Origin: Victivallaceae bacterium
Lineage (GTDB): Bacteria; Verrucomicrobiota; Lentisphaeria; Victivallales; Victivallaceae
Assembly: GCA_024405735.1 (NCBI GenBank)
Contig: JAKSOF010000003.1
Location: 62,001-126,000, forward strand
DNA length: 64,000 nucleotides
Reading direction: 5' to 3'
This document shows positions 1 to 64,000 of the stretch, one piece after another. The position numbers and the translations under genes are program-made. Numbering within the stretch: position 1 is the first letter of the stretch; each line of letters begins with the position of its first letter. The notes below the pieces were generated by a model. The model ran no database searches. It was not told the origin of the DNA and worked only from the letters and a program-made list of their open reading frames with translations.

Positions 1-2765
1 ATCTCCGGCAGATATTTCACGCCTTCACGCATTTCTGGAGTATTACCAAGCGTCCAGTTCCCGAGCGCCGTCAGAATCTCGTCTCGCGTATAATTGGCAT
101 GAAGTTCCAGCGGGCAATCAAATGGCAGATTCGGCTTTACGGTGACGAGGTCGGTGTTTTCGTACAGATAATCCACCAGTTCTAACAGTTCATCATAAAA
201 AGGCCCATTCGCTTTCAGGCGCGCGATGCTCTCCGGCAGAGATTGGATCTCCGAATTTCGCGTCCAGAGACTGAAGTGGAGCATGGTCAGCAATCTTGCC
301 TCATCTTCAGAGAGGTGATGTAATCTCTCGGCCGGAGCTCTCAGCAGTTCCTGCAGCGTTTTGAGCTGGTATGCGGAGTTCATGTGACAGATGCGCAACA
401 GCCCCTTTCTCAGTCGATCTTCATCAGGGATCGTGAAATCCTCACGCAGATTTGCCTTCTGGCAGAGTCGGGTAAACAGAGCCTTTTGATAGATTACGCT
501 CGGCCGCAGATGATGATAATCGAGGAAATTTGACAGCGTCAAATCTCTGCCGGACTCGCTTGGGAAGGTGGCGATACGGCTGACGATCATGCTCTGACGG
601 CCGTTGCTGATGCTGCCCTGAATATTGGCCAGAATCCGCCGTTGCGCTTCTTTTTCCAGTTCGATATGGCAGCCAGCCGGGAGATGCGGGAACCCATGCT
701 CCAATTCATCCGCCACATTTTGCCCAGACGCCCCCAACATTGCCCGGAACCGGTATTCGAAATTGAAGTTTCTGTGCGCATTGCCGACAAAGTCCAGCAC
801 CGTCAGGCACTCTTTATCGTCACTCAAGCGCAGACCACGTCCGAGCTGTTGCAGAAACACGGTCAGGCTTTCGGTCGGCCGCAGGAACAGCACCGTGTCG
901 ATCTCCGGAATGTCCACGCCTTCGTTATAGAGATCCACAACGCAGATCACGTTGATCTCCCGCTGGCGCAGCCGCTGCTGAACCGTGTTACGCTCTGACG
1001 CGGGGGAATGGGCCGTAAGCACCGCCGAATGAACCCCACGATCGTTGAAAAATTTGTTCATGAACTCCGCGTGGTCCTGGCTTACGCAAAAGCACAGCGC
1101 CCGGCACTTCGAGATGTCGAGCAAAATCTCCTGCATCTTCTGCAGGACGAGGTTGGCGCGCATAAGGTTGCCGCTGAAAACATTGTTCAGCTGCGTCTTA
1201 TCGTAACCGCCATTGGTCCAACGGAGCGTGCTCAAATCCACACAATCGCTGATCCCGAAATACTGGAACGGCGACAGCAGTTTTTTGTTGATCGCATCCG
1301 GAAGGCGAATTTCCGCCGCGATGTGATAGTCAAAATACTTCAACACGTCCAGCCCATCGTGGCGCTCCGGGGTGGCGGTCAACGCTAACAGGTATTTCGG
1401 AGTGAAGTGCTCCAGCAGTTCCTGATAACCGTTCGCCGCTGCGTGGTGGAACTCGTCGATGATAATGTAGTCATAGTAATCGGCGGGCAGCTTTCGACAG
1501 AGGTCGTTGGAGTTGAGGCTTTGGATCGAACAGAAGAGTTGATCCAAACTTTCCGGGCGGTACGTGCCGACCAGCAATTCCCCGAAGTTCTGATCCCGCA
1601 GAATTTGCCGGAAGGTGATTCGGCTTTTGGTCAGAATTTCCTCCCGGTGGACGACGAATAGGAACTTGGCGTGCGGATGTTTTTTTAACACCCGCTTGAA
1701 GTCGAAAGCCGCGATGACCGTTTTCCCTGTTCCGGTGGCGGCGACGACGAGATTCTTGTTGCGTCCGTGTATTTCACGTTCGGCGCGAATCTTGTCGAGG
1801 ATTTCCTCCTGATACGGGTATGGCGTCACGTCCATGAACACCATCGTGCTGTTATCCTCCCGGTCACCTCCGGCCTCGTGCGTCAGAGCTTTCGCCAGTT
1901 TATCGCGGGAAGAATCGTCGTAGCGGGAAAACTCCGGCGTGTTTTGATAGGTCTCAAAGGTGGCACAGACCTTGTCCCAAAGGTACGGGGATTCAAACTG
2001 GCTGATCTTGAGATTCCATTCGAGGCCGCTGGTGAGCGCCGGAGCCGATATATTGGAGGAGCCGATATAAGCGGTTCCGAAGCCGTTTTCCCGGTGGAAA
2101 ATATAGCTCTTGGCGTGCAGCCGTGTGCGCTCCGTGTCGTAGGAAACCAGCAGTTCGGTATTGGGGAGCGTCTGCAGCTCGTCCACGGCCTTGAGATCGG
2201 TTGCTCCGAGGTAACTGGTGGTGATGATCCGGAGCTTCTTCCCATCCGACGTGGCTTCTTTCAAATACGGCAGCAGGAGACGCAGTCCACTCCAACGGAT
2301 AAACGAACACAAAATGTCGATGCGGTCGGCGGTTTGGATCTCTTTTTTGAGCTCGCTTTCCAGCGTGAGATCGGAAGCGGTCCCGGTAAACAGCGCAGCA
2401 TTGGTAAGTGGGGTGTCGGGGCGCGACAGCGGTTTCTTTGTCCGGTCCTGAATCTTCAACAGATACATCAGGTCCTCGACAATCTTTTCCGCTTCCACAG
2501 GGAAAGAGGAATCATTTTGCCCGATCACCTCCAAAAGCTGATTGCAGAATTGCGCCTGACGTTGTTTCTTATCCTCGCCTTTGATGCTGGCGAGCGAATT
2601 GGCGATCAGCTTAGTCAGGTGCAGCGCCAGCGCGAACGAGCTTTCCTCGGAATCAAGCTGATTTTTCTCCACGTCGAAGCTGTCGGAGATCCGGCTAAGC
2701 CGTTCCTCCAACGCGCGCGTGATAACGCTTTCATATATGCCATGTATCAGCCTGAATTCCGCCAT
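1..2765 (-). CDS. PLD-nuclease / SF2 helicase / DUF3427 protein (partial, 3' end outside window)
   Basis: This is a large open frame from the ATG at 2765 to the window edge, with no stop or frameshift in about 920 codons. The N-terminal third has a phospholipase-D-like nuclease motif (HAKSYIF followed by GSSN). An SF2 helicase core follows: Walker A AATGTGKT, DEFH box, LTATPE and QQLGRGLR. The remainder matches the layout of DUF3427 helicases. Such proteins are frequent in defence islands and are predicted to translocate on and cut DNA; that role is inferred here. The start lies 3 bp after the stop of the GIY-YIG gene, so the two are translationally coupled. The helicase is the last visible gene of a minus-strand operon. 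Confidence 0.85.
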   Translation of the reverse strand, partial: MAEFRLIHGIYESVITRALEERLSRISDSFDVEKNQLDSEESSFALALHLTKLIANSLASIKGEDKKQRQAQFCNQLLEVIGQNDSSFPVEAEKIVEDLMYLLKIQDRTKKPLSRPDTPLTNAALFTGTASDLTLESELKKEIQTADRIDILCSFIRWSGLRLLLPYLKEATSDGKKLRIITTSYLGATDLKAVDELQTLPNTELLVSYDTERTRLHAKSYIFHRENGFGTAYIGSSNISAPALTSGLEWNLKISQFESPYLWDKVCATFETYQNTPEFSRYDDSSRDKLAKALTHEAGGDREDNSTMVFMDVTPYPYQEEILDKIRAEREIHGRNKNLVVAATGTGKTVIAAFDFKRVLKKHPHAKFLFVVHREEILTKSRITFRQILRDQNFGELLVGTYRPESLDQLFCSIQSLNSNDLCRKLPADYYDYIIIDEFHHAAANGYQELLEHFTPKYLLALTATPERHDGLDVLKYFDYHIAAEIRLPDAINKKLLSPFQYFGISDCVDLSTLRWTNGGYDKTQLNNVFSGNLMRANLVLQKMQEILLDISKCRALCFCVSQDHAEFMNKFFNDRGVHSAVLTAHSPASERNTVQQRLRQREINVICVVDLYNEGVDIPEIDTVLFLRPTESLTVFLQQLGRGLRLSDDKECLTVLDFVGNAHRNFNFEYRFRAMLGASGQNVADELEHGFPHLPAGCHIELEKEAQRRILANIQGSISNGRQSMIVSRIATFPSESGRDLTLSNFLDYHHLRPSVIYQKALFTRLCQKANLREDFTIPDEDRLRKGLLRICHMNSAYQLKTLQELLRAPAERLHHLSEDEARLLTMLHFSLWTRNSEIQSLPESIARLKANGPFYDELLELVDYLYENTDLVTVKPNLPFDCPLELHANYTRDEILTALGNWTLGNTPEMREGVKYLPE

Positions 2766-2768
2766 AAA

Positions 2769-3626
2769 TCAATCTCCGGATTGCTCTTTCTTTGCCTCGA
2801 TTTCCTTAAGAGACTTGCCTTCGGCATTTTTCCAGTGCGCAGGACCAGAGATGCTGTAGCCTGTCAAGAAATCGGCCGCAGACGATGGGCTGGAAAAAAG
2901 AATATTTTCGGTAGTTTTGAAGTTCAAGATTTTTCCATCCTCGGAATATTTTTTCCGGAGAACAACGATACCTTTATTCAAAGATTTCTCGGATACCTTT
3001 TCGTTCAGAATTGCTCCTGCCAGCACAACAAATCCATCTGGCGTCCGGACCCCTTCCGCGCTTACGTTGCCTTTCTTAAAAAAGAAGTGTTCTTCCTGAT
3101 CGGAGTTGTTCGACGTTGTGATAATGGGCTCAAAAATGCGATGCCCCAACGCTCCAACTAACACCAGAACATGTTCAATAAATTCTTCCAATTCCGCCTG
3201 TTCTGGTTCGGAAAGCGCAGGTTGTGGTGGAATATTCCCGTTTTCTACCTTGTAACGCCTGGCGGCGATTGCCAGTTCATGACAACGACTTTCAAGGTAT
3301 TTTACATGCGCCTTATTTAGATTTTTATCTTTGCTGATGAACGTTATTACTTCGTTCCAAAAATCCTTACCCTCCAAATGCTGGCATAGGCGCGAAAATA
3401 CATTTTCAGCCTCTCCGATATAAACGCGAGGAGTTCCAGTTTCGTCGTCTCTTCCAAGCAAAAAGTAAACTCCGGCTTGATTTAATTCTGCTCTGTTGGC
3501 ACATTCTTTTAGCTTCGTGCGAGGGATTTTGTATGCTTTACCAGTCCAATTTGAAAGCTCACACGTCCAGCGCCCGCTGGGAGTTCCATCCATCAAGAAT
3601 AGAGTGATTTTCTTGCCATGTATCAT
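2769..3626 (-). CDS. GIY-YIG nuclease family protein with DUF4357-like C-terminus
   Basis: The protein has about 285 residues. A GIY-YIG core is visible in the first half (GVYFLLGRDD, then VYIGEAENVFSRL), followed by a helical segment. The C-terminal part (around FLTGYSISGPAHWKN) resembles the DUF4357 module often joined to GIY-YIG domains. The predicted activity is metal-dependent DNA or RNA cleavage. A GTG lies two codons upstream, but the ATG at 3626 has better spacing from the purine-rich AGGGCGG. It sits between a GHKL ATPase gene (88 bp upstream) and a helicase gene (3 bp downstream) in one operon. Its codon and base use are AT-richer than the chromosomal genes to the right. A defence role is inferred from context only. 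Confidence 0.8.
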   Translation of the reverse strand: MIHGKKITLFLMDGTPSGRWTCELSNWTGKAYKIPRTKLKECANRAELNQAGVYFLLGRDDETGTPRVYIGEAENVFSRLCQHLEGKDFWNEVITFISKDKNLNKAHVKYLESRCHELAIAARRYKVENGNIPPQPALSEPEQAELEEFIEHVLVLVGALGHRIFEPIITTSNNSDQEEHFFFKKGNVSAEGVRTPDGFVVLAGAILNEKVSEKSLNKGIVVLRKKYSEDGKILNFKTTENILFSSPSSAADFLTGYSISGPAHWKNAEGKSLKEIEAKKEQSGD

Positions 3627-3713
3627 TGTCACCGCCCTGCCTATGTGATATTTTCAGTATTTTATCTATTCCATGCCGTTACCAACTCCAGTTCCAGTCG
3701 CGGTAATAAACCG

Positions 3714-5792
3714 TCATACTGTTGGTAGACCAAGTTTCTCGAAGAAAGCGCTATTCCGTTTATTCGCGTCCAACAATAGTTTGTCAAAGGAAATAACTTC
3801 GATGTAAGCTGAATAATTTGAATTATATCCGAAAAAACCCATTTTGTCTGGCGTTTCGGATAGTCCTATTAATTTCGCTCTTTTTACGACTGATGGGGTT
3901 AAATCCGAAAGGATATAACAAAATCCTGGTATGTTTTGTGCGTTATTTATGGGACGCCCTGCTGCTGTTTTTGCTTGGCCGTCCCGAATTTCCTGCAAAT
4001 AGGTCAACGCTTGTTCTATCGGATCTTCTTCTGCTCCCGATTTTGCATCATTACGCATAGGCCTCTTAAATTCAATGATAGTTAATGAGGCAGGACAGTA
4101 GTTTTGGGCAGGAGGGTTTACGAGCAGCGGATTATCATACAAGTCGAGCACGCAAATATCCGGTTCTTTTTTTGAGCAAGAGTCGGTTATAGGCATTGAC
4201 TTTATCGGGAGATCGGATGCCAAATATTCGTGAAAAGCAAGACGTTCATCGATAACCCACAAATTGGCATTGTCGCTATGAATTTCTCCGGAATCATTTT
4301 GCATGGGCATTATTATTTGATGAATAATATCTTCTCTCGGATACTTCCCTGTTTGCGGATCGCACGAAATCGCTTTTTTCAAAATATCCAAAATTATTCT
4401 TCTATGAAAAACATAATTTGCCAAATCAGACTCCTTTATGTCTTTCGATTTCTCCATGTAAGATTTCAATCGCAGAGAGTATGTCGAAAATGAATCATTG
4501 ATTTGAGGTTTTAGTATGTCATGTCCTTCTCTTATTAGATCTGCTTCCAACTCCATCAGGCGTTTATGTAGACTAAGCTCTAATTCACGATCGGATATCG
4601 TCGGATCAATATACCGTTCGTTTTCAGAAAGATGTTTGACGATTGAACGATAACGAGGGGCCTGATAATTGACAAACTTTGTTAACCTCTCTTTGCTTGC
4701 AGATTCATTCTGTGTTAGCGCCTCCCCAAGATAACATTTCGTCTGCGCCAAAACAGAGCCGATGATTTTATCTAATGATATTTCTGCATTTTGAGCAAAA
4801 AGGCCGCTATCATCTGTAGTTAACGGAATATCAAAGCTGGTACGCTCTGGGCGAACATTTTCATCCAAATATTTGCCAGACACATAACATGCATAGGTAA
4901 ATGATCCATTCTCGTCGGAAATCTTATCAAACAGTCCGGGCAATTTCCCCTTGACCGGAACGACCTGCACAAGCCTTTCCCCTGCGCAAAGGTACAGGGA
5001 ATGGGATATATCCATTTGTCTCGTTCGCATTTTTATATGAGTTATATTAAACTCCCGCCCGTCAATATATAGGTTTTCTGCAGAGCAGTCATCCTTGCTC
5101 CCCATCATTGTATCAAAAAGATCTTGTAAAACGATGCGTTCATCATCGTCGACAATCTCAATATCGGGAGCCCCCCCTGGGCGCAAAAAATACCACGAAC
5201 AGTGTGACAACATTGCTTTTGCAATGGCCTCGACTGTTTTTGCCACGGCTTTTTGATATTGCTTTTTGAATCCATACAATTCAACGCAGCATCCTGGGTC
5301 TTCAGAAACGATATCATCTGTAGGATCAGTCATGCCCATTTCGGTAAATTCAAATGTGCGTTTGTGCCGTTGTCCATCCGCCCCCATGAAAACACTGGAT
5401 ATTTTTGCGCCGATGAATGCCTTTAGCCAAATAATCCGCCCAATTCCCCGGCATCCACGATTTGCTTTTAGTAGAGAATCAAATTCTTGAAACGACTGCA
5501 GGTTTTCATCATTAAAGCCAATCCCGTTGTCGTAGATAATAAAGCCGGTGATTTCTCTGTGCGGATCAGGCCCCCTCTTTTTTGCTTCAGCCTCTGAAAA
5601 AGTTTTCTGAGCAGACCGTTGGATTTCAACTCGAATTTTCCCCGGTGGAGTCTCTCCGCGATCTTCGATTGCCTGTATGGAGTTTACGACAGATTCAAAA
5701 ACAGGCATTAAGCCCTGCTGAAACGGCAAGTTTGTGTTGCGGAGCCTACCGGCCAAGCTACTTGTCATCGGTTTATACTGTTTCTGCCCCAT
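3714..5792 (-). CDS. GHKL (HSP90/MutL-like) ATPase with C-terminal PD-(D/E)XK-like domain
   Basis: The protein has 692 residues. The N-terminus carries GHKL ATP-binding motifs: an N-box with E33 and N37 (FESVVNSIQAI), DNGIGF at 88-93, and a glycine lid GCRGIGR near 113-119. The middle is helical. Near residues 545-576 the pattern PDICVLD ... IIEFKRP followed by QALTYLQEI looks like a PD-(D/E)XK nuclease core, which I infer from spacing only. I chose the ATG at 5792 because GGAG stands 8 bases ahead; a TTG 27 codons upstream has no such support. It is the first full gene of the minus-strand operon with the GIY-YIG and helicase genes. I recognise the family as an undescribed ATP-binding protein type. 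Confidence 0.8.
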   Translation of the reverse strand: MGQKQYKPMTSSLAGRLRNTNLPFQQGLMPVFESVVNSIQAIEDRGETPPGKIRVEIQRSAQKTFSEAEAKKRGPDPHREITGFIIYDNGIGFNDENLQSFQEFDSLLKANRGCRGIGRIIWLKAFIGAKISSVFMGADGQRHKRTFEFTEMGMTDPTDDIVSEDPGCCVELYGFKKQYQKAVAKTVEAIAKAMLSHCSWYFLRPGGAPDIEIVDDDERIVLQDLFDTMMGSKDDCSAENLYIDGREFNITHIKMRTRQMDISHSLYLCAGERLVQVVPVKGKLPGLFDKISDENGSFTYACYVSGKYLDENVRPERTSFDIPLTTDDSGLFAQNAEISLDKIIGSVLAQTKCYLGEALTQNESASKERLTKFVNYQAPRYRSIVKHLSENERYIDPTISDRELELSLHKRLMELEADLIREGHDILKPQINDSFSTYSLRLKSYMEKSKDIKESDLANYVFHRRIILDILKKAISCDPQTGKYPREDIIHQIIMPMQNDSGEIHSDNANLWVIDERLAFHEYLASDLPIKSMPITDSCSKKEPDICVLDLYDNPLLVNPPAQNYCPASLTIIEFKRPMRNDAKSGAEEDPIEQALTYLQEIRDGQAKTAAGRPINNAQNIPGFCYILSDLTPSVVKRAKLIGLSETPDKMGFFGYNSNYSAYIEVISFDKLLLDANKRNSAFFEKLGLPTV

Positions 5793-5850
5793 AAACGAAT
5801 CTCCGTTCAGATTAAAAGTCCCATTGCCATCCGTTTGTGTAATTGCCAGA

Positions 5851-6111
5851 TCACCGTTTATACCGTGTGGCAAAGCGCCGCTTCAAATTGTGACTTGGCC
5901 GCCCACAGCTCCGAAGATCGGAGACTGTGAGCCCGGTTTCCTCGCGCACCTCGCGGATCACGGATGCGACAACGGTCTCGCCCGGCTCCACGTGCCCACC
6001 TGGGAACGTTAGCCCACTCCACGGGTTTGTGGGCTTCGGCAGGCGATCCTGTACGAGCACCCGCCCGAGAGAGTCGCTGACCATACACATATTGCAGAGC
6101 TCGGTTTCCAT
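5851..6111 (-). pseudogene. Truncated Nudix (MutT-like) hydrolase
   Basis: This is an 86-codon frame with a complete Nudix box (GX5EX7REVXEEXG around GGHVEPGETV and REVREETG). Such enzymes hydrolyse oxidised or non-canonical nucleoside triphosphates. MutT-type proteins usually run to about 130-160 residues, but here the frame stops about 30 residues after the box, so the C-terminal strand and helix are missing. The end lies 58 bp before the start of the GHKL ATPase gene, in the same direction. No continuation is visible in the other two frames. I read it as the remnant left when the ATPase gene was joined on; a functional mini-Nudix is less likely. Confidence 0.6.
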
Positions 6112-6221
6112 AGCCTTACCTTATCGCAAAAATTCCATATGGATATACTGCCGCGAGACAAGGAAAGCAACGCGTGATGGCGTTTTTTTTGAAAAAAAAA
6201 GCATCCGGGCACGATTCGAGA

Positions 6222-6249
6222 TTGTAATTGCCGCCGACACTACTATATT
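6222..6249 (+). promoter_or_regulatory. Probable promoter of the HindIII-like RM genes
   Basis: TTGTAA at 6222-6227 and TATATT at 6244-6249 are separated by 16 bp. They lie 35 bp before the start codon of the restriction gene. No controller-protein gene is visible nearby. Confidence 0.5.
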
Positions 6250-6284
6250 AAAGGGTGGTTTTGTAATTAATCTGGGAGATTGTT

Positions 6285-7235
6285 ATGAGCGATACATTTT
6301 TTATCCAAAAATTCGTAGATTTGCAATTTTCTTCAGGGCGGCAGATTGATCACGAACTGATTGCCCGAGAATTTCTTCAAAAGATAGACAAGGAGATGCA
6401 TCAACAGCGGTTTGAAGATCTCCTGATCATTTCCGGTTTTATTCCCGATCTTTATCCCAGCGATTCCAGCGAAGAAACGCTTTTTTCAAAACTTGTCGAG
6501 TGCTTGGTTGCTGAGTGGGCAAGAAGAATGGGTTTTTTAGGAGAAATAATAAAGCAAAAAGCGAGCTATGAAGATATTAGAATCACAATCGGCAAGAATG
6601 TCGTGGTTTGTGATGCTAAAAGTTTTCGTCTGGGGAGGAGCCAGCAAGCTCCCAATGCGAAAGACTTCTTGAAACTTGAAGATATTCGTAAATGGATGGA
6701 TCGGTATCCGGCCTCCATTGGGGGACTGGTTACGTATCCTTGCAAGCATGAGTGGACAGGGAAAAGTGATATATACCAGTATTGTAGTACGAAAGACGCC
6801 CCTACCGTCATGCTCCCGTATAAGTATTTGGCATTTTTGCTTCATAATAAGTCTTCGTATGACACTTCGGATTTAATCCAACTTTGGGATTATGCGCGCA
6901 TTTTCCCCAATAAACTGACAAAAGATATGCCAGGAGGGAACAGGGTCGCGTACTGGAAACAGATCGACAAAGAGATTGTTCGAATCACAAAAACGTCCGC
7001 TGGGGATTTGGTTGCGTTCATGAGTAGAGCAAATACCCTTATTGCTCAATGCGTCGCGGAAAATGAACGGGCACTCCAATCTACAAAACAGCAGATTATA
7101 ACAAGGATCATGGATGAGGTCGGCCAAGAAAATAATATTGCCATTATAAAAAACAAGTTGATCGAATATATGGTTAAGACGGAAACGACTGAAATCGACC
7201 AGATGCTCAGCCGAATAAGGGACTTTAGACAGTGA
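6285..7235 (+). CDS. HindIII-family type II restriction endonuclease
   Basis: The protein has 316 residues. A PD-(D/E)XK active site is visible: D97 in YEDIRI, then DAKSFRLGRS with D110 and K112. R.HindIII has the same local sequence, DAKSFRLSR, with catalytic D108, D123 and K125. The shared ETLFSK-type segment ahead of it and the LPYKYLAFLLH stretch behind it also fit HindIII. The expected target is AAGCTT, which is inferred from family and not shown here. The ATG at 6285 has GGGAGA upstream. A DNA methyltransferase gene follows 85 bp downstream on the same strand. Both genes are AT-richer than their surroundings, which suggests horizontal transfer. Confidence 0.85.
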   Translation: MSDTFFIQKFVDLQFSSGRQIDHELIAREFLQKIDKEMHQQRFEDLLIISGFIPDLYPSDSSEETLFSKLVECLVAEWARRMGFLGEIIKQKASYEDIRITIGKNVVVCDAKSFRLGRSQQAPNAKDFLKLEDIRKWMDRYPASIGGLVTYPCKHEWTGKSDIYQYCSTKDAPTVMLPYKYLAFLLHNKSSYDTSDLIQLWDYARIFPNKLTKDMPGGNRVAYWKQIDKEIVRITKTSAGDLVAFMSRANTLIAQCVAENERALQSTKQQIITRIMDEVGQENNIAIIKNKLIEYMVKTETTEIDQMLSRIRDFRQ

Positions 7236-7320
7236 TCAGTTCTTGTAATTTTCTGCTTGCAAAAAAAAAGGAACTGATATATACTGTGAACCATATCTTT
7301 TGGTCGAGGAGCACCTTATA

Positions 7321-8244
7321 ATGGAAAATAACAGAATATTTAATGAAGACTCGATCGTGGGGGTGCAAAAAATACCTGCGAATTCTGTGCATTTGATATT
7401 AAGCGACATTCCCTATGGGATCGGGATGGATGATTGGGATGTCTTGCATAATAACACCAACACCGCTTATTTGGGGACGAGTCCCGCCCAAGAAAAAGCA
7501 GGAGCTATTTTTAAGAAAAGGGGAAAGCCTTTAAATGGTTGGTCTGAAGCGGACAAACAAATCCCTCATCAATATTATGAGTGGGTTTGCTCCTGGGCCC
7601 CGGCATGGTTAAATTGTCTATGCCCGGGAGGAAGTGTTTTTGTTTTCGCTGGAAGAAGATTTGCACATCGCTGTATCGTTGCCCTTGAAGATTCCGGTTT
7701 TATTTTCAAAGACATGTTGGCATGGAATAAATCTCATGCGCCATTACGAGCACAAAGAATTAGCCAAGTTTATATGCGTCGGAATGACGCCATAAACGAA
7801 GAAAAATGGCAAGGATGGAGAGTCGGGAATTTGGCACCAGTTTTTGAACCTATCTTATGGTTCACGAAACCTTATAAAATAGGTGGAACTCTGGCTGATA
7901 ATATCATTCAATATGAGCTGGGCGCTTATAATCAATTCGCAATAGAACGGTATTGTGGAGAAAATAGCAATATTATTTCAATGCATGGAACAAAGAAAGA
8001 CTTTGGTTTGCACCCGACACAAAAACCCGAAAAGTTAATGGAATTTTTGATCGAATTAACAACGATAAAGGGACAGACGGTTTTAGATCCTTTTGCAGGG
8101 AGCGGAACAACACTCGTTGCAGCGCTTAAGCTGAAACGACAATATATTGGGTTCGAAAAAGAAAAATCCTATTTTGACATAGCCCAAAAACGTCTGGAAG
8201 AAGAAGAAATTAACATGAAATCGACTTTACTTCCAGACGTATGA
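7321..8244 (+). CDS. HindIII-type DNA adenine-N6 methyltransferase
   Basis: The protein has 307 residues. Motif IV, SDIPYGIGMDDWDVLH near residue 28, precedes motif I, DPFAGSGTT near the C-terminus. That order is typical of beta-class adenine-N6 methyltransferases. HPTQKPEKLM before motif I is also usual. The DIPYG variant of DPPY and the DDWDVLHNNTNTAYLGTSPA stretch recall M.HindIII. It should protect the same site that the adjacent endonuclease cuts. A TTG at 7300 is in frame, but GAGGAG ends 9 bases before the ATG at 7321, so I use that ATG. Both key motifs are intact, so the pair looks functional. Confidence 0.85.
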   Translation: MENNRIFNEDSIVGVQKIPANSVHLILSDIPYGIGMDDWDVLHNNTNTAYLGTSPAQEKAGAIFKKRGKPLNGWSEADKQIPHQYYEWVCSWAPAWLNCLCPGGSVFVFAGRRFAHRCIVALEDSGFIFKDMLAWNKSHAPLRAQRISQVYMRRNDAINEEKWQGWRVGNLAPVFEPILWFTKPYKIGGTLADNIIQYELGAYNQFAIERYCGENSNIISMHGTKKDFGLHPTQKPEKLMEFLIELTTIKGQTVLDPFAGSGTTLVAALKLKRQYIGFEKEKSYFDIAQKRLEEEEINMKSTLLPDV

Positions 8245-8259
8245 TTTTTTTGCAATCTG

Positions 8260-8476
8260 TTACTCAACTTCCATGTACATTGCCCACTTCTCCAGCAGGC
8301 GATAATAGTCACCCCGTATGGCCTCGGCGGTGAACTTGTCGATCTCCTGCCGGGAAAGGCCCCGAGAGCGCACCAGCGCCCCCCCCGCCTAACACAAAGA
8401 AGGCGTTTCCCTGCTCGCCGGAAGGGGCGGTTAGCAGCGGACCACCGGAAATTATCGGCTCCGTCTTGCCCCGCTG
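8260..8476 (-). pseudogene. Decayed small plasmid/phage-type gene
   Basis: A coherent C-terminal reading (ALVRSRGLSRQEIDKF ... WAMYMEVE, stop at 8260-8262) connects to an upstream reading (EPIISGGPLLTAPSGEQGN, FFVLG) only if one G is removed from the eight-G run at 8379-8386. No ATG opens the upstream frame; it begins directly after a TGA at 8477-8479. Small proteins with the layout SGEQGN..(F/V)LG..ALVRSRG occur in plasmid and integrative-element cargo and have no known function. I call this a frameshifted remnant, though a sequencing error in the homopolymer is possible. Confidence 0.45.
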
Positions 8477-8527
8477 TCACAGAATCCCCATAAAGGCATC
8501 ATACGCTTCACTGAGATCTTCTGGGAG

Positions 8528-8746
8528 CTAATACCCCAGCATTCCGATCCCGGGGAAGTTGTAATCGCCCCTCCGGATCGCCTCGTGATCGGCCTCGACC
8601 GCCTGCCGGTAGTCCTCCCGCTGGCGCTCCTTCTCGGCGCAGACCATGCAGATGACCTGCGTGTTGAACATGCTCATAATCCGGCCGCCCGATAGATCGG
8701 CCCCGCACCGGTCGCAGCGCTTCGCGTCGAAAAAGTGATCCCGCAT
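8528..8746 (-). CDS. Small zinc-ribbon protein of mobile elements
   Basis: The protein has 72 residues. The ATG at 8746 has GAGGAA nine bases upstream; a TTG seven codons earlier lacks a site. Two CxxC pairs (CDRCGADLSGG and CMVC) with an intervening MSMFNTQ stretch form a likely zinc-binding ribbon. Proteins of this type recur beside small plasmid and phage genes and have no assigned function. After its TAG the same frame reads on as LPEDLSEAYDAFMGIL before a TGA at 8477-8479. The stop may therefore be recent, or another short gene may follow. Its start lies 1 bp before the stop of the next upstream gene. Confidence 0.6.
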   Translation of the reverse strand: MRDHFFDAKRCDRCGADLSGGRIMSMFNTQVICMVCAEKERQREDYRQAVEADHEAIRRGDYNFPGIGMLGY

Positions 8747-8747
8747 C

Positions 8748-9140
8748 TTATTTTTCCTCCTCGCCAATCACCACGTCGAGCTCATGCCAGCCGGGATCGT
8801 TGTACAGGCCGTAGACCAGCCAGTGCCCCGCGTCGTATATATAAAGGTAATCGGCCCCGAAGTCGGCCTTGCCTTTGCTCTGATATTCCTCCTCCGTGGC
8901 GAAGCAGCTCGCCGGGACCAGCTTTTCGCCGCGATCCCGGTGGTACGCCACGCAGGTCTCCAGCGTCTCCCCGATCTCGCAGAGGTTGCCGAGCGCCAGC
9001 AGTGCCTCGACCTGCTCGGAGGTCTTGTACCAGCCCCCGAGAATCGCTCCGGCATACCCCGGATACCCGTCCCAATGGAGGTAGATCGCTTTCACCGCTC
9101 CATCCGCCTGCTTCATTCCAATTCCTGCTCTCGTTGCCAT
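8748..9140 (-). CDS. Hypothetical mobile-element protein (130 aa)
   Basis: The ATG at 9140 follows GGAGAC with good spacing. The N-terminus (MATRAGIGMKQADG, then AIYLHWDGYPGYAG) matches a small-protein family that I recall from plasmids, prophages and integrative elements. Its function is unknown. The C-terminus is acidic. It is soluble, with no signal peptide or membrane segment. It overlaps nothing and runs into the zinc-ribbon gene in the same direction, so the three small minus-strand genes at 8528-9638 probably form one transcript. Confidence 0.65.
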   Translation of the reverse strand: MATRAGIGMKQADGAVKAIYLHWDGYPGYAGAILGGWYKTSEQVEALLALGNLCEIGETLETCVAYHRDRGEKLVPASCFATEEEYQSKGKADFGADYLYIYDAGHWLVYGLYNDPGWHELDVVIGEEEK

Positions 9141-9188
9141 TTTGTCTCCTTTCTGGCCGGGGATCGCTCCCCGGCCCCTCGTGTTTGA

Positions 9189-9638
9189 TCAGAAGTTGTG
9201 GTCGTAAAAGTATGCGCAGGTGTCGCTCAGGACCCCGAGCTTCTCGAAGGTGGTTTTGCGCTTCCCGCCTTTGGTCATCTCGTAAAGCCAGATGTAACCG
9301 TCCGCGATCTCCGCGTCCGGGGCGTTGCGCTTGCTCTCGATCCACTCGGCCTTGCAGCCCTCGACCGGGAGCGCCAGGGAGATCACCTCGTGCCGGAATC
9401 CCCAGATGCCATCTTTGTTGCGCCGGATCGGGAAAGGCTTTCCTGCGATCACCGGCTCGGCTGCGTCGAACTCGCGGTCCAGGTCCGGGCAGTTCCCGGC
9501 GAAACCGCCCGGGACCATCTTCGGCCGGATGATCTTCTTCACCGGGGTCGCCATCGCCGTTCCCCGGGCCTCGTCGATTTCGGTGACCAGCCAGCTCTCG
9601 ATGTCCGTGTAAATCCGCTTGTTGATGAACTTCGCCAT
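9189..9638 (-). CDS. Hypothetical protein (149 aa)
   Basis: I do not recognise a defined domain. The start at 9638 has a strong AGGAG site about 7 bases upstream. The protein is soluble and mixed in charge. The N-terminus MAKFINKRIYTDIESWLVTE and the C-terminal half (DGYIWLYEMTKGGKRKTTFEKLG) look like a compact mixed alpha/beta fold. It is the first gene of the minus-strand trio of small element-borne proteins. It diverges from the replication gene across a repeat-bearing gap, so the region between may hold both promoters. Confidence 0.55.
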   Translation of the reverse strand: MAKFINKRIYTDIESWLVTEIDEARGTAMATPVKKIIRPKMVPGGFAGNCPDLDREFDAAEPVIAGKPFPIRRNKDGIWGFRHEVISLALPVEGCKAEWIESKRNAPDAEIADGYIWLYEMTKGGKRKTTFEKLGVLSDTCAYFYDHNF

Positions 9639-9794
9639 TTCTTATCTCCTTTATTATTAAGGCGTTGCCTGTTGTTCTGTGCATACATTATCATGGATTT
9701 TAGCATTAGCCAGTCGAATTTTTTGGCATAATTGCTTTATTTTCAACTATTTGTAGATTTTCTTCGCTTGCATGGGATCGTGGCGCCGAAAAAG

Positions 9795-9950
9795 ATTCCG
9801 GTTTTTTTCGCAGAGCACTACACCATTCGGCTCTTTTTTGCAAAGATACTCGATTGGAGCTGGCCGTTGCGATGTGGATGAAAAAATCGAGTTTTTTTTC
9901 ACAGATCGCTCCACCACTCGGGCATTTTTTGCAAAGATACTATGTGGAAG
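9795..9950. repeat. Two imperfect direct repeats ahead of the PrimPol gene
   Basis: Unit 1 lies at about 9795-9856 and unit 2 at about 9884-9950. Shared blocks are GTTTTTTTCnCAGA, then an ACnACCAnTCGG-like stretch, then an exact TTTTTTGCAAAGATACT. The offset is about 90 bp. They sit upstream of the replication gene and downstream of divergent small genes. Iteron-like initiator binding or autoregulation is a possible role, which is inference. The rest of the 9639-10068 gap shows no further gene. Confidence 0.6.
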
Positions 9951-10068
9951 GTGGGCTTCACAGACAACAACAGGCGAAAGGAGTGTGCTATGGAGAAAAC
10001 CTGACATGGTCAAGGGAAAGTGAAATCGAAACAATAACCAGAGCTCTGTGAGCTCAGAAAGAGATTCA

Positions 10069-12063
10069 ATGAAAGACAAGGCATTATTTTATCTGAAAAC
10101 CGGCCTGTCGGTGCTTCCGGCGAAGCGGGAGAGCAAACGCCCCGCGATCGGCGGCTGGAAGACCTATCAGGACCGGCTGCCCAGCCAAATGGAAGTGGAG
10201 ACGTGGTTCGCCAATGCGCACGATGCGCTGTGTCTGGTCTGCGGAAAGGTCTCCGGGAATCTGGAGGTCATCGACTTCGACAACCACGGTGAACTGTTTC
10301 CGAAATGGAAAGAGTTCATTTCTGCCGATCTGCTGGCCAAGCTCGTGATCGAACAGACGCCATCTGGCGGCTTCCACGTCGCATATCGGGCCGCGTCGCC
10401 GGTCTGTGGCAACATCAAACTGGCGCAGGGGAAGCGGGAGGACAAGCTCCAGACCCTCATCGAAACTCGCGGTGAAGGCGGCCTGTTCCTGTGCGCTCCC
10501 TCGGAGGGATACACGCTGCTCCAGAACGATTTCTCGGAGATCCCGACGATCACCGACGAGGAGCGAGAGGACCTGCTCAGCGCTGCCTATGCGCTGAACG
10601 AGCACACGCCCGAGGCCCAGAGCGCTCCGGTCCCGGTCGGGCTTTCCGGCGACTTTGCGATCCGGCCCGGGGACGACTATAACGCTCGCGGCGATTTCCG
10701 GTCGCTGCTCATCGCATACGGCTGGACTCCGTTGCACAAGGCGGGAAAGAACGAGTATTTCCGTCGCCCGGGAAAGACCTCTGGCGGCCAATCCGCGAGT
10801 TTCAACGGCGAAGTGTTCTACGTCTTTTCCAGCAACGCGGCTCCGTTTGAGCCCGGGGCATACTCTCCGTTCAACGCCTATGCGATCCTGGCGCACAACG
10901 GCGATTTCTCTGCGGCCGCAAACGAGCTGCTGGAACAGGGCTTCGGGAAACCTGCCGAGCAGCCGGGCGTGGATATTTCCGGTCTGCTTTCTTCTCCGGC
11001 AATACAGCCGGAAAAACCGAATCAGCAGCTTTTGACGGCCCGGGAGCTGATCCAGGGGTACCGGACCATGAAAGAACCGCTGATCGACGGTCTGCTTCGC
11101 CGTGAAGAGGTGATGAACATCGTCGCTGCGCCAAAGACCGGCAAGTCGTGGCTGGTCATGCAGCTTGCGTTGGCGCTGGTGTCGGGAGGTTTTTGGGCCG
11201 GACGGGAGTGCACGAAATCGCGTGTGCTTCTCGTCGATAACGAGCTGCACAAGGAGACTCTCTCCCATCGCCTGTATCATGTTGCCGAGTCAATGGGGAT
11301 CATGGAATACGACGAAATTCTGGACGACCTGATCATCCTCCCGCAGCGGGGCGGAGAAAAAGAGCTGTCCCGGTTGCAGATGTGGCTGCAGGGATATGAT
11401 GGTCCCGGTTTCGACGTCGTCATCATCGACGCGTTGTACAAAGCGCTCCCGAAGGATGTCGACGAGAACAGCAACGGGCAGATCACCTCTGTATATAATA
11501 TGTTGGATCGCTACGCTCAGGAGATGAACGCGGCCATCATTCTGGTGCACCACACCAGCAAGGGCAATCAGGCGAACAAGAGCGTCACTGATGTCGGATC
11601 GGGCGCTGGCGCGCAGTCGCGGTCGCCGGACACCCACCTGACGTTGCGTCAACACAGCACTGAAGGCGTCGTTTCGGTATACTGCTGCGTCCGCAGCTTT
11701 CCCCCGGTTGCCCCGTTTTGTCTGCGTCGGGATGAGAACAATCTGTGGACACTCGCGCCGGAAGAAGATCCGGAGGCCCTGGAAGGGAAAGAGACTGGTC
11801 CCTCTGCGCAGGCTCGCAAACGCCGGATGACGACAGAGGATGTCGCTGAAACCATCGCGGCGAACCTCGACGACATTAAATTCCCGATGGGGAAAACCCG
11901 GCTGGTGGAGACGATTCGGGATAAGTTCAAAGCGTCCAAAGCTAAAATTGAGGTGGCGCTGGAGCTGCTTTGTGAACAGGAGCTTTTGGAGGTGCGCAAT
12001 GGTGATCCCGAAAAGAAGCAGCAGGCCATGAAGTGTTTTTATCGAAAGGAGGCGGCCCAATGA
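10069..12063 (+). CDS. PrimPol (bifunctional DNA primase/polymerase) with RepA-like AAA ATPase
   Basis: The protein has 664 residues from the ATG at 10069; a GTG seven codons earlier is also possible. The N-terminus has archaeal-type PrimPol motifs: VIDFD (metal site), TPSGGFHVAY, and TLIETRGEGG. Next to it, from about residue 330, is a RecA/RepA-like ATPase with Walker A APKTGKSW, Walker B VVIIDALYK and a VHHTSKG loop. A charged C-terminal helical part (from about 590) may be a winged helix. Together these could prime and unwind the element's DNA. This is the normal replication gene of an autonomously replicating or integrative element, and it sits alone on its strand. Confidence 0.85.
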   Translation: MKDKALFYLKTGLSVLPAKRESKRPAIGGWKTYQDRLPSQMEVETWFANAHDALCLVCGKVSGNLEVIDFDNHGELFPKWKEFISADLLAKLVIEQTPSGGFHVAYRAASPVCGNIKLAQGKREDKLQTLIETRGEGGLFLCAPSEGYTLLQNDFSEIPTITDEEREDLLSAAYALNEHTPEAQSAPVPVGLSGDFAIRPGDDYNARGDFRSLLIAYGWTPLHKAGKNEYFRRPGKTSGGQSASFNGEVFYVFSSNAAPFEPGAYSPFNAYAILAHNGDFSAAANELLEQGFGKPAEQPGVDISGLLSSPAIQPEKPNQQLLTARELIQGYRTMKEPLIDGLLRREEVMNIVAAPKTGKSWLVMQLALALVSGGFWAGRECTKSRVLLVDNELHKETLSHRLYHVAESMGIMEYDEILDDLIILPQRGGEKELSRLQMWLQGYDGPGFDVVIIDALYKALPKDVDENSNGQITSVYNMLDRYAQEMNAAIILVHHTSKGNQANKSVTDVGSGAGAQSRSPDTHLTLRQHSTEGVVSVYCCVRSFPPVAPFCLRRDENNLWTLAPEEDPEALEGKETGPSAQARKRRMTTEDVAETIAANLDDIKFPMGKTRLVETIRDKFKASKAKIEVALELLCEQELLEVRNGDPEKKQQAMKCFYRKEAAQ

Positions 12064-12113
12064 TCCCCTGATTTTCCATGAAAAAACCCAAGACGCGCAG
12101 ATCTTTTTTTTAC

Positions 12114-12138
12114 ACTGCTCCCGCTTCAGCGGAGCAGT
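12114..12138. other. Hairpin after the PrimPol gene
   Basis: ACTGCTCC and GGAGCAGT form an 8-bp stem around a short loop that can pair further (GCT/AGC). The T-run lies ahead of it on the plus strand, so it is not a classical terminator for the PrimPol gene. A second imperfect palindrome centred on CCCTATAGGG lies at about 12185-12206. No gene is visible in 12064-12309. Confidence 0.4.
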
Positions 12139-12387
12139 TATAAAAATAGATCGCGTCAGCCGCCATTGGCGTTTTGCGATTATCCAGTCACCCTATAGGG
12201 CTGACGGGGAATTGAAAAATCGTGAAAACGCTTTGTGGCAGCAATTTGCACAAGTCGCAAAAAAATTATAATCGTCGTTTCGACATTTTCCCAAAGGAGA
12301 GAAAATAAAATGAATTGTTGCAAAAACAAGTCGCGGTGTAACGGCCGCGTTTCCCAGAGACAAACAAACACAAAAAAGGAGTCCAGC

Positions 12388-12825
12388 ATGAAGAAAAATG
12401 AAACTTTGATTTATAAACTTGCCGATGTTGGCGATGAAACGGTCACTATGGAAGTGCGCCTACACAAAACCCCGTCAAGGTACTGGAGTTTTTTGCTTTC
12501 CTGTGATCAGCATATCGATATTGCAGATCAGGTAATGAATTATTTCGGTCTGGAATGCGGTTTTCTTGAAAAATTTCAGGAACATTTTCTGGCGATCCCC
12601 AGTCGGGGTAAAGTCGTTCCCAAAGCAATGATGCTGAAACCGGTCTACTGCTCGGGAAGCCATTTCCCCGATCGGGAATCCATCATCCAATTAATTGAAT
12701 GCGTGTTCCTTCCTTGTTGGCGTTACGCAGCCGATAGGATCTTGGAGTTCCGGGGACCCAGGGAATCATGGTATACCGCAACACGAAAAGCGGAAGATCG
12801 GGTCATATATCACCGGGAGGCGTGA
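12388..12825 (+). CDS. Hypothetical element protein (145 aa)
   Basis: I do not recognise the family. The ATG at 12388 follows AAAGGAG with ideal spacing. An in-frame ATG at 12310 also follows AAAGGAG and would add 26 mostly polar residues including several cysteines. I prefer the later start because the extra part looks unstructured, but both may be used. The protein is soluble, with an aromatic and cysteine-containing C-terminal half (FLPCWRYAADRILEFRG). It lies between the replication and recombinase blocks of the island. Confidence 0.55.
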   Translation: MKKNETLIYKLADVGDETVTMEVRLHKTPSRYWSFLLSCDQHIDIADQVMNYFGLECGFLEKFQEHFLAIPSRGKVVPKAMMLKPVYCSGSHFPDRESIIQLIECVFLPCWRYAADRILEFRGPRESWYTATRKAEDRVIYHREA

Positions 12826-12844
12826 GAATATCCGTTGGCCAATA

Positions 12845-12897
12845 GCCCCCCACTCGATTCCGGACCATGCACCCCCGCATGGCGCCGGAGGGGGGGC
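12845..12897 (+). other. GC-rich nested stem-loop
   Basis: Three nested arms can pair: GCCCCCC with GGGGGGC, TCCGG with CCGGA, and CCATGC with GCATGG around an ACCCCC loop. It begins 20 bp after the stop of the preceding gene. There is no T-run, so it may be a non-canonical terminator or a structured RNA. Confidence 0.45.
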
Positions 12898-13033
12898 AAC
12901 GGGTCCTACCTGAGCCTCCAAAAGCCGAGGGCGGCGGAAGGAGTCAGAATACCCTCAAAAGTTGCTTGCACCCGGCAAAAATGGAAAGAACCCCGGGGAA
13001 GATAAACCGTCTCCTGAAATAAGACAGAATAGC

Positions 13034-13060
13034 AAAAAACTGTCTCCTAATACGAGACAG
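13034..13060 (-). terminator. Rho-independent terminator of the HARE-HTH gene, with a weaker tandem copy
   Basis: Read on the minus strand, CTGTCTC pairs with GAGACAG around a 6-7 base loop and is followed by TTTTTT. A second, decayed copy (CTGTCTT / GGAGACGG then TTT) lies just beyond it at about 13004-13027. Confidence 0.7.
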
Positions 13061-13095
13061 ATTGGTCGTCGAGGCGGGGGCGGTCGGAAGCCGAC

Positions 13096-13566
13096 TCAGG
13101 CTTCCCGGGCCAGTTTGAACTTGCCGCGCTGCTCTGCACGCACGATCCGGGGAAATTCCTTTGTGGCGATGTCCCGAAGGATCGCCGCGTAGAGCGTAAG
13201 ATCGGGCGTCTTGCCTTTGCCTGGCGTCCAAAGCCCCTGCGCCACCACCTCTCGGACGAGTTCGCCTGCCGAGCAGGACTTGTCCCTGGGGGCGTTTTCC
13301 AGAACCCGCACAGCGGCCGAGAAAAGACTCAGCTTCTTTTCCTTCGGTGCTTCTGTGCCAGCCGCCTCCGGCGCCTTGCCGGAGGCGGGATCATCCTGCG
13401 GGATCGCACTGATCTTCAGGATGGTCGCCACGCGGAAGGTTTTTCCGCTTTTATGGCTCTTGGCCATAATGTTGTCGCCGTTGATCTCCACAATCACGGC
13501 TTCCACCTCGTTGCGTCCGACTTTCGCTATGATTTCGGTCCCGACTTTCAGCTCTTTGTCTGCCAT
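13096..13566 (-). CDS. HARE-HTH domain protein
   Basis: The protein has 156 residues. The ATG at 13566 follows AGGAGGT; the longer frame upstream has no such site. The first 60 residues form a small beta-rich domain (IIAKVGRNEVEAVIVEINGD). A Pro/Ala-rich linker follows. The C-terminal 70 residues (SLFSAAVRVLENA ... SAGELVREVVAQGLW ... TLYAAILRDIATKEFPRIVR) match the HARE-HTH winged helix, which is found in chromatin and restriction proteins and is thought to read DNA modification or bind DNA. The regulatory role is unknown. It ends at a tandem terminator. Confidence 0.75.
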   Translation of the reverse strand: MADKELKVGTEIIAKVGRNEVEAVIVEINGDNIMAKSHKSGKTFRVATILKISAIPQDDPASGKAPEAAGTEAPKEKKLSLFSAAVRVLENAPRDKSCSAGELVREVVAQGLWTPGKGKTPDLTLYAAILRDIATKEFPRIVRAEQRGKFKLAREA

Positions 13567-13675
13567 TGTGCACCTCCTGTGGTTTGTGCTCTGCGCATAC
13601 ATTGGCATGGGTGCCGAAGCATAGCAAGTCGGACGCGGCTAATACATTACATTATTTCCACAGAAAGGATTTTTT

Positions 13676-13798
13676 ATGCCTCAACCCAAAAAGAAGAAGG
13701 CGGTACCTCCATCCGCCGCGATCTCCGAAATCGCCGGGATTCTCCGGGCTGCGATCAAGCGTTATCTGACGCTTCCAGCTCCAATCCGGGCAAACTGA
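13676..13798 (+). CDS. Small basic protein (40 aa)
   Basis: The ATG at 13676 has AAAGGA upstream. The product is lysine-rich at the start (PQPKKKKAVPPSA), followed by a helix ISEIAGILRAAIKRYL and a short tail. It directly precedes the DUF2924 and recombinase genes in the same direction, the usual place for a tiny accessory gene of serine-recombinase elements. The function is unknown. The call depends on start-site quality and helix character only. Confidence 0.45.
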   Translation: MPQPKKKKAVPPSAAISEIAGILRAAIKRYLTLPAPIRAN

Positions 13799-13883
13799 AA
13801 ACTAATCGTAATGGAGAGCTTGCCATGTCGTTACTGACAGGCTTATGTATGGCAATGTCCAACCTCAACGAAAGGAGTCACAA

Positions 13884-14306
13884 ATGGACAAGCAGAATAT
13901 CACAGAATCGGTTCGGCGTCAGCTTCTTGCATTGGAGCAGATGACGCCGAAGGAACTCGAAGAAAAATGGAAGGACCTGTTCGGCAGCCAGCCGCCCGCA
14001 TACGGCCGGGTATTCATGCGGAAACGGCTCGCGTACCGGATTCAGGAACTGTTCTACGGCGGCCTCTCTCCGGAACTCAGAACGCAGATGTTGGCGCAGA
14101 AGAAGCTGAAGAAGCGCAACGCCGGAATCATGAAGCCCGGCAACCATCTGGTTCGGGAGTGGCATGGCGAGAAGCACGAGGTGGTGATTCGCAGCAACGG
14201 CATCGAATATCGCGGAAACATCTTCCGGTCGCTCACGGCCGTCGCAAAGGTCATCACCGGAGTCCATTGGAACGGCAAGAGCTTTTTCGGAGTAAAAGGA
14301 GACTGA
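13884..14306 (+). CDS. DUF2924 family protein
   Basis: The protein has 140 residues. The ATG at 13884 follows AAAGGAG. The N-terminal helical part (MTPKELEEKWKDLFG, then RVFMRKRLAYRIQEL) and the C-terminus (LVREWHGEKHEVVI, then ITGVHWNGKSFFG) are typical of DUF2924. This family sits immediately upstream of large serine recombinases in many integrative elements. Here it ends 3 bp before the recombinase start, so the two are co-transcribed and probably act together in excision or integration. That role is inferred. Confidence 0.8.
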   Translation: MDKQNITESVRRQLLALEQMTPKELEEKWKDLFGSQPPAYGRVFMRKRLAYRIQELFYGGLSPELRTQMLAQKKLKKRNAGIMKPGNHLVREWHGEKHEVVIRSNGIEYRGNIFRSLTAVAKVITGVHWNGKSFFGVKGD

Positions 14307-14307
14307 T

Positions 14308-15648
14308 ATGAAAGAAAACACACCTAAAACCCTGCGCTGCGCGATCTACACGCGCAAAAGTCACGAACTCGACTTGGAGCAGGATTTCAACACCCTCGAC
14401 GCCCAACGCGATGCGAGTGAGAACTATATCGCCAGCCAGAAGGCAAACGGCTGGTTCTGCATGCCGGAGCGTTACGATGATGGCGGCTTCTCCGGAGGCA
14501 ATCTGAACCGTCCTGCGCTGCAGCGGCTGCAGGACGACATCCGCGCCGGTCGGATCGACATCGTGGTGGTCTACAAACTCGACCGACTCACCCGATCGCT
14601 GATGGATTTCAGCGACCTGCAGGAGTTTTTTGACAGCCACGGCGTTTCGTTTGTGTCGGTCACGCAGGAGATCAACACCAGCACCTCGGCCGGGCGCATG
14701 ATGATGAACATTCTGATGACTTTCGCGCAATACGAACGGGAGGTCATCGCGGAACGGGTGCGCGACAAGATCGCGGCGGCGAAAAAACGCGGCAAGCACT
14801 GCGGCGGCTACCCGGTGCTGGGCTATGACTCCGATCCCGTGACCAAGAAGCTGATCGTCAATCCCGAGGAGGCCGAAACGGTGAAGTTCGTCTTCGAACG
14901 CTATCTGGTGCTGGGATCGGCCAAAGAAGTCGCCCGCGAACTGGAAGCCAAAGGCTGTCGTGGCAAAGTATGGACCACGAGAAAGGGGGTCCGGCACGAC
15001 GGACAGAAGATCAACAGTCAGATGATCTACCGGATTCTCAACAATCCCCTTTATATCGGTCGGGTTCCCCACCGCGCCACGACTTATCCCGGTGAGCATG
15101 ACGCGATCATCACGCAGGAGACCTGGGACGCGGTACATACGATGCTCAAGAGCAACCTGAATCACGACAGCACCCGGCGTACCCCGAAGATCAATCCCTT
15201 CGCCGGGAAAGTGTTCTGCGGATCGTGTGGTGGGGCCATGACGCTTTCCCATACCGTCAAGAGCAAGAAGCGCCGGTACAGCTATTACATCTGCCTCGAG
15301 GACCAGAAGCGCAACTTCAGCATCTGTCCGATCCGGAGAATCCCGGCCGAGGCCTTTGAAAAACTGGTTCTGAGCGAGATCGGTACTCTGTTTCAGACGC
15401 CGACCATGCTGGCGGAGCTGATGAGCCGGGACGACTTTCAGATCCCTGCGGGTATTCTTCAGGAGGTCCTGAAAAATATTCACGGCGTCTGGGAGGTCAT
15501 GTGCCCGGCCGAACGTTGCAAATTGATGCAGGCGATCATCAGCCGGATCACGGTCTACGAGGATCGCATTACCATTGAGCCCAATATCGAGGGCCTTAAC
15601 ACGCTGCTGGCGGAAGCCGGAATGGAGAAAGAAAATGAGCAGAATTGA
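14308..15648 (+). CDS. Large serine recombinase (site-specific integrase)
   Basis: The protein has 446 residues. The N-terminal resolvase domain shows YTRKS with the nucleophile S18, then YDDGGFSGGNLNRPALQRL and VYKLDRLTRSL. The recombinase domain follows (GYPVLGYD; ILNNPLYIGRVPHR). A zinc ribbon (FCGSCGG ... C) lies near residue 310 and a C-terminal helical part ends the protein. It should cut attachment sites with a 2-bp core and integrate the island. All catalytic motifs look intact, so the element may still move. It overlaps the next gene by 14 bp and follows the DUF2924 gene by 1 bp. Confidence 0.9.
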   Translation: MKENTPKTLRCAIYTRKSHELDLEQDFNTLDAQRDASENYIASQKANGWFCMPERYDDGGFSGGNLNRPALQRLQDDIRAGRIDIVVVYKLDRLTRSLMDFSDLQEFFDSHGVSFVSVTQEINTSTSAGRMMMNILMTFAQYEREVIAERVRDKIAAAKKRGKHCGGYPVLGYDSDPVTKKLIVNPEEAETVKFVFERYLVLGSAKEVARELEAKGCRGKVWTTRKGVRHDGQKINSQMIYRILNNPLYIGRVPHRATTYPGEHDAIITQETWDAVHTMLKSNLNHDSTRRTPKINPFAGKVFCGSCGGAMTLSHTVKSKKRRYSYYICLEDQKRNFSICPIRRIPAEAFEKLVLSEIGTLFQTPTMLAELMSRDDFQIPAGILQEVLKNIHGVWEVMCPAERCKLMQAIISRITVYEDRITIEPNIEGLNTLLAEAGMEKENEQN

Positions 15649-16027
15649 ACACACTGAGGACGGAAAAACGCTGCTGGTCGTGCCCTTCCTACTTCGGCAT
15701 CTGGGCTATCGACAGACCATCGTGCTGGATCGCGGCGGCGATCTGCCGGAGATTGCCAACGAGCCGCTGGCGAAGTCGATCATTCTGGCCCACCAGTACG
15801 CGGATATGCTGGAGTCGGGGAAATATGCCACGGTGCTGGAACTGGCCCGGAAACTGCGGCTGGATCGCTCCTACGTGGCCCGGACGCTGAACCTCGTGAA
15901 TCTGGCACCGGACATCGTGACGATGGTCTTGGAAGGTAAGGCTCCGGAATCGCTGACACTGGCCAAAGCCACCAGCGGTTTCCCCGACAACTGGCAGGAG
16001 CAGCGGAAATTTTTCCAACTGGAGTAA
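15635..16027 (+). CDS. Small ParB/HTH-like protein linked to the recombinase
   Basis: The protein has 130 residues. The ATG at 15635 lies inside the recombinase end, with GAAAGAAA upstream. After a basic first third it shows a helical DNA-binding segment like ParB/KorB types (YATVLELARKLRLDRSYVARTLNLVNLAPDIV), with an HTH around residues 70-105. Such short proteins accompany DUF2924 plus serine-recombinase modules. A role as directionality factor or regulator is inference. It is the last island gene before the tRNA. Confidence 0.65.
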   Translation: MSRIEHTEDGKTLLVVPFLLRHLGYRQTIVLDRGGDLPEIANEPLAKSIILAHQYADMLESGKYATVLELARKLRLDRSYVARTLNLVNLAPDIVTMVLEGKAPESLTLAKATSGFPDNWQEQRKFFQLE

Positions 16028-16281
16028 AACAGTGGATTTGGGTTGTGTTTGTTTACTCTCTCCATCTCCGGGAACAGCGAAAAACCGTTTCTCCGACATA
16101 AAATCAAATCCCGCACTCCATCAATGCTTTATGCAAAAAGTTTCTCCGAAGGACATGTCATTCTGTCCCAGAGGGAAACAGAGAGAAAGAGAGGTTTTCC
16201 GGGCCTTTCGCTCCTGGCGCAAGGGGCACAGAGAAAACCGCGATCCTGCAAAACGCTGGTGGGCAACGGGATTTGAAGCAA

Positions 16282-16307
16282 CAAAAAAGCCAGTCGGCTG
16301 ACTGGCT
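16282..16307 (-). terminator. Terminator of the tRNA-Met gene
   Basis: On the minus strand AGCCAGTC and GACTGGCT form a perfect 8-bp stem with a 4-base loop, followed by TTTTTTG. It begins 11 bp after the tRNA 3' end. Confidence 0.85.
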
Positions 16308-16317
16308 GAACTCTCAT

Positions 16318-16392
16318 TGGTAGCGGGGGGTGGAATCGGACCACCGGCCTTCAGGTTATGAGCCTGACGAGCTACCACTGCTCCACCCCGCA
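16318..16392 (-). tRNA. tRNA-Met(CAT), probably the initiator
   Basis: The sequence folds as a complete cloverleaf including an encoded CCA. The anticodon loop is CTCATAA. The 5' part GCGGGGTGGAGCAG and the acceptor end resemble bacterial initiator tRNAs. The terminal pair appears to be a T1-T72 mismatch, consistent with an initiator (E. coli has an unpaired C1-A72). Only two of the usual three G-C pairs close the anticodon loop; the third is A29-U41. It has its own promoter and terminator, and the mobile island ends beside its 3' end. Confidence 0.85.
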
Positions 16393-16404
16393 ATATGTTT
16401 CTAT

Positions 16405-16433
16405 AATATAGCACCTCGTTTCTGTCTTGTCAA
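16405..16433 (-). promoter_or_regulatory. Promoter of tRNA-Met
   Basis: On the minus strand TTGACA (16433-16428) and TATATT (16410-16405) are separated by 17 bp, close to a perfect sigma-70 promoter, about 13 bp before the tRNA. Confidence 0.8.
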
Positions 16434-16486
16434 GAAATTTTTGACGCGGCGCTGATTTTAAGATTTTTACCATCTTCCGGAGAAAA

Positions 16487-16921
16487 TCATCTTGTCACTT
16501 TCAATTCGGGGGCCTTCCCGATGTTCTTCGGCGCTTCTTTCGTCGTCGTGATCGCCAAGCCAAGACGCTCAATGTACCCGCCATAAACGCCCAGAGAAAT
16601 CGGCAAAACGTTGCCCGAATCGCATTCCCCGACATAATACCATTTCCGTCTGGATACGGAAATGGTCTCTCTCGCTATCCCACGAACATATACTCTCGCG
16701 CCCTTCCGCGAGAAACCGTACAGCCATAAATGACATTTTTCCGTTGCCGGGATGGAAACGTCGACATTTCCATCGTATTGCACGGAATGCCCTCCCCCGG
16801 GGGTACTCATTTTAAATTTTTGCACATCCACGCGATAGGCTGTCGGGACATTAGCCGCGGAAACGGCGACAAATCCCGCACAGAAAACCACAATCCCAAA
16901 CCACCACGTCTTTCGTTTCAT
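16487..16921 (-). CDS. Small secreted protein of unknown function
   Basis: The protein has 144 residues. The ATG at 16921 follows AAAAGGAG. The N-terminus is a classical signal peptide (MKRKTWWFGIVVFCAGFVAV, cleavage near SAA). The mature part is beta-rich (VDVSIPATEKCHLWLYGFSR, ARVYVRGIARETISV) with a few cysteines. I recognise no family. It stands alone between the tRNA and a repeat-bearing gap; its transcription direction matches the tRNA. It may be a periplasmic or surface beta-sandwich protein, which is inference. Confidence 0.6.
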   Translation of the reverse strand: MKRKTWWFGIVVFCAGFVAVSAANVPTAYRVDVQKFKMSTPGGGHSVQYDGNVDVSIPATEKCHLWLYGFSRKGARVYVRGIARETISVSRRKWYYVGECDSGNVLPISLGVYGGYIERLGLAITTTKEAPKNIGKAPELKVTR

Positions 16922-17076
16922 TTTTCTCCTTTTCCGATTACCCGCCCGGTCGTACGCGCCGGACACATTCCGGAAGCCGCCGACACAGTCCTTTGCCGAC
17001 TAACTGCGCGAATCGGAAAAATTCTTACATGAAAAGATAAAAAATGGCAAACGCGCTATAAAAAAAGGAGAGGGCG

Positions 17077-17157
17077 ATGCTTTTTCAAGTCGCGTTGAGT
17101 GTTTTAGCGGTAAATCGTTGAGTGTTTTAGCGGTAAAAAATCCTCTTCAGCCGGAGA
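17077..17157 (+). pseudogene. Tiny ORF broken by a 23-bp tandem duplication
   Basis: An ATG at 17077 follows AAAGGAGAGGGCG, a strong ribosome site, but the frame stops after 14 codons. The stop is created by a tandem repeat of CGTTGAGTGTTTTAGCGGTAAA (17093-17114 and 17116-17137, period 23). Removing one copy would give a 26-codon frame ending with a TGA that follows the GAAGCG of the downstream stretch. A leader peptide or short toxin-like peptide is possible. The rest of the 16922-17299 gap shows nothing I can call. Confidence 0.35.
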
Positions 17158-17299
17158 TTTTCTGTAAGAAAGAAGCGTGAAGTTGTGTCATAAACCGTCG
17201 AAGAGGCAAAAAAAGAAGAAACATTGAGCTTTATGATTTGCGTCTGTAAATCTTTTTTGCGTATCGAAGAAAAAAAGCAAAAAAATTTTCCCCAGTTGG

Positions 17300-17328
17300 T
17301 TGACAAATTGCATTTTTCTTCCTATATT
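17300..17328 (+). promoter_or_regulatory. Sigma-70 promoter of the small membrane protein
   Basis: TTGACA at 17300-17305 and TATATT at 17323-17328 have a 17-bp spacer and stand about 70 bp before the start codon. Confidence 0.8.
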
Positions 17329-17399
17329 GGTAGTGTACGGGCGTGCCGTACGACGCAAGGCGTTTTAAGTAGAAAGCAAAACCAAAAAGGAGTTGAAAA

Positions 17400-17705
17400 A
17401 TGCTCAAAATCATTATGATTGTTTGTTTCATCCTTACTGCCCCTCTTCTCTTGTTCGTCACCATCCAGTTGATTGCGCTGCTCCCGCATACTTTCAAATG
17501 GTACTTCCTCGACCCGCACCGGACTCCCGAGGAAGAGGCCGAGGACAAACGAAAAACGCAAGCGAGAGTAAAAGAGTTTGAAGAAAAAATGCGGCCGCGG
17601 TGGGAGGCCTTAAAAAAACGAGAAAGAGAAAGAGAGAAACGGGAAGCGGAGGAAAAAGAGAAGATGGAGAAAGAAAAATCCGACGACAAGGGAGACGAGT
17701 GGTGA
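17400..17705 (+). CDS. Small membrane-anchored coiled-coil protein
   Basis: The protein has 101 residues. The ATG at 17400 follows AAAGGAG. One transmembrane helix (MLKIIMIVCFILTAPLLLFV and a few more residues) anchors the N-terminus. The C-terminal 60 residues are almost entirely E, K, R and D and should form a long charged helix. No family is recognised, and the charged tail alone could arise in many proteins. A near-consensus promoter implies strong expression. The following 17706-18001 stretch holds no gene I can support. Confidence 0.6.
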   Translation: MLKIIMIVCFILTAPLLLFVTIQLIALLPHTFKWYFLDPHRTPEEEAEDKRKTQARVKEFEEKMRPRWEALKKREREREKREAEEKEKMEKEKSDDKGDEW

Positions 17706-18001
17706 AGACATTCATTATCTCGTGCCGTCATCTGCTTTTTCAGCAAGGCTCATTATCCAACTATGCTAAGTTGAAAAGATGCGTCCGAGCCGTCCGAAAG
17801 TCAGAGTCCGGGCGCGTCGGACAGGTGTTTACAAGTCCTAAAAACGAAGAGCACAAATACCAGGATGTGTAAAACCACCTTCCCAAAGTAGCAAACCAAG
17901 ACGATCGCGGCGATGTCTGCGGGACAAGCATTAGCGCGCATGGAACGCAGGTCTATTTGCGGTAACAAATACAAAGTCCCGCCTGTGGCTGGTTGAGGGA
18001 G

Positions 18002-18220
18002 CTATACGCTCGTGGGATGCCGCTGCTCGGGAGCAAACTGCGCGTAGGTTTTGACGCTGATTCGCAACGCGTCGAGGAAATGATCGTCCGACTCCAGTTT
18101 TTTCAGGAGTTTCGCGCATTGCGGACATTTTTTCAGATGTTCCGCACAGGCGATGCGGCCCAGCACCGACATTTCGCCGTGACGGTAAATTTCCAATTCT
18201 TCCGCCGTATAGTGAGCCAT
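18002..18220 (-). CDS. Zinc-finger (zf-HC2-like) putative anti-sigma factor
   Basis: The protein has 72 residues. The ATG at 18220 follows GGAGG and lies 1 base after the stop of the sigma gene. The core CAEHLKKCPQCAKLL resembles the His-Cys zinc motif of anti-sigma factors (H-x3-C-x2-C), preceded by a short helix EELEIYRHGEMS. There is no transmembrane segment, so it would be a soluble zinc-binding anti-sigma. Its pairing with the ECF gene supports that role, which is inferred. Confidence 0.7.
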   Translation of the reverse strand: MAHYTAEELEIYRHGEMSVLGRIACAEHLKKCPQCAKLLKKLESDDHFLDALRISVKTYAQFAPEQRHPTSV

Positions 18221-18221
18221 T

Positions 18222-18833
18222 TTATTTTTCCTCCAGATTGGCGATGATCTCTTTCAATGTTGAAATGCAACGGCTTTTCGCCGTATAAACCGATGCGACC
18301 GACATATTGAGAAACGACGCGACTTCCCTGACGTCGCGATCCTGGATCGCGTACATCTCAAAGGCGAGGTAGGTTTCCGGCTGAACGTGATTTTTCAACT
18401 CGACAAGCGCCATATTCATCACGTGCTTTTGCCATTGCGTTTCCCAGATGCCGTCCCATTTATCCTCCGACGGCAGATCGACCGGATGATTTTCGTCATT
18501 GAGCGAAACACACGCTTTGCGTTTGCGGTAAATCTTGATCGCGTGATTGCGGATGATCTTGCGCAAAAAGTGACGGAAGCGTCCCCGCGCCGGATCGTAT
18601 TGGAAGGAAATGTTTTCCGGCACGTGATCGGGATCGTATTTGCCGACGATGTCTTTCTGAAAGATTTCCGCCATCACCTGCTGGACGAGTTCCTCTTTTT
18701 CGTCGGCGTTAAGTCCGCAGTCTCCGCCGCACAGCAAAATCAGCGGTTTGTAGGCGGCATAAAATTCCCTCCAGGAAATTTCATCGCCGCCGCGCACCCG
18801 CGCCAAAAGGGATTTGTTTGTCGTAAATGCCAT
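18222..18833 (-). CDS. ECF-type RNA polymerase sigma factor
   Basis: The protein has 203 residues. Region 2 is visible near FRHFLRKIIRNHAIKIYRKR, and region 4 as VREVASFLNMSVASVYTAKS. It directs RNA polymerase to a specific promoter set. The gene lies between a Ser/Thr kinase (42 bp upstream) and a zinc-finger protein (1 bp downstream). This is the arrangement of kinase-associated ECF sigma factors in Planctomycetes and relatives. Control by phosphorylation or by the zinc-finger partner is inference. Confidence 0.85.
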   Translation of the reverse strand: MAFTTNKSLLARVRGGDEISWREFYAAYKPLILLCGGDCGLNADEKEELVQQVMAEIFQKDIVGKYDPDHVPENISFQYDPARGRFRHFLRKIIRNHAIKIYRKRKACVSLNDENHPVDLPSEDKWDGIWETQWQKHVMNMALVELKNHVQPETYLAFEMYAIQDRDVREVASFLNMSVASVYTAKSRCISTLKEIIANLEEK

Positions 18834-18875
18834 AAACGCCTCTTTTTTTACGGAAAATTTTTCCGCAACACAAAC

Positions 18876-20465
18876 TTACTTCTTTGCTTTCGGGCTTTCT
18901 GACACGTCCAACGCTTTTTTATCGAATTTCAGCGAGGAAAGAATGGAGGCAAACTCCGCTTTGCGTTGCTGATAAGTCGCATCTTTGCAAGTCAAAGCAA
19001 TACTCATACTTTTCTCCCGGAAAAGGAAAATGTAATTATTCGTCCGGATCTCCCCCGGGTTATGGGAAAGGTCGATATAGACGCAGGGGATACCCGCAAC
19101 CTCGCAATGCCTGACCTCGTAGATCTGAGTCCGGTATCCGAACTCGTTGTGAAACTGATGCTGGATCGACATACGCAATTCATCATCGGAGGCTTTGCGG
19201 AATTCCTCCGCCCCGACCGGAGAAGTCTGGATGAAGATGTTGTCGGCAAAATTTTTGTCGTAATCGCAGAAAATATAGGTGCCGCCGTGCTTGAGTAATT
19301 CAACGATAACTTCCAGCCGTTTTTTTTCGATTTCCGGCAGTTTGTCGCCTTCGGCAAGAACTTCCTGCAATAATTTCGTCGCCGTGGAATGGGAAAGCGT
19401 TTCCCAACCCTGCGGCAGATTCATCGTAAAGCCGATCTCGTCGTCACGGTAGGTTTTGAAGGGCTGTTTGGCGATGTCAAAGGGCGGTTCCGGCCAAAAA
19501 TACCACGTCGCCGCCCCCGCCGCCAGCAGAAAAAACAGCACAAGAAGCCAATGGCGGACAAACCACTTCAGCGTATGGCGGAAATCGCACCATACCGCGA
19601 TCCCCGTCTGCCGGATGACAAAACGGATCTTGTCGCGCAAGGTTTCGCCGTAAAGAAGTTTGCGCCCGATCTCCTTTAATTCCGCTGCCGCATCACCGAT
19701 GTCGTCAAGGCGTTTCAGGGGATCTTTGGCGCAGAGCTGAAACGAGAAGCGCAGAAAAAATTTCAGCGGCAATGAAAGTTTCTGTCCGGCGGGGACCGTC
19801 GGCCATTCGTGAGGACCGTTTCCGGTCGCGGCGCAGTAGACCACCTTGCCGAAAGCGTAAAGGTCGTTGCGCGGATGCGAAATGTTGCGGACAAGTTCAT
19901 CCCCGTCCGCCGCCCGCATTTCCGGCGGCAGGAAATCCATCGTCCCGGCGATCTGCGTCAGCGTCGCGTCGAGCGACGAAAGCAAGCCGATGTCGCCGAG
20001 TTTCGGCACGCCGTTGACAAACAGAATGTTGTCGGGCTTGATGTCGCGGTGCGCGAAGCCGGCGTCGTGGATGCACTTGATCCCCGCGAAGATCGCGGAA
20101 AGGATGCGGAAAATCTCTTCCTGCGGCAACGCGCCTTTTGCCAATCTTCCGGCGAGCGTGTCGGGGGTGTAAACGTCCTCCGTCGCCGAATCGGCGGCTT
20201 CCATCGTATAAAAAAAGGTGTCGGCGTCCTCCTCGACGTGAAAAATCTGCAACAATTCCGGCGCGTTTTCGGTGATGTGGCGGTAATTGACGACGCCTTT
20301 CAATTCTCTCTGCCAGACGTCGCCGAGTTTTTCCTTGAAAACGATTTTGACGGCAAGTTGCCTGCCGGAAATGTCTTCGCCGAAGTAGACTTCGCCGTAC
20401 GCGCCGCCGCCGCAATAGCGCAACAATTTGATGCCGTGAAACAGCGTCCCCAACGCAAAATTCAT
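18876..20465 (-). CDS. Membrane-anchored Ser/Thr protein kinase
   Basis: The protein has 529 residues. The kinase domain occupies roughly 1-280: a glycine-rich loop GGGAYGEV, Lys40 in LAVKI, HRDIKPDN at 139-146, and DIG (158-160) in place of DFG. One transmembrane helix (WLLVLFFLLAAGAATWYFW) near residue 320 separates it from an extracytoplasmic domain of about 200 residues that I cannot name. I chose the ATG at 20465 because AGAAAGGG precedes it; the frame opens 14 codons earlier without a site. It heads a three-gene set with a sigma factor and a zinc-finger protein. Confidence 0.85.
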   Translation of the reverse strand: MNFALGTLFHGIKLLRYCGGGAYGEVYFGEDISGRQLAVKIVFKEKLGDVWQRELKGVVNYRHITENAPELLQIFHVEEDADTFFYTMEAADSATEDVYTPDTLAGRLAKGALPQEEIFRILSAIFAGIKCIHDAGFAHRDIKPDNILFVNGVPKLGDIGLLSSLDATLTQIAGTMDFLPPEMRAADGDELVRNISHPRNDLYAFGKVVYCAATGNGPHEWPTVPAGQKLSLPLKFFLRFSFQLCAKDPLKRLDDIGDAAAELKEIGRKLLYGETLRDKIRFVIRQTGIAVWCDFRHTLKWFVRHWLLVLFFLLAAGAATWYFWPEPPFDIAKQPFKTYRDDEIGFTMNLPQGWETLSHSTATKLLQEVLAEGDKLPEIEKKRLEVIVELLKHGGTYIFCDYDKNFADNIFIQTSPVGAEEFRKASDDELRMSIQHQFHNEFGYRTQIYEVRHCEVAGIPCVYIDLSHNPGEIRTNNYIFLFREKSMSIALTCKDATYQQRKAEFASILSSLKFDKKALDVSESPKAKK

Positions 20466-20503
20466 ATTTTTCCCTTTCTGCGATCTGAAAAAGCGGCGGC
20501 GGT

Positions 20504-21328
20504 TCACCTGGTTTCGTTTTTGCCGGAAAGCGTCACTTTTCCCGTTTGGATGAAAGAAACGATGTCCTCAAGCATTTCCCGCTGCTGCCAACGGTCGAGC
20601 GCGTAGAAAAATCCGTGTTCGACGTTGCAATAGCGTTTCCATTGCGACGGGATCCCCCAAGCGCGGTGTTTTTCGACGATCTCCCACGTCTTTTCCGACG
20701 GAAAAATATGCTCATTTTGCGCTTCGGCGAAAAAGAGGACGGGGTTGGTTTTGTCAAGATAATTGCGAAGCGAAAGTTTCTCATAGACGCCGGGATCTTC
20801 CGCATAAGGTACGCCCGCGATGCCTTGCATATCCTGCCAGATCCACGGGAAAATGTCTTCCCACGGCGTGAATTCGACGGGCGTCGCCTGCAAGATACCG
20901 CATACGGGCGCGACCCATTCGTTCTGCAATTCGACGGCGTCACCGCAAATGGAAGCCCCCGCGCAGAGCAGCAGCGACGCCAGATGCGCTCCGGCGGAAG
21001 TCCCGAAAACGGCGATTTTGAGCGGTCGGCGGTTTTCTTTCAAAAACGAGACGAAGCGGTCGAAACTTTCGCAGATGTCGGCAAGTTGATCCAATGCCGT
21101 AACGCCAGCCATCCGGTAATCGGTCGAGGCACAAAGGATGCCGCGGCCGTTGAGGACTTCCATAATTTTGTGATATTCCCCCCTGCCACCAGCTTTCCAA
21201 CCGCCGCCGTGAACGAAAAAAAGCGCGGTGTCGCAGGTGATCTCCTCCGGTAAAAACACGTCGAAACAGCGTCCCGGGATCAACGGCGTATCCAGATAAA
21301 AGGAATGAAAGACATTGATTTTTTTCAT
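20504..21328 (-). CDS. Alpha/beta-hydrolase (esterase/lipase-like)
   Basis: The protein has 274 residues. Typical HSL/acetyl-esterase motifs are seen: oxyanion-hole HGGGW near residue 40 and the nucleophile elbow GTSAGAH. The C-terminal His of the triad is probably in NVEHGFFYALDRW. It may remove acetyl or other acyl groups from carbohydrate. The ATG at 21328 is preferred, with AAAGGGA upstream; the ATG four codons earlier has no spacing from that site. The gene follows the secreted glycoside hydrolase by 17 bp and may act on the same substrate. Confidence 0.75.
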   Translation of the reverse strand: MKKINVFHSFYLDTPLIPGRCFDVFLPEEITCDTALFFVHGGGWKAGGRGEYHKIMEVLNGRGILCASTDYRMAGVTALDQLADICESFDRFVSFLKENRRPLKIAVFGTSAGAHLASLLLCAGASICGDAVELQNEWVAPVCGILQATPVEFTPWEDIFPWIWQDMQGIAGVPYAEDPGVYEKLSLRNYLDKTNPVLFFAEAQNEHIFPSEKTWEIVEKHRAWGIPSQWKRYCNVEHGFFYALDRWQQREMLEDIVSFIQTGKVTLSGKNETR

Positions 21329-21345
21329 CGGAAAAAACATCCCTT

Positions 21346-22773
21346 TTATTTCCAGTCAAACGTCGCCATCCAGATGCACGATCCCGGGATCTCCTTGCGC
21401 AAAACAAGTTTTCCGTCAACGATTTCCGGCGTAACGGGAACCGGTTCTCTGGTATGGTGATCGAAGCGCACGACCGTCGTTCTGGCGTTTGCCGGAAAAT
21501 GTTTCAATTCGACTTCCCTTTGCATCGCATCGCCCCGGAAATCCGAAACGAGCAGACAGCCGCCGTTTCCGGCATCATTCAATCCGGCGATCATCGACAC
21601 CGATTTGAATTCGGGAGCGGCGGGCACCGGCATTCCGATGACGCAAGTCTTTATGCGGCGCGGATACTCTGCGACCAATTTCCCGATCATTTCCATCGAG
21701 CGGTAATTGCGGTTCACATTGTGGAAGCGGTCAAAAAGCCCCCAGTAGTTCCAGATGTTGCACTGCCCCGCCCCGTAGTAGCAGGCGACGTCCAGCGGCT
21801 TGTCGTGAAATCCGGCAAACATCGCGACATTGAATGCCGCCGAGTCGATCCCGCCGCCGCCGCGCACTTCATCCCAAGTCCGCCACGCCCAGTCGAAGTT
21901 GTAATGCCATTCGTTGAGATGCATTTCCGTATCCTTGAAGCCGCATTCGTCCAGAATCGCGCGGATCCGGTCGAGGTAGGCGAGATACCCGTAGACGTCG
22001 TACCCGTAAAAGTGGAACGAAATGAAATCCGGCTTGACGTTTTCCTCTTTGCACAGCGCAAGGAGATCGCGCAGATTTTTTTCGCCCAGCGGCACTCCGC
22101 AAAGTTTCTGGTACCCGGGGCCGCCGATCTTTTCGTCGGGGAATTCCTGCTTTAGGTGTTTCAATACGGTGACGAAAAAGCGGTTGAACTGCGCCATATC
22201 GCCTTTCCACATCTTGCAGCCGATGTCCGGCTCATTCCAGATCTCCCAGTAGGGGATGTTCATTTTGAATCCGTCCGCCCAGCCGTAGTTGTAATGACGG
22301 ATGATGCCGGCAAGGATTTTGGCGTAATGGACGGCGTCTTTGGGCATTTCCGAGTTGAAATGGTGATCGTCCGGCGTGTTTTCGGTGCTGACGCCGAGCC
22401 GGTAATAGGGAAGCGTGCCGCACGAAACAAGGTTACTCAAAAGGAAATCCGTCGGCTTGAAACAGTAGTTGGAAGCATCCTCCGGATCCAGTTTTTCCAG
22501 CGGGAAAACGCAAACCGTATCCACCACGCGTTCGCCGGGATTGAAAAGCACCTGATCGTGTGTGCGCGACATCGAAAAATGCAACTTGCGGAAAAAATCG
22601 TTCCCCTTGTGATAATTGCCCATTTCGCTGATATTGGGCATATATCCGCTGCCGTGCAATTGCTTTCTGATCTCTCCGGCAGACTGATCGAAATGCACTT
22701 GCAGTTGCGGCACTTCAGCGGCAAAAAGCAGGCACGCGCTGCAAAACAGCAACAAAAATCCCCGTTTTTTCAT
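21346..22773 (-). CDS. Secreted GH39-like glycoside hydrolase
   Basis: The protein has 475 residues. A signal peptide begins it (MKKRGFLLLFCSACLLFAA). A (beta/alpha)8 clan GH-A pattern follows: IWNEPDIG with the acid/base Glu (near 180), ISFHFYGYDVYG, and a later LNEWHYNF that probably holds the nucleophile. Similar proteins are classed near GH39 beta-xylosidases, but the substrate cannot be set from sequence. The end of the protein looks like a beta-sandwich. AAAAGGAG precedes the ATG. A cytoplasmic esterase gene follows. Confidence 0.75.
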   Translation of the reverse strand: MKKRGFLLLFCSACLLFAAEVPQLQVHFDQSAGEIRKQLHGSGYMPNISEMGNYHKGNDFFRKLHFSMSRTHDQVLFNPGERVVDTVCVFPLEKLDPEDASNYCFKPTDFLLSNLVSCGTLPYYRLGVSTENTPDDHHFNSEMPKDAVHYAKILAGIIRHYNYGWADGFKMNIPYWEIWNEPDIGCKMWKGDMAQFNRFFVTVLKHLKQEFPDEKIGGPGYQKLCGVPLGEKNLRDLLALCKEENVKPDFISFHFYGYDVYGYLAYLDRIRAILDECGFKDTEMHLNEWHYNFDWAWRTWDEVRGGGGIDSAAFNVAMFAGFHDKPLDVACYYGAGQCNIWNYWGLFDRFHNVNRNYRSMEMIGKLVAEYPRRIKTCVIGMPVPAAPEFKSVSMIAGLNDAGNGGCLLVSDFRGDAMQREVELKHFPANARTTVVRFDHHTREPVPVTPEIVDGKLVLRKEIPGSCIWMATFDWK

Positions 22774-22852
22774 CTTTTTTCTCCTTTTGTCGGCTTTATA
22801 TACAATAACGCCGCCGGAGGTCCTTTTTCAAGTAGCGGGAAGGATATTTTTT

Positions 22853-22881
22853 TTGACTTTTTCACAAAAAGTATGTATATT
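22853..22881 (+). promoter_or_regulatory. Promoter of the DUF2157 gene
   Basis: TTGACT at 22853-22858 and TATATT at 22876-22881 are 17 bp apart, 22 bp before the start codon, in the divergent gap with the glycoside hydrolase. Confidence 0.7.
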
Positions 22882-22903
22882 TAAATAGAATGGAGGCTGG
22901 ACT

Positions 22904-24208
22904 ATGGCAAACGAAGCAAAATGGCTTTTAAACGAACTTCCCAAACTGCGGGCGGAGGGGATCCTCGACGAAACGGCGGCGAGCCGGTTGCAATCCCGCT
23001 ATGAAAATACGCCGAAATACCGGGAAGCGACCTACTTTTTGTGGATGACTTCGATCATCGGGACATTGCTGATCGCTTCCGGAGCGGCGCTTTTCGCGCA
23101 TTACAACTGGGGGATGCTGAATCCGTTTCTGCGCCTGGGCATCGGCGGTGTGCCGCTGGCGCTGGCGCTTTGTCTCGGCATCGTCGCATTGATCGCCAAC
23201 AGCCGCGCGCTTTCGGAATGCGCCGCTCTCGGCAATGCGGTCGCCGCCGGAGTTTTTTACGCGATCTTTCAGAGCGTCTACCACATCGACGGAGCGATCT
23301 GCGATCTCGCGTTGCCGATCCTCGTGGCGAGCATCCCGCTGATCTACGTTTTCAACAGTTCCGCGCTGGCGATGCTTTATTCGCTCGGGCTTTTCGCCCT
23401 AATCCCCAGCAATCTGACCTACCGGATGTTTCTTTTGCTCGCCGTCGTGCCCTTTATCCTCTATCACATCAAGTACAACGATCCCGCGTGTGTCGTAACG
23501 CGTTACGCGGCGCTGGCGGTCGGGATCTTCGGCGCGGTAAGTTTTGCCGGATACTATTTCCCGCTCTACTTTTTCACACTTCTTGTGCTCTTTGTTTTCG
23601 GCGGCTGGGAAATCTATGAAAAGCGTACGCGGCACCTCGCCAATCCGTGGCTTCTCGTGCCTTTCGGACTTTTCGTCGCGCTCCTCGCCGTCGCCGCGAC
23701 GTGCGATAAGTTTTATCAACTTCTGGGCGCCGACCAAGCACGCAACGCCGCCGAATTCGCCGAGATGCGCTTCACCTACTGGGTAGCGACGGGCGGACTT
23801 CTCGCGCTCCTCGCGGTGGTTTTCCCGCGCCGCCGCTGGGACGCAAAGCGGGTGATCCCGGTCATCCTCGTCCTCGGAATGATCTATCCGCTTTATCACG
23901 ATTTCAACGCGATCTGGATGCGGATCTTCGTCACCGTTTTCGGTATTTTGTTTGCCATCGCGCTCTCCCTTGACGGTGTGCGCCGCCGCAACAGCATGCT
24001 TTTCAACAGCGGCATCGTCACCTTTGCCGTGATGGTCGGATGCCACTTTTTCAACGATTCCATCCATATTTACTTCCGCGCCGGAGGCCTTGTCCTCTTT
24101 GGCGCGGCGGTCATCGTCGCCAACGCCGTTTTCGCGTGGCGCATCCACCGGGCGGAAAAAAAATCCCGCGCCGTCGAAACGGAAAACAAGGAGGCAAGTG
24201 ACAAATGA
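22904..24208 (+). CDS. DUF2157 polytopic membrane protein
   Basis: The protein has 434 residues. A short cytoplasmic N-terminal domain (AKWLLNELPKLRAEGILDE, YREATYFLWMTSIIG) is followed by about a dozen transmembrane helices, as in DUF2157 proteins. The function of the family is unknown. The stop overlaps the start of the next gene (ATGA). In many bacteria DUF2157 and GDYXXLXY proteins occur together, as here, so they probably form one membrane complex. Confidence 0.8.
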   Translation: MANEAKWLLNELPKLRAEGILDETAASRLQSRYENTPKYREATYFLWMTSIIGTLLIASGAALFAHYNWGMLNPFLRLGIGGVPLALALCLGIVALIANSRALSECAALGNAVAAGVFYAIFQSVYHIDGAICDLALPILVASIPLIYVFNSSALAMLYSLGLFALIPSNLTYRMFLLLAVVPFILYHIKYNDPACVVTRYAALAVGIFGAVSFAGYYFPLYFFTLLVLFVFGGWEIYEKRTRHLANPWLLVPFGLFVALLAVAATCDKFYQLLGADQARNAAEFAEMRFTYWVATGGLLALLAVVFPRRRWDAKRVIPVILVLGMIYPLYHDFNAIWMRIFVTVFGILFAIALSLDGVRRRNSMLFNSGIVTFAVMVGCHFFNDSIHIYFRAGGLVLFGAAVIVANAVFAWRIHRAEKKSRAVETENKEASDK

Positions 24209-24705
24209 AACGCCATCAATGGATCCGGCTCGCGGTCTTTCTGATCAGTTTCGCCTTTTTTCTGACGCTCCCGCTGTATCAGTACTGGGTGCGGAAATAC
24301 GACAAGGGATACGACATCCTTTTAAAGGTCGCTTTTGCGAGCGACAACGATCCCGATCGCCTCTCTTTTGTCCACGAAGGGATCACCGCCGCCGGAAAGG
24401 ATGCGACCGATCTCGGTCTCGGTTACGTTTACTTTGACCGCTCGGAGGAAACGGCGCGGTGCGCCGGAGTCGCCGCAAAACGCAGGGAAATCCCGGAAAA
24501 CACGCCATTTCTGGTTCAGCGTGACCTCAAACTGACGGCGGACGGCAAAAATTATTTCATCCCGATCCAATTGCACTATTTCGCCGAAAATCCGGCGGAA
24601 GCCGCCAACTTGCGCATGCAGATCGTCAAAGCCAAGTCGATCACCCTTGAAGTTACCGTTTATCCCAACGGCGACTACCTGGTCAAAAAGATCCGGCTCG
24701 ACTGA
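24205..24705 (+). CDS. GDYXXLXY-family membrane-anchored protein
   Basis: The protein has 166 residues. One N-terminal membrane helix (RLAVFLISFAFFLTLPLYQY) is followed by an extracytoplasmic domain. Near the C-terminus NGDYLVKKIRLD carries the name-giving GDY motif. It overlaps the DUF2157 gene by 4 bp. The function is unknown. The usual pairing of these two families supports the call more than any single motif. Confidence 0.7.
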   Translation: MKRHQWIRLAVFLISFAFFLTLPLYQYWVRKYDKGYDILLKVAFASDNDPDRLSFVHEGITAAGKDATDLGLGYVYFDRSEETARCAGVAAKRREIPENTPFLVQRDLKLTADGKNYFIPIQLHYFAENPAEAANLRMQIVKAKSITLEVTVYPNGDYLVKKIRLD

Positions 24706-24833
24706 AATTCCGCACAACGGGAGCAGAAGGTGTTATCTTCTGCCCGATGGCATCGCCGGCAAACCGTCTGTACAGGAAACATCAGAATTATCTCGATTTC
24801 CATACAAAAAATCAATTTTTTTCATAATCCGTG

Positions 24834-24872
24834 TTGCTTTTTATGCTATATTAAGTTATATTGTATAGCATA
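24834..24872 (+). promoter_or_regulatory. Promoter and inverted-repeat operator of the AbiE-type locus
   Basis: TTGCTT (24834-24839) and TATATT (24857-24862) are 17 bp apart. A perfect 9-bp inverted repeat, TATGCTATA (24842-24850) and TATAGCATA (24864-24872), covers the spacer and the -10 box. AbiEi antitoxins bind inverted repeats in their own promoter, so autorepression is likely. Confidence 0.65.
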
Positions 24873-24896
24873 AACCCCAACAACGACAAAACAAAA

Positions 24897-25487
24897 ATGC
24901 AAACGCAAAAACTCATTGATCTCGCAACCGCCAACGCCGGTTGCGTGTCCGCCACACAGGCAAAAGATGCCGGAATTGCTTCCGGCATAATTCATTATGC
25001 GCTCAAAACAGGAAAAATCAAACGCATTGCCCGCGGTCTCTATGCGCTTCCGGACACCTGTGGCGATGACTTTTTTGCCGCGCAAAATCAATTTAAACGC
25101 GGAATTTTCTGCGGTATCTGTGCTTTGTATTTATGGCAATTGACTGATCGCACACCCTTGACAATGGAAATGACTTTTCCTGCAGGCTATAATGTCGGGG
25201 CGGCGATACAAAGCGGAATTAAAACGCATTCGGCGATACCGCCCTTGTATCAGGCGGGAATAAGTCAATGCACGACTCCGGGCGGCTTGCCGGTAAGGGT
25301 TTATTCCCCGGAGCGGACATTGTGTGATCTGTTGCGGATCCAAATGCATTATGACCAGGAGATCGTTTCTTCCGCATTCAAAATGTATGCGGTGCGTCCG
25401 GGCAAAGATTTATCCGCGCTGGCAAAATTCGGCAAACTTTTGTCGGTGGAAGCCAAGCTCAGAAACTATATGGAAGTGTTGCTGTGA
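24897..25487 (+). CDS. Type IV antitoxin, AbiEi-like
   Basis: The protein has 196 residues. The N-terminus is a winged helix (ATAKDAG-like ATQAKDAGIASGIIHYALKTG, IKRIARGLYALP) as in the AbiEi_4 family. The rest (YLWQLTDRTPLTMEMTFP, VYSPERTLCDLL) fits the antitoxin domain. It should repress its own promoter and oppose the toxin encoded next. No good ribosome site precedes the ATG at 24897, and the short leader is rich in A and C. The last 4 bp overlap the toxin gene. Confidence 0.8.
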   Translation: MQTQKLIDLATANAGCVSATQAKDAGIASGIIHYALKTGKIKRIARGLYALPDTCGDDFFAAQNQFKRGIFCGICALYLWQLTDRTPLTMEMTFPAGYNVGAAIQSGIKTHSAIPPLYQAGISQCTTPGGLPVRVYSPERTLCDLLRIQMHYDQEIVSSAFKMYAVRPGKDLSALAKFGKLLSVEAKLRNYMEVLL

Positions 25488-26320
25488 TGACTCCGGAACA
25501 ACTCAAAGGCAGAATAAAAAATATCGCGCTCAAAAGTAAAGTATCACCGCAACAACTTTTGCAGAATTATTGTCTTGAGCGGCTGATGAAACGGCTCACA
25601 TGCTCTCCTTGGAAAGAAAACCTCATCATCAAAGGCGGTTTTCTGGTATCGCACCTGACCGGACTTGCCAGTCGCACCACGATGGATATTGACGCGACCG
25701 TAAGATCCATGGAGTTGACGCAAGCGAATGCGGAAAAAATTTTTGCCGATGTCGTCCGAATGCCGGATGACGACGGAATGAACTTTGTCGTGGAAGATAT
25801 TTCCAGAATACGGGAAAACGACACTTATGAATGTTTCCGCGTCAAACTGCTGGCGATTTTTTCTCCGCTTCGCATTCCGTTGAAAGTCGACTTGACCGTC
25901 GGGGATCCGATTTTCCCGGAGGAAACCGGACTGCGCATCGTTCCGATGCTTGACGATGATGAATTCACGGTTCAAGTGTATCCACTGGAAACTCTTCTGG
26001 CGGAAAAGTTGGAAACGGTACTGCGCCTGGGCGAATTCAATACCCGCGCCAAAGATTTTTATGATTTATTTATTCTCTGCAAATTATTTATGGATAAAAT
26101 CCGACCGGAAAATTTACGGCAGGCGTTTCATTTGACCTTGCGGCACCGACAACAGTTACCGTTGCTGAAATCGTGGGAAGCCATTCTGCAAGAGACCGCC
26201 TCAAGCCCGGCAATACAAACGCATTGGAAAAATTATCAACGCACGTTTGCTTATGCCGCCGATATTGAATTCTCCAGCGTCGTTGATGCCATCAGGCAAC
26301 TTTTGACCATCGCGGGCTGA
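25484..26320 (+). CDS. Type IV toxin, AbiEii-like nucleotidyltransferase
   Basis: The protein has 278 residues. Nucleotidyltransferase motifs are intact: IKGGFLVSHL, then RTTMDIDAT with the D-x-D pair, VKVDLTVGDP-like segment (PLKVDLTVGDP), and the AEKLETVLR helix. AbiEii/MenT toxins transfer nucleotides, in some cases to tRNA acceptor ends, and can abort phage infection. Start-stop overlap with the antitoxin gene shows coupling. This is a second defence-type system outside the island. Confidence 0.8.
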   Translation: MMTPEQLKGRIKNIALKSKVSPQQLLQNYCLERLMKRLTCSPWKENLIIKGGFLVSHLTGLASRTTMDIDATVRSMELTQANAEKIFADVVRMPDDDGMNFVVEDISRIRENDTYECFRVKLLAIFSPLRIPLKVDLTVGDPIFPEETGLRIVPMLDDDEFTVQVYPLETLLAEKLETVLRLGEFNTRAKDFYDLFILCKLFMDKIRPENLRQAFHLTLRHRQQLPLLKSWEAILQETASSPAIQTHWKNYQRTFAYAADIEFSSVVDAIRQLLTIAG

Positions 26321-26340
26321 CGCTCCGCCTTGCGGCGGCT

Positions 26341-26979
26341 TCAGCGATCGGCTTCGAGCAGTCTTTCGCGCAGAAGTTTGAAGCCTTGCGCCGTCGCGTC
26401 GATTTTCAGCGACCCGTCAGGAAAAAATTCGACGCGGGAAACGAAATCCGGCAGGATCTTCCCCTCGGGAGTCGCGAGGAATTTTTCCAGTTCTTCATCG
26501 ACTCTCGGCTGGATCAAACCAAGCGGCAACGGCAGACAACCGACACGGATCGCATCAAACTTGACATTAACGCGCCGCTGCGCGATGCCGGTTTTGGCTT
26601 TGACGGAGACGGGGATCATCAGAAAATCGCAGACCGGCACCTCGACGCGGCAGACAATCCGGTCTTTTTCCGGAACGATGCTCCGGAGCGTCGCGTAATT
26701 TTCCAGATAGGGATCGCCGAGGTGACGCAGCGAAGCGAGCAACGCTTTCGTCTCCCCCGGATTGAGGGAAACGGTAAAAGTCTTTTCCGGTTCGCGCGTC
26801 CCGCGGAACATCGCCGCGGAAAGTTTCCCCGTCGCGCTCATCGCGTTGCGCATTTCCGTGTCGGAAATGACGACGGGCTTCTCCTCCGGCACCGGGCGCA
26901 AAAGAAGCGCCGCCAGCACGATCAGGACAAAAAGCAAGATCCCGCAAAACCAGGAAACGACTTTTAAAAACTTTTTCAT
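26341..26979 (-). CDS. Membrane-anchored protein of unknown function
   Basis: The protein has 212 residues. One N-terminal membrane helix ([19 protein letters not shown]) is followed by an extracytoplasmic beta-rich domain ([38 protein letters not shown]). It somewhat recalls DUF2140/YpmS-type proteins, but I do not assign it. The ATG overlaps the recQ stop as ATGA. It is the last gene of the minus-strand operon that begins with the SIS-domain gene. Confidence 0.6.
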
Positions 26980-29291
26980 TTTTCCCTTTCCTTCCATAAT
27001 TCGACCGCTTTCAGAAACGCGGGCAGAACGTGCGCCGCCTTGACCGGGCCGACTCCTTTGATCCATTTCGCCCGCTCCAAATCATCGATTTGATGCGCGG
27101 CAAGTTCTTCCAAAACGTGATTGCTCAAAATTTCGTAAAGCGGCACTTTGCGTTCCGCGCCGATGCGGCGGCGCAATTCTTTCAAAACGTCGAGCAGCGA
27201 AGCGTTTTCCCCGAGCGACGGCTTTGCCGCGCGGGTGCGCGACGCTCTTTTTTTCAAATCGGAAACGTGGATTTGTCCGAGCGGCAGTTTCGGCAAAGTT
27301 TCCATCCCGAGCGCCGTCGCGCCGTAACCGGAAAGCGCGACGCAGGGAAATCCCTCGCGGTCGATGCGCTCAAGCAATCCGCTCTCCTCCAATATCCGGA
27401 TGTAATCGAGGATCTTCGTCTGCTGAAAATAACCGAGGCTCCCGTAATGCTCCGAGCGCCGGAAATAAGACGTCATATCCGCGCTTTTGGCGCCGGAAAG
27501 CGTCTTGGCAAGTTTGCCCGCGCCGATGCGGCCGCCGAAATCCCCGGCGGCGCAGAGGATCTTGCGCAACACGACGCTTTCGCTTGACGTCGGCACGCGC
27601 AGATCCTTGTCGAGATCGCGTGCGCAATGGTCGCAACTGCCGCAATGCCAGTCTTTTACGTTTTCTCCAAAATAAGAGATCAATTCGCCCTGGCGGCAAA
27701 GCTCCGGCGGACATTCGGCGTAGGAAATGACATCGTCGAGCTTTTCCATTTCGCGGTCGAGTTTCGCGCCGAGCGCGGCGTCGTCAAGCGGAACCGTTTC
27801 CGCGTCGGAAACAAGTTCGATCGCGCGTCCTTTGAAACTGTTGCGGAATTCGATCTCGTTGCCGTTGAGCGCATTCAAGACGCGGCGGAGTTGTTCGACA
27901 TTCAGATTCGCCGCGACGGCAAGCTCCTCGATATCGTACTCCTGAAACTGACAAAGTGTGCGGTTGTAGCGGCGCGCGAGGCGGCTTAAAAAACGTGACC
28001 GCTGCGTGCTTTCCGCCTGATGGATCACGGCGAGGCGACCGGGGTCGTTGAGGAAACGCAATTCGATGCGGTTGCTCCGGGGCAGACGGCGGATCAGATC
28101 GAGCCGGTCGAGAATGCCGAGCGAAGCGTAGATTTGCCCCTCCTGTTTGACTTCCGGCAAGTGCATCTGCAGCTCGGAAGCGGTGATTTCCAGCACCTTT
28201 GTCTGCCGCTTGGCGGCGAGACGGCGGATCAGCGCGTAGATTTTGCGGATCGTGTCAGGCGGCGGATTATTCATTTCGATCAGAAACTGCTGGGTATAGC
28301 GGTCGGCGAAGGAAAAAAGCAGTACGCAACGGGCTTTTTTGCCGTCGCGTCCGGCGCGCCCCGCTTCCTGATAAAGCGCTTCGAGGCTCCCCGGCAACTG
28401 GAAGTGGATCACCTGGCGCACGTCGGGACGGTCGATGCCCATTCCAAAAGCATTGGTCGCCGCCAGCACCGGATGGGGATCATTCATAAAACGACTCTGA
28501 ACTTCGGCGCGCGCTTCGTCGCTCATCCCGGCGTGATAACCGAGGATGCCGAGCGTTTCGGTGATCTTGTCGACCGCCTGACGCGTCGCCGCGTAGATGA
28601 TCGTCGTCTGCGGCGTTTCGAGCAATTTGCGCAACGCGTCGAATTTGTCGGCTTCGGTACGGCACTTTTTGACCTGAAACGAAAGATTTTCGCGGCGGAA
28701 TCCCGCGACGACAAGTTTCATTTTTTCGCGGTGAAGCTGTTTTCTGATGTCTTCGCGGACGATCGGCGTCGCGGTCGCGGTAAAGGCGCATACCTGCGGA
28801 ATGCGGAAATCGTCGGCGACCTGTCCCATTTTGCGGTAGGCGGGACGGAAATCGTGTCCCCACTGGCTGATGCAATGCGCTTCGTCGACGACGAGCATTT
28901 TGGGCGGATGGCGGTCGAGGAAACGGCGAAAATGCGCCGCCTGAAACCTTTCGGGGGCGACGTAAAGCAGTTTCACTTCCCCGCGGTCGGCGCGCGAAAT
29001 CGCATCCTCCTGCAATGCGAGCGACAAGGTGCTGTTGACAAACGCCGCCGGGATCCCCCGCTTCAACAACTGATCGACCTGATCCTGCATCAGGGCGATG
29101 AGCGGCGAAGCGACGATCGCGTAGTCGTCGGTCATCAGAATCGGAAGCTGATAGCAGAGCGATTTCCCGGCGCCGGTCGGCATGATGATGCCGAGATCCT
29201 CGCCGGAAAGGATACGTTCGACGATCTCCTGCTGATGATCGAGAAAACGCTCGTATCCGAAATAACGCTTCAGCGCTTCCTGCGGAGTCAT
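26976..29291 (-). CDS. recQ: ATP-dependent DNA helicase RecQ
   Basis: The protein has 771 residues. SF2 motifs: Walker [13 protein letters not shown] in [21 protein letters not shown], and [10 protein letters not shown]. The RecQ zinc site follows ([17 protein letters not shown]), then a winged-helix part and an HRDC domain near 690-765. It unwinds recombination and fork intermediates. It is longer than E. coli RecQ (about 610) because of an extended region between zinc site and HRDC. It overlaps genes on both sides by 4 bp. Confidence 0.9.
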
Positions 29292-30475
29292 TTTCTGGCA
29301 AGACTGCCGACGAAACGGCCGATGCGCCGGAGCGCTTCTTCAAGTTCATCAAGTCCGGTCGCGTAACTGCAGCGCACGAATCCTTCGCCGCCGGGGCCGA
29401 AAGCCGAGCCGGGGATGACGGCGACGTGTTCCTTTTCCAACAGTTTTTCCGCGAATTTTTCACTGGAAAGACCGCTTCTCTTGATGGATGGAAACGCATA
29501 AAACGCGCCGTGCGGCATCACGCAGTCAAGCCCGATTTGATTCAATCCGCCGACGAAAATATCGCGCCGCTCCTGATAACTTGCGCGCATCGTTTCCCTG
29601 GCTTCGTCACCGTGCCGGAGCGCTTCCAGCGCCGCTTCCTGGGCGACGGTCGGCGCACTCATAATGGCGTACTGATGGATTTTTTTCATCGCGTCAACGA
29701 GATCGGATGGGGCGCAGGCGTAACCGATGCGCCAGCCGGTCATCGCGAACGCCTTGGAAAAACCGTGCAGAAAGATCGTTCTTTCCCGCATCCCCGGAAG
29801 CGTCGCGATCGAAACGTGCGTTTCGTCGTAGGTCAACTCCGAATAGATTTCATCGCTGATGAGCAGTAAATCGTGCCTGATGACAACATCGGCAAGCTCT
29901 TTCAACGCCTTGCCGCTTAAGGTCGCTCCCGTAGGATTGGACGGGAAATTGACCAAAACCGCCTTGGTTTTCGGCGTGATCGCCTTTTCGATCGCCGCGG
30001 CGTCGGGTGCGAAACCGTTCTTGCAGTTGGTCGCGACCGGGACGGGAACTCCGTGCGCCATCGTGATTTCGGCGGGATAACTGACAAACGACGGCGAAGT
30101 GTAGATGATCTCGTCGCCCGGCTCGGTGATCGCGCGGATGGCGATGTCGAGCGCTTCGCTGACGCCGACGGTGACGATGCACTCGTTTTCCGGATGATAA
30201 TCCAGATGGTAATCGCGCGCAAGATAACGGCAGATCTCGCGGCGCAGCGGCAACATACCGAGGTTGCTGGTGTAACTTGTGTGACCGCGCTCGATCGAAT
30301 AAATGCCGCTTTCGCGGATCGTCCACGGCGTCGTGAAATCCGGTTCGCCGATGCCGAGGGAGATCACCTCGTCCATCGTACTGACCAGATCGAAAAATTT
30401 GCGGATGCCGCTCGGCGGCAAAGCGGAAATATGCCGCGCGACGCGCGCTTTACGGACAGACTTTGAGCCGCTCAT
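29288..30475 (-). CDS. PLP-dependent class I/II aminotransferase
   Basis: The protein has 395 residues. The PLP lysine is in [17 protein letters not shown], and [10 protein letters not shown] and [10 protein letters not shown] are typical of the aspartate aminotransferase fold (type I subgroup I-gamma). Substrate is uncertain; such genes with an Lrp-type regulator often encode aromatic or branched-chain aminotransferases. Its start lies inside the regulator gene (26-bp overlap), so the two are tightly linked. A later start is possible but no better site is seen. Confidence 0.85.
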
Positions 30476-30929
30476 ATTCCTCGTCGTCCTCCATCATGTG
30501 CCCCGATTCCTTGTACTTTTTCAACTGGAAGCTCGTCGAGGTCGAGAGCACGCCGTCGATCGTCGCTAATTTCGCCGCGACGAAATTGGCGACTTCCCTG
30601 AGGCTGGAGCCGCGCACCGTCAGCAAAAGATCGTAAGAGCCGGAAACCAGCGCGAGATCGCTCACCTCGGGAAATTTCGCGATGCGGCGCGCCACCTGAT
30701 CGAAACCGCCTTCGCGGCGCGGCGTGATGCGCACTTCGATCAGCGCGCGCACCTGTTCCTTGTCGTAAGCGGAATCATCGAGGATCGCGGTACAACCGTG
30801 ATAAAGCCCCGATTTCTCGAAATCCTTCAACTTTTTTGTGACCTCTTTCACGGTCGATTTCGTCGCTTTGGCGACTTTTTCCAAGTCGATCGGCGCATTT
30901 TCCGAAAGAATTTTCAAAAGTTTATCCAT
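30450..30929 (-). CDS. Lrp/AsnC-family transcriptional regulator
   Basis: The protein has 159 residues. An N-terminal HTH (LLKILSENAPIDLEKVAKATKS) precedes a C-terminal RAM/ligand domain (VRALIEVRITPRREGGFDQV, LALVSGSYDLLLTV). The family binds amino acids and controls amino-acid genes. The ATG at 30929 is favoured because AGGAG lies 6 bases before it; TTG and ATG codons just upstream are too near. It probably regulates the aminotransferase that overlaps it. Confidence 0.85.
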   Translation of the reverse strand: MDKLLKILSENAPIDLEKVAKATKSTVKEVTKKLKDFEKSGLYHGCTAILDDSAYDKEQVRALIEVRITPRREGGFDQVARRIAKFPEVSDLALVSGSYDLLLTVRGSSLREVANFVAAKLATIDGVLSTSTSFQLKKYKESGHMMEDDEEYERLKVCP

Positions 30930-30938
30930 CATCAACTC

Positions 30939-31787
30939 CTAAATAGAAAATATAGCGGAAACTGCGGCGATCAAAGCCACTGCGGGACCGATGTAGAGGA
31001 AACTGTCCAACACATCGAGCACGCCGCCCATTCCCGGGATCCACTGAGCGGAATCCTTGACGCCGGCACGGCGCTTCAACGCCGATTCAGTGAGATCGCC
31101 CGCAAAACTCAACAAGGCGAGCAAAACGCCGCCCGCAAGATAGAAATACCACGCGAAGTTGCCGAGGCAACGCCAGAAAATCATACTTACGGCGATGGAA
31201 AACGCCATTCCGCCGAAAAACCCCTCCCACGATTTTTTCGGACTGATCGACGGCGCGATCTTGTGATTTCCGCCCGGCATCAGTTTATTGGAGATCATTC
31301 CGAAAACGTACCCGCCCGTATCCATCGCCTTGGCGGTCAGCATCAGGTAAAGCAGAAAGAAAGGACACATCCTGTCAAAATAAAAGGAAGCAAAAAGAAT
31401 GTAGCAATAACCGAAAATCCCCGCAATTGCGACGCTGTTGAAAAGTTTGCGGAACTTCACTTCATCCTTGGAAAAAAGCAACGTGCAGAGAAGAAGCAGA
31501 ATTTCTGCCAGAATGACGATCATCAGCAACAAAGAGAAAATTCCCGTCTGAAATCCGAAAAAACAATTCAAAAAGAAAAGAAATGCGCCGATTCCGCCCA
31601 GTTCCGCCGTAAAAACCGGATCGTTTTCTATTTTGCAAAGCGAAAAAAGTTTTCCCGCTTCATAGAGCGCAAGAGCTATGACCACCGGAGCGCCGACGAT
31701 GAAAATCCAACTTCCCCACGGCTGGAAAAAAATCAGATAAAGGAGAAAGAGCAACAAAGGAAACGAGATGATCCGGTACTTGAACAT
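30939..31787 (-). CDS. cdsA: Phosphatidate cytidylyltransferase
   Basis: The protein has 282 residues with about eight membrane helices. The C-terminal signature is present: SPKKSWEGFFGG, then GDLTESALKRRAGVKDS and PGMGGVLDVLDS (the family pattern has PGHGG..DR.DS; here M and V replace H and R). It makes CDP-diacylglycerol for phospholipid synthesis. It lies 9 bp before the Lrp gene and 10 bp after the SIS gene, which points to one operon. Confidence 0.85.
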   Translation of the reverse strand: MFKYRIISFPLLLFLLYLIFFQPWGSWIFIVGAPVVIALALYEAGKLFSLCKIENDPVFTAELGGIGAFLFFLNCFFGFQTGIFSLLLMIVILAEILLLLCTLLFSKDEVKFRKLFNSVAIAGIFGYCYILFASFYFDRMCPFFLLYLMLTAKAMDTGGYVFGMISNKLMPGGNHKIAPSISPKKSWEGFFGGMAFSIAVSMIFWRCLGNFAWYFYLAGGVLLALLSFAGDLTESALKRRAGVKDSAQWIPGMGGVLDVLDSFLYIGPAVALIAAVSAIFSI

Positions 31788-31797
31788 AATTTTTTCC

Positions 31798-32439
31798 TTA
31801 TGAAAACAAAACTTCCTCTACGGCAAGGCAAAGCGCGTGATAGACCGGCAGATGATATTCCTGGATCTTATAGGTTTCACTTTCCGGTACCGCGATGACA
31901 AGATCGGCGAATTTTTCGCAGATGCCGTGACGGTTTCCGGTAAGAAGAATGGATTTTACCCCTTTTACGCGCGCCGCCATCAAGGCTCTCAAAATATTTT
32001 TGGCGCCGCCGCCCGTCGAAATCGCAAAGAAGAGATCACCCGGTCTTGAAAGAGCCCAAAGCTGCTGGGCAAAGCAAAGTTCGGGGTCGACGTCGTTGGC
32101 AAATGCGCTTAAAAGTCCCGGATGCGACAAAAGGGAGACCGCGCGCAACCCTGATTGCAGTTTTTTCGCCGTATCGGCGCCTTCTTCACCGAAAAGCGAA
32201 ACAAAATTCTCCTGAACGCACTCCGGCAACGGCCGTTTGGATTTGAAACCTTTCATCAATTCGCCGCAGATATGATCGCAGTCGGCGGCGCTGCCGCCGT
32301 TGCCGGCAAGGTAGAGAATACCGTCGCGCTCGTAAAGACGAAGTAATTCATCCAGCACCTGATATAACGTTTCACGCAGGCAATCCAAATCGGGATAACG
32401 CTCAAAAAGCTTTTCTATTTGAGAATTTTTTGTTTGCAT
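31798..32439 (-). CDS. SIS-domain sugar isomerase, GmhA-like
   Basis: The protein has 213 residues. The SIS fold is clear from AGNGGSAADCDHICGELMKGF near residue 45 and ISTGGGAKNILRAL. This matches D-sedoheptulose-7-phosphate isomerase, the first step of ADP-heptose synthesis for lipopolysaccharide. Other SIS isomerases cannot be excluded. It is the first gene of the operon ending with the membrane-anchored orphan. The C-terminus YHLPVYHALCLAVEEVLF fits GmhA-type proteins. Confidence 0.75.
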   Translation of the reverse strand: MQTKNSQIEKLFERYPDLDCLRETLYQVLDELLRLYERDGILYLAGNGGSAADCDHICGELMKGFKSKRPLPECVQENFVSLFGEEGADTAKKLQSGLRAVSLLSHPGLLSAFANDVDPELCFAQQLWALSRPGDLFFAISTGGGAKNILRALMAARVKGVKSILLTGNRHGICEKFADLVIAVPESETYKIQEYHLPVYHALCLAVEEVLFS

Positions 32440-32450
32440 TTTGCACCTTT

Positions 32451-32474
32451 TTAAGATATTTTATCTTAAGATAA
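32451..32474 (-). promoter_or_regulatory. Palindrome upstream of the SIS gene
   Basis: A perfect 14-bp palindrome, TTATCTTAAGATAA, lies at 32461-32474. It overlaps a second dyad, TTAAGATA / TATCTTAA, at 32451-32469. It stands 12-35 bp before the start codon of the SIS gene and could be a repressor site. Confidence 0.45.
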
Positions 32475-32842
32475 CCGGAAAGAAGTCCTTTTTCAAGGAG
32501 CAAACGCAAAAAGTCGGCGCTTTTCCTTAAAAATGTTTGATGACAACGATGTTGAAAGGCTGTTGATAAGTTGTAAAGAGATTGTGAAAAATTTTTTGAT
32601 AAACACGCCGAAAACATGACTTCAACAAGTTATCAACAACCGAAATATCGTATAAACCCTTTATTTTGAGCAGATAAAAAATTTTGATTAACAGAACTTG
32701 CTTTTTCCAATTATTATTATATATTAAAGGATTTAGATAAGAAGTAGTATAAGAGTAGAACGCTTCCCGGATTTTCAGTCGGAATTTTTCCTCTGCCGGG
32801 AAAAAATCAGGATCAAAATCTTTTAAGATAGGAGAAAATAAG
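32475..32842. other. Candidate chromosomal replication origin
   Basis: This gap of about 370 bp separates divergent operons and precedes dnaN. Two identical 9-mers, TTATCAACA, one mismatch from the DnaA box TTATCCACA, lie in inverted orientation at 32561-32569 and 32630-32638. A TTTGATAAA-like partial copy is at about 32595. An AT-rich stretch (32640-32770) follows. Gene direction switches here. dnaA is not in the window. No coding frame is convincing. Confidence 0.5.
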
Positions 32843-33937
32843 ATGAAATTCAAAGTCGATCGTGAAAAACTGCACCGCGCGCTCAGCCGCGTCGGAAACA
32901 TGACCAACAACCGCGCGATCTTGCCGTTGCTCAACAATGTTCTGCTGGAATGCGAGGACGGGAAACTGAAACTGACGACCACCGATCTTGAGTTGCGTAT
33001 GAGCACAGCGATCGAGGCGAATGTAGAGGAAGCGGGCAAGACGACGGCGCCCGCCAAGAAACTCAATTCGCTGATCTCCTGTATGTCGGGCGCCGAAGTG
33101 GAATTTTCCGTCGACGAATCCGATCACGTCAAAATCCATTGCGGTACCGGTAAGTTTACGCTGCTCGGATTGCCGGCAAAAGATTTTCCGGAAGGCGCCG
33201 GCAGTGAGACGGATCATATCGTGACGGTCAAGGAAAACGCGATGAAAAAAATGATTTCGGCGATCAATTATGCCGTGAGCGCCGATGATTCCCGTAAAGT
33301 TCTGACGGGCGTGCTGATGAGTCTCAAAGAGACCAATATGACGCTTGTTGCGACGGACGGCAAGCGGATGGCATTGCAGGAAGGTGCGCCGACCAGCATC
33401 GAGGGCGGCGACTTGGATGCGATCATCCCGTTGCGCGCGATCAACGAATTGCGCCGCGTCGCCGAAAGCGATCAGGATATGAAAATTTTCATCGGCGACA
33501 AACAATGCGTCTTTCAGGGGAACGACTTTGAATTGTCGACCAAATTGATTGAAGGCAACTATCCCAACTACCGTCAGGTGGTGCCCGCTTCGTTTGCCAA
33601 GGAGATCGAAGTTCCGACCGGTTTGCTCAAGAGCCGCATTCAGACGATGTCGCTCCTTTTGCCTGATACCAACAGTTTCATCATCCTCGGATTCAACGAA
33701 AACAAACTGCAGATCTCCGCTTCGAGCGCCGAAGTCGGTGAAGGCAGCGACAGCATCGACATCAATTACACCGATACGCCGTTTGAAATTTCCTTCAACC
33801 CGCAGTTTCTGATCGAACCATTGCTGACGACGGATGTTGAAAGCGTCCGCATCAAAGTCAACGATCCGATCAATCCGGTGGCGATGGAAGCCGGAGAAGG
33901 CTTCCTCTACGTCATTATGCCGATCCGCAAAAAATAA
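32843..33937 (+). CDS. dnaN: DNA polymerase III beta subunit (sliding clamp)
   Basis: The protein has 364 residues, the usual length. It starts MKFKVDREKLHRALSRVGNM, has the typical inter-domain segments (TLVATDGKRMALQE, LIEGNYPNYRQVVP) and ends with the VIMPIRKK clamp C-terminus. It keeps the replicative polymerase on DNA. AGGAGA precedes the ATG. recF follows after 9 bp. The adjacency to recF, downstream of a candidate origin, is the common bacterial order without dnaA. Confidence 0.95.
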   Translation: MKFKVDREKLHRALSRVGNMTNNRAILPLLNNVLLECEDGKLKLTTTDLELRMSTAIEANVEEAGKTTAPAKKLNSLISCMSGAEVEFSVDESDHVKIHCGTGKFTLLGLPAKDFPEGAGSETDHIVTVKENAMKKMISAINYAVSADDSRKVLTGVLMSLKETNMTLVATDGKRMALQEGAPTSIEGGDLDAIIPLRAINELRRVAESDQDMKIFIGDKQCVFQGNDFELSTKLIEGNYPNYRQVVPASFAKEIEVPTGLLKSRIQTMSLLLPDTNSFIILGFNENKLQISASSAEVGEGSDSIDINYTDTPFEISFNPQFLIEPLLTTDVESVRIKVNDPINPVAMEAGEGFLYVIMPIRKK

Positions 33938-33946
33938 AAATTTTTG

Positions 33947-34999
33947 ATGTTGCAGGAAATTAAAATCGTTAATTTTCGCAACTTCGGCGCGGTAAAACTG
34001 GATTTTTCGGGACGCGACGCTATTCTTTCCGGTCGCAACGGATCGGGTAAAAGCAATTTACTGGAAGCGGTGCATCATTTGTCGATTCTGCGCAGTTTCC
34101 GCGGCGCGCGAAGCCGCGAAATGGTGAAGATCGGCGAAACGGAATTTTTTCTCGGCGGAAATCTGAAAGTCGGAAATCTGACGGAGTTTCTTTCGGTACG
34201 CGAAAGATCCGATGGTCGCCGGGAACTTTTTCTCGGCGAAACGAGACTGCGCCGCTCCAGTGAATTCATCGGTGAATTTCAAGCCGTGCCCTTTGTACCG
34301 GAAGACCGGATGATCGTTTCCGGAAATTCCGGATTCCGGAGAAAATTTTTCGATATTCTTCTTTCTGCGCTCGATGAAAATTACTTTGTCGCGCTGGTCA
34401 ACTATATGCGTGCTCTCGATCAGCGCAACCGCGCTTTGCGGGAAAATCATTTGAATATAGCGGCGGCGTTTGAAGAAGAATTATCGCGTTGCGGTGTCAA
34501 AATCGGCGTTTTCCGCGAAAACTGCGCGCAAAAAATCGCCGATGAGATGAATCGCTTACTGGGAAAAAAATACCGCTTTGATTTACGCTATCTCAGGGCG
34601 TTTCCCGGAAGCGAGGAGGAATACCGCGACAAACTTAAAAGTCAGCGTCAGCGCGAGTTGCTGAAAAAATGCACGCTGACCGGTCCGCAGCTCGACGAAT
34701 TTGAAATGCGGCTTGACGGCAAACTTCTGCGCGGTTTTTCTTCGACCGGACAGCAACGGCTGACATCGCTGATGTTGCGTTTGGCGCATTTCAATCTTGT
34801 GCGTAAAAACGCTTCGGCTCCCGTCGTCGCTCTGATCGACGACGTGACGGGGGAACTGGATGACGAAAATCTCGACCGCTTTTTGGAAAACATCGCAGTG
34901 GCGGATCAGAGGATCTTTACGTTTACCGGGATTCCGGACAGGGAATTTTTCCGCCGCTGTCAGATCATTCCGGTGGAGAAACTGGAGCAGATAAATTGA
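33947..34999 (+). CDS. recF: DNA replication and repair protein RecF
   Basis: The protein has 350 residues. ABC/SMC-like ATPase motifs: LQEIKIVNFRNF start, Walker A SGRNGSGKSNLLEA, signature SSTGQQRLTSLML and Walker B VALIDDVTGELD. It loads RecA at gaps. The ATG at 33947 is used; a TTG one codon upstream is less likely. The stop overlaps the next gene as TTGA. Confidence 0.9.
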   Translation: MLQEIKIVNFRNFGAVKLDFSGRDAILSGRNGSGKSNLLEAVHHLSILRSFRGARSREMVKIGETEFFLGGNLKVGNLTEFLSVRERSDGRRELFLGETRLRRSSEFIGEFQAVPFVPEDRMIVSGNSGFRRKFFDILLSALDENYFVALVNYMRALDQRNRALRENHLNIAAAFEEELSRCGVKIGVFRENCAQKIADEMNRLLGKKYRFDLRYLRAFPGSEEEYRDKLKSQRQRELLKKCTLTGPQLDEFEMRLDGKLLRGFSSTGQQRLTSLMLRLAHFNLVRKNASAPVVALIDDVTGELDDENLDRFLENIAVADQRIFTFTGIPDREFFRRCQIIPVEKLEQIN

Positions 35000-36237
35000 T
35001 ACAGCAAATCTTTTTTTTCGCGGGTATCGTGACGGGCGGCGTGTCGGTTTTGTTGCTGTGCCGCGCTTTTTACCGCGCGAAACTTCGCGCCCAGCAACAA
35101 CTTTTTGACACGCGTCAGCAGGATGCCGACCGCCATGCCGCGGAATTGGAAAAACTGCGCATTGCCCAGGGCGAACAGTTGAAACTTGAGATCAAAGCGC
35201 TTTCCGAAAAGATCTTTGAGGAAAAAAGCGTCAAACTCAACGCCGCCAACAAGGAACAGCTTGCCGCCTTGATCGATCCATTCAAGGAAAAATTGCAGGA
35301 ATTCAAAAAAAGCGTCGATGAGTCGCGCGGCAAAAATATTGAACTTCATACCGCCTTGCGTACCGAGTTGGCGCGGATGATGACTGAAACCGGGAAACTC
35401 GGCAACGAGGCGAAAATGTTGACCACCGCTTTGCGCGGTGAGCAGAAAACGCAGGGCGACTGGGGAGAAATGATCCTCGACGACTTGTTGAGCCGCTCCG
35501 GATTGAAAAACGGCGTCCACTACGAATGCCAGAAAACGATGCGCGGCGCCGACGGTGTGCTGCTCAAAAATGAAACGGATAATCTGCTTCGCCCCGATGT
35601 GATCGTCCACTATCCCGACGGCAGGGACGTCGTCATCGACAGCAAAGTGAGCCTGACGAACTACGTCGTCTACATGAATGAGGAAAATGAGGAAAAACGC
35701 GCCGAAGCGCTGAAAAATCACCTCAAAAGCGTCCGCGCTCACGTCGATGAACTCGCCAAAAAAAATTATGCGGCATTCGTTCCGGAAACAGGACGCGAAA
35801 GTTGCGGATTCACCGTGATGTTTATCCCCAACGAAGGCAGTTTCCAACTGGCGATGATCCACGACCCCGGACTTTGGGTTTCCGCATTCAAACAGAAAAT
35901 TCTCATCGTCAGCCCGGTCAATCTGATGGCGCTTCTGCAACTGATCGAGATCGCGTGGACGCGCGAAGACCAGTCGCGCAATCAGCAGGAAATCCTGAAA
36001 ACCGGAGCACAGCTCCTGGAGCGTCTCTACGCTTTTTACGAAGAATTCGACGCCATCGGCAGACAGCTCGATCAGGCGCGCAACGCGTTTGACAACGCCG
36101 CTCACCGCCTCAAGGAGGGCGAACGCACCCGGAGCGTCGTTTCCGCCGGAGAAAAGTTGAAAAAACTCGGCGTTAAAATGAGCAAGGAAAAAGCTTTGCC
36201 GAAAAATCTGGAATTGCCGGGAAGTGAGGAAAATTGA
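34996..36237 (+). CDS. rmuC: DNA recombination protein RmuC
   Basis: The protein has 413 residues. After an N-terminal membrane helix (IFFFAGIVTGGVSVLLLCRA) comes a long coiled coil and the RmuC domain (GDWGEMILDDLLSRSGL, RPDVIVHYPDGRDVVIDSK). The family has a PD-(D/E)XK-like fold and limits inversions. The start is a TTG at 34996 with GGAG eight bases upstream, overlapping the recF stop. No suitable ATG exists in the first 100 codons. Confidence 0.85.
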   Translation: MIQQIFFFAGIVTGGVSVLLLCRAFYRAKLRAQQQLFDTRQQDADRHAAELEKLRIAQGEQLKLEIKALSEKIFEEKSVKLNAANKEQLAALIDPFKEKLQEFKKSVDESRGKNIELHTALRTELARMMTETGKLGNEAKMLTTALRGEQKTQGDWGEMILDDLLSRSGLKNGVHYECQKTMRGADGVLLKNETDNLLRPDVIVHYPDGRDVVIDSKVSLTNYVVYMNEENEEKRAEALKNHLKSVRAHVDELAKKNYAAFVPETGRESCGFTVMFIPNEGSFQLAMIHDPGLWVSAFKQKILIVSPVNLMALLQLIEIAWTREDQSRNQQEILKTGAQLLERLYAFYEEFDAIGRQLDQARNAFDNAAHRLKEGERTRSVVSAGEKLKKLGVKMSKEKALPKNLELPGSEEN

Positions 36238-37418
36238 TGGATTTCTCCTATGACGTCAGCATCATCGTTTCCGTTTTGCATCCCGACAGGGAATATCTGA
36301 AAGAAGTCATCCTTTCGGCAAAGCGTCTGGCGGAAAAAAATCATCAGCGAGTCGAACTTCTTCTCGGAAACGACGGCAGTCCCGCCGATGAGTGGCATAT
36401 TTTCGACGAATGCGCCGCTCTCGCGCCGGAAATGGTCAAACTTTTTCACTTCCCGCACAACCGCGGCATCGGGCGCACCCGCAATGCATTGATAAAACGC
36501 AGTCGCGGCCGTTACATTATGCCCTTTGACGGCGACGATATTCTGCTGGTTTTCGACCTCGACAAGGAGATCGCCTTTCTTGATGAAAATCCGGAGTACG
36601 GCGCAAGCTACGCCGTCAAATATCTTTTTAATAAAAACGGTCTGACGGGGATGCTTCACGGTGCGCCGCTTTCCGATTTTCAGTCGTACTTTTCGCCCAA
36701 AGTCAACATCAACGCGATGCTGATCCGGCGCGAGATCGTCGATCTCTGCCGCGGATTTATCCCGCTTCCTGAAAGCCGCGTCGACGATGACGTTTACTTG
36801 ATTTTCCGTCTTGCGCGTTATTCCAAACTTTATTTTTCAGCTGAAGCGCGTGCGTTTTATCGGATCCATCCGTCAAGCATCTGCAACAGTTACGGGACGC
36901 CGCAGAAAGATTACGTATTTATGTCGCGCGCATTGGTACAGCCGGATATCGACCTCCTCCGGCAATGGCTGGCGCGCAAAATCCCGGTCGTGCCGCCGGA
37001 AAGGCGGCATATTTCCGCTTCGGTTTGCGGCGCGGCGATGTTTCTTTACCAGAAAGATCAGAAATTTGCGTACTGGATTTTGAAAACGGCGACCGAAGTG
37101 TTTCCCGAGGACTACGGCGCGTGGGAAAACTTTCTCTACTTCGGTTGCCATTTGTGGAAACCGGAGGAAGCACTTGAGCGATTGATGCAGGCTTGCCGCC
37201 GCTTTGACGGCGATGTCAGCCGCCAGTTGCCGATTTTGAATAATCTGCATAGTCTGAGAAAAAGAAATATCGCGCTTCCCGGGGAGTTGACCGGATTATA
37301 TAATCAATGTTACAGCAAGTGGTACGCCATTCCGGAAAGCGTCAAAAAGTATGCGCCGCCGGCGACGGCGAAACCGCGCCTGACCTACTCCTTTACAATG
37401 CCGAAAATCAAATTCTGA
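36237..37418 (+). CDS. Glycosyltransferase family 2 protein
   Basis: The protein has 393 residues. A GT-A domain occupies the first half: VSIIVSVLHPDREYLKE, LLLGNDGSPADEW and the DxD-type MPFDGDD. The second half is helical with an unnamed domain. It should transfer a sugar to a glycan or lipid carrier; the acceptor is unknown. The start ATG at 36237 overlaps the rmuC stop. It lies in a mixed operon between rmuC and the DedA gene. Confidence 0.8.
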   Translation: MDFSYDVSIIVSVLHPDREYLKEVILSAKRLAEKNHQRVELLLGNDGSPADEWHIFDECAALAPEMVKLFHFPHNRGIGRTRNALIKRSRGRYIMPFDGDDILLVFDLDKEIAFLDENPEYGASYAVKYLFNKNGLTGMLHGAPLSDFQSYFSPKVNINAMLIRREIVDLCRGFIPLPESRVDDDVYLIFRLARYSKLYFSAEARAFYRIHPSSICNSYGTPQKDYVFMSRALVQPDIDLLRQWLARKIPVVPPERRHISASVCGAAMFLYQKDQKFAYWILKTATEVFPEDYGAWENFLYFGCHLWKPEEALERLMQACRRFDGDVSRQLPILNNLHSLRKRNIALPGELTGLYNQCYSKWYAIPESVKKYAPPATAKPRLTYSFTMPKIKF

Positions 37419-37437
37419 TAAGATAAGGAAAAGAATT

Positions 37438-38109
37438 ATGACCGAAACCATCATCAGCCACATCGAATACTTTGCCGCGAGCGCGAGCACGTGGGGACTT
37501 CTGACGATTTTTATTTTTATGACGATCGAGAGCAGTTTCATCCCGTTTCCGAGCGAAGTCGTGATGATCCCGGCGGGATTTCTCGCTTTTCGCGGGGAGA
37601 TGACAACGGGGGTTTTCTGGGTCGATGCGCTGCTCGCCGTGTTGGCGGGACTTGCCGGATCGATGCTGGGCGCATATATCAATTACTTTTTGGCGTACTA
37701 TGTCGGGCGCGGCTTCCTCTACCGCTACGGAAAATATTTCTTTTTGAAACCGGCGACACTGGAAAGATCGGAAGAAATTTTCCGTCAATACGGTGATCTT
37801 GCGACCTTTGTCTGCCGCTTGCTTCCGGCGATCCGGCAGTTGATCTCCATCCCGGCGGGGCTTGCCAAAATGAAGATCGGCAGATTTTCCTTTTTCACCG
37901 CGCTCGGGGCGGGGTTCTGGATCATCATTTTGACGGCAGTCGGAGCGTGGTTCGGTCATCTTGCCGGAAATATGAGTTACGCGGAATTGATTTCCGCGGG
38001 GAAAAAGATGATTTCCGATCATTACATCTGGATCATCGCAGTGCTTGTGGTTTTCGTCGGAGCCTACTTGACGGTCGAACATTTCATTATGAAAAAGAGC
38101 GAAAAATAA
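37438..38109 (+). CDS. DedA-family membrane protein
   Basis: The protein has 223 residues and five or six membrane helices. DedA/SNARE-associated signatures are clear: ESSFIPFPSEVVMIPAGF near 30 and RLLPAIRQLISIPAGLAKM near 125. Members flip undecaprenyl phosphate or other phospholipids. AAGGAAAAG precedes the ATG. It closes the plus-strand series from dnaN. Confidence 0.85.
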   Translation: MTETIISHIEYFAASASTWGLLTIFIFMTIESSFIPFPSEVVMIPAGFLAFRGEMTTGVFWVDALLAVLAGLAGSMLGAYINYFLAYYVGRGFLYRYGKYFFLKPATLERSEEIFRQYGDLATFVCRLLPAIRQLISIPAGLAKMKIGRFSFFTALGAGFWIIILTAVGAWFGHLAGNMSYAELISAGKKMISDHYIWIIAVLVVFVGAYLTVEHFIMKKSEK

Positions 38110-38110
38110 T

Positions 38111-38139
38111 TTGCAAAAGCGGTTTTTTCGGGCTATATT
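38111..38139 (+). promoter_or_regulatory. Promoter of tRNA-Gln
   Basis: TTGCAA at 38111-38116 and TATATT at 38134-38139 are 17 bp apart, 11 bp before the tRNA. Confidence 0.75.
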
Positions 38140-38150
38140 ATAAAACACGC

Positions 38151-38224
38151 AGTCCCATGGTGTAACGGTAGCACAAGTGATTCTGGTTCATTTAGTTGAG
38201 GTTCGAATCCTTATGGGACTGCCA
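38151..38224 (+). tRNA. tRNA-Gln(CTG)
   Basis: A full cloverleaf with encoded CCA is present. The acceptor is AGTCCCA / TGGGACT. The anticodon stem AGTGA / TCATT encloses TTCTGGT with anticodon CTG. The D and T arms pair normally. The body is close to standard tRNA-Gln(CTG) sequences. Confidence 0.9.
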
Positions 38225-38234
38225 ATTTTTTTGT

Positions 38235-38346
38235 AAAAATCATAACGGCGAAAATCATCCGCATAAACAAAAATCGGTCGCAAACACTGGTTTGCACCGA
38301 TTTTTTTATTATGCTTAAAAACGGGCAGTTTGCCCGTTATGATTTT
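38235..38346. repeat. Nested inverted repeats with terminator after tRNA-Gln
   Basis: An outer 13-bp repeat, AAAATCATAACGG (about 38236-38248) and CCGTTATGATTTT (38334-38346), encloses two hairpins. The first, about 38269-38308, pairs AAAATCGGTCGCAAAC with GTTTGCACCGATTTT and ends in a T-run, so it can terminate in the plus direction. The second, AACGGGCA / TGCCCGTT, is at 38320-38338. The remainder of the gap to 38450 holds no gene. Confidence 0.7.
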
Positions 38347-38453
38347 CTATCGGCAGTTCAGCGGCTTCTCCGGCGCGCGGTTGCCGCGCCGCGCGTTGTG
38401 CCGTCACCATTCAGGAAAGATATGGTTTTTACGCGATCCCGTGAAAGCGCCGT

Positions 38454-38507
38454 TTGATTTGCCGCCGGAGAAATGCTATATTTCAAACAAGTAGTACAAC
38501 TTGTTTG
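38454..38507 (+). promoter_or_regulatory. Promoter with operator-like palindrome, carbohydrate locus
   Basis: TTGATT (38454-38459) and TATATT (38477-38482) are 17 bp apart. A 9-bp inverted repeat, CAAACAAGT (38484-38492) and ACTTGTTTG (38499-38507), lies just after the -10 box, over the predicted start of transcription. That is where a LacI- or GntR-type repressor would sit. No regulator gene is adjacent. Confidence 0.65.
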
Positions 38508-38518
38508 GGAGATTTCCT

Positions 38519-40555
38519 ATGCTTGCTTTAGACCATAATGCCGGAGAGTTTCCGGAAAAGACTGCGATTGCCGCAAATGCGCCGCTTCGTCTGGACGGAT
38601 ATTTCTGCTCTCACGCGGTGTTGGAACGCAATACGGTCATCCCCGTTTCCGGATATGCCGCACCGGATACGGTCGTCGAAGTCGATTTCGGCGGCGTCAC
38701 CGCGCGTTCCGTCGCCGCGCCCGACGGTCGTTTCACCGTTAATCTGCCGCCGATGCCGGCGGCGCGGGGCCGGCGGCTTCGTGTGACCAACGGTCAAAAC
38801 GAACTTTGTCTTGACGACGTTTCCGTCGGGGAAGTTTATCTCGTTGCGGGGCAATCCAACATCCAGTTTTCGCTCGCGGATTCCCGTCCCGGCGCGGAAG
38901 CGGCAAGCGACGACGATTTTGCCGCTTTGCGGTATTTCAAGATTCCGCCCAGAAGTTATTACGGCAAACAGCGTACGCTTCGCGGCAAATGGCAGAAAAT
39001 TTCGCGCCGGGATGCCGCGATGCTTTCCGGATGCGGTTTCTTTTTCGGCAACGCCGTTGCCCGGGAGAGCGGGCTTCCCGTCGGGATCGTCGACGCGAGT
39101 TTGGGCGGCATCAATCTGGAAAGCTGGGTCAGCCGCGAAACGCTGCTTGCGCATCCGGCATACCGCGACGAGTTGCTCGAGTATGAAAAAAACGTTTCTC
39201 TCGGCTGGACGGATACGCAGGGGAAACTTCCCGATCTCAACGACAAAATCAATCAGGGGTTGCAAAAACTTTTTCCCGTAATTCCCGACGACGGCAAATT
39301 GGAAGCCGGATGGGCGACCGTAATTTTTGACGATTCCGACTGGGAAACCATGCTTTTGCCCGACAGCTGGACGGAAGCCGGACACAATCACGCCGGGATC
39401 TTCTGGTTCCGCCGCACCGTCGAAATACCTCAAGCGTGGGAAAATCAGGAACTTGAACTTCATCTCGGCGCGATCGACAAGTCCGACAAAGTCTATTTCA
39501 ACGGTGTTTTCATCGGCGGGATGGGCAATCCCTGCCTTTGGGATTACTGGGCGACCCGGAGAATTTACTCCATCCCCGCCTCGCTGGTCAAAGCCGGACG
39601 CGATCAGATCACGATTCAGGCGGGGTCGATGGCGAGCATCTGTACCGACGGCGGCGTCGTGGGGCCGGCTTCCGAAATATATCTTGTCCGCAAAGCCGCG
39701 CCGCAGGCGGAAAAAATTCCGCTCGCAGGCGAATGGCGTTACCGCGAATCGCTGGATGCCGGGACCACCGGGATGACTTTTATGCGCACCTTGGGCGCGG
39801 GCGCGCCCCAGTCGCTGCATATGCTTTACGACAATATGATCTTTCCGCTTGCCGGGATCCCGATGCGGGGCGTCCTCTGGTATCAGGGGGAAGCCAATGC
39901 CATTTGCATGGCAAAACATTATGAAAGTTTGCTTCGCGCGATGTTGAATGACTGGCGCCGTACGCTGGGCAATCCGGAACTTGAATTTTTCATCATCCAG
40001 TTGCCGGATTACCACAATCCCCACTATTTCGCCCCTTTCAATCAATGGGCGCTGATCCGTGAAGCGCAACAGCTTGTGGCGCAAAAAGATGCGTTTGCCG
40101 ACTGTATCGTCACCTTGACCTGGGGAGATGTCGTGGAATTGCATCCCTGCAACAAAAAAGCGGTCGCCGAAGCCGCCGCGCGCTGTGCGCTTTTGCGTCT
40201 GCGCGGTGAAACGCCGCCTTCCGGACCTGTCTTTGAAAAAATGATCCTCCGCGATGCGGCATTGGAAGTTTCCTTTACGGGCGGCAGACTGCCGGCGGCG
40301 GGGACGCGGATCTCCGGATTCGCCGTTTCGGGAAAGGACGGCAGGGCTTTTATCGCGCAAGCGGAAGTGACGGGGGAAAACATCATCCGCGTTTTTGCTC
40401 CCGAAGTCCATGATCCCGTGTACCTTTGGTATGCGTGGGCGGGTAATCCGCGCGAAATTGGTCTGCAAAGCGTCGACGGCATCAAGGCGTCTCCGTTTCG
40501 CGCCGCGTTGAATGAGCCGCCCGAAAAAGCGGCGGCATACAACCTGATCCCGTGA
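38519..40555 (+). CDS. Sialate O-acetylesterase-like protein
   Basis: The protein has 678 residues. The SGNH-type nucleophile block VYLVAGQSNIQFSL lies near residue 105, and the partner blocks MRGVLWYQGEANA and FFIIQLPDYHNP follow at about 450-485. A GH2-like beta domain (WFRRTVEIP, LHLGAIDKSDKVYFNG) is inserted, as is common in bacterial enzymes. It removes acetyl groups from sialic acid or other sugars. No signal peptide is seen. The ATG at 38519 has GGGAGA upstream. It begins the esterase-transporter-GH2 locus. Confidence 0.85.
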   Translation: MLALDHNAGEFPEKTAIAANAPLRLDGYFCSHAVLERNTVIPVSGYAAPDTVVEVDFGGVTARSVAAPDGRFTVNLPPMPAARGRRLRVTNGQNELCLDDVSVGEVYLVAGQSNIQFSLADSRPGAEAASDDDFAALRYFKIPPRSYYGKQRTLRGKWQKISRRDAAMLSGCGFFFGNAVARESGLPVGIVDASLGGINLESWVSRETLLAHPAYRDELLEYEKNVSLGWTDTQGKLPDLNDKINQGLQKLFPVIPDDGKLEAGWATVIFDDSDWETMLLPDSWTEAGHNHAGIFWFRRTVEIPQAWENQELELHLGAIDKSDKVYFNGVFIGGMGNPCLWDYWATRRIYSIPASLVKAGRDQITIQAGSMASICTDGGVVGPASEIYLVRKAAPQAEKIPLAGEWRYRESLDAGTTGMTFMRTLGAGAPQSLHMLYDNMIFPLAGIPMRGVLWYQGEANAICMAKHYESLLRAMLNDWRRTLGNPELEFFIIQLPDYHNPHYFAPFNQWALIREAQQLVAQKDAFADCIVTLTWGDVVELHPCNKKAVAEAAARCALLRLRGETPPSGPVFEKMILRDAALEVSFTGGRLPAAGTRISGFAVSGKDGRAFIAQAEVTGENIIRVFAPEVHDPVYLWYAWAGNPREIGLQSVDGIKASPFRAALNEPPEKAAAYNLIP

Positions 40556-40647
40556 TCCGCCAAGGCGGCGCATACTCCAAAAAACATTGCCGGCGGCAGA
40601 AGCAAGCAACATTTTTCCCAGGAATTGTTACAAAAGTACAATTGCGT

Positions 40648-40751
40648 TTGCTCTTTCAAGAGGATATACTATAGATATCGACGGCAATTTCTGAAGCGGG
40701 GAAAATGATGTTTCAGGTCGCCGATAAATCGGCGTCCGGGCGGAAATTGCA
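40648..40751 (+). promoter_or_regulatory. Promoter and structured leader of the MFS gene
   Basis: TTGCTC (40648-40653) and TATAGA (40670-40675) are 16 bp apart. The leader can fold: GCAATTTC (about 40684) pairs with GAAATTGC (about 40743-40750), and GCCGAT/ATCGGC forms an inner hairpin. No known riboswitch is recognised. Confidence 0.4.
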
Positions 40752-40781
40752 GGAAACATAGTACAAAATAAGGGATCCGTT

Positions 40782-42059
40782 ATGATTTATCCTGTTTTGA
40801 CTGATGCGCAGATGAAAAGAAGTCAACGCTTTTTCATCGGCTTCAATCTCCTCAACGGCCTGGGTTATATGTGCGTCGGCGATATGGTGATGACGCTGCT
40901 CGGCAACCGGCTTGGTTTCCCCGATGTCGTTTTTACTACATTCGGCGCGTTTTTCAACCTCGGTTGCATCTGGATCCCGCTCGGCAAGATCGCCGCGCAA
41001 CATTGGGGCGCCGCCCGGACGCAGTCCAATTTCTGGCTGTGGCGCAATCTCGCTTCCATTATGATGGGCAGTTGCGCGATCTGGGGATTTTTCGGACATC
41101 TTTATATTGCCATCGCCTTTTTCCTCGCGGGCGGGTTCCTTTTCTGCGCGTGCCGTTCCGCCGGCGGCGTGATGACCAATACGCTGGTCGGCAACATCAC
41201 GCACGAAAACGAACGCGGCAAACTGCTCGCGTTTGCCTCGATGTCCCACAATATCGTCACGGCATTTGTCATCATTTCGCTGACGTTGCTGTTGCACCGC
41301 GTGGAGCGTTTCGGCAACACGACGGCGATCTGGGCGCTGTTTGCCATCATCCTTTTCGGCGCGGGATGCGGTATCCTTTCCGCGATCTGCATGCGCTGTG
41401 TCGATGAGAGCGAATCCATCCGGGAAGCGGCGAAAAAACCGCTGATCACCGACGGTTGGGTGTGCCTGAAAAGTTCCGCTTTCCGCCGGATGGTGACGGC
41501 GCAGATCTGTTTTTCGATCGCGATGGCGCTGACTTTCTCCATCAATATGCTCGTTTTGAAACGCGGATTCCAGATCTCCGACAGTATGACGCTGGCGATC
41601 AACTTCCTCGGAAGTCTGCTGTGCGTCGCTTTGGCGCGCCCCGCCGCGTGGCTCGGCGATAAGATCGGTCCCCGCAAAGGATTGATCGTCGGTTACAGTT
41701 TCAATTTTCTGCTCATCCTTTTCTGGCAGCTCGTGCCGGGAGAATTTCACTGGCTTACCGTCGTGATCCTCTTTTTTCTGACGAGCAGTTGCTCGATGTG
41801 TTGCGGCATCTGCCAGGGGCAGTACTTCCTCAAGTGCATTCCCGTCGAGCATCAGCCTTCCGCCGCGACGTTGCAATCGCTCATCAACGGCATTCTGACC
41901 GGTGTCATCGTGATGGGGCTTACCGCGCTTTTGTGGAAAGGTTGCGACTGGATCCTCGGCCCCGGAATTTCGATGGCGCGCTATCGGCTTTTTGTCCTGC
42001 TCGGACTGCCTTTCGTCGCCTTGGGATTCATCGGTATCTGGAGACAGAAAGAGGTGTAA
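40782..42059 (+). CDS. Major facilitator superfamily transporter
   Basis: The protein has 425 residues and about 12 membrane helices. It has the MFS layout with a loop LGDKIGPRKGLIVGY between helices 8 and 9. The substrate is unknown; the position between an acetylesterase and a GH2 enzyme suggests a sugar or a glycoside. The GH2 gene follows 4 bp downstream, so the two are co-transcribed. Confidence 0.8.
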   Translation: MIYPVLTDAQMKRSQRFFIGFNLLNGLGYMCVGDMVMTLLGNRLGFPDVVFTTFGAFFNLGCIWIPLGKIAAQHWGAARTQSNFWLWRNLASIMMGSCAIWGFFGHLYIAIAFFLAGGFLFCACRSAGGVMTNTLVGNITHENERGKLLAFASMSHNIVTAFVIISLTLLLHRVERFGNTTAIWALFAIILFGAGCGILSAICMRCVDESESIREAAKKPLITDGWVCLKSSAFRRMVTAQICFSIAMALTFSINMLVLKRGFQISDSMTLAINFLGSLLCVALARPAAWLGDKIGPRKGLIVGYSFNFLLILFWQLVPGEFHWLTVVILFFLTSSCSMCCGICQGQYFLKCIPVEHQPSAATLQSLINGILTGVIVMGLTALLWKGCDWILGPGISMARYRLFVLLGLPFVALGFIGIWRQKEV

Positions 42060-42063
42060 GATT

Positions 42064-43653
42064 ATGAAAATGAAAGAGATTCACGAAATCGCGCTCAACG
42101 GATTGTGGGATTTCGGCTACTCCGAAACGGAAAAAATCCCCGTTTGTGATGCAGTCGTGACAATGCCCGCCTGTGCGGATGCGCTGGCGCAACATTTCGG
42201 TCGCGAGGGGTACGCCGCATTCCGCAAAAAAGTGAAAATCGGCGGCTTCGTGCGTCTGCGCGTGACGGGCGGACTTTGTGTGCGCGTTTTCTGGGACGAC
42301 CGGGAAGTAGGAGAAAGTTGTCTTGCCTACACCCGCGAAGAATACGATTTCGATGCGGGGGAGGAAAAAGAGCATACGCTTTTGATCGTCACCGATAATT
42401 TTAAGGACGATTCTCCGTCGTCGGTCTTTCGCCCCTATTATGATTTCTACGGCTACAACGGCATTTACGATGTTGTTACGATCGAAAGACTTACGCCTGG
42501 AATGATCGACCGTATCCAGGTAACGCCGATCGCGGAAAAACCGGGGAGCGTGCGCATCGCGCTTCACGCGGTTTCCCCCGCTCCCGCCGAAGTGGAAGTT
42601 TCCTTTGACGGGAAATCTGCAAAACGTTATTTTTGGAGCGAAGTCCTGACGCTTCCCGTCCCCAACTGGAAATACTGGTCGCCCGATTCCCCCTGTTTGC
42701 ACACCGTGGAGATCAACGGCAGAAAAGCGACTTTCGGCATCCGTTTCCTCGATTGGCGGGGACGGCGTCTGCTGCTCAACGGCAAGCCGCTGAAACTTGT
42801 CGGCGTCAACCGTCACGAGGCGCATCCGGAATTCGGCGCGGCGACACCGGAATCGTTGATCTGGAACGATTTGCTTGCGATCAAGCGGCAGGGTTTCAAC
42901 TTCATCCGCGGCAGCCATTATCCGCAAAAGGAAGTGTTGCTCGACATCGCCGACCGCCTCGGACTTCTCGTCTGGGAGGAGGCGCTCGGGTGGGGCAACC
43001 GTCTGGAAAGTCTCACCGATCCCGTTTTCTGCGCCCGGCAGGAGGAGCAGTGCCGCAAAATGGTGCGCAAAAGTTTCAACCACCCGTCGGTCATTTTATG
43101 GGGTTTCCTCAACGAGTGTCAGAGCGATTTTGAGACCGCGCGTCCGCTTGTCTGGAAACTGCGCGATTTACTGCATCAGCTTGACGACAGCCGCCCGGTG
43201 ACGTTTGCCACCTACAAAAATCAGGACGACAAGTGCATTGCCGATATGGACGTCGTTTCCATCAATACCTATCCCGACTGGTATGACGACAACCGCACGA
43301 CCGCTGATTTTTCCGCCATCGGCAGACGCTTGCAGGCATTGTCGGAGATTTTTCCTGATAAGCCTTTGATCATCAGCGAGATCGGATGTGCCGCGCTCTA
43401 CGGCGATCACAGCGGATACCGCTGGTCGGAGGAGTATCAGGCGGAATACGATGCGACCGCCATCCGGGAAATTTTACAGCGCGACGACTACTCCGGCATC
43501 TCCTTGTGGCAGTATTGCGACACGCGCACCTGCCACACCACCCGCAGTATGCTGGGTACCCCCCGCGGCTTCAACAACAAAGGATTGGTCAACGAATACC
43601 GTCTGCCCAAACTTTCCTGGAAAGCCGTCAATGAGGTTTTGAAAAAACAATAA
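42064..43653 (+). CDS. GH2 family glycosidase (beta-glucuronidase/galactosidase-like)
   Basis: The protein has 529 residues. Sugar-binding and immunoglobulin-like domains come first. The catalytic barrel shows NRHEAHPEFG, RGSHYP, the acid/base in WGFLNECQSDF and the nucleophile in PLIISEIGC. It is shorter than LacZ and near the length of GusA-type enzymes. No signal peptide is seen, so it acts on imported sugar. I use the ATG at 42064; the upstream in-frame extension lies inside the MFS gene. Confidence 0.85.
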   Translation: MKMKEIHEIALNGLWDFGYSETEKIPVCDAVVTMPACADALAQHFGREGYAAFRKKVKIGGFVRLRVTGGLCVRVFWDDREVGESCLAYTREEYDFDAGEEKEHTLLIVTDNFKDDSPSSVFRPYYDFYGYNGIYDVVTIERLTPGMIDRIQVTPIAEKPGSVRIALHAVSPAPAEVEVSFDGKSAKRYFWSEVLTLPVPNWKYWSPDSPCLHTVEINGRKATFGIRFLDWRGRRLLLNGKPLKLVGVNRHEAHPEFGAATPESLIWNDLLAIKRQGFNFIRGSHYPQKEVLLDIADRLGLLVWEEALGWGNRLESLTDPVFCARQEEQCRKMVRKSFNHPSVILWGFLNECQSDFETARPLVWKLRDLLHQLDDSRPVTFATYKNQDDKCIADMDVVSINTYPDWYDDNRTTADFSAIGRRLQALSEIFPDKPLIISEIGCAALYGDHSGYRWSEEYQAEYDATAIREILQRDDYSGISLWQYCDTRTCHTTRSMLGTPRGFNNKGLVNEYRLPKLSWKAVNEVLKKQ

Positions 43654-43719
43654 CGTCCCGGAACAAGAAAAAGCTCCCGTTTTCGCCTTGCGTCTACGCC
43701 GTAGCGAAAATAGCACTTT

Positions 43720-43763
43720 CAAAAACAAAAAAACTGCCGCAAACCTTATGTTTGGCGGCAGTT
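43720..43763 (-). terminator. Terminator of the PpiC-type gene
   Basis: On the minus strand AACTGCCGC and GCGGCAGTT form a stem (43763-43732) followed by a long T-rich run. Confidence 0.8.
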
Positions 43764-43782
43764 GCATCCAACAAGGACAAGT

Positions 43783-44871
43783 TTATTTTTTTGCCGCTTC
43801 CGGCTCGGGGATCAGGATCTTGATCTCGTACTCGCGGGTGAGTTTTTCGATATACGCCATCAGGGCATCCTGTTTCGCTTTCTGATTGAGCATCGCGACG
43901 AGGCGTTCCTTGACTTCGGCGAAGGCGAGCACTTTGGCACCTTGCGGTGCATTGCGGCGGATGATGTGATAGCCGAATTGCGTCTTGACGACGTTGGAGA
44001 TCTCGCCGGGCTTCAATGCCGCCGCCGCCTGCGAAAATTCAGGGACCATCTGCTCCGGCTCAAATGCGCCGAGATCGCCGCCGGACTGCTTGCCGCTCGG
44101 GCAATTGCTCACTTCGGAAGCAAGTTTCTCAAAGGAGGCGGGATCCGCTTTGACTTTGGCGAGCACTTCTTCGGCTTTTTTCGCCGCCGCTTCCTTGTCG
44201 GCATCGGTCGCCTTGGCATCGACCATGATCAGAATATGCGATGCGCGCAAAGTTTTTTCGCCGTCGGCGGGAATGGTCATCTTATCGAGATTTTCATCGT
44301 AGAATTTTTTTGCATCCGCTTCCGAAGCGTCCTTGCTCTCGATATTTTTCGTAAGGAACATCTGTGCCACAAGGTCTTTTTTGGCTTCCGCGTTGGCAAG
44401 GACTTCCTGAACGATATTGTCCAGTGTTTTTCCCTGCGCGATAAGCGACTGCTCCAGTCCGGGCTGTTGTTTGACCATCTGGATGACGGCGTCTTTCAAC
44501 TCGGCGTCGGCCGGAGCGAATTTCGCCTTTTGGATCTCCGTTTCAAGCAACTGCATAAAGGCGAGCATTTTCGCCTGTCCGGCGGCAAGACGCTGCATCT
44601 GCTCCGGAGGAAGTTGCGGGAATTGCCCGTTGGGCACCATTTTCATCAGCGCTTCACGGACATTTTCGCGCGTTACTTTGATGCCTTTGCCTTCGGCGAT
44701 CACTTCCGGCAACGCGAGAAACGGATCCGCGGGAGCGGCTTCCGCCTTGGCGGGCGCCGGTTGGGCAGGAGGAACTTCCGCCTTGGGGGTGTCGGCGGCA
44801 TTCAATGCCGCAAAAGAAAGCATCGCCGCCCCGCAGAAACAGAGCGCCGCCGTGCCGAATTGCTTTTTCAT
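43783..44871 (-). CDS. Periplasmic PpiC-type peptidyl-prolyl isomerase
   Basis: The protein has 362 residues. It has a signal peptide (MKKQFGTAALCFCGAAMLSF) and an Ala/Pro-rich linker, then a SurA-like helical chaperone part and a parvulin domain (LRASHILIMVDA, SGGDLGAFEPEQMVPEF, GYHIIRR). It should assist folding of secreted proteins. GGAGAT precedes the ATG. It has its own promoter and terminator. Confidence 0.85.
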   Translation of the reverse strand: MKKQFGTAALCFCGAAMLSFAALNAADTPKAEVPPAQPAPAKAEAAPADPFLALPEVIAEGKGIKVTRENVREALMKMVPNGQFPQLPPEQMQRLAAGQAKMLAFMQLLETEIQKAKFAPADAELKDAVIQMVKQQPGLEQSLIAQGKTLDNIVQEVLANAEAKKDLVAQMFLTKNIESKDASEADAKKFYDENLDKMTIPADGEKTLRASHILIMVDAKATDADKEAAAKKAEEVLAKVKADPASFEKLASEVSNCPSGKQSGGDLGAFEPEQMVPEFSQAAAALKPGEISNVVKTQFGYHIIRRNAPQGAKVLAFAEVKERLVAMLNQKAKQDALMAYIEKLTREYEIKILIPEPEAAKK

Positions 44872-44923
44872 AGATCGATCTCCTTCATAGTGCCGGTAGA
44901 TCCGGCGTTTTTCTGATTTCTAT

Positions 44924-44952
44924 AAAATAATTCTTTCCCGCCGAGAAATCAA
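44924..44952 (-). promoter_or_regulatory. Promoter of the PpiC-type gene
   Basis: On the minus strand TTGATT (44952-44947) and TATTTT (44929-44924) are 17 bp apart, about 50 bp before the start codon. Confidence 0.5.
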
Positions 44953-44975
44953 GTTGTTTTTCAAATAAAATCCCT

Positions 44976-46259
44976 TCAATCGCGGCAGGCGCGGATATCG
45001 ACGCCGAGCCCCGTCAGTTTTTCGACGAGGTTTTCATAGCCGCGGTAAATGATTTCGGCGTGGTTGATCTTGCTCTCTCCGCGCGCACAGATGGCGGCGA
45101 TGACCATCGCCATCCCCGCGCGGATGTCGGGGCTGGTCATTTCGATGCCGTGCAACGCGACGGGCCCGCGGATGACGACGCGGTGGGGATCGCAGACGAT
45201 CGCGTTGGCGCCCATACTGATCAAACGGTCGGCGAAGTAAATGCGGCTCTCGAACATCTTTTCAAAAAACATCATCGTCCCGCGGCATTGCGTCGCGGCG
45301 ACGATCGTACAACTCATCATATCCGACGGAAATTGCGGCCAAGGACCGTCGGAGATCTGCGGGATATGCCCGCCGTAATCGCAGACGATCTCCGGCGTTT
45401 GCCCTCCCGGCAATACGATCTCGTTCGATTTCAGGATGACCTCGATGCCCATACGCTCAAAGACGCGGCGGAGCATCCAGTAGTGGCGCGGTGTCGTCCC
45501 GGTAACGGTGACGCCGACGCCCGCCGCCGCGCCGAGGGCGAGGAAACTCCCCGCCTCGATGTGGTCGCTGACGACCGTGTAATCGACGCCGTGAAACGAC
45601 GATTTGCCGTGGATGACCAGCGTATTGCTGCCGATGCCGGAAATATCCGCGCCCATTTGATTGAGCATATTGGCGAGATCGCAGACGTGGGGTTCTCCGG
45701 CGGCGTTGTAAAGCGTCGTCGTGCCTTCCGCCGCCGAAGCGGCGATCAATATCTGCTCGGTCGCCGTGACACTGCATTCATCGAGGAAAAGTTCGCGGCC
45801 GCGCAACGATTGTTTGACTTTGAAATGGTAGACGTCGGGATCCTCGATCATTTCGGCGCCGAGTTTGGTCAAGCCGTAAAAGTGTCCGTCGAGCCGTCTG
45901 CGTCCGATGACGTCGCCGCCGGGAGGATAGAGGATCGCTTCTCCGGTGCGGGCGACCAACGCCGAGGCGAAAAGGATGCTGGTGCGGTTTTTGGCGCATT
46001 CGGCGCGGCCGACGGTACTGGTCCGCACGGTCGCCGTCCGGATGGTCAGCACGTGATCGGCAAAGGTGTATTCCGCGCCGAGACTTCTGGCGATGTCGAG
46101 CATTGTTCGCACGTCGAGAATATCGGGCACGTTGCGCAACGTTACGGTTTCGCCGGTGAGCAGTGTCGCCGCGATCATCGGCAGAACGGCGTTCTTGTTG
46201 CCGCTGACGGAAACTTTTCCTCCCTGAATGCACTTGCCCTGAACGATGAGACTTTCCAT
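44976..46259 (-). CDS. murA: UDP-N-acetylglucosamine 1-carboxyvinyltransferase, Cys-to-Asp form
   Basis: The protein has 427 residues. It starts ESLIVQGKCIQGGKVSVSGNKNA and covers the EPSP-synthase fold. It transfers enolpyruvate in the first step of peptidoglycan synthesis. The active-site loop is PPGGDVIGRRRLDGH. Asp116 (codon 45912-45914) replaces the Cys of E. coli MurA (Cys115). That change is known from Mycobacterium, Chlamydia and Borrelia and goes with fosfomycin resistance. GGAGG precedes the ATG. Confidence 0.9.
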   Translation of the reverse strand: MESLIVQGKCIQGGKVSVSGNKNAVLPMIAATLLTGETVTLRNVPDILDVRTMLDIARSLGAEYTFADHVLTIRTATVRTSTVGRAECAKNRTSILFASALVARTGEAILYPPGGDVIGRRRLDGHFYGLTKLGAEMIEDPDVYHFKVKQSLRGRELFLDECSVTATEQILIAASAAEGTTTLYNAAGEPHVCDLANMLNQMGADISGIGSNTLVIHGKSSFHGVDYTVVSDHIEAGSFLALGAAAGVGVTVTGTTPRHYWMLRRVFERMGIEVILKSNEIVLPGGQTPEIVCDYGGHIPQISDGPWPQFPSDMMSCTIVAATQCRGTMMFFEKMFESRIYFADRLISMGANAIVCDPHRVVIRGPVALHGIEMTSPDIRAGMAMVIAAICARGESKINHAEIIYRGYENLVEKLTGLGVDIRACRD

Positions 46260-46300
46260 AAAAATCCTCCCGGATTTGCTTTCCGGCTGTAACATAATGC

Positions 46301-46331
46301 AAAAAACCCCGTTTTGCAAGGCAGAACGGGG
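46301..46331 (-). terminator. Terminator of the malic enzyme gene
   Basis: On the minus strand CCCCGTT pairs with AACGGGG (46331-46307), followed by TTTTTT. Confidence 0.8.
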
Positions 46332-46361
46332 AGAGAAATGTCACAAAGAATGAAAAACTTT

Positions 46362-47684
46362 TTACCGCTTGGCGATGCGGCGGGCGACGGCGGCTTCGTA
46401 AGCGTCGAAGTCGTCGATCCTGATGCGTGCGACGCCGGTGGCGATGGCGGCTTCGGCGACGCGGCGGGCGACGTGCGGCACGACGCGGCTGTCAAAGGGT
46501 TTGGGAATGACGTAGTCGCGCCGGATGCCGACCTTGTCGAACATCCCTTTGGCGGCATCTTCCGGGTAAGCGGCGGCAAGTTTTTCGCGGACGTCGGGCG
46601 GGATCGGCGCTTCGGCGAGTTCCGCGAGCGCGTTGCTGGCGGCAAGTTTCATCTCGTCGTTGATGTCGGTACTGCGGACGTCGAGCGCGCCGCGGAAAAT
46701 GCCGGGGAAGCCCAAAACATTGTTGATCTGATTGGGGAAGTCGCTGCGTCCCGTGCCGACGATGGCGGCGCCTGCCGCCAGCGCGACGTCGGGGAAAATT
46801 TCCGGAGTCGGATTCGCCATCGGGAAAATGACCGGATCTTTCGCCATCGTTTTGACCATTTCCGGCGTCAGACAGCCGGGCGCGGAAAAGCCGAGGAAAA
46901 TATCGGCGCCGCGGACGGCGTCGGCAAGCGTGCGCGCATCGGTGTCGGCGGCAAAGCGCAGTTTCTGCTCGTTGAGATCGGTACGGCCCTTGTGGAGGAC
47001 GCCCTTGCTGTCGCACATCAGGAAGTTTTCGCGTTTCGCGCCCGCCTTGATGTAGAATTCACAGCAGGAGATCCCGGCGGCGCCGGCGCCGGAAACGGCG
47101 AAGCGGCACTCCCCGATCTTTTTGCCGAGCAGTTTGAGCGCATTCTTGATCGCGGCGTAGGAAATGATCGCGGTGCCGTGCTGGTCGTCGTGAAAAACGG
47201 GAATATTCATCCGCTTTTTGAGTTCCTGCTCGACCTCGAAACAGGCGGGAGAGCCGATGTCTTCGAGATTGATGCCGCCGAAACTCGGTTCGAGCGTCTC
47301 GATCGCGGTGATGATTTTCTGCGCGTCGGTGCGGCCTTTTTCATTGAAAACCTTGTCGAGACAGATGCCGATGGCGTCAATATCGGCAAAACGCTTGAAA
47401 AGCACCGCTTTGCCCTCCATCACGGGCAGTCCGGCGCCGGGGCCGATGTTGCCGAGTCCGAGGACGGCGGTGCCGTCGCTGACGACGGCGACGAAATTGC
47501 CCTTGCTGGTGTATTCCCAGATCGCTTCGGGATCGTCTTTGATGGCAAGGCAGGGCTGGGCGACGCCGGGGGTGTAGGCGAGCGAAAGGTCTTTGGCGCT
47601 TTCGCAGGGTTTTGTCGGGACGACCGAAATTTTTCCGGCAGGGAGCGTTTTATGATACTGCAGAGCGTCGAGTTTTTCCGCCAT
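46362..47684 (-). CDS. Malic enzyme (short form)
   Basis: The protein has 440 residues. Motifs: [41 protein letters not shown] and the Rossmann [15 protein letters not shown]. It decarboxylates malate to pyruvate with NAD(P). Lacking the C-terminal phosphotransacetylase domain of MaeB, it is the short type. It has its own promoter and terminator. Confidence 0.9.
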
Positions 47685-47723
47685 ATTTCACCTCATTTTG
47701 TTTCGCAGGATGGACAACGCTAT

Positions 47724-47752
47724 AATATAGCGTCAAAGCCGGAAGTCTGCAA
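47724..47752 (-). promoter_or_regulatory. Promoter of the malic enzyme gene
   Basis: On the minus strand TTGCAG (47752-47747) and TATATT (47729-47724) are 17 bp apart. Confidence 0.7.
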
Positions 47753-47762
47753 GCGAAACGCG

Positions 47763-48986
47763 TTATTCTCCGGAATAGAGTTTTTCAACGCGGTCGAGAA
47801 AATCTTTGCCGCGCGGCGAAAGCAGTTCCGGGCGGTGACGGACGGTATCGATCCGGGCGGGGGCACAGGCGCCGAGCCCGCCCGAACGCACCTCGGTTTC
47901 CGCAAGAAAAGCCTCCGCTTTTTCCCGCTTTGTCCAGATTTCGGCAAGCGCCGTTTTCGCCGCCGCGATTTTTTCCAGATCGCCGGGATGTAATTTCAAC
48001 GCGGCGAGCTGATCGATCACCGCGCGCGCTTCGGGCGTTTCGCCGCGCCGGAAATCGCGCAGATCGCGCCGGAAACTTTGGCGCATTTCCTCAACGTCGG
48101 GACGCATCGGCGACAAATTGCACCAGACTTCCAGATCGGCGGGGACGCGCCGTCCGGTCGGTTTGCCGAAAGAGTCGAGTTCCTCGATCCCGCGCTGGCA
48201 GAGCCGGGCAAACGTGCGCCGCGAAAGTGCCGCCGGACGCGGCGAAAACAAATGCCATGCGCGCTGATTCGCCGTATCGTGCAACAATTCATCGGCGTTG
48301 GAAAACCCCTCGGTGCGGGCGACTTCGTCGAGTTTCAGCAACAGTTTTTCCGTCACGCTTTCCTGGTTGAGAATATCGTCGCCGACGCCGTTCAAAAGAT
48401 TGCGGCGGCGAATGGCGTAGAGCAAAACTTCCGCCGCTTCCTCCTGATAGATTTCGACCGGTTGAAAATTGCCGCTTCCCGCGCCGCAACTGTAATCGAT
48501 ATGCCGCCCGGCTCCGAGGAGCGCGCGCAAAAAAATCATCTGGTGATTGGATCGGTTGATTTTCCGGGAATTGGCGATGCCGCGCAATTCCCCGCGCATC
48601 GCGGCAAGGAGAAAACGGGGCAAGCGCAAGTTTTTTTCACTTCCGGCGCGATGGGCAAAAAGAGCGCCCGACAATTGCTCCATCACATCGCTGTCGCGCA
48701 TCCAGTTGTCATCGTCGCGGATGACAAGTTCGATCGCGCGGTGCGTTTCCACTCTCGTGATTTTTTTCGGCGCGTCGCAGTCGAAAACGATCCGCAGGTC
48801 CCGGGGCGGTCTGCCTTTGCCGGGAAAGGGGAAAAGCGCGGCAAGTTCCTGATCGAGCGTACGGACGACGCGGTGATTTTCCGGCCGCCGGGAAACGATC
48901 CCGACTGCCGCATCCAGCGTCGCCGTACCGATCAGAAAGAAGAGTAAAACAATACGTTTCAGCGCAACTTGCCGCAACTTGGGCAT
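47763..48986 (-). CDS. Secreted or membrane-anchored protein of unknown function
   Basis: The protein has 407 residues. The N-terminal hydrophobic stretch (RIVLLFFLIGTATLDA) is a likely signal peptide. The mature part is rich in charged residues, with repeated acidic-basic helices (QSFRRDLRDFRRGETPEAR). I recognise no domain. The start is 4 bp after the phosphomannomutase stop, with a weak ribosome site, so it depends on translational coupling. Confidence 0.6.
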   Translation of the reverse strand: MPKLRQVALKRIVLLFFLIGTATLDAAVGIVSRRPENHRVVRTLDQELAALFPFPGKGRPPRDLRIVFDCDAPKKITRVETHRAIELVIRDDDNWMRDSDVMEQLSGALFAHRAGSEKNLRLPRFLLAAMRGELRGIANSRKINRSNHQMIFLRALLGAGRHIDYSCGAGSGNFQPVEIYQEEAAEVLLYAIRRRNLLNGVGDDILNQESVTEKLLLKLDEVARTEGFSNADELLHDTANQRAWHLFSPRPAALSRRTFARLCQRGIEELDSFGKPTGRRVPADLEVWCNLSPMRPDVEEMRQSFRRDLRDFRRGETPEARAVIDQLAALKLHPGDLEKIAAAKTALAEIWTKREKAEAFLAETEVRSGGLGACAPARIDTVRHRPELLSPRGKDFLDRVEKLYSGE

Positions 48987-48990
48987 CGCG

Positions 48991-50307
48991 TTATCCGCGA
49001 ATGATCTTGAGCAATTCGTCGCGCTTGGCTTCCATCAGACTGGGCGTATCGGCTTCGACGATCAGCCGCAGAAGCGGCTCGGTGTTGGAAGCGCGGACGT
49101 TGAACCACCAGTCGGGATATTCACAGCTGACGCCGTCCAGTTCAAAGAGATGCCCGTCGGCATAGCGGCGGCGCAATTCATCAAGGATCGGTTTGACGTC
49201 GGCAACTTTGGAATTGATCTCGCCGCTGGAGGCGTATTTGCGGAGCGGATCGACCAGTTCGTGAAGCGCGCAGTTTTTCTTGCAGAGCAAGTTGGTGAGC
49301 ATCACGAGCGAAAGCCCCTGCGATTCCGCGGTGCAGTTCTGCTTGAAGTAGTAGTGTCCGGAAAGTTCCCCGGCGAAAACGGCGTCGTTTTCGCGCATCT
49401 GCGCCTTGATGAAAGCGTGTCCGACGCGGCACTGGATCGCCTTGCCGCCGTTGGTTTCGATGCACTCCTTGACCGCGCGGCTGCTGCGCAGATCGTAGAG
49501 GATCGTCGCCGGACCGTTGGAAAGGATGTCCTGCGCGATCAGCGCGGTAAAGAGGTCCATCGGGATGATCTCGCCGCGGTCGTCGATGAAACCGCAACGG
49601 TCGGCATCGCCGTCAAAAGCGGCGCCGAAGTCGGCTCCGACTTCCTTGACCTTGGCGCGGATTGCGTCAAGCGTGTGCGTTTTGAGGGGGTTCGCCTCGT
49701 GATTCGGAAACGTGCCGTCGAGTTCTTCGTAGAGCGGCACGACGTCAAAGAGATCGCGGACACCCGCCATTTCGGCGGAGCCCATCGCGTTGGCGAAATC
49801 GACGACGATCTTGAGTTTCCGGTCGATCCTGGCGAAACTGCGCAGGAAACGCGCATATTCGGGCGCGATGTCAAACGTCGACAGTTTTCCCTGGACGTCG
49901 CACGGCGCAAACGCCTGCGTTTCGACGATCTTTTTGATCTCCATAATGCCGGTCGCTCCGGAAATCGGCACGGCGTCGGCGCGGCAGAGTTTGAAACCGT
50001 TCCACTCGCCGGGATTGTGGCTTGCCGTAATCATCACACTGCCGTCGGCGTGCAGAAAACCGTTGGCGTGATAACTCATCGGCGTCGAGCAGAGCCCGAG
50101 GTCGATCACGTCGGCGCCCTGCGCCATCATCCCCTTGGCGAGCGCCTGAAACAGCGGAAGGGAGGTCGGGCGCATATCGCGGCCGACGACGACTTTTTTC
50201 GCCCCGGTAAAGGTGATATAGGCGCGTCCGATCTTTTCGGCGATCTCGGGATCGAGGTCAACACCGTAGACGCCGCGAATGTCATAAGCCTTGAAAATTT
50301 CCGCCAT
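48991..50307 (-). CDS. Phosphomannomutase/phosphoglucomutase
   Basis: The protein has 438 residues. It starts IFKAYDIRGVYGVDL and has the phospho-serine loop MITASHNPGEWNG, the metal loop AAFDGDADRCG and the sugar-binding GELSGHYY. It moves phosphate between C6 and C1 of mannose or glucose. AAAGGAG precedes the ATG; the frame runs upstream into transketolase without meaning. Confidence 0.9.
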   Translation of the reverse strand: MAEIFKAYDIRGVYGVDLDPEIAEKIGRAYITFTGAKKVVVGRDMRPTSLPLFQALAKGMMAQGADVIDLGLCSTPMSYHANGFLHADGSVMITASHNPGEWNGFKLCRADAVPISGATGIMEIKKIVETQAFAPCDVQGKLSTFDIAPEYARFLRSFARIDRKLKIVVDFANAMGSAEMAGVRDLFDVVPLYEELDGTFPNHEANPLKTHTLDAIRAKVKEVGADFGAAFDGDADRCGFIDDRGEIIPMDLFTALIAQDILSNGPATILYDLRSSRAVKECIETNGGKAIQCRVGHAFIKAQMRENDAVFAGELSGHYYFKQNCTAESQGLSLVMLTNLLCKKNCALHELVDPLRKYASSGEINSKVADVKPILDELRRRYADGHLFELDGVSCEYPDWWFNVRASNTEPLLRLIVEADTPSLMEAKRDELLKIIRG

Positions 50308-50320
50308 AATCCAATCTCCT

Positions 50321-52417
50321 TTATTTATGATCCTGACAGTGACAGGCACCGTCTTCACAATCACAGTGGTCTTCTTCGCAAGTGCAATTTTCGTCTTCAC
50401 AGCCGCAACCGCAGCCGTCGGCGGAATAAAATTCAATGATCTCCGCCGCGATGCTTTCGGGGGTGAAGCCGAATTTTCCGGCGAGCACCTTGTAGGGTGC
50501 CGACGCGCCGAAGTGATCGAGCCCGATCGCGAGCCCGCCCGCCCCGACGAAGCGGTGCCAGCCGTAGGTGGAACCGGCTTCGATCGACACGATCGCTTCG
50601 CAGTCGAACGGCAGGACTTTATCCTGATACTCGAAATCCTGCGCGAGAAAGAGTTCCTGGCTCGGCATCGAAACGACGCGGATCTTGTTGCCATCCCGAC
50701 GCAGGATCTCCGCCGCGCCGAGCGCGAGGTTGACTTCACTGCCCGTCGCGAGGAGCACCAGTTCAAAATCCTCCTCATCGGAAACGACGAATGCGCCGCG
50801 CGCCACGTCGACGTTTGCCGCCGTCTTTTCATCGTAGACGGCGACATCCTGACGCGTGAGCAACAAGGCGACGGGACCGTCCGCCTGGAGCGCGTACGCC
50901 CACGCCTGCGCCGTTTCGTGCGCATCGCCGGGACGGATCACCGTCAAACCGGGGATCGAGCGGAGCATCGTGATCTGCTCGACCGGTTCGTGGGTGGGGC
51001 CGTCCTCGCCGACGTAGAAACTGTCGTGCGTAAAGACGTAGATCACGTGCAACTGCTGAAGCGCCGCCAGCCGGATCGCGGGTTTCATATAATCCGCAAA
51101 GACGAAAAAGGTCGCGCAATAGGGGATCGCCGTCCCGTAAAGCGCCATGCCGTTGGCGGCGAGCGCCATACCGAGTTCGCGCACGCCGAAGTGGAGATTG
51201 CGTCCGGCGGGATTTTCCGCCGTGAAGTCGCCGGAATCCTTGATCACGGTCTTGTTGGAAGGACCGAGGTCGGCGGAGCCGCCGAGAAGCGAGGGCACCT
51301 GCGCCGCCGCGACCTGCAATGCCGCGCCGCTTGCTGCGCGCGTAGCGACCGCTTTGTCGTACGGTACGCCGGAGGCGATTTTTTCCTGAATGTCCGCCGG
51401 GACTTCGCGTCCGAGGAACTGGTAGATCTTGTGGGCGCGCAGGGGATCGGCGTCGAGGAAATTCTGGAAATCTTTTTCCCACTGCGCGGCGGCGGCGACG
51501 TTTTCTTTCGCGCGCTCCGCACAGAATGCGCTCACCTTTTCGGGGATCGTGAAAGCGGGCAACTCCCAGTTGAGATTTTTGCGCAGTCCGGCAAGTTCCT
51601 CCTCGCCGAGCGGTTCGCCGTGACATTTGGCGAGCCCCGCCTTGGTCGGCGCGCCGTAACCGATCGTCGAATGCCCGATGATGAGCGTCGGGCGGCCGTC
51701 GGACTTCTGCGCCTGACGGAGCGCGTCGTCGCACTGACCGAAATCGTTGGCGTTGCCGATCTCGATGACGCGCCAGTTCTGCGCGGCAAAACGCGCGCCG
51801 ACGTTTTCGGTAAAGGCGAGATCGCAACTGCCCTCGATGGAAACGCGGTTGCTGTCGTAGTAGACGATCAATTCGTCGAGTTTCAAGTGTCCCGCAAGCG
51901 AAGCGGATTCCTGCGTACAGCCTTCCATCATACAGCCGTCGCCGCAGATCACATAGATTTTCTGCGCGTCAAAGAGACCGCTCTTGTCCAATCCGGTCGA
52001 AGATACGAAATTGCGCTTGGCGATCGCCATGCCGACCGCCGAGGAAAATCCGCTGCCGAGGGGCCCTGTCGTGATGTCGACGCCGTCGGTATGACCGTAT
52101 TCGGGATGACCGGGCGTGAGACTTCCCCACTGGCGGAATTCTTTGATGTCGTCCATCGTCAGACCGAAACCGAAAAGATGGAGCATCGAGTACAGCAGCA
52201 TCGACGCGTGTCCGCCCGAAAGGACGAAGCGGTCGCGGCCGATCCACTTGGGATTTTCGGGGTTGAAGCGCAGATATTTGCTCCAAAGCGCAAAGGCGAA
52301 ATCCGCACACCCGAGCGGCATCCCCGGATGGCCTGATTTCGCCTTTTGGATCGCTTCCGCCGAAAGCACGCGGATGGCGTCGGCGGACAACTTCATCAGC
52401 TGCGGATCGTAATTCAT
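50321..52417 (-). CDS. tkt: Transketolase with cysteine-rich C-terminal tail
   Basis: The protein has 698 residues. ThDP and substrate motifs are intact: SGHPGMPLGCADF, GDGCMMEGCTQESASLAGHL, and PTHEPVEQITMLRSIP. It exchanges C2 units in the pentose phosphate pathway. The last 30 residues are unusual: nine cysteines with Asp, Glu and His (DGCGCGCEDENCTC ... HCDC ... CHC), like a metal-binding tail, and are absent from usual transketolases. AAAGGA precedes the ATG at 52417. The phosphomannomutase gene follows 13 bp downstream. Confidence 0.9.
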   Translation of the reverse strand: MNYDPQLMKLSADAIRVLSAEAIQKAKSGHPGMPLGCADFAFALWSKYLRFNPENPKWIGRDRFVLSGGHASMLLYSMLHLFGFGLTMDDIKEFRQWGSLTPGHPEYGHTDGVDITTGPLGSGFSSAVGMAIAKRNFVSSTGLDKSGLFDAQKIYVICGDGCMMEGCTQESASLAGHLKLDELIVYYDSNRVSIEGSCDLAFTENVGARFAAQNWRVIEIGNANDFGQCDDALRQAQKSDGRPTLIIGHSTIGYGAPTKAGLAKCHGEPLGEEELAGLRKNLNWELPAFTIPEKVSAFCAERAKENVAAAAQWEKDFQNFLDADPLRAHKIYQFLGREVPADIQEKIASGVPYDKAVATRAASGAALQVAAAQVPSLLGGSADLGPSNKTVIKDSGDFTAENPAGRNLHFGVRELGMALAANGMALYGTAIPYCATFFVFADYMKPAIRLAALQQLHVIYVFTHDSFYVGEDGPTHEPVEQITMLRSIPGLTVIRPGDAHETAQAWAYALQADGPVALLLTRQDVAVYDEKTAANVDVARGAFVVSDEEDFELVLLATGSEVNLALGAAEILRRDGNKIRVVSMPSQELFLAQDFEYQDKVLPFDCEAIVSIEAGSTYGWHRFVGAGGLAIGLDHFGASAPYKVLAGKFGFTPESIAAEIIEFYSADGCGCGCEDENCTCEEDHCDCEDGACHCQDHK

Positions 52418-52561
52418 CTCATATCCTTTCAAATTTTTCAGTTTTACAACTGGTAAATTACAAGTTTTGCGCTATCTTTTATATAGAACAAATTTGTTTG
52501 ACGATATTCTCAATGATATAAAGTAACACACAGACCTCTTAAAAGCAAGAACGAAACGAAG

Positions 52562-53578
52562 ATGACCGAAAGATTTATCACTTCTTCCCTGAACAAGCGC
52601 GACCCGGCGCGCGAAAACTCGTTGCGTCCGCCCACTTTTGCCGAATTTCCCGGTCAGCAGCGCGTCAAGGAGCAACTGGAGCTTTTTGTGCGCGCCGCCC
52701 GCGAACGCGACGAAGCGCTCGACCACATCCTCCTGAGCGGGCCTCCGGGACTGGGCAAGACGACGCTCGCCTACATCATCGCCAACGAGCGCGGCACCCA
52801 TCTCAAAAGTTCGAGCGGTCCCGCGATCGAAAAACCGGGCGATCTCGCCGGCTTGCTCACCTCGCTGGAACCGGGCGACGTGCTTTTCATCGACGAGATC
52901 CACCGCCTCAGCACCGCCGTCGAAGAATATCTTTACAGCGCGATGGAGGATTTTTTCATCGACATCATGCTGGAGCAGGGCGCGGGTGCGCGCTCGGTGC
53001 GCCTCAACATCCCCCGCTTCACGCTGATCGGCGCGACGACGCGGCAGGGAATGCTCTCGTCGCCGCTGCGCGCGCGCTTCGGCTTGAATATCCGCCTCGA
53101 CTATTACGAAACGGAAAGCCTCTGCAAAATTCTGCGCCGCTCGGCGAATCTGCTTGACGTCGAGCTCGACGACGAGGGCGCGCTGGAAATCGCCGGACGC
53201 TGTCGCGGCACCCCGCGCATCGCCAACAATCTTTTGCGCCGCGCCCGCGACTACGCACAGGTGCGCGCCGACAAAAAGATCACGGGCAAGGTCGCTTCCG
53301 ACGCGCTGCAGATGCTCCAGATCGACAGCGACGGTCTGGACGATATGGACTTGCGCATCCTCGAAGTCATCATCGCCAATTTCCGCGGCGGTCCGGTCGG
53401 GCTGAAAAACATCGCGGTATCCGTCGGCGAGGAGGAAGATTCCATCGAGGAAGTCTACGAACCCTTTCTCATCCAGCGCGGTTATCTTGTGCGCACCCCC
53501 AAGGGGCGTGTCGCCACCCCCAAGGCGTGGCAAAAACTCGGCATCGACCGCGCGACCGGAAGCGACGAATTATTTTAA
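52562..53578 (+). CDS. ruvB: Holliday junction DNA helicase RuvB
   Basis: The protein has 338 residues. AAA+ motifs: [28 protein letters not shown], the sensor GATTRQG, and the C-terminal winged helix ([13 protein letters not shown]). It drives branch migration with RuvA, which is not in the window. It diverges from transketolase across about 140 bp. Confidence 0.95.
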
Positions 53579-53596
53579 TTTTCAGGAGATTTCACA

Positions 53597-54316
53597 ATGG
53601 CACACCCCTGGCTCGGCAAACTTCTCGAATTGCAAACGTGCGATCTGCGTATTTTCACCAACAAGCGGAAACTTGATTCGCTCCCCGGCGACCTCAAGGA
53701 ACTTCTCGGCAAACGCGATGCGCTGCTCAAGGCGGTCGACGATGCCGCCAAGTGTGTGAAAAAGATCGAACTTGAGATCAAAACGGGCGAATCCGACATC
53801 AAAAAACTCGACGAGGACAACCGCAAATTGCAGCAGCAGTCCGCGATGGTCAAAAAGAATACCGAATATCAGGCGATGCTCGCGACGATCGAGGACAACA
53901 AACGCAAGACGGGCGAGATCGAGGAAGAGATCCTCGCCAAATTCGACGATTTGGAAAACGCCAAGCGTGAATTCAACCGCGTCAAGCAGGAAAATGCCGC
54001 CGCGCTCAAAATGGTCAAAGCCGATTTCGATGACGTCGTCGCCTTTGGCGATACGCTCAAAAAGGAGTTGGCAACTTTGGAAAAAGAGCGTCCCGCCAAG
54101 GTCAACGGCATCATTCCGGACGTTTTGCGCCGCTATGCGGCGCTGATGAAAAAACCGGAAACGGGTGCGCCCGTCTGCGTGGTCGAAAACGGCATCTGTA
54201 CGCGCTGTCACATGCGCGTCACCGCCCAGACTCTCAATCAGCTTCAAAAAGGCGAAGTCGCCGAGTGCGACAACTGTCAGGGGATGCTCTACGATCCGGA
54301 GCGCGTCGAACTTTGA
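53597..54316 (+). CDS. Zinc-ribbon coiled-coil protein (CdsZ-like)
   Basis: The protein has 239 residues. A long coiled coil covers about 20-170 and a C4 zinc ribbon ends it (CTRCHMRVT ... CDNCQGML). This is the layout of the CT398/CdsZ family. In Chlamydia that protein binds sigma-54 and type III secretion parts. Its role here is unknown. It follows ruvB by 18 bp. Confidence 0.8.
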   Translation: MAHPWLGKLLELQTCDLRIFTNKRKLDSLPGDLKELLGKRDALLKAVDDAAKCVKKIELEIKTGESDIKKLDEDNRKLQQQSAMVKKNTEYQAMLATIEDNKRKTGEIEEEILAKFDDLENAKREFNRVKQENAAALKMVKADFDDVVAFGDTLKKELATLEKERPAKVNGIIPDVLRRYAALMKKPETGAPVCVVENGICTRCHMRVTAQTLNQLQKGEVAECDNCQGMLYDPERVEL

Positions 54317-54335
54317 TCTCTCTGCCGTTTTTCCG

Positions 54336-56384
54336 ATGATGGACGAAACTGATTTTCCCGTCGACGACTTTGCCGCCGATTTTGACATTGCGGATTGCGA
54401 GGTCGAGTACGAGGTCGACAAGCGCCCCGACATTTCGACGCTGGAGGAGGGATGCCGTACCTTTTTTTCTCCGGGCGGCCCGTTGCAAAGCGCAATGCCG
54501 GACGGCGAAGAGCGTCCGCAACAACTGGAAATGGCGCTCGCCATTTCGCGCGCGCTTGCCAAAGGCGCCAACTGCTGTATCGAGGCGCCGACCGGAGTCG
54601 GCAAGAGTTTCGCCTATTTGGTCCCGCTTTTTGAACGTGCGCGTCTGGCGGGCCGCTGTGCGCTGATCACGACGGAAACCATCCATTTGCAGGAGCAGTT
54701 GATCGAAAAGGACATCCCGTTTTTAAGCGAAGTGATGGGCATCCCGATCAAAGCCGCGCTCGCGAAAGGCCGTCGCAACTACTTGTGCCGCAGGCGCTTT
54801 GCCCTTCTTACCGGAGAGCAGCGCGATGCGCTTCTGCCGCTGCCTTCCCTTGTCGGCGACGTCGCCAGGATCACTTCCGCGCTCGAAAACGGCGCCGGCG
54901 GCGAACGCGACGATCCCGATTTCCGCGTCGATCCCGCGACGTGGGATCTCGTTTGCTGTGAAGTCGGCAACTGCCTCGGCGGAAAGTGCGAATTTTTCCG
55001 CGAATGCGCTTATATGCGCGCCCGCAGGAAATGGGAGGAAGCGGACATCGTCGTCGCCAATCACGCGCTCTTTTTCACCGATCTCGCGATGCGTTGCGGC
55101 GAAGGGACGGCGGGGACGCTTCTGCCCAACTACGGCGCCGTATTGATCGACGAAGCGCACACGCTGGAGGACAACGCCGCCGACCATCTGGGGCTTCATA
55201 TTTCCAAAGCGGGCGTGTTGCACGCTCTCAACAAACTTTACAATCCCGAAAACGTCCGCGGGCTCCTCGTCCGCAACGGCATCAATCCCGCGCTCCGCGC
55301 CGCCGTCGCCAGTTGCCGCGACGAAGCCTACGGCTGGTTCGCCCCCTATGAAAATCTGCTTCAGCAATGCCACGAAAGCGCGCTTGCCGTCAACCGCCCG
55401 ATCCAGGACAGTCCGAATTTCCAGACGCAGTTGAGCGCGCTGATCGAAGATCTCTCGGTCGCCGTGGAACGCGAGGAAGAACCGGGATACCGCACGGAAT
55501 TGGAAAGCGCAGTCAACCGCTGCCGCGAAATCATCGACGCCGTCGATGCTTTCCGCACCCGGAAACTGCCCGATACGGTTTACTATGCGGAAAACGAGCG
55601 CGCGCAGATCTCGCTCCACGGGACGCCGCTCAACATCGCCGAAGCGCTGGGCGAGATCCTTTTCAATCAGGACTTTCCCGTCATTTTGTGCAGTGCGACG
55701 CTGACCGTCCGCAAACACTTCGACTACTACTTTTCGCGCTCCGGCTTCACCAACGGAGAGTCGCTCCGGCTGGATTCCCCCTTTGCGGCGGATCAGGCGC
55801 GTTTCCGCGCAGTGCGACGCTTTCCCGATCCCTCGACGCCGGAATTCACCGACGCGCTGATCGGGATACTGCCGGAACTCATCGCCGAAACCGACGGCAA
55901 AAGTTTCGTCCTTTTCACCAGTTATCAGCAGATGCGCCGATGCGCCGACGCGCTCCGCGACGAATTTGCCGGCCGCAACTGGCAGTTGCTCGTGCAAGGC
56001 GGGGAACTCTCCCGTTATCAGATGTTGAGGGAATTCAAACGCGACGTCAACTCCGTCCTTTTCGGCACCGACAGTTTCTGGACGGGAGTCGACGTGCCGG
56101 GCGAAGCGTTAAGTCAGGTGATCGTCACCAAACTGCCGTTTGCCGTCCCGAGCCATCCGCTGATCGCGGCGCGCATCGACCGCATCCGTCAGCAGGGAAA
56201 AAGTCCTTTCGGCGAATACAATCTGCCGGAAGCCGTTCTGAAATTCCGGCAGGGGATCGGCAGACTGATCCGCCGCCGCACCGACCACGGGATCATCACC
56301 TGCCTCGACCCGCGGCTGCTGACCAAAAGTTACGGGCGGGCGTTTCTGGAATCGATCCCCTATCCGCTGGAGATCATCGGATAG
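54336..56384 (+). CDS. dinG: DinG/Rad3-like ATP-dependent DNA helicase
   Basis: The protein has 682 residues. SF2 XPD-type motifs: EAPTGVGKSFAYL, an iron-sulfur cysteine set CCEVGNCLGGKCEFFREC, VLIDEAHTLED and the C-terminal FRQGIGRLIRR. It unwinds 5' to 3' at R-loops and damaged forks. The two ATGs at 54336 and 54339 are both possible. It ends the ruvB-led plus-strand run. Confidence 0.9.
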   Translation: MMDETDFPVDDFAADFDIADCEVEYEVDKRPDISTLEEGCRTFFSPGGPLQSAMPDGEERPQQLEMALAISRALAKGANCCIEAPTGVGKSFAYLVPLFERARLAGRCALITTETIHLQEQLIEKDIPFLSEVMGIPIKAALAKGRRNYLCRRRFALLTGEQRDALLPLPSLVGDVARITSALENGAGGERDDPDFRVDPATWDLVCCEVGNCLGGKCEFFRECAYMRARRKWEEADIVVANHALFFTDLAMRCGEGTAGTLLPNYGAVLIDEAHTLEDNAADHLGLHISKAGVLHALNKLYNPENVRGLLVRNGINPALRAAVASCRDEAYGWFAPYENLLQQCHESALAVNRPIQDSPNFQTQLSALIEDLSVAVEREEEPGYRTELESAVNRCREIIDAVDAFRTRKLPDTVYYAENERAQISLHGTPLNIAEALGEILFNQDFPVILCSATLTVRKHFDYYFSRSGFTNGESLRLDSPFAADQARFRAVRRFPDPSTPEFTDALIGILPELIAETDGKSFVLFTSYQQMRRCADALRDEFAGRNWQLLVQGGELSRYQMLREFKRDVNSVLFGTDSFWTGVDVPGEALSQVIVTKLPFAVPSHPLIAARIDRIRQQGKSPFGEYNLPEAVLKFRQGIGRLIRRRTDHGIITCLDPRLLTKSYGRAFLESIPYPLEIIG

Positions 56385-56387
56385 TCA

Positions 56388-57455
56388 CTACATGCCGGCG
56401 CGCAATTTTTCGCGGCAGAGCGCGGCGCGCTGGATGTCGCGGTCGTTTCCCGTCAGGATATGCCCGGTCAATTTCTGCAAATGGGCGTTCTGGATGGAGA
56501 GCCACAGCGTGTTGACCGTCGCGCAGTCGAGGCGGTCGAAAAGTTTCATATCGACGCCCGCGCGCAATCCGGAAAGATAATTGAGCGCGTCGTTTCCGGT
56601 CAGTTTGTAGGCGTAACGCAGGATCCCGAAACTTCTGCCGACGAAATCAAGCCAGCCGTAGCGGTCTTTTTCGAGCAACTGGATCCGCGCGTTGCGCTCG
56701 AAATTGATCAACTGGTCGATCACGGCGGAAAAACGCTCGATGATCTCCTCCTCGCTTTCGCCGAGCGTGGACTGATTGGAGACCTGATAGAAATTGCCGC
56801 GGTTCTCGCTTCCCTCGCCATTCATGCCGCGGACGGCGAGATTGAGTTTGTTGATCCCCTGGATCGTCGCGCCGATGCGTCCGGAAAGGGTCAATGCCGG
56901 CAGATGGAGCATCACCGAAGCGCGCATTCCGGTACCGACGTTGGTGGGACAACTCGTCAGATAGCCGAGTTTTTTATCAAAGGCGAAATGAAGCTTTTTC
57001 GCCAGCCGGTCGTCGATGGCGCTTGCCGAAGCGAATAATTCGCGCAGACAGAATCCGGGGGAGATCGCCTGCAAACGCAAGTGATCCTCTTCGTTGATCA
57101 TCAGCGAAAGTTTTTCGTCTTCGCGGACGATGAGGGCGGCTCCCTGCGGGCGGTCGACGAATTCGCGGCTGGCGAGGTGACGCTCAAAGAGGATCTCGCG
57201 GTCGAGCGGAGGCAGATTTTCCATTTCAAAAAGATGAAGTTTCCCGCCGAAACTCCGGCTGTTGACGGCGGAAACGACGCGTTCGGCGACCACGCGGCGG
57301 CAATCGGCGTCGGCGGAGGACGGGAATGGAGTCCCGGCAAGGTTGCGGGCAAGCCGGATCCGGCTGGAAATGGCGATGTCGCATCCGGCATCAGCCAAAG
57401 CGAGAAAACTTGCGCCGTTTTCAAGCAGGAAATCGACGTTTTTTTCGGGAATCAT
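56388..57455 (-). CDS. mcsB: Protein-arginine kinase McsB
   Basis: The protein has 355 residues. Phosphagen-kinase motifs: ISSRIRLARNLAG, the catalytic SCPTNVGTGMR with Cys169, and NLAVRGMNGEGS. The C-terminus keeps the phosphoarginine-binding RDIQRA. It phosphorylates arginines, which marks proteins for ClpCP in Firmicutes. AAAGGAGG precedes the ATG, and the start overlaps the mcsA stop. Confidence 0.9.
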   Translation of the reverse strand: MIPEKNVDFLLENGASFLALADAGCDIAISSRIRLARNLAGTPFPSSADADCRRVVAERVVSAVNSRSFGGKLHLFEMENLPPLDREILFERHLASREFVDRPQGAALIVREDEKLSLMINEEDHLRLQAISPGFCLRELFASASAIDDRLAKKLHFAFDKKLGYLTSCPTNVGTGMRASVMLHLPALTLSGRIGATIQGINKLNLAVRGMNGEGSENRGNFYQVSNQSTLGESEEEIIERFSAVIDQLINFERNARIQLLEKDRYGWLDFVGRSFGILRYAYKLTGNDALNYLSGLRAGVDMKLFDRLDCATVNTLWLSIQNAHLQKLTGHILTGNDRDIQRAALCREKLRAGM

Positions 57456-58042
57456 CACTTTTCCTCCTTTTTCGTCCGGCTTGTCCGTTTGGGTTTCGCG
57501 GCGGACTTTTTCACCGGGGCCGCCAGTTTTTCCTCCAGACGGCGGATGTCGTCGCGGCAACGGGCGGCATCTTCGTACTCCTCGCGGCGGACAAGTTCCG
57601 CCAGAAGCGTTTTGAGTTTCCGCAACTTGAGTTCGTCATCGCCCTGATCGGCGCGGATGACGCCCGGACGTTTGCCGGCGTGAAGTTTGCCCTTTTGCAC
57701 CTTGGAGATCACCTCCTCGATCATCGGAGCAAACGCTTCGTAACAATGGGGACAGCCGAGCTGTCCGTTGTGGGATTTGATTTTTTCGAGCGTCCATTGG
57801 CAGACGGGGCAGACGATGTGGCTTTCCGGCGTCTCCTTTGCCGTTTCCGCCGGAGCGGCGGCGGAGCCTGTCATTTTTTGAAAAAGCACCTCGGCGAGAT
57901 TGAAACCGAGCGCGGCGAGCGCGCCGTGCGCTTCCTCGTGCTTGGCGCATTCGGCACACAAATTGGTCTTGACGCGCTTGCCGTTGTGAATCGTTTCGAT
58001 ATGGATCGTCGCTTCATTTTTTTTGCATCGGTCACAAAGCAT
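57455..58042 (-). CDS. mcsA: McsA, activator of McsB
   Basis: The protein has 195 residues. Three or four CxxC pairs (LCDRCKK, LCAEC, CPVC, CPHC) form zinc ribbons, and a C-terminal UVR motif follows (LAELVRREEYEDAARCRDDIR). The ATG at 58042 stands 6 bases after AGGAGG; an ATG two codons earlier has no spacing. It overlaps both neighbours. It should activate McsB. Confidence 0.85.
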   Translation of the reverse strand: MLCDRCKKNEATIHIETIHNGKRVKTNLCAECAKHEEAHGALAALGFNLAEVLFQKMTGSAAAPAETAKETPESHIVCPVCQWTLEKIKSHNGQLGCPHCYEAFAPMIEEVISKVQKGKLHAGKRPGVIRADQGDDELKLRKLKTLLAELVRREEYEDAARCRDDIRRLEEKLAAPVKKSAAKPKRTSRTKKEEK

Positions 58043-58802
58043 TTTCATCCTCCTTATGTACGACATTGCCTCCGGCGAGGTGATCGGGTTCGATATGTGC
58101 AAAAGAACGCAATATGTTGGCGCGCACGTCGGGAATGCGCTCCGCGAGCGTATCGATCAGCGAACGGAAATAGTGCCGGTCGCCGCCGCGCAACTGCTCC
58201 TCAAAGGGGCAGTGGCCGCCGTCGGGCAGATCCAGTTGCGCCGCCGCGTCGGCGATCGCCGCTTCGGGAACGAGGATCAGCGGACGGATGACGCGCACCG
58301 CCGCCGCGCTCTGCGGCGGCACCACGGGCGCCATCGACGTCAACCCCTGTCCGCGGCAAAGGCTCATCCAAAACGAGGTGACGGCATCGTCGAGATGCTG
58401 TCCCAAACTCAATGCGCCGCACGACAATTCGCGCGCAGTCTTATATAGATGTCCGCGCCGGAGCCGCGAACAAAGGACGCACGGCGCATCCTGCCACGCC
58501 TTTTCCCGGATGGCGGCATCGACGTCGCACCTGACGATGTGATGCTCAATGCCGTAACGGCGGCAGAATTTTCCGGCACACGCCGCGTCGAATTCCGGAT
58601 ATCCGGGGTCAAACGTCGCCGCGACGATTTCAAAGTCGATCGGCGCGACCTCGCGCAAATGCACGAGGACGTCGAGCATCACACAGCTGTCCTTGCCGCC
58701 GGAAAGCGCGACGAGGATGCGTTCGCCCTGCGCGATCATCCGGAAGCGGACGACCGCTTCTCCGGCGAGACGGTAGATTTTTTTCAAAGCGTCGGAAATC
58801 AT
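58032..58802 (-). CDS. TtcA-like tRNA thiolation or ATP-binding protein
   Basis: The protein has 256 residues. The PP-loop SGGKDSCVML near residue 42 is clear. The CxxC pair in PCVLCSRLRRG and an upstream cysteine could hold an iron-sulfur cluster, as in TtcA (2-thiocytidine in tRNA). Members of this family modify other tRNA positions too. The ATG at 58802 overlaps the sigma factor stop (ATGA). Confidence 0.75.
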   Translation of the reverse strand: MISDALKKIYRLAGEAVVRFRMIAQGERILVALSGGKDSCVMLDVLVHLREVAPIDFEIVAATFDPGYPEFDAACAGKFCRRYGIEHHIVRCDVDAAIREKAWQDAPCVLCSRLRRGHLYKTARELSCGALSLGQHLDDAVTSFWMSLCRGQGLTSMAPVVPPQSAAAVRVIRPLILVPEAAIADAAAQLDLPDGGHCPFEEQLRGGDRHYFRSLIDTLAERIPDVRANILRSFAHIEPDHLAGGNVVHKEDENAL

Positions 58803-59572
58803 TTTGCCTTGCGCATCCGTGTCTGCAATTTTTTCAAAGCGATATTCTGCAACTGCCGGACGCGCTCGTTGGTGCATCCGATGGCGAGTCCGACCTCCTC
58901 CAATGTGCGGACCGCTTCGCCGTCAAGTCCGAAACGGAGCTGTAAGATACGCCGTTCCCTTTCCGGCAACTCCGACAGCAATTTCAGCAATTCATCAATA
59001 TCCTCAAGTCGGATCTGCAGTTCGTCCGGGGCGGGGGTACGCTCGTCGGCGATGAAATCGAGAAATTCCGCTCCATCTTCGTCCTCTTTGCCGACCGCGG
59101 CGTTGAGTGATTGCATATCCCACCGGGGCGCGTGCCGCAAATGCCGGATCGTCGCCAAAGCCAGACGGCATTTTGCCGCCAGTTCCTCATCGGTGGGGGC
59201 GCGATGCAACTCGCAAATCAATTCACGCTCGACGCGCCGGATGCGTTGCCGGTACTGCAGCGTCCCGATGGGGATCCGGACGGTCTGCACCTGTTCGGCG
59301 ATCGCCTGCCGGATCGCCTGTTTGATCCACCAGGCGCTGTAAGTGCTGAATTTCGCCCCCTTGGCGGGGTCGTAACGCTTCGCCGCTGTCACCAGTCCGC
59401 GGTTGCCCTCGGAAACGAGATCCTCCCACGGCAGACCGCGTCCGAGGAAATCGTTGGCGATTTTCAGCACCAGGCGCAGATTTTCCTGAATCAGCAATTC
59501 GGATTTCAGGCGATGCTCCGCTTCCGGCGTCAAGGTTTCCTTTTTTTGAAGTTGCCTGCCGACGGGACTCAA
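58799..59572 (-). CDS. Sigma-70 family factor (group 2/3-like)
   Basis: The protein has 257 residues. Region 2 (NLRLVLKIANDFLGRGLPW, KFSTYSAWWIKQAIR), region 3 (APTDEELAAKCRLA) and region 4 (FGLDGEAVRTLEEVGLAIG, NERVRQLQ) are complete; region 1.1 is missing. It is RpoS/RpoD-like but short. The start is a TTG at 59572 that overlaps the purL stop as TTGA. The operon context is unusual for a sigma factor. Confidence 0.8.
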   Translation of the reverse strand: MSPVGRQLQKKETLTPEAEHRLKSELLIQENLRLVLKIANDFLGRGLPWEDLVSEGNRGLVTAAKRYDPAKGAKFSTYSAWWIKQAIRQAIAEQVQTVRIPIGTLQYRQRIRRVERELICELHRAPTDEELAAKCRLALATIRHLRHAPRWDMQSLNAAVGKEDEDGAEFLDFIADERTPAPDELQIRLEDIDELLKLLSELPERERRILQLRFGLDGEAVRTLEEVGLAIGCTNERVRQLQNIALKKLQTRMRKAK

Positions 59573-62541
59573 ATCTGGTCAAGCGCTCCTTTGTAACTCT
59601 CAAGGAGATCATCCAATTGGACTTCAAAACCGCTTCCCATGCCGGTAAAGTTCAGTTTTTCCGTCCCGGTTACTTTGCCGACGCAACGGCAAGGCTGATT
59701 CTCGAAGAGTTTTTCAAAGGCTCCCCGCTGATTTTCGGGCACCGTCGCCACGAAACGGGCGTTGGATTCCGAAAAGAGCACATCGGCGGCGGCGCAGTTT
59801 TCCTGCGGGATCGCCGCAAGGTCGATCGCCGCGCCGAGCCGTCCCGCCATCGCCATTTTGGCAAAAGTGACGCCGAGACCGCCGAGCCCGGGAGTCGCCA
59901 GCGCATTGACGAGATGGTTTTTGGTCGCTTCGATCACTTTGCCGTAAAGCGCGAGGGCGGCGTCGGCATCGACTTTGGGCACGTCGTTGCCGACGGCGTC
60001 AAGCATATTGAAGTATTCCGAACCGCCGAGTTCCTTTTTGGTCGTGCCGAGCACGTAGACGAGGTCGCCTTCCTGTTTGAAATCCAGCGTCTGCGAGCAG
60101 CGGATGTCGTCCATTTTGGCGATCACGCTGAAAAGCAGCGACGGCGGGATCGAGATCTTGCGGCCGCCCTTGGTGCTGTCGTTTTTCATCGAATCCTTGC
60201 CGGAAATGCAGGGTACGCGGTATTTTTTGGTGAAATCGTAGAGCGCCTGATTGGCGCGCACCAGTTGAGCAAGTTTGTATTCGCCGTCGGGAGTCTTTTC
60301 GCTCTTTACGGGGTCGGGCCAGCAGAAGTTGTCCAATCCGGCGATCTTGCTCATCGAACCGCCGACCGAGAGGATGCGGCGCACCGCAAGGTCGATGCTC
60401 GAAGCGGTCATCCAGTAGGTGTCGATGTCGCTGTAACGCGGCAAAATCGCCGAAGAAAGCACGATGCCCTCGGTCGAAAGCGGCGCGATCATCGTGACCG
60501 TCGCGTCGGAAGCGACGTCGCGGCAGACGCCGATGTACGGCTTGATGACGCTCAGCCCTTTGACTTCGTGGTCATACTGGCGCGCCTTGTATTCGTCGCT
60601 GGCGATGTTGATGCGTCCGACCATTTTGACGAGGTCGTCCGCGAGGTCGCGTCCGCTGTAAACCGGGTCGTCGAAATGCGGTGCTTTCCACGTCGCCGTC
60701 AGATGCATCTTGGGCAGTCCCTCGTGCATGAATTTCATGCTCAACGCGCCGACCGTCCTGCCGTCGTACAAGACGTGGAAAATCCCGTCGTCGGTAAATT
60801 CCCCGAGCACGGAAACTTCGACGTCGCGCGCCTTGGCGAGCGCCTGAAATTCCGCGAGTTTTTCCGGCGGCACGGCGAAACTCATCCGCTCCTGCGCTTC
60901 GGAAACGAGGATCTCCCACGGCTGAAGTCCGGCATATTTGAGCGGCGCCTTGGCGAGGTCGATGCGGCAGCCGTTGGTGACTTCCGCCATTTCGCCGACG
61001 CTGGAGGAAAGACCGCCCGCGCCGTTGTCGGTGATGAAACGGTAAAGTCCGCGGTTGCGCGCTTCGATCATGAAGTCGCCGAGTTTTTTCTGGGTGATCG
61101 GGTCGCCGATCTGAACCGCCTGGACGGGACTGCCCTTGTGCAGTTCCTCACTGGAAAAAGTCGCGCCGTGGATGCCGTCCTTGCCGATGCGTCCGCCGCC
61201 CATCACGATCAGATCGCCGGGCTTGATCGTCTTGTCGGCGCCGGAAATGCCGTTGATCTTTTTGGGCAGCACGCCGACCGTGCCGCAGTAGACGAGCGGT
61301 TTGCCGATGTAGCGGTCATCGAAGTATTCCCAGCCGTTGCCGTAGGGGATGCCGCTCTGGTTGCCGCCGTCGATGACGCCCTGATGGACGCCGTCGCGCA
61401 AACGGCGCGGATGCAGAAGGCTTTCGGGTACGAGTTCGGGGTCGCAGAAAGGCGAGCCGAAGCAATATCCCCAGACGTTGATGAGCAATTCGGCGCCCTG
61501 TCCGGTGCCCATCGGGTCGCGGTTGACGCCGACGATGCCGGTCATCGCGCCGCCGTAGGGATCGAGCGCGGAGGGGCTGTTGTGCGTTTCGACCTTGTAG
61601 GCGACGTCGCAATCGGCGTTGAAGTCGATGACTCCGGCGTTGTCCTTAAAGACGGAAACCAGATAATCAAGTTCCTTGGCGAGTTCCTTGGTGCCTTTCT
61701 GGACGAAAGTCTTGTAACAGCTGGAAATATGGCTCGAAGTGCCGTTTTCAAGGTCGTGGTAATCGATCTCGGCGCTGAAGATCTTGTGCTTGCAATGCTC
61801 GCTCCAGGTCTGGGCGAGGACTTCCAGTTCCAGATCGGTCGGCTGTTTGGTCAACTGGTACGCGGAGCGTTCCGTTTCCGTGCGGAAATAATTCTGAATG
61901 GATTTCATCTCGTCGATCGAAAGCGCAAGCGTGCGTTCGCGGCTGATCTCCATCAGTTTTTCGTCGGAAACTTCAAGGTCGATCGTGCGGACGTCCACCT
62001 TTTCGGTCGAACCGGCGCGCGGCAGATTGAGCGGGACGCCGTGCGCGGCGATCTCGTCGGCGGAAAGCACGCGGACGCTCTGGATGAGCAAGTTGGCAAG
62101 CTGTTTGGTGCCGACTTTTTCGGCGAGTTCGCGCGTCGCGTCGCCGTTGAGCAGATATTCGATGCTCGAAGCGACGAATTCATTTTCCGTGAATTTTCTC
62201 CCGAGCACGTCGGACGCGGCGTCGCGGAGCGTGCGCGCAACGTTATCGGTCACGCCTGGAAGAAATCCGACGGCGATCAGGAATTTGCCGGTAAGTTCAC
62301 CGGGGTAGTTCGCCGACTTGCGGTCGCCGACCTGATAAAACTGCACCACGTCGTTGCAGAGCAGTTTCGCGAGTTTTTCCGCCTCGTCGGGAGTGATGTC
62401 GGCGTCGATCGTATAGACATTGCGCGTGCGCACGTTTCCGCAATCGACGTGATAAAGTTCCGAAATCTGACGGGACAACTTCTCGCCGCGGGCGTCACGC
62501 CATTGCGGGAGCGGACTGATCTCAATTCGATAAATAGCCAT
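59569..62541 (-). CDS. purL: Phosphoribosylformylglycinamidine synthase, PurS-PurL form
   Basis: The protein has 990 residues. The N-terminal 80 residues look like a PurS domain, then the AIR-synthase-fold halves (TWSEHCKHK, DPYGGAMTGIVGVNRDP, SGKDSMKND). It makes FGAM in purine synthesis. No glutaminase domain follows, so PurQ must be separate; this length lies between the small and large PurL types. A weak ribosome site precedes the ATG at 62541. Confidence 0.9.
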   Translation of the reverse strand: MAIYRIEISPLPQWRDARGEKLSRQISELYHVDCGNVRTRNVYTIDADITPDEAEKLAKLLCNDVVQFYQVGDRKSANYPGELTGKFLIAVGFLPGVTDNVARTLRDAASDVLGRKFTENEFVASSIEYLLNGDATRELAEKVGTKQLANLLIQSVRVLSADEIAAHGVPLNLPRAGSTEKVDVRTIDLEVSDEKLMEISRERTLALSIDEMKSIQNYFRTETERSAYQLTKQPTDLELEVLAQTWSEHCKHKIFSAEIDYHDLENGTSSHISSCYKTFVQKGTKELAKELDYLVSVFKDNAGVIDFNADCDVAYKVETHNSPSALDPYGGAMTGIVGVNRDPMGTGQGAELLINVWGYCFGSPFCDPELVPESLLHPRRLRDGVHQGVIDGGNQSGIPYGNGWEYFDDRYIGKPLVYCGTVGVLPKKINGISGADKTIKPGDLIVMGGGRIGKDGIHGATFSSEELHKGSPVQAVQIGDPITQKKLGDFMIEARNRGLYRFITDNGAGGLSSSVGEMAEVTNGCRIDLAKAPLKYAGLQPWEILVSEAQERMSFAVPPEKLAEFQALAKARDVEVSVLGEFTDDGIFHVLYDGRTVGALSMKFMHEGLPKMHLTATWKAPHFDDPVYSGRDLADDLVKMVGRINIASDEYKARQYDHEVKGLSVIKPYIGVCRDVASDATVTMIAPLSTEGIVLSSAILPRYSDIDTYWMTASSIDLAVRRILSVGGSMSKIAGLDNFCWPDPVKSEKTPDGEYKLAQLVRANQALYDFTKKYRVPCISGKDSMKNDSTKGGRKISIPPSLLFSVIAKMDDIRCSQTLDFKQEGDLVYVLGTTKKELGGSEYFNMLDAVGNDVPKVDADAALALYGKVIEATKNHLVNALATPGLGGLGVTFAKMAMAGRLGAAIDLAAIPQENCAAADVLFSESNARFVATVPENQRGAFEKLFENQPCRCVGKVTGTEKLNFTGMGSGFEVQLDDLLESYKGALDQI

Positions 62542-62554
62542 CTTCAAATCCGTT

Positions 62555-63220
62555 TTATGGGGTTGATGATCCGGTAAAATTATTTTCCGAGCGGAAAGAC
62601 TCGAGATAAAACTCGTGACTTCGCCGGTAACGTTCCGCATTGGACTTGCTCAAACTTTTGCTGACATACTCGCGGTAACGCGCCACGCGCGGAGAGACCC
62701 GGTCAAAAAAGGCGCGCATCTGATTGACCATCATGATTTCGGACGCGGTCATCTCCTCTTCGCTCGAAGCGTATTCGCTGTCGTCGCGCAACGGGGAAAA
62801 ATCGTGGATGTCTTCGCTGTTGCGGGAAAGTTCCGCCTCGAAACCGACGAAACTTTCCAGCGCGTCGGCGCCCGCATCGAGCAAGTGGATGAATTTCAGG
62901 AAACTTTCTTCGCGGCGCTTGGTATCGGGACTGGAAAGGATCGAAATGATCTTTTCCGTATCCCTTGCGATGCGCCGGAGCAGTTGCTTGGTGTAAAAAT
63001 AAATCGCCCGGCGCCCTTGCCGCGAAAGCGAAAAGAGTTCCGCGCGAAGCAGTTCCGTGATCCGGTCAAAGGCGGCGTTGCGCCGCCCCATCAGCGGGAT
63101 GAGATTCATTTTGATCAGATGATCGGTGCGCCCCCGGGGACGGAATGCGACGTCGCCTTCCGGTTCGAGCGCATCGAACCGGCGGCGACGGGAATTGCCG
63201 ATCAGCAGACCGAATTTCAT
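62555..63220 (-). CDS. Hypothetical helical protein (221 aa)
   Basis: I recognise no domain. The N-terminus is basic (NSRRRRFDALEPEGD), and the rest is predicted helical (FDRITELLRAELFSLSRQGR, FLKFIHLLDAGADALESFVG), with repeated Arg and Ser. The ATG shares a base with the serA stop. It lies between serA and purL in one operon. Confidence 0.55.
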   Translation of the reverse strand: MKFGLLIGNSRRRRFDALEPEGDVAFRPRGRTDHLIKMNLIPLMGRRNAAFDRITELLRAELFSLSRQGRRAIYFYTKQLLRRIARDTEKIISILSSPDTKRREESFLKFIHLLDAGADALESFVGFEAELSRNSEDIHDFSPLRDDSEYASSEEEMTASEIMMVNQMRAFFDRVSPRVARYREYVSKSLSKSNAERYRRSHEFYLESFRSENNFTGSSTP

Positions 63221-64000
63221 CAGGCGTTGTAGCTGAATTGGAATGCGCGGCAGGCTTTGACCGTATCGCGGATCTGGGCGATCAGCGCTTCGGGCACTGC
63301 GGCATTGGTTGTCATCACCGAGAGCGAACGGCCGGATCCCAGATCCTGCGGCGCACGGATGTCGATGATGTTGATCTTGTTTTCACCGAGAATGCCGGAG
63401 ATCCCGGCGATGATGCCCGGCGCGTCCTGGTACTCGACAAAGAGGTGGTTGCCGCAGGGATCGAGGTAAAGCCCCTCGAAATTGCCGATGCGCGAGATCA
63501 TCAGGCGGTTTTCGGCGATGGTCCCGCGGACGCTGACGCGGTAGATCGGATCGGCGCCGCCGAGCAAGTCGACGGTCAGCGATTCCCCGTAATTCTTGGT
63601 GTTGTCGACGTCGCGGTTGACCAGTTCGATGCCGGCGCTCTCCAAAGCCTTGGCGGCGTCTTTCGGCGCCTGATCCGCGAATTCCGCCGAGATCGCGGCG
63701 GCGATCGCTCCGGTCAGCCACGGACCGAATTTGGCGAGATCACCGTAGAAACTGGTCTCGATGCGCGAGACGTTGACCGTGCCGAGATAACTCTTGGCAA
63801 GCGACGCGACGGCAAAGGCGAGTTTCTGGTATTTGGCGTCGAGGCCGTCGGGGAGCGCCTTGTTGACGACCGCGCTCGTGATGCCCTTTTCAAAGTAGTC
63901 GCAAGTCTGCTCGGCGGCGCGGCAGGCGGCGTTGAAATTCGCCTCAAAAGTATTGGCTCCGAGGTGGGGCAGCATAATGTCGGCGATGTCCTTGACGCTC
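63220..64000 (-). CDS. serA: D-3-phosphoglycerate dehydrogenase (partial, 5' end outside window)
   Basis: The visible C-terminal 260 residues cover the end of the nucleotide-binding domain (VKDIADIMLPHLGANTFEAN with the catalytic His), the ASB domain, and a C-terminal ACT domain (LFVEYQDAPGIIAGISGILG). This is the long serA type, feedback-controlled by serine. The gene starts beyond 64000. Confidence 0.9.
   Translation of the reverse strand, partial: SVKDIADIMLPHLGANTFEANFNAACRAAEQTCDYFEKGITSAVVNKALPDGLDAKYQKLAFAVASLAKSYLGTVNVSRIETSFYGDLAKFGPWLTGAIAAAISAEFADQAPKDAAKALESAGIELVNRDVDNTKNYGESLTVDLLGGADPIYRVSVRGTIAENRLMISRIGNFEGLYLDPCGNHLFVEYQDAPGIIAGISGILGENKINIIDIRAPQDLGSGRSLSVMTTNAAVPEALIAQIRDTVKACRAFQFSYNA

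Follow-up and report, generated by a model that had tools for sequence, protein, structure and literature searches.

Do three consecutive genes, each encoding a different nuclease fold and all lying on one strand of a bacterial defence island, form a single antiviral system? The question is raised by the left end of the window, the whole stretch of 64,000 nt analysed here (G000:C20:62001-126000, G000 being the genome that carries it), where a preliminary description had proposed such a system. We consider it likely that the three genes are instead one variable stretch of a modular mobile defence island with cassette exchange, and not a dedicated three-nuclease system. Since in the collections searched they are adjacent only in this genome, they look like a patch exchanged into a defence island and not like a new system of three parts.

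The three genes and their island

Read from right to left, the minus strand carries the remnant of a Nudix gene (5851..6111; NUDIX 4.5e-15), gene C (3714..5798, 694 aa), gene B (2769..3626, 285 aa) and gene A, whose 5' part occupies positions 1..2765. C combines a GHKL ATPase, an S5-like domain and a C-terminal PD-(D/E)XK nuclease, B a GIY-YIG domain and a C-terminal DUF4357, and A a PLD nuclease, an SF2 translocase and DUF3427. The open reading frames, domains and conserved active sites bear out the earlier account of three consecutive genes with different nuclease folds, each from a family associated with defence, and the three proteins look intact. By our assignment A is SauUSI-like, B is PADLOC PDC-S14 and C is paraMORC3/Shedu. 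About 87 bp separate C from B and, as had also been noted, 3 bp separate B from A. We detected no terminator-like sites on the minus strand between the three genes, in scans that here do not exceed chance. Their collinear order, their close spacing and the lack of such sites mean that they may be co-transcribed.

The surroundings likewise agree with the preliminary description, which had placed the genes next to a HindIII-like restriction-modification (RM) pair on a mobile island. On the plus strand lie a HindIII-family restriction endonuclease (6285..7235; RE_HindIII 2.6e-68) and an N6/N4 DNA methyltransferase that is probably its partner (7300..8244; N6_N4_Mtase 4.6e-48). This RM pair is a neighbouring module, independent of the trio. 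A large serine recombinase with Resolvase, Recombinase and Zn_ribbon_recom domains (14308..15648, plus strand) is probably the mobility gene of the island. Together with a replication-type Prim-Pol/AAA protein (10048-12063), its location near a tRNA-Met (16318-16392) suggests that the carrier is an integrative element. The island reaches well past the left edge of the window, where three further genes lie downstream of A on the same strand (L002:5929-13573, G000:C20). They encode a 558-aa protein with a Toprim-like C-terminal part (partial RT-Toprim_I-C match; EGKTD at 340, DAD at 401), a 737-aa protein weakly matching SMEK, and a helicase of Schlafen group 3 (PADLOC PDC-S41, 1.3e-269).

Gene A leaves the window, continues for 349 bp beyond its edge and ends at G000:C20:61652, with a full length of 1037 aa. 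An N-terminal PLD nuclease domain (PLDc_2 6e-8, RE_NgoFVII; HAK at 217-219, then GSSN) is followed by an SF2 ATPase in mid-protein (ResIII 5e-38, Helicase_C 1e-14; GTGKT at 345, DEFH at 437) and by DUF3427 (1.7e-23, residues 838-1027), which is detected in the full-length protein only and not in the part inside the window. The HxK, Walker A and DEFH motifs are all intact. The best PDB match is 7clg (1.2e-91), an entry labelled 'putative helicase' that we take for the structure of SauUSI; among PADLOC models, mREase_IV scores best (PDLC03659 1.4e-193; PDLC03658 2.1e-92). Gene A is thus a predicted SauUSI-like type IV restriction enzyme, and alternative assignments to a Mokosh protein or to a type I R subunit were rejected with far lower model scores. 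It shares with SauUSI the single polypeptide and the order of PLD HxK domain, SF2 ATPase and C-terminal DUF3427, and differs in having about 100 extra N-terminal residues and another best PADLOC model (PDLC03659 rather than PDLC03658). SauUSI is a single protein with ATP-dependent cutting of m5C/hm5C DNA (PMC3874153), and it forms dimers in which the HxK site is composite (PMC7913695).

Gene B starts with ATG, and an upstream GTG at 3632 is also possible. It matches the PADLOC PDC-S14 model (PDLC04925, 7.6e-114) over its full length (residues 2-282), which places it in this candidate family. In Pfam, DUF4357 is found at 3.3e-13 and the GIY-YIG match stays below the cut-off; the GIY-YIG active site is nevertheless complete: across 15 aligned homologues Y54, Y69-x-G71, R79 and E112 never vary, and N129 is nearly invariant. 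It was 'guilt by embedding' that led to the proposal of the PDC families, most of which are unvalidated (PMC12988326).

The ATG of gene C lies at 5798, with alternative starts at 5792 and 5768. Single-sequence searches of Pfam, PADLOC and NCBIfam with C gave no confident match, the Pfam SduA_C model (PF14082) matched nothing in the genome, C included, and PDB sequence searches with C or its profile returned chance matches only. Alignment of 40 homologues, mostly from viral contigs, shows that the GHKL boxes are invariant (E35, N39; D90, G92, G94; G115, G118, G120, R121). Of the E-D-ExK nuclease residues, E489 and E576-x-K578 never vary, and D547, like Q596 outside the motif, is nearly invariant. 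In the AlphaFold model (pLDDT 86), the N-terminal part matches Hsp90/TRAP1 (5e-12 over about 420 columns). Foldseek matches of the nuclease domain are weak (5e-2 to 1e-1), with McrC and a repair endonuclease first and PD-(D/E)XK enzymes leading. When compared with seven annotated Shedu (SduA_C/DUF4263) proteins, the nuclease-domain profile scored E 8e-6 in hhalign (probability 84%); controls with shuffled columns or the wrong domain gave E 0.1 to 1. The domain appears to be related to Shedu SduA_C, and remotely so, since the single-sequence Pfam search for SduA_C was negative.

Judged by sequence, gene C is a putative paraMORC3, or VcSduA-like Shedu, protein. The paraMORC3 architecture, GHKL plus RE fold, was defined by Iyer et al. 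in 2008 (PMC2292703). VcSduA (Shedu type I-D), with a GHKL and a Shedu nuclease domain, was reported in 2025 as a single-gene antiphage system acting by direct restriction, and its activity is lost upon mutation of the N-box Glu E27 and the ExK Lys K557 (PMC12137116). C has the same domain order, N-terminal GHKL and then C-terminal PD-(D/E)XK, and differs from Shedu in that the Pfam SduA_C model has no match in it. Set beside the published residues rather than aligned with them, E35 and K578 of C correspond in role and spacing to E27 and K557; homologues of C carry E27 and K556 to K558. MutL was rejected as an identity for C, since the ExK nuclease domain is present and a MutL model match is absent.

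Occurrence of the three genes elsewhere

We looked for A, B and C in one genome per species, covering 198 genomes of the class and a sample of 388 genomes of the phylum. At E 0.001 the PADLOC model for A lacks specificity across the class, as it picks up any SF2 helicase, and we used matches above about 300 bits. Within the class, full-length C is present in two copies (the window and G043), B in 33 genomes and A in 13. A scan of genome contigs with C returned one relative. In the phylum sample, A occurs in 22 genomes, B in 28 and C in seven. Comparison of contig numbers revealed no pair of A, B and C sharing a contig in the class except in G000, and the same holds for the 388 phylum genomes. 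When G000 is left out, three of these 388 genomes have both A and B, compared to 1.5 expected (P = 0.17), and none has A with C or B with C.

Mobile elements gave the same picture. The plasmid collection holds 18 records with A, 54 with B and 58 with C, and no neighbouring pairs among them; the one record in common carries A and C about 0.9 Mb apart. The flanks of 43 viral-contig C loci contain no A, B or Nudix gene. B on viral contigs was assessed through these flanks, and scans with B alone or with a Shedu protein returned nothing. The preliminary description had made its proposal depend on the trio recurring in other genomes. Across the class, phylum, plasmid and viral-contig searches, a dedicated C-B-A system did not recur in unrelated genomes, and we found the trio nowhere beyond G000. 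The statement that no described system has this set of genes holds for the combination, which is found only here, and fails for the parts. A is SauUSI-like, C is a paraMORC3/VcSduA-like Shedu and B is PDC-S14, so none of them is undescribed.

Each gene has settings of its own. Gene A is usually alone. Gene C occurs alone on many elements, or as the last gene of type I RM operons, with the orders R-AAA-M-S-C in Salinivibrio (L060), R-AAA-M-S-Shedu-C in Vibrio fluvialis (L152), S-C in an Opitutales genome (L003/L219) and S-TIR-C in G043 (L058). The V. fluvialis operon thereby places a paraMORC3-type gene beside another Shedu gene, one of the classical kind. In Rhizobium B21/90 (L247), the gene for an ATP-binding protein of similar size lies about 10 bp before a Shedu gene. 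Agrobacterium Ti plasmids (L157, NC_002377) commonly carry a divergent homologue of C (26% identity), with genes for PIN, trypsin-like peptidase and TIR proteins beside it.

SauUSI-like genes have neighbours of a different kind. A Nudix hydrolase gene precedes them in three lineages, two genes off in G180 (L108), overlapping in G451 (L231:8403-8813) and at 9 bp on a Latilactobacillus curvatus plasmid (L135:6461-6871). A link between nucleotide-pool cleaning and the restriction of modified DNA is possible. An HNH_2 gene of about 290 aa adjoins SauUSI-like genes or lies one gene away from them in G451 (L231:8827-9693) and G414 (L236:8363-9238), and its product is possibly a recurrent partner.

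Type I RM operons include or adjoin gene B in G183 (L040), Parabacteroides (L065), G326 (L237) and G420 (L238). In Acinetobacter baumannii ZW85-1 (L250) the type I order is M-S-B-R, with B 40 bp before HsdR, and in Rhodococcus GA1 (L251) B is 3 bp before HsdR. It overlaps a DEAD/DEAH helicase gene, encoding a large SF2 helicase, in Rhodococcus fascians (L248), and lies beside another, convergently, in Rhodothermus (L249). Schlafen-type helicases are neighbours in G163 (L044), where B is 6 bp ahead of the helicase gene, and in G098 (L054); an N6/N4 methylase gene adjoins B in G186 (L052). About ten other loci examined have no recognisable defence neighbour of B. Since its neighbours elsewhere include type I RM, SF2 and Schlafen-type helicase genes, B is a plausible accessory next to ATP-driven motors. 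While other PDC-S14 genes often lie with type I RM operons or other helicases, in the samples searched a SauUSI-like neighbour is found only here.

This distribution bears on the possibility that B and A work together as a two-gene unit, with B as an accessory of the SauUSI-like enzyme and C as an unrelated neighbour. The 3 bp gap between them is matched by the close placement of B before HsdR in Rhodococcus GA1 and Acinetobacter ZW85-1 and before the helicase gene of G163, and by its overlap with the helicase gene of R. fascians. However, none of the other A loci has an adjoining B (0 of 12 in the class, 0 of 21 in the phylum sample and 0 of 18 plasmid records), and in G180 A sits behind other genes. 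We regard such a unit as possible, if rather unlikely. It is compatible with a modular island, which leaves the coupling of B to A open.

Probable exchange of segments within the island

G180 is a genome of the same genus (contig C61, L108). It aligns with the window in separate blocks, and the segments between them are unrelated. The shared blocks comprise part of gene A (window 2050-2768, 95% nucleotide identity), the start of the Nudix gene (5903-6229, 85%) and two stretches to the right of the RM pair (8285-8553, 81%; 8544-9948, 93%). Between A and the Nudix gene, G180 has neither C nor B, and instead has genes for an ASCH and kinase-like protein and for a GNAT protein. The RM module was likewise swapped in place, HindIII-type enzyme and methylase (window 6230-8284) versus EcoRV and a D12-class methylase (L108:3801-5742), flanked by homologous sequence of 81-93% identity.

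The Nudix gene is full-length in G180 (168 aa, L108:3174-3680), as compared to an ORF of 86 aa in the window, which keeps the first ~76 of ~168 residues. The homology ends at 5903, where the cassette of C and B begins. Given the block homology with G180, the other genes in between and the Nudix homology stopping at 5903, the C and B stretch is best read as an exchangeable cassette. Its arrival, or a later event, would have truncated the Nudix gene. Further relatives carry other arrangements. In G141 a gene for a HEPN/RES protein separates A from Nudix, and in G185 a copy of B (70% identical) immediately precedes Nudix, from which it follows that B itself also moves.

The Nudix family is present in 26 of the 198 class genomes, across 16 genera and in many defence settings, next to SauUSI-like enzymes, Schlafen-type helicases, HEPN/RES and PDC-S14 genes. 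Further loci of the family are L096:4555-5040, L139, L140 and L145. The Nudix gene behaves as a mobile accessory gene.

A recently recombined island could also hold decayed or silent passengers, some of them already broken, and the Nudix gene truncated at residue ~76 next to C fits such a state. We consider this improbable for the trio, since A, B and C are full-length when compared with their homologues and keep all conserved active-site residues. Least probable, and in our judgement very unlikely, is a single complex in which the GHKL protein would be the sensor, A would translocate with its SF2 motor and all three nucleases would cut one target. It accords with the collinear order, short gaps and lack of intervening terminator-like sites, and with the GHKL (MORC) genes that adjoin SF2 helicase genes, some of these helicases having an HKD/PLD nuclease domain, in RM operons (Iyer 2008, PMC2292703). 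Against it, the trio is found together nowhere else in the collections searched, and in G180 a different cassette separates the counterparts of A and the Nudix remnant. C occurs on its own or with type I RM, A usually on its own, and VcSduA (PMC12137116) and SauUSI (PMC3874153) each act as the product of one gene.

Possible roles of the parts

The modular island that we favour would have a local framework in common with G180, made of A, the Nudix gene and an RM module, with C and B sitting where G180 has two other genes. While domains, active-site residues, synteny and the lack of co-occurrence in our samples are direct observations, we infer expression, activities, targets and the role of B. 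C and A are most likely independent, largely self-sufficient single-gene defences. C would act alone, as VcSduA does: its GHKL dimer would close upon ATP binding in response to a phage DNA or protein cue, and closure would license the C-terminal PD-(D/E)XK nuclease. A would also act alone, in the manner of SauUSI, with DUF3427 reading modified cytosine, the SF2 motor translocating with ATP and the dimeric PLD domain cutting.

B may be an accessory that is coupled to A here. It would be an auxiliary GIY-YIG endonuclease, of a kind often found beside translocating restriction enzymes, and its DUF4357 tail is probably, at a guess, DNA-binding. Lying 3 bp from the start of A, B is probably translated with it and could add a cut to DNA engaged by A. 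A gene combination seen a single time can be functional nonetheless.

These results indicate that tight spacing and a shared strand are not enough to turn genes of a defence island into a multi-gene system, and the comparison with G180 marks the boundaries of the cassettes almost to the base. Gene C extends the GHKL-Shedu family to a further phylum, and its relatives connect this family with type I RM operons. Most worth pursuing is gene B, a candidate that has hardly been studied and that recurs beside unrelated ATP-driven restriction enzymes. We tentatively suggest, as an idea more doubtful than not, that B is a general add-on nuclease, which couples to ATP-driven restriction motors as diverse as type I HsdR, type III, Schlafen-like and, here, SauUSI-like type IV enzymes and thereby raises cutting or blocks phage escape. 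If this were true, the pair of B and A would be the first type IV example.

Follow-up and report, generated by a model that had tools for sequence, protein, structure and literature searches.

The gap between dnaN and a divergent gene for a SIS-domain protein is very probably the chromosomal origin of replication (oriC) of a Lentisphaeria-like bacterium, and would be the origin that this genome uses. It lies in a window of 64,000 nt, the whole stretch of DNA that we analysed, which comprises bases 62001-126000 of contig C20 in a draft genome of 1.89 Mb and 26 contigs. The original prediction was of an origin without dnaA beside it. This is supported as the best reading by a cluster of boxes in the gap with a two-group distribution in the genome, by conservation of the site, and by the coincidence of the GC skew minimum with it in relatives. 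It would be a DnaA-dependent origin of the usual type, in which the box, TTATYAACA, and the neighbouring SIS gene are specific to the lineage. Neither the SIS neighbour nor the like boxes before dnaA had been part of the prediction.

Gene order and base composition around the gap

From 32843 the genes run rightward in the order dnaN-recF-rmuC and the SIS gene runs leftward, so that both sides are transcribed away from the gap (Table 1). The dnaN-recF pair named in the prediction is identified by NCBIfam matches, and the strand switch named there is the divergence of this pair from the SIS gene. The AT-rich stretch is also confirmed: the GC content of the gap is 0.32 compared to about 0.5 in the flanking genes. 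The dnaN product is 91% identical, across the whole protein, to that of Lentisphaeria bacterium UBA1791.

Table 1. Features of the candidate origin and its neighbours (window coordinates)
Feature	Position	Strand	Remarks
SIS-domain, GmhA-like gene	31798..32439	-	Pfam SIS; conserved neighbour by coordinates
Candidate oriC	32440..32842	.	403-bp gap between SIS gene and dnaN, taken whole
TTATCAACA box, left arm	32561..32569	-	Exact match
Weaker box TTATCAAAA	32594..32602	-	One mismatch
TTATCAACA box, right arm	32630..32638	+	Exact match; 69 bp from left arm
TGATTAACA, possible box of unwinding element	32685..32693	+	One mismatch to TTATYAACA
TTATTATTA, possible DnaA-trios (3'-AAT-5' on other strand)	32711..32719	+	Where AT-rich stretch begins
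dnaN	32843..33937	+	TIGR00663 above its cut-off
recF	33944..34999	+	TIGR00611 above its cut-off

Two further features were observed in the window. Immediately upstream of the SIS gene is a palindrome, TTATCTTAAGATAA (32461-32474), perhaps a regulator site of that gene; by eye, similar palindromic stretches occupy the equivalent place in genomes G026, G008 and G006. Approximately 6 kb from the candidate origin, at 24861-26320 (+), there is an AbiEi-like antitoxin and AbiEii-like nucleotidyltransferase pair (Pfam PF13338 and PF08843), a type IV toxin-antitoxin system.

Predicted DnaA boxes in the gap and upstream of dnaA

The inverted 9-mers of the prediction are two exact copies of TTATCAACA in opposite orientation, accompanied by weaker copies. 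With up to one mismatch allowed, TTATYAACA has 4 matches in the gap; 100 dinucleotide shuffles gave 0.64 on average and never as many as 4. Across the entire window, TTATCAACA with up to one mismatch has 14 matches (shuffle mean 7.75; 4 of 100 shuffles equally high). Since this window-wide count only mildly exceeds chance, the signal is the cluster rather than the total. In G026 both main boxes, the left TTATCAACA box included, keep their distances from the SIS start. An inverted pair with this 69-bp spacing is also found in G026, G027 and G012, partly with TTATTAACA in place of TTATCAACA.

The sole dnaA that we found in the draft genome is on contig C23 (102562-103953), outside the window, as expected from the claim that dnaA is not beside the site. 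Three exact copies of TTATTAACA lie upstream of it (C23, 102177-102426). The draft genome contains 16 copies of TTATYAACA, which form just two groups, one in the SIS-dnaN gap and the other in this upstream region. Because these are its only groups, the distribution suggests that TTATYAACA is the box of this genome's DnaA, which would then bind the boxes in the gap.

Helix types are known for 30 dnaA loci, out of 57 genomes with a dnaA match. At least two exact TTATYAACA boxes are found near the dnaA start in 11 of the 12 genomes with an NHAT recognition helix; the remaining one has none. The boxes before dnaA probably reflect self-control of dnaA. When domain IV of the DnaA was aligned with E. 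coli 1j1v, N and A replaced D433 and T435 (E. coli numbering as given in an excerpt of PMC7561715), and the N would favour an A at box position 6.

Conservation of the SIS-dnaN gap

We compared 60 genomes, including our own, of which 6 had no dnaN match and 3 (G007, G022 and G055) had only weak or partial matches, leaving 51. Within these 51, contig ends truncate the region upstream of dnaN in G013 and in G050. By coordinates, SIS and dnaN diverge over a short gap in 22 of the 51 (own genome included). Box enrichment, defined as at most 5 of 100 shuffles scoring as high, was seen in 20 of these 22 gaps versus 6 of the 29 other dnaN upstream regions. The two gaps without enrichment are those of G008, a near relative in which SIS adjoins dnaN (28/100 shuffles as high), and G059 (29/100). 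In G050, dnaN (C221:277) and the SIS gene (C373:61) are each at a contig start, which would fit a break of the assembly within the origin gap.

GC skew of the relatives and of the genome itself

The skew minimum, by which the prediction was to be judged, falls on the homologous gap in some relatives and elsewhere in others; all minima refer to the stretches fetched and not to entire chromosomes. In G036, from the same order and a single contig of 3.66 Mb, the cumulative skew over 180 kb reaches its minimum at 3131034, which is 96 bp before dnaN; on a 1-kb grid, the gene-corrected analysis places the best switch at 3131131. Eleven samples were taken elsewhere on this contig; the five at 1.7 to 2.9 Mb were negative and five of the remaining six positive, the signs expected for an origin near 3.13 Mb. 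G094 (same class; 80 kb) has its minimum 296 bp ahead of dnaN, with no SIS gene seen within 1.5 kb of dnaN. The raw minimum of G057 (same order; 120 kb) is close by, 1.7 kb past the start of dnaN; after gene correction, the best switches lie no more than about 1 kb from it. G038 counts against the site: its minimum over 80 kb lies 40 kb away from dnaN.

G065, from the same family, separates the two neighbours of the gap. Its minimum (1676233; 120 kb) lies 95 bp upstream of where the SIS gene starts, and dnaN is 36 kb away. Beside the SIS gene, at 1676258-1676480, is a cluster of six boxes that includes two exact TTATTAACA, and we found no boxes in the 600 bp preceding dnaN. With both the minimum and the boxes at the SIS gene and dnaN 36 kb away, the origin follows the SIS side rather than dnaN. 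We therefore rejected dnaN as a fixed marker of the origin. By eye, the genes downstream of SIS in G065 resemble uppS, cdsA, the gene of an AsnC regulator and that of an aminotransferase, and all but the uppS-like gene are common to this flank and to the window.

The genome's own profile is too weak to single out the site. The cumulative minimum on C20 (148.7 kb) is at the contig end. When positions were ranked by their minus-to-plus change, the site came 7th among 218 for arms of 20 kb, 12th among 178 for arms of 30 kb and 65th among 138 for arms of 40 kb. The third-codon skew effect at the site, corrected for gene strand, is -0.008 for the whole fetched part of C20, and narrower ranges give +0.028 to +0.037 (+0.031 below 124 kb); the site is never the best gene-corrected switch on C20. 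Near the contig end, a stretch at approximately 132000-142000 (GC 0.41 to 0.42) has negative skew that disturbs the profile, and is perhaps acquired DNA.

Possible unwinding element

In the window, TGATTAACA and TTATTATTA form a box-spacer-trio module whose spacer measures 17 nt if the trio frame is applied strictly (TTA trios), or 16 nt if any NAN triplet is counted. As far as an excerpt of PMC8287927 describes it, the basal unwinding system has a box with up to two mismatches, a spacer of up to 16 nt, and three or more trios; the 17-nt spacer is thus 1 nt beyond that limit. Using a spacer limit of 17 nt, chosen after the window module had been seen, we found modules of a box, a spacer and three trios in 15 of the 22 SIS-dnaN gaps, with 2.9 expected under this post hoc limit. 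The same scan of the 22 gaps gave no module in G036, G057 and five others. The best module has a 13-nt spacer in G041, G043, G048, G049 and G058, the commonest spacer in the excerpted part of PMC8287927. The window module also overlaps a promoter-like match, TTAACA-18-TATTAT at 32688-32717, of which TGATTAACA doubles as the -35 element; there are three such matches in the region (shuffle mean 1.5). The case for an unwinding element in the window is marginal.

Sister genomes with a different DnaA helix

The recognition helix reads THAN instead of NHAT in 15 of 26 DnaA proteins from the same genus (30 examined overall). None of the 13 THAN-type genomes with a dnaN match is box-enriched at dnaN; amongst NHAT genomes with a usable dnaN upstream region, 6 of 11 are. 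A minus-to-plus switch is missing from three places in G014, namely dnaN, dnaA (4 kb from dnaN) and the SIS gene, and G009 and G020 have none at dnaN in 20-kb stretches. Scans with TTATYMACA gave at least 110 matches in G014 and at least 126 in G020. Among the matches listed, neither a pair 333 bp apart in G014 nor a TTATCAACA pair 20 bp apart in G020 (C3:4760) has a clear minus-to-plus switch. The skew minimum of G017 is 25 kb from the SIS gene with no evident box cluster. Scans of G014 and G020, and the skew of G014, G009, G020 and G017, did not locate the origin of the THAN-type genomes. At least two TTATYAACA near the dnaA start are retained in 4 of the 15 THAN genomes, so the link between helix and box is not clean.

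A tentative reading, about which we are more doubtful than confident, is that the origin has been replaced within one GTDB genus: NHAT genomes would tend to keep a TTATYAACA origin at SIS/dnaN, THAN genomes would have lost the boxes at both places and start at a new site, and the SIS protein might act on DnaA as E. coli DiaA does.

Identity of the SIS protein

The identification of the SIS protein as DiaA itself is not supported. Against the NCBIfam DiaA model (NF008138) it scores 57.6 bits, below the cut-off of 352. Its best NCBIfam match is gmhA (TIGR00441), with 107.6 bits, also below the cut-off (209.45). A GmhA-like QE-H-YH stretch, which in GmhA we take to have a role in catalysis, is kept in all 47 SIS proteins listed (by eye). 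The genome also has an HldE-like domain (159.6 bits, under the cut-off of 181.5), which makes a heptose pathway plausible in this bacterium.

Mechanism and alternative explanations

In the origin that we propose, DnaA made from its distant gene would bind the two opposed arms of TTATYAACA-type boxes and the weaker copies between them. The AT-rich flank towards dnaN would then be opened and helicases loaded, from which two forks would start.

The boxes might instead be an operator through which DnaA controls dnaN, the SIS gene or both, and no origin at all. The promoter-like match in the gap fits such a role, as do the same-type boxes upstream of dnaA, which occur on C23 without a skew switch and hence show that such boxes can lie away from an origin. 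An operator would not account for the skew minimum on the homologous region in G036 and G094 and, at a distance from dnaN, in G065, and we consider this explanation improbable; operator and origin roles can in any case hold together. The boxes upstream of dnaA also raise the question of an origin on C23. They are the second of the two genomic groups, with three TTATTAACA in this genome and counterparts in nearly all NHAT-type genomes, and the best gene-corrected switch on C23, a weak one 14 kb from dnaA, is of similar strength to the effect at the SIS-dnaN gap. In G036 the skew is mixed to the left of dnaA and mostly positive to the right, a weak change there too. However, the 5-kb skew values on C23 (77001 to the contig end) are positive on both sides of dnaA, for which reason we thought this origin unlikely, and the strong sign change in G036 is at dnaN, 0.59 Mb from dnaA if the contig is circular. 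Overall we give an origin at dnaA hardly any credence.

The gap could also be the origin in relatives whilst this genome starts elsewhere, as its sister genomes seemingly do. The weak skew of C20 would agree with this, as would the lack of box enrichment at dnaN in the THAN-type genomes and the missing switches of G014. Against this, the boxes in the genome's own gap are intact and placed as in G026, and its DnaA is of the NHAT type; we consider this reading very improbable. An origin in the SIS-dnaN gap, used by this genome, remains our preferred reading.

Relation to known origins and significance

The oriC of E. coli is distant from dnaA and has opposed arms of strong and weak boxes with an AT-rich side, all of which it shares with the gap described here. 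It differs in its neighbour genes, in its box, TTATnCACA (from an excerpt of PMC5742627) compared to TTATYAACA, and in the D433 and T435 of its DnaA, for which N and A are found here. A parallel in gene order comes from the cyanobacteria Synechococcus elongatus PCC 7942 and Cyanothece ATCC 51142, where, in the excerpted text of PMC7198777 and PMC4674748, oriC is beside dnaN and dnaA is encoded separately, as at this gap. The same excerpts already give TTATCAACA as one of the boxes predicted for the linear chromosome of Cyanothece; the usual cyanobacterial box there is TTTTCCACA, which the TTATYAACA/TTATCAACA boxes here do not match. The other neighbour here is the SIS gene. Our searches of openly licensed papers turned up no description of an origin of this lineage.

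Use of the SIS-dnaN gap, rather than dnaA, as the start marker would help to place origins in draft genomes of this lineage, and the same marker would be useful for reading growth rates from coverage. Together with the altered box and DnaA helix, the apparent loss of the origin from sister genomes would offer a natural case of initiator-origin co-change.
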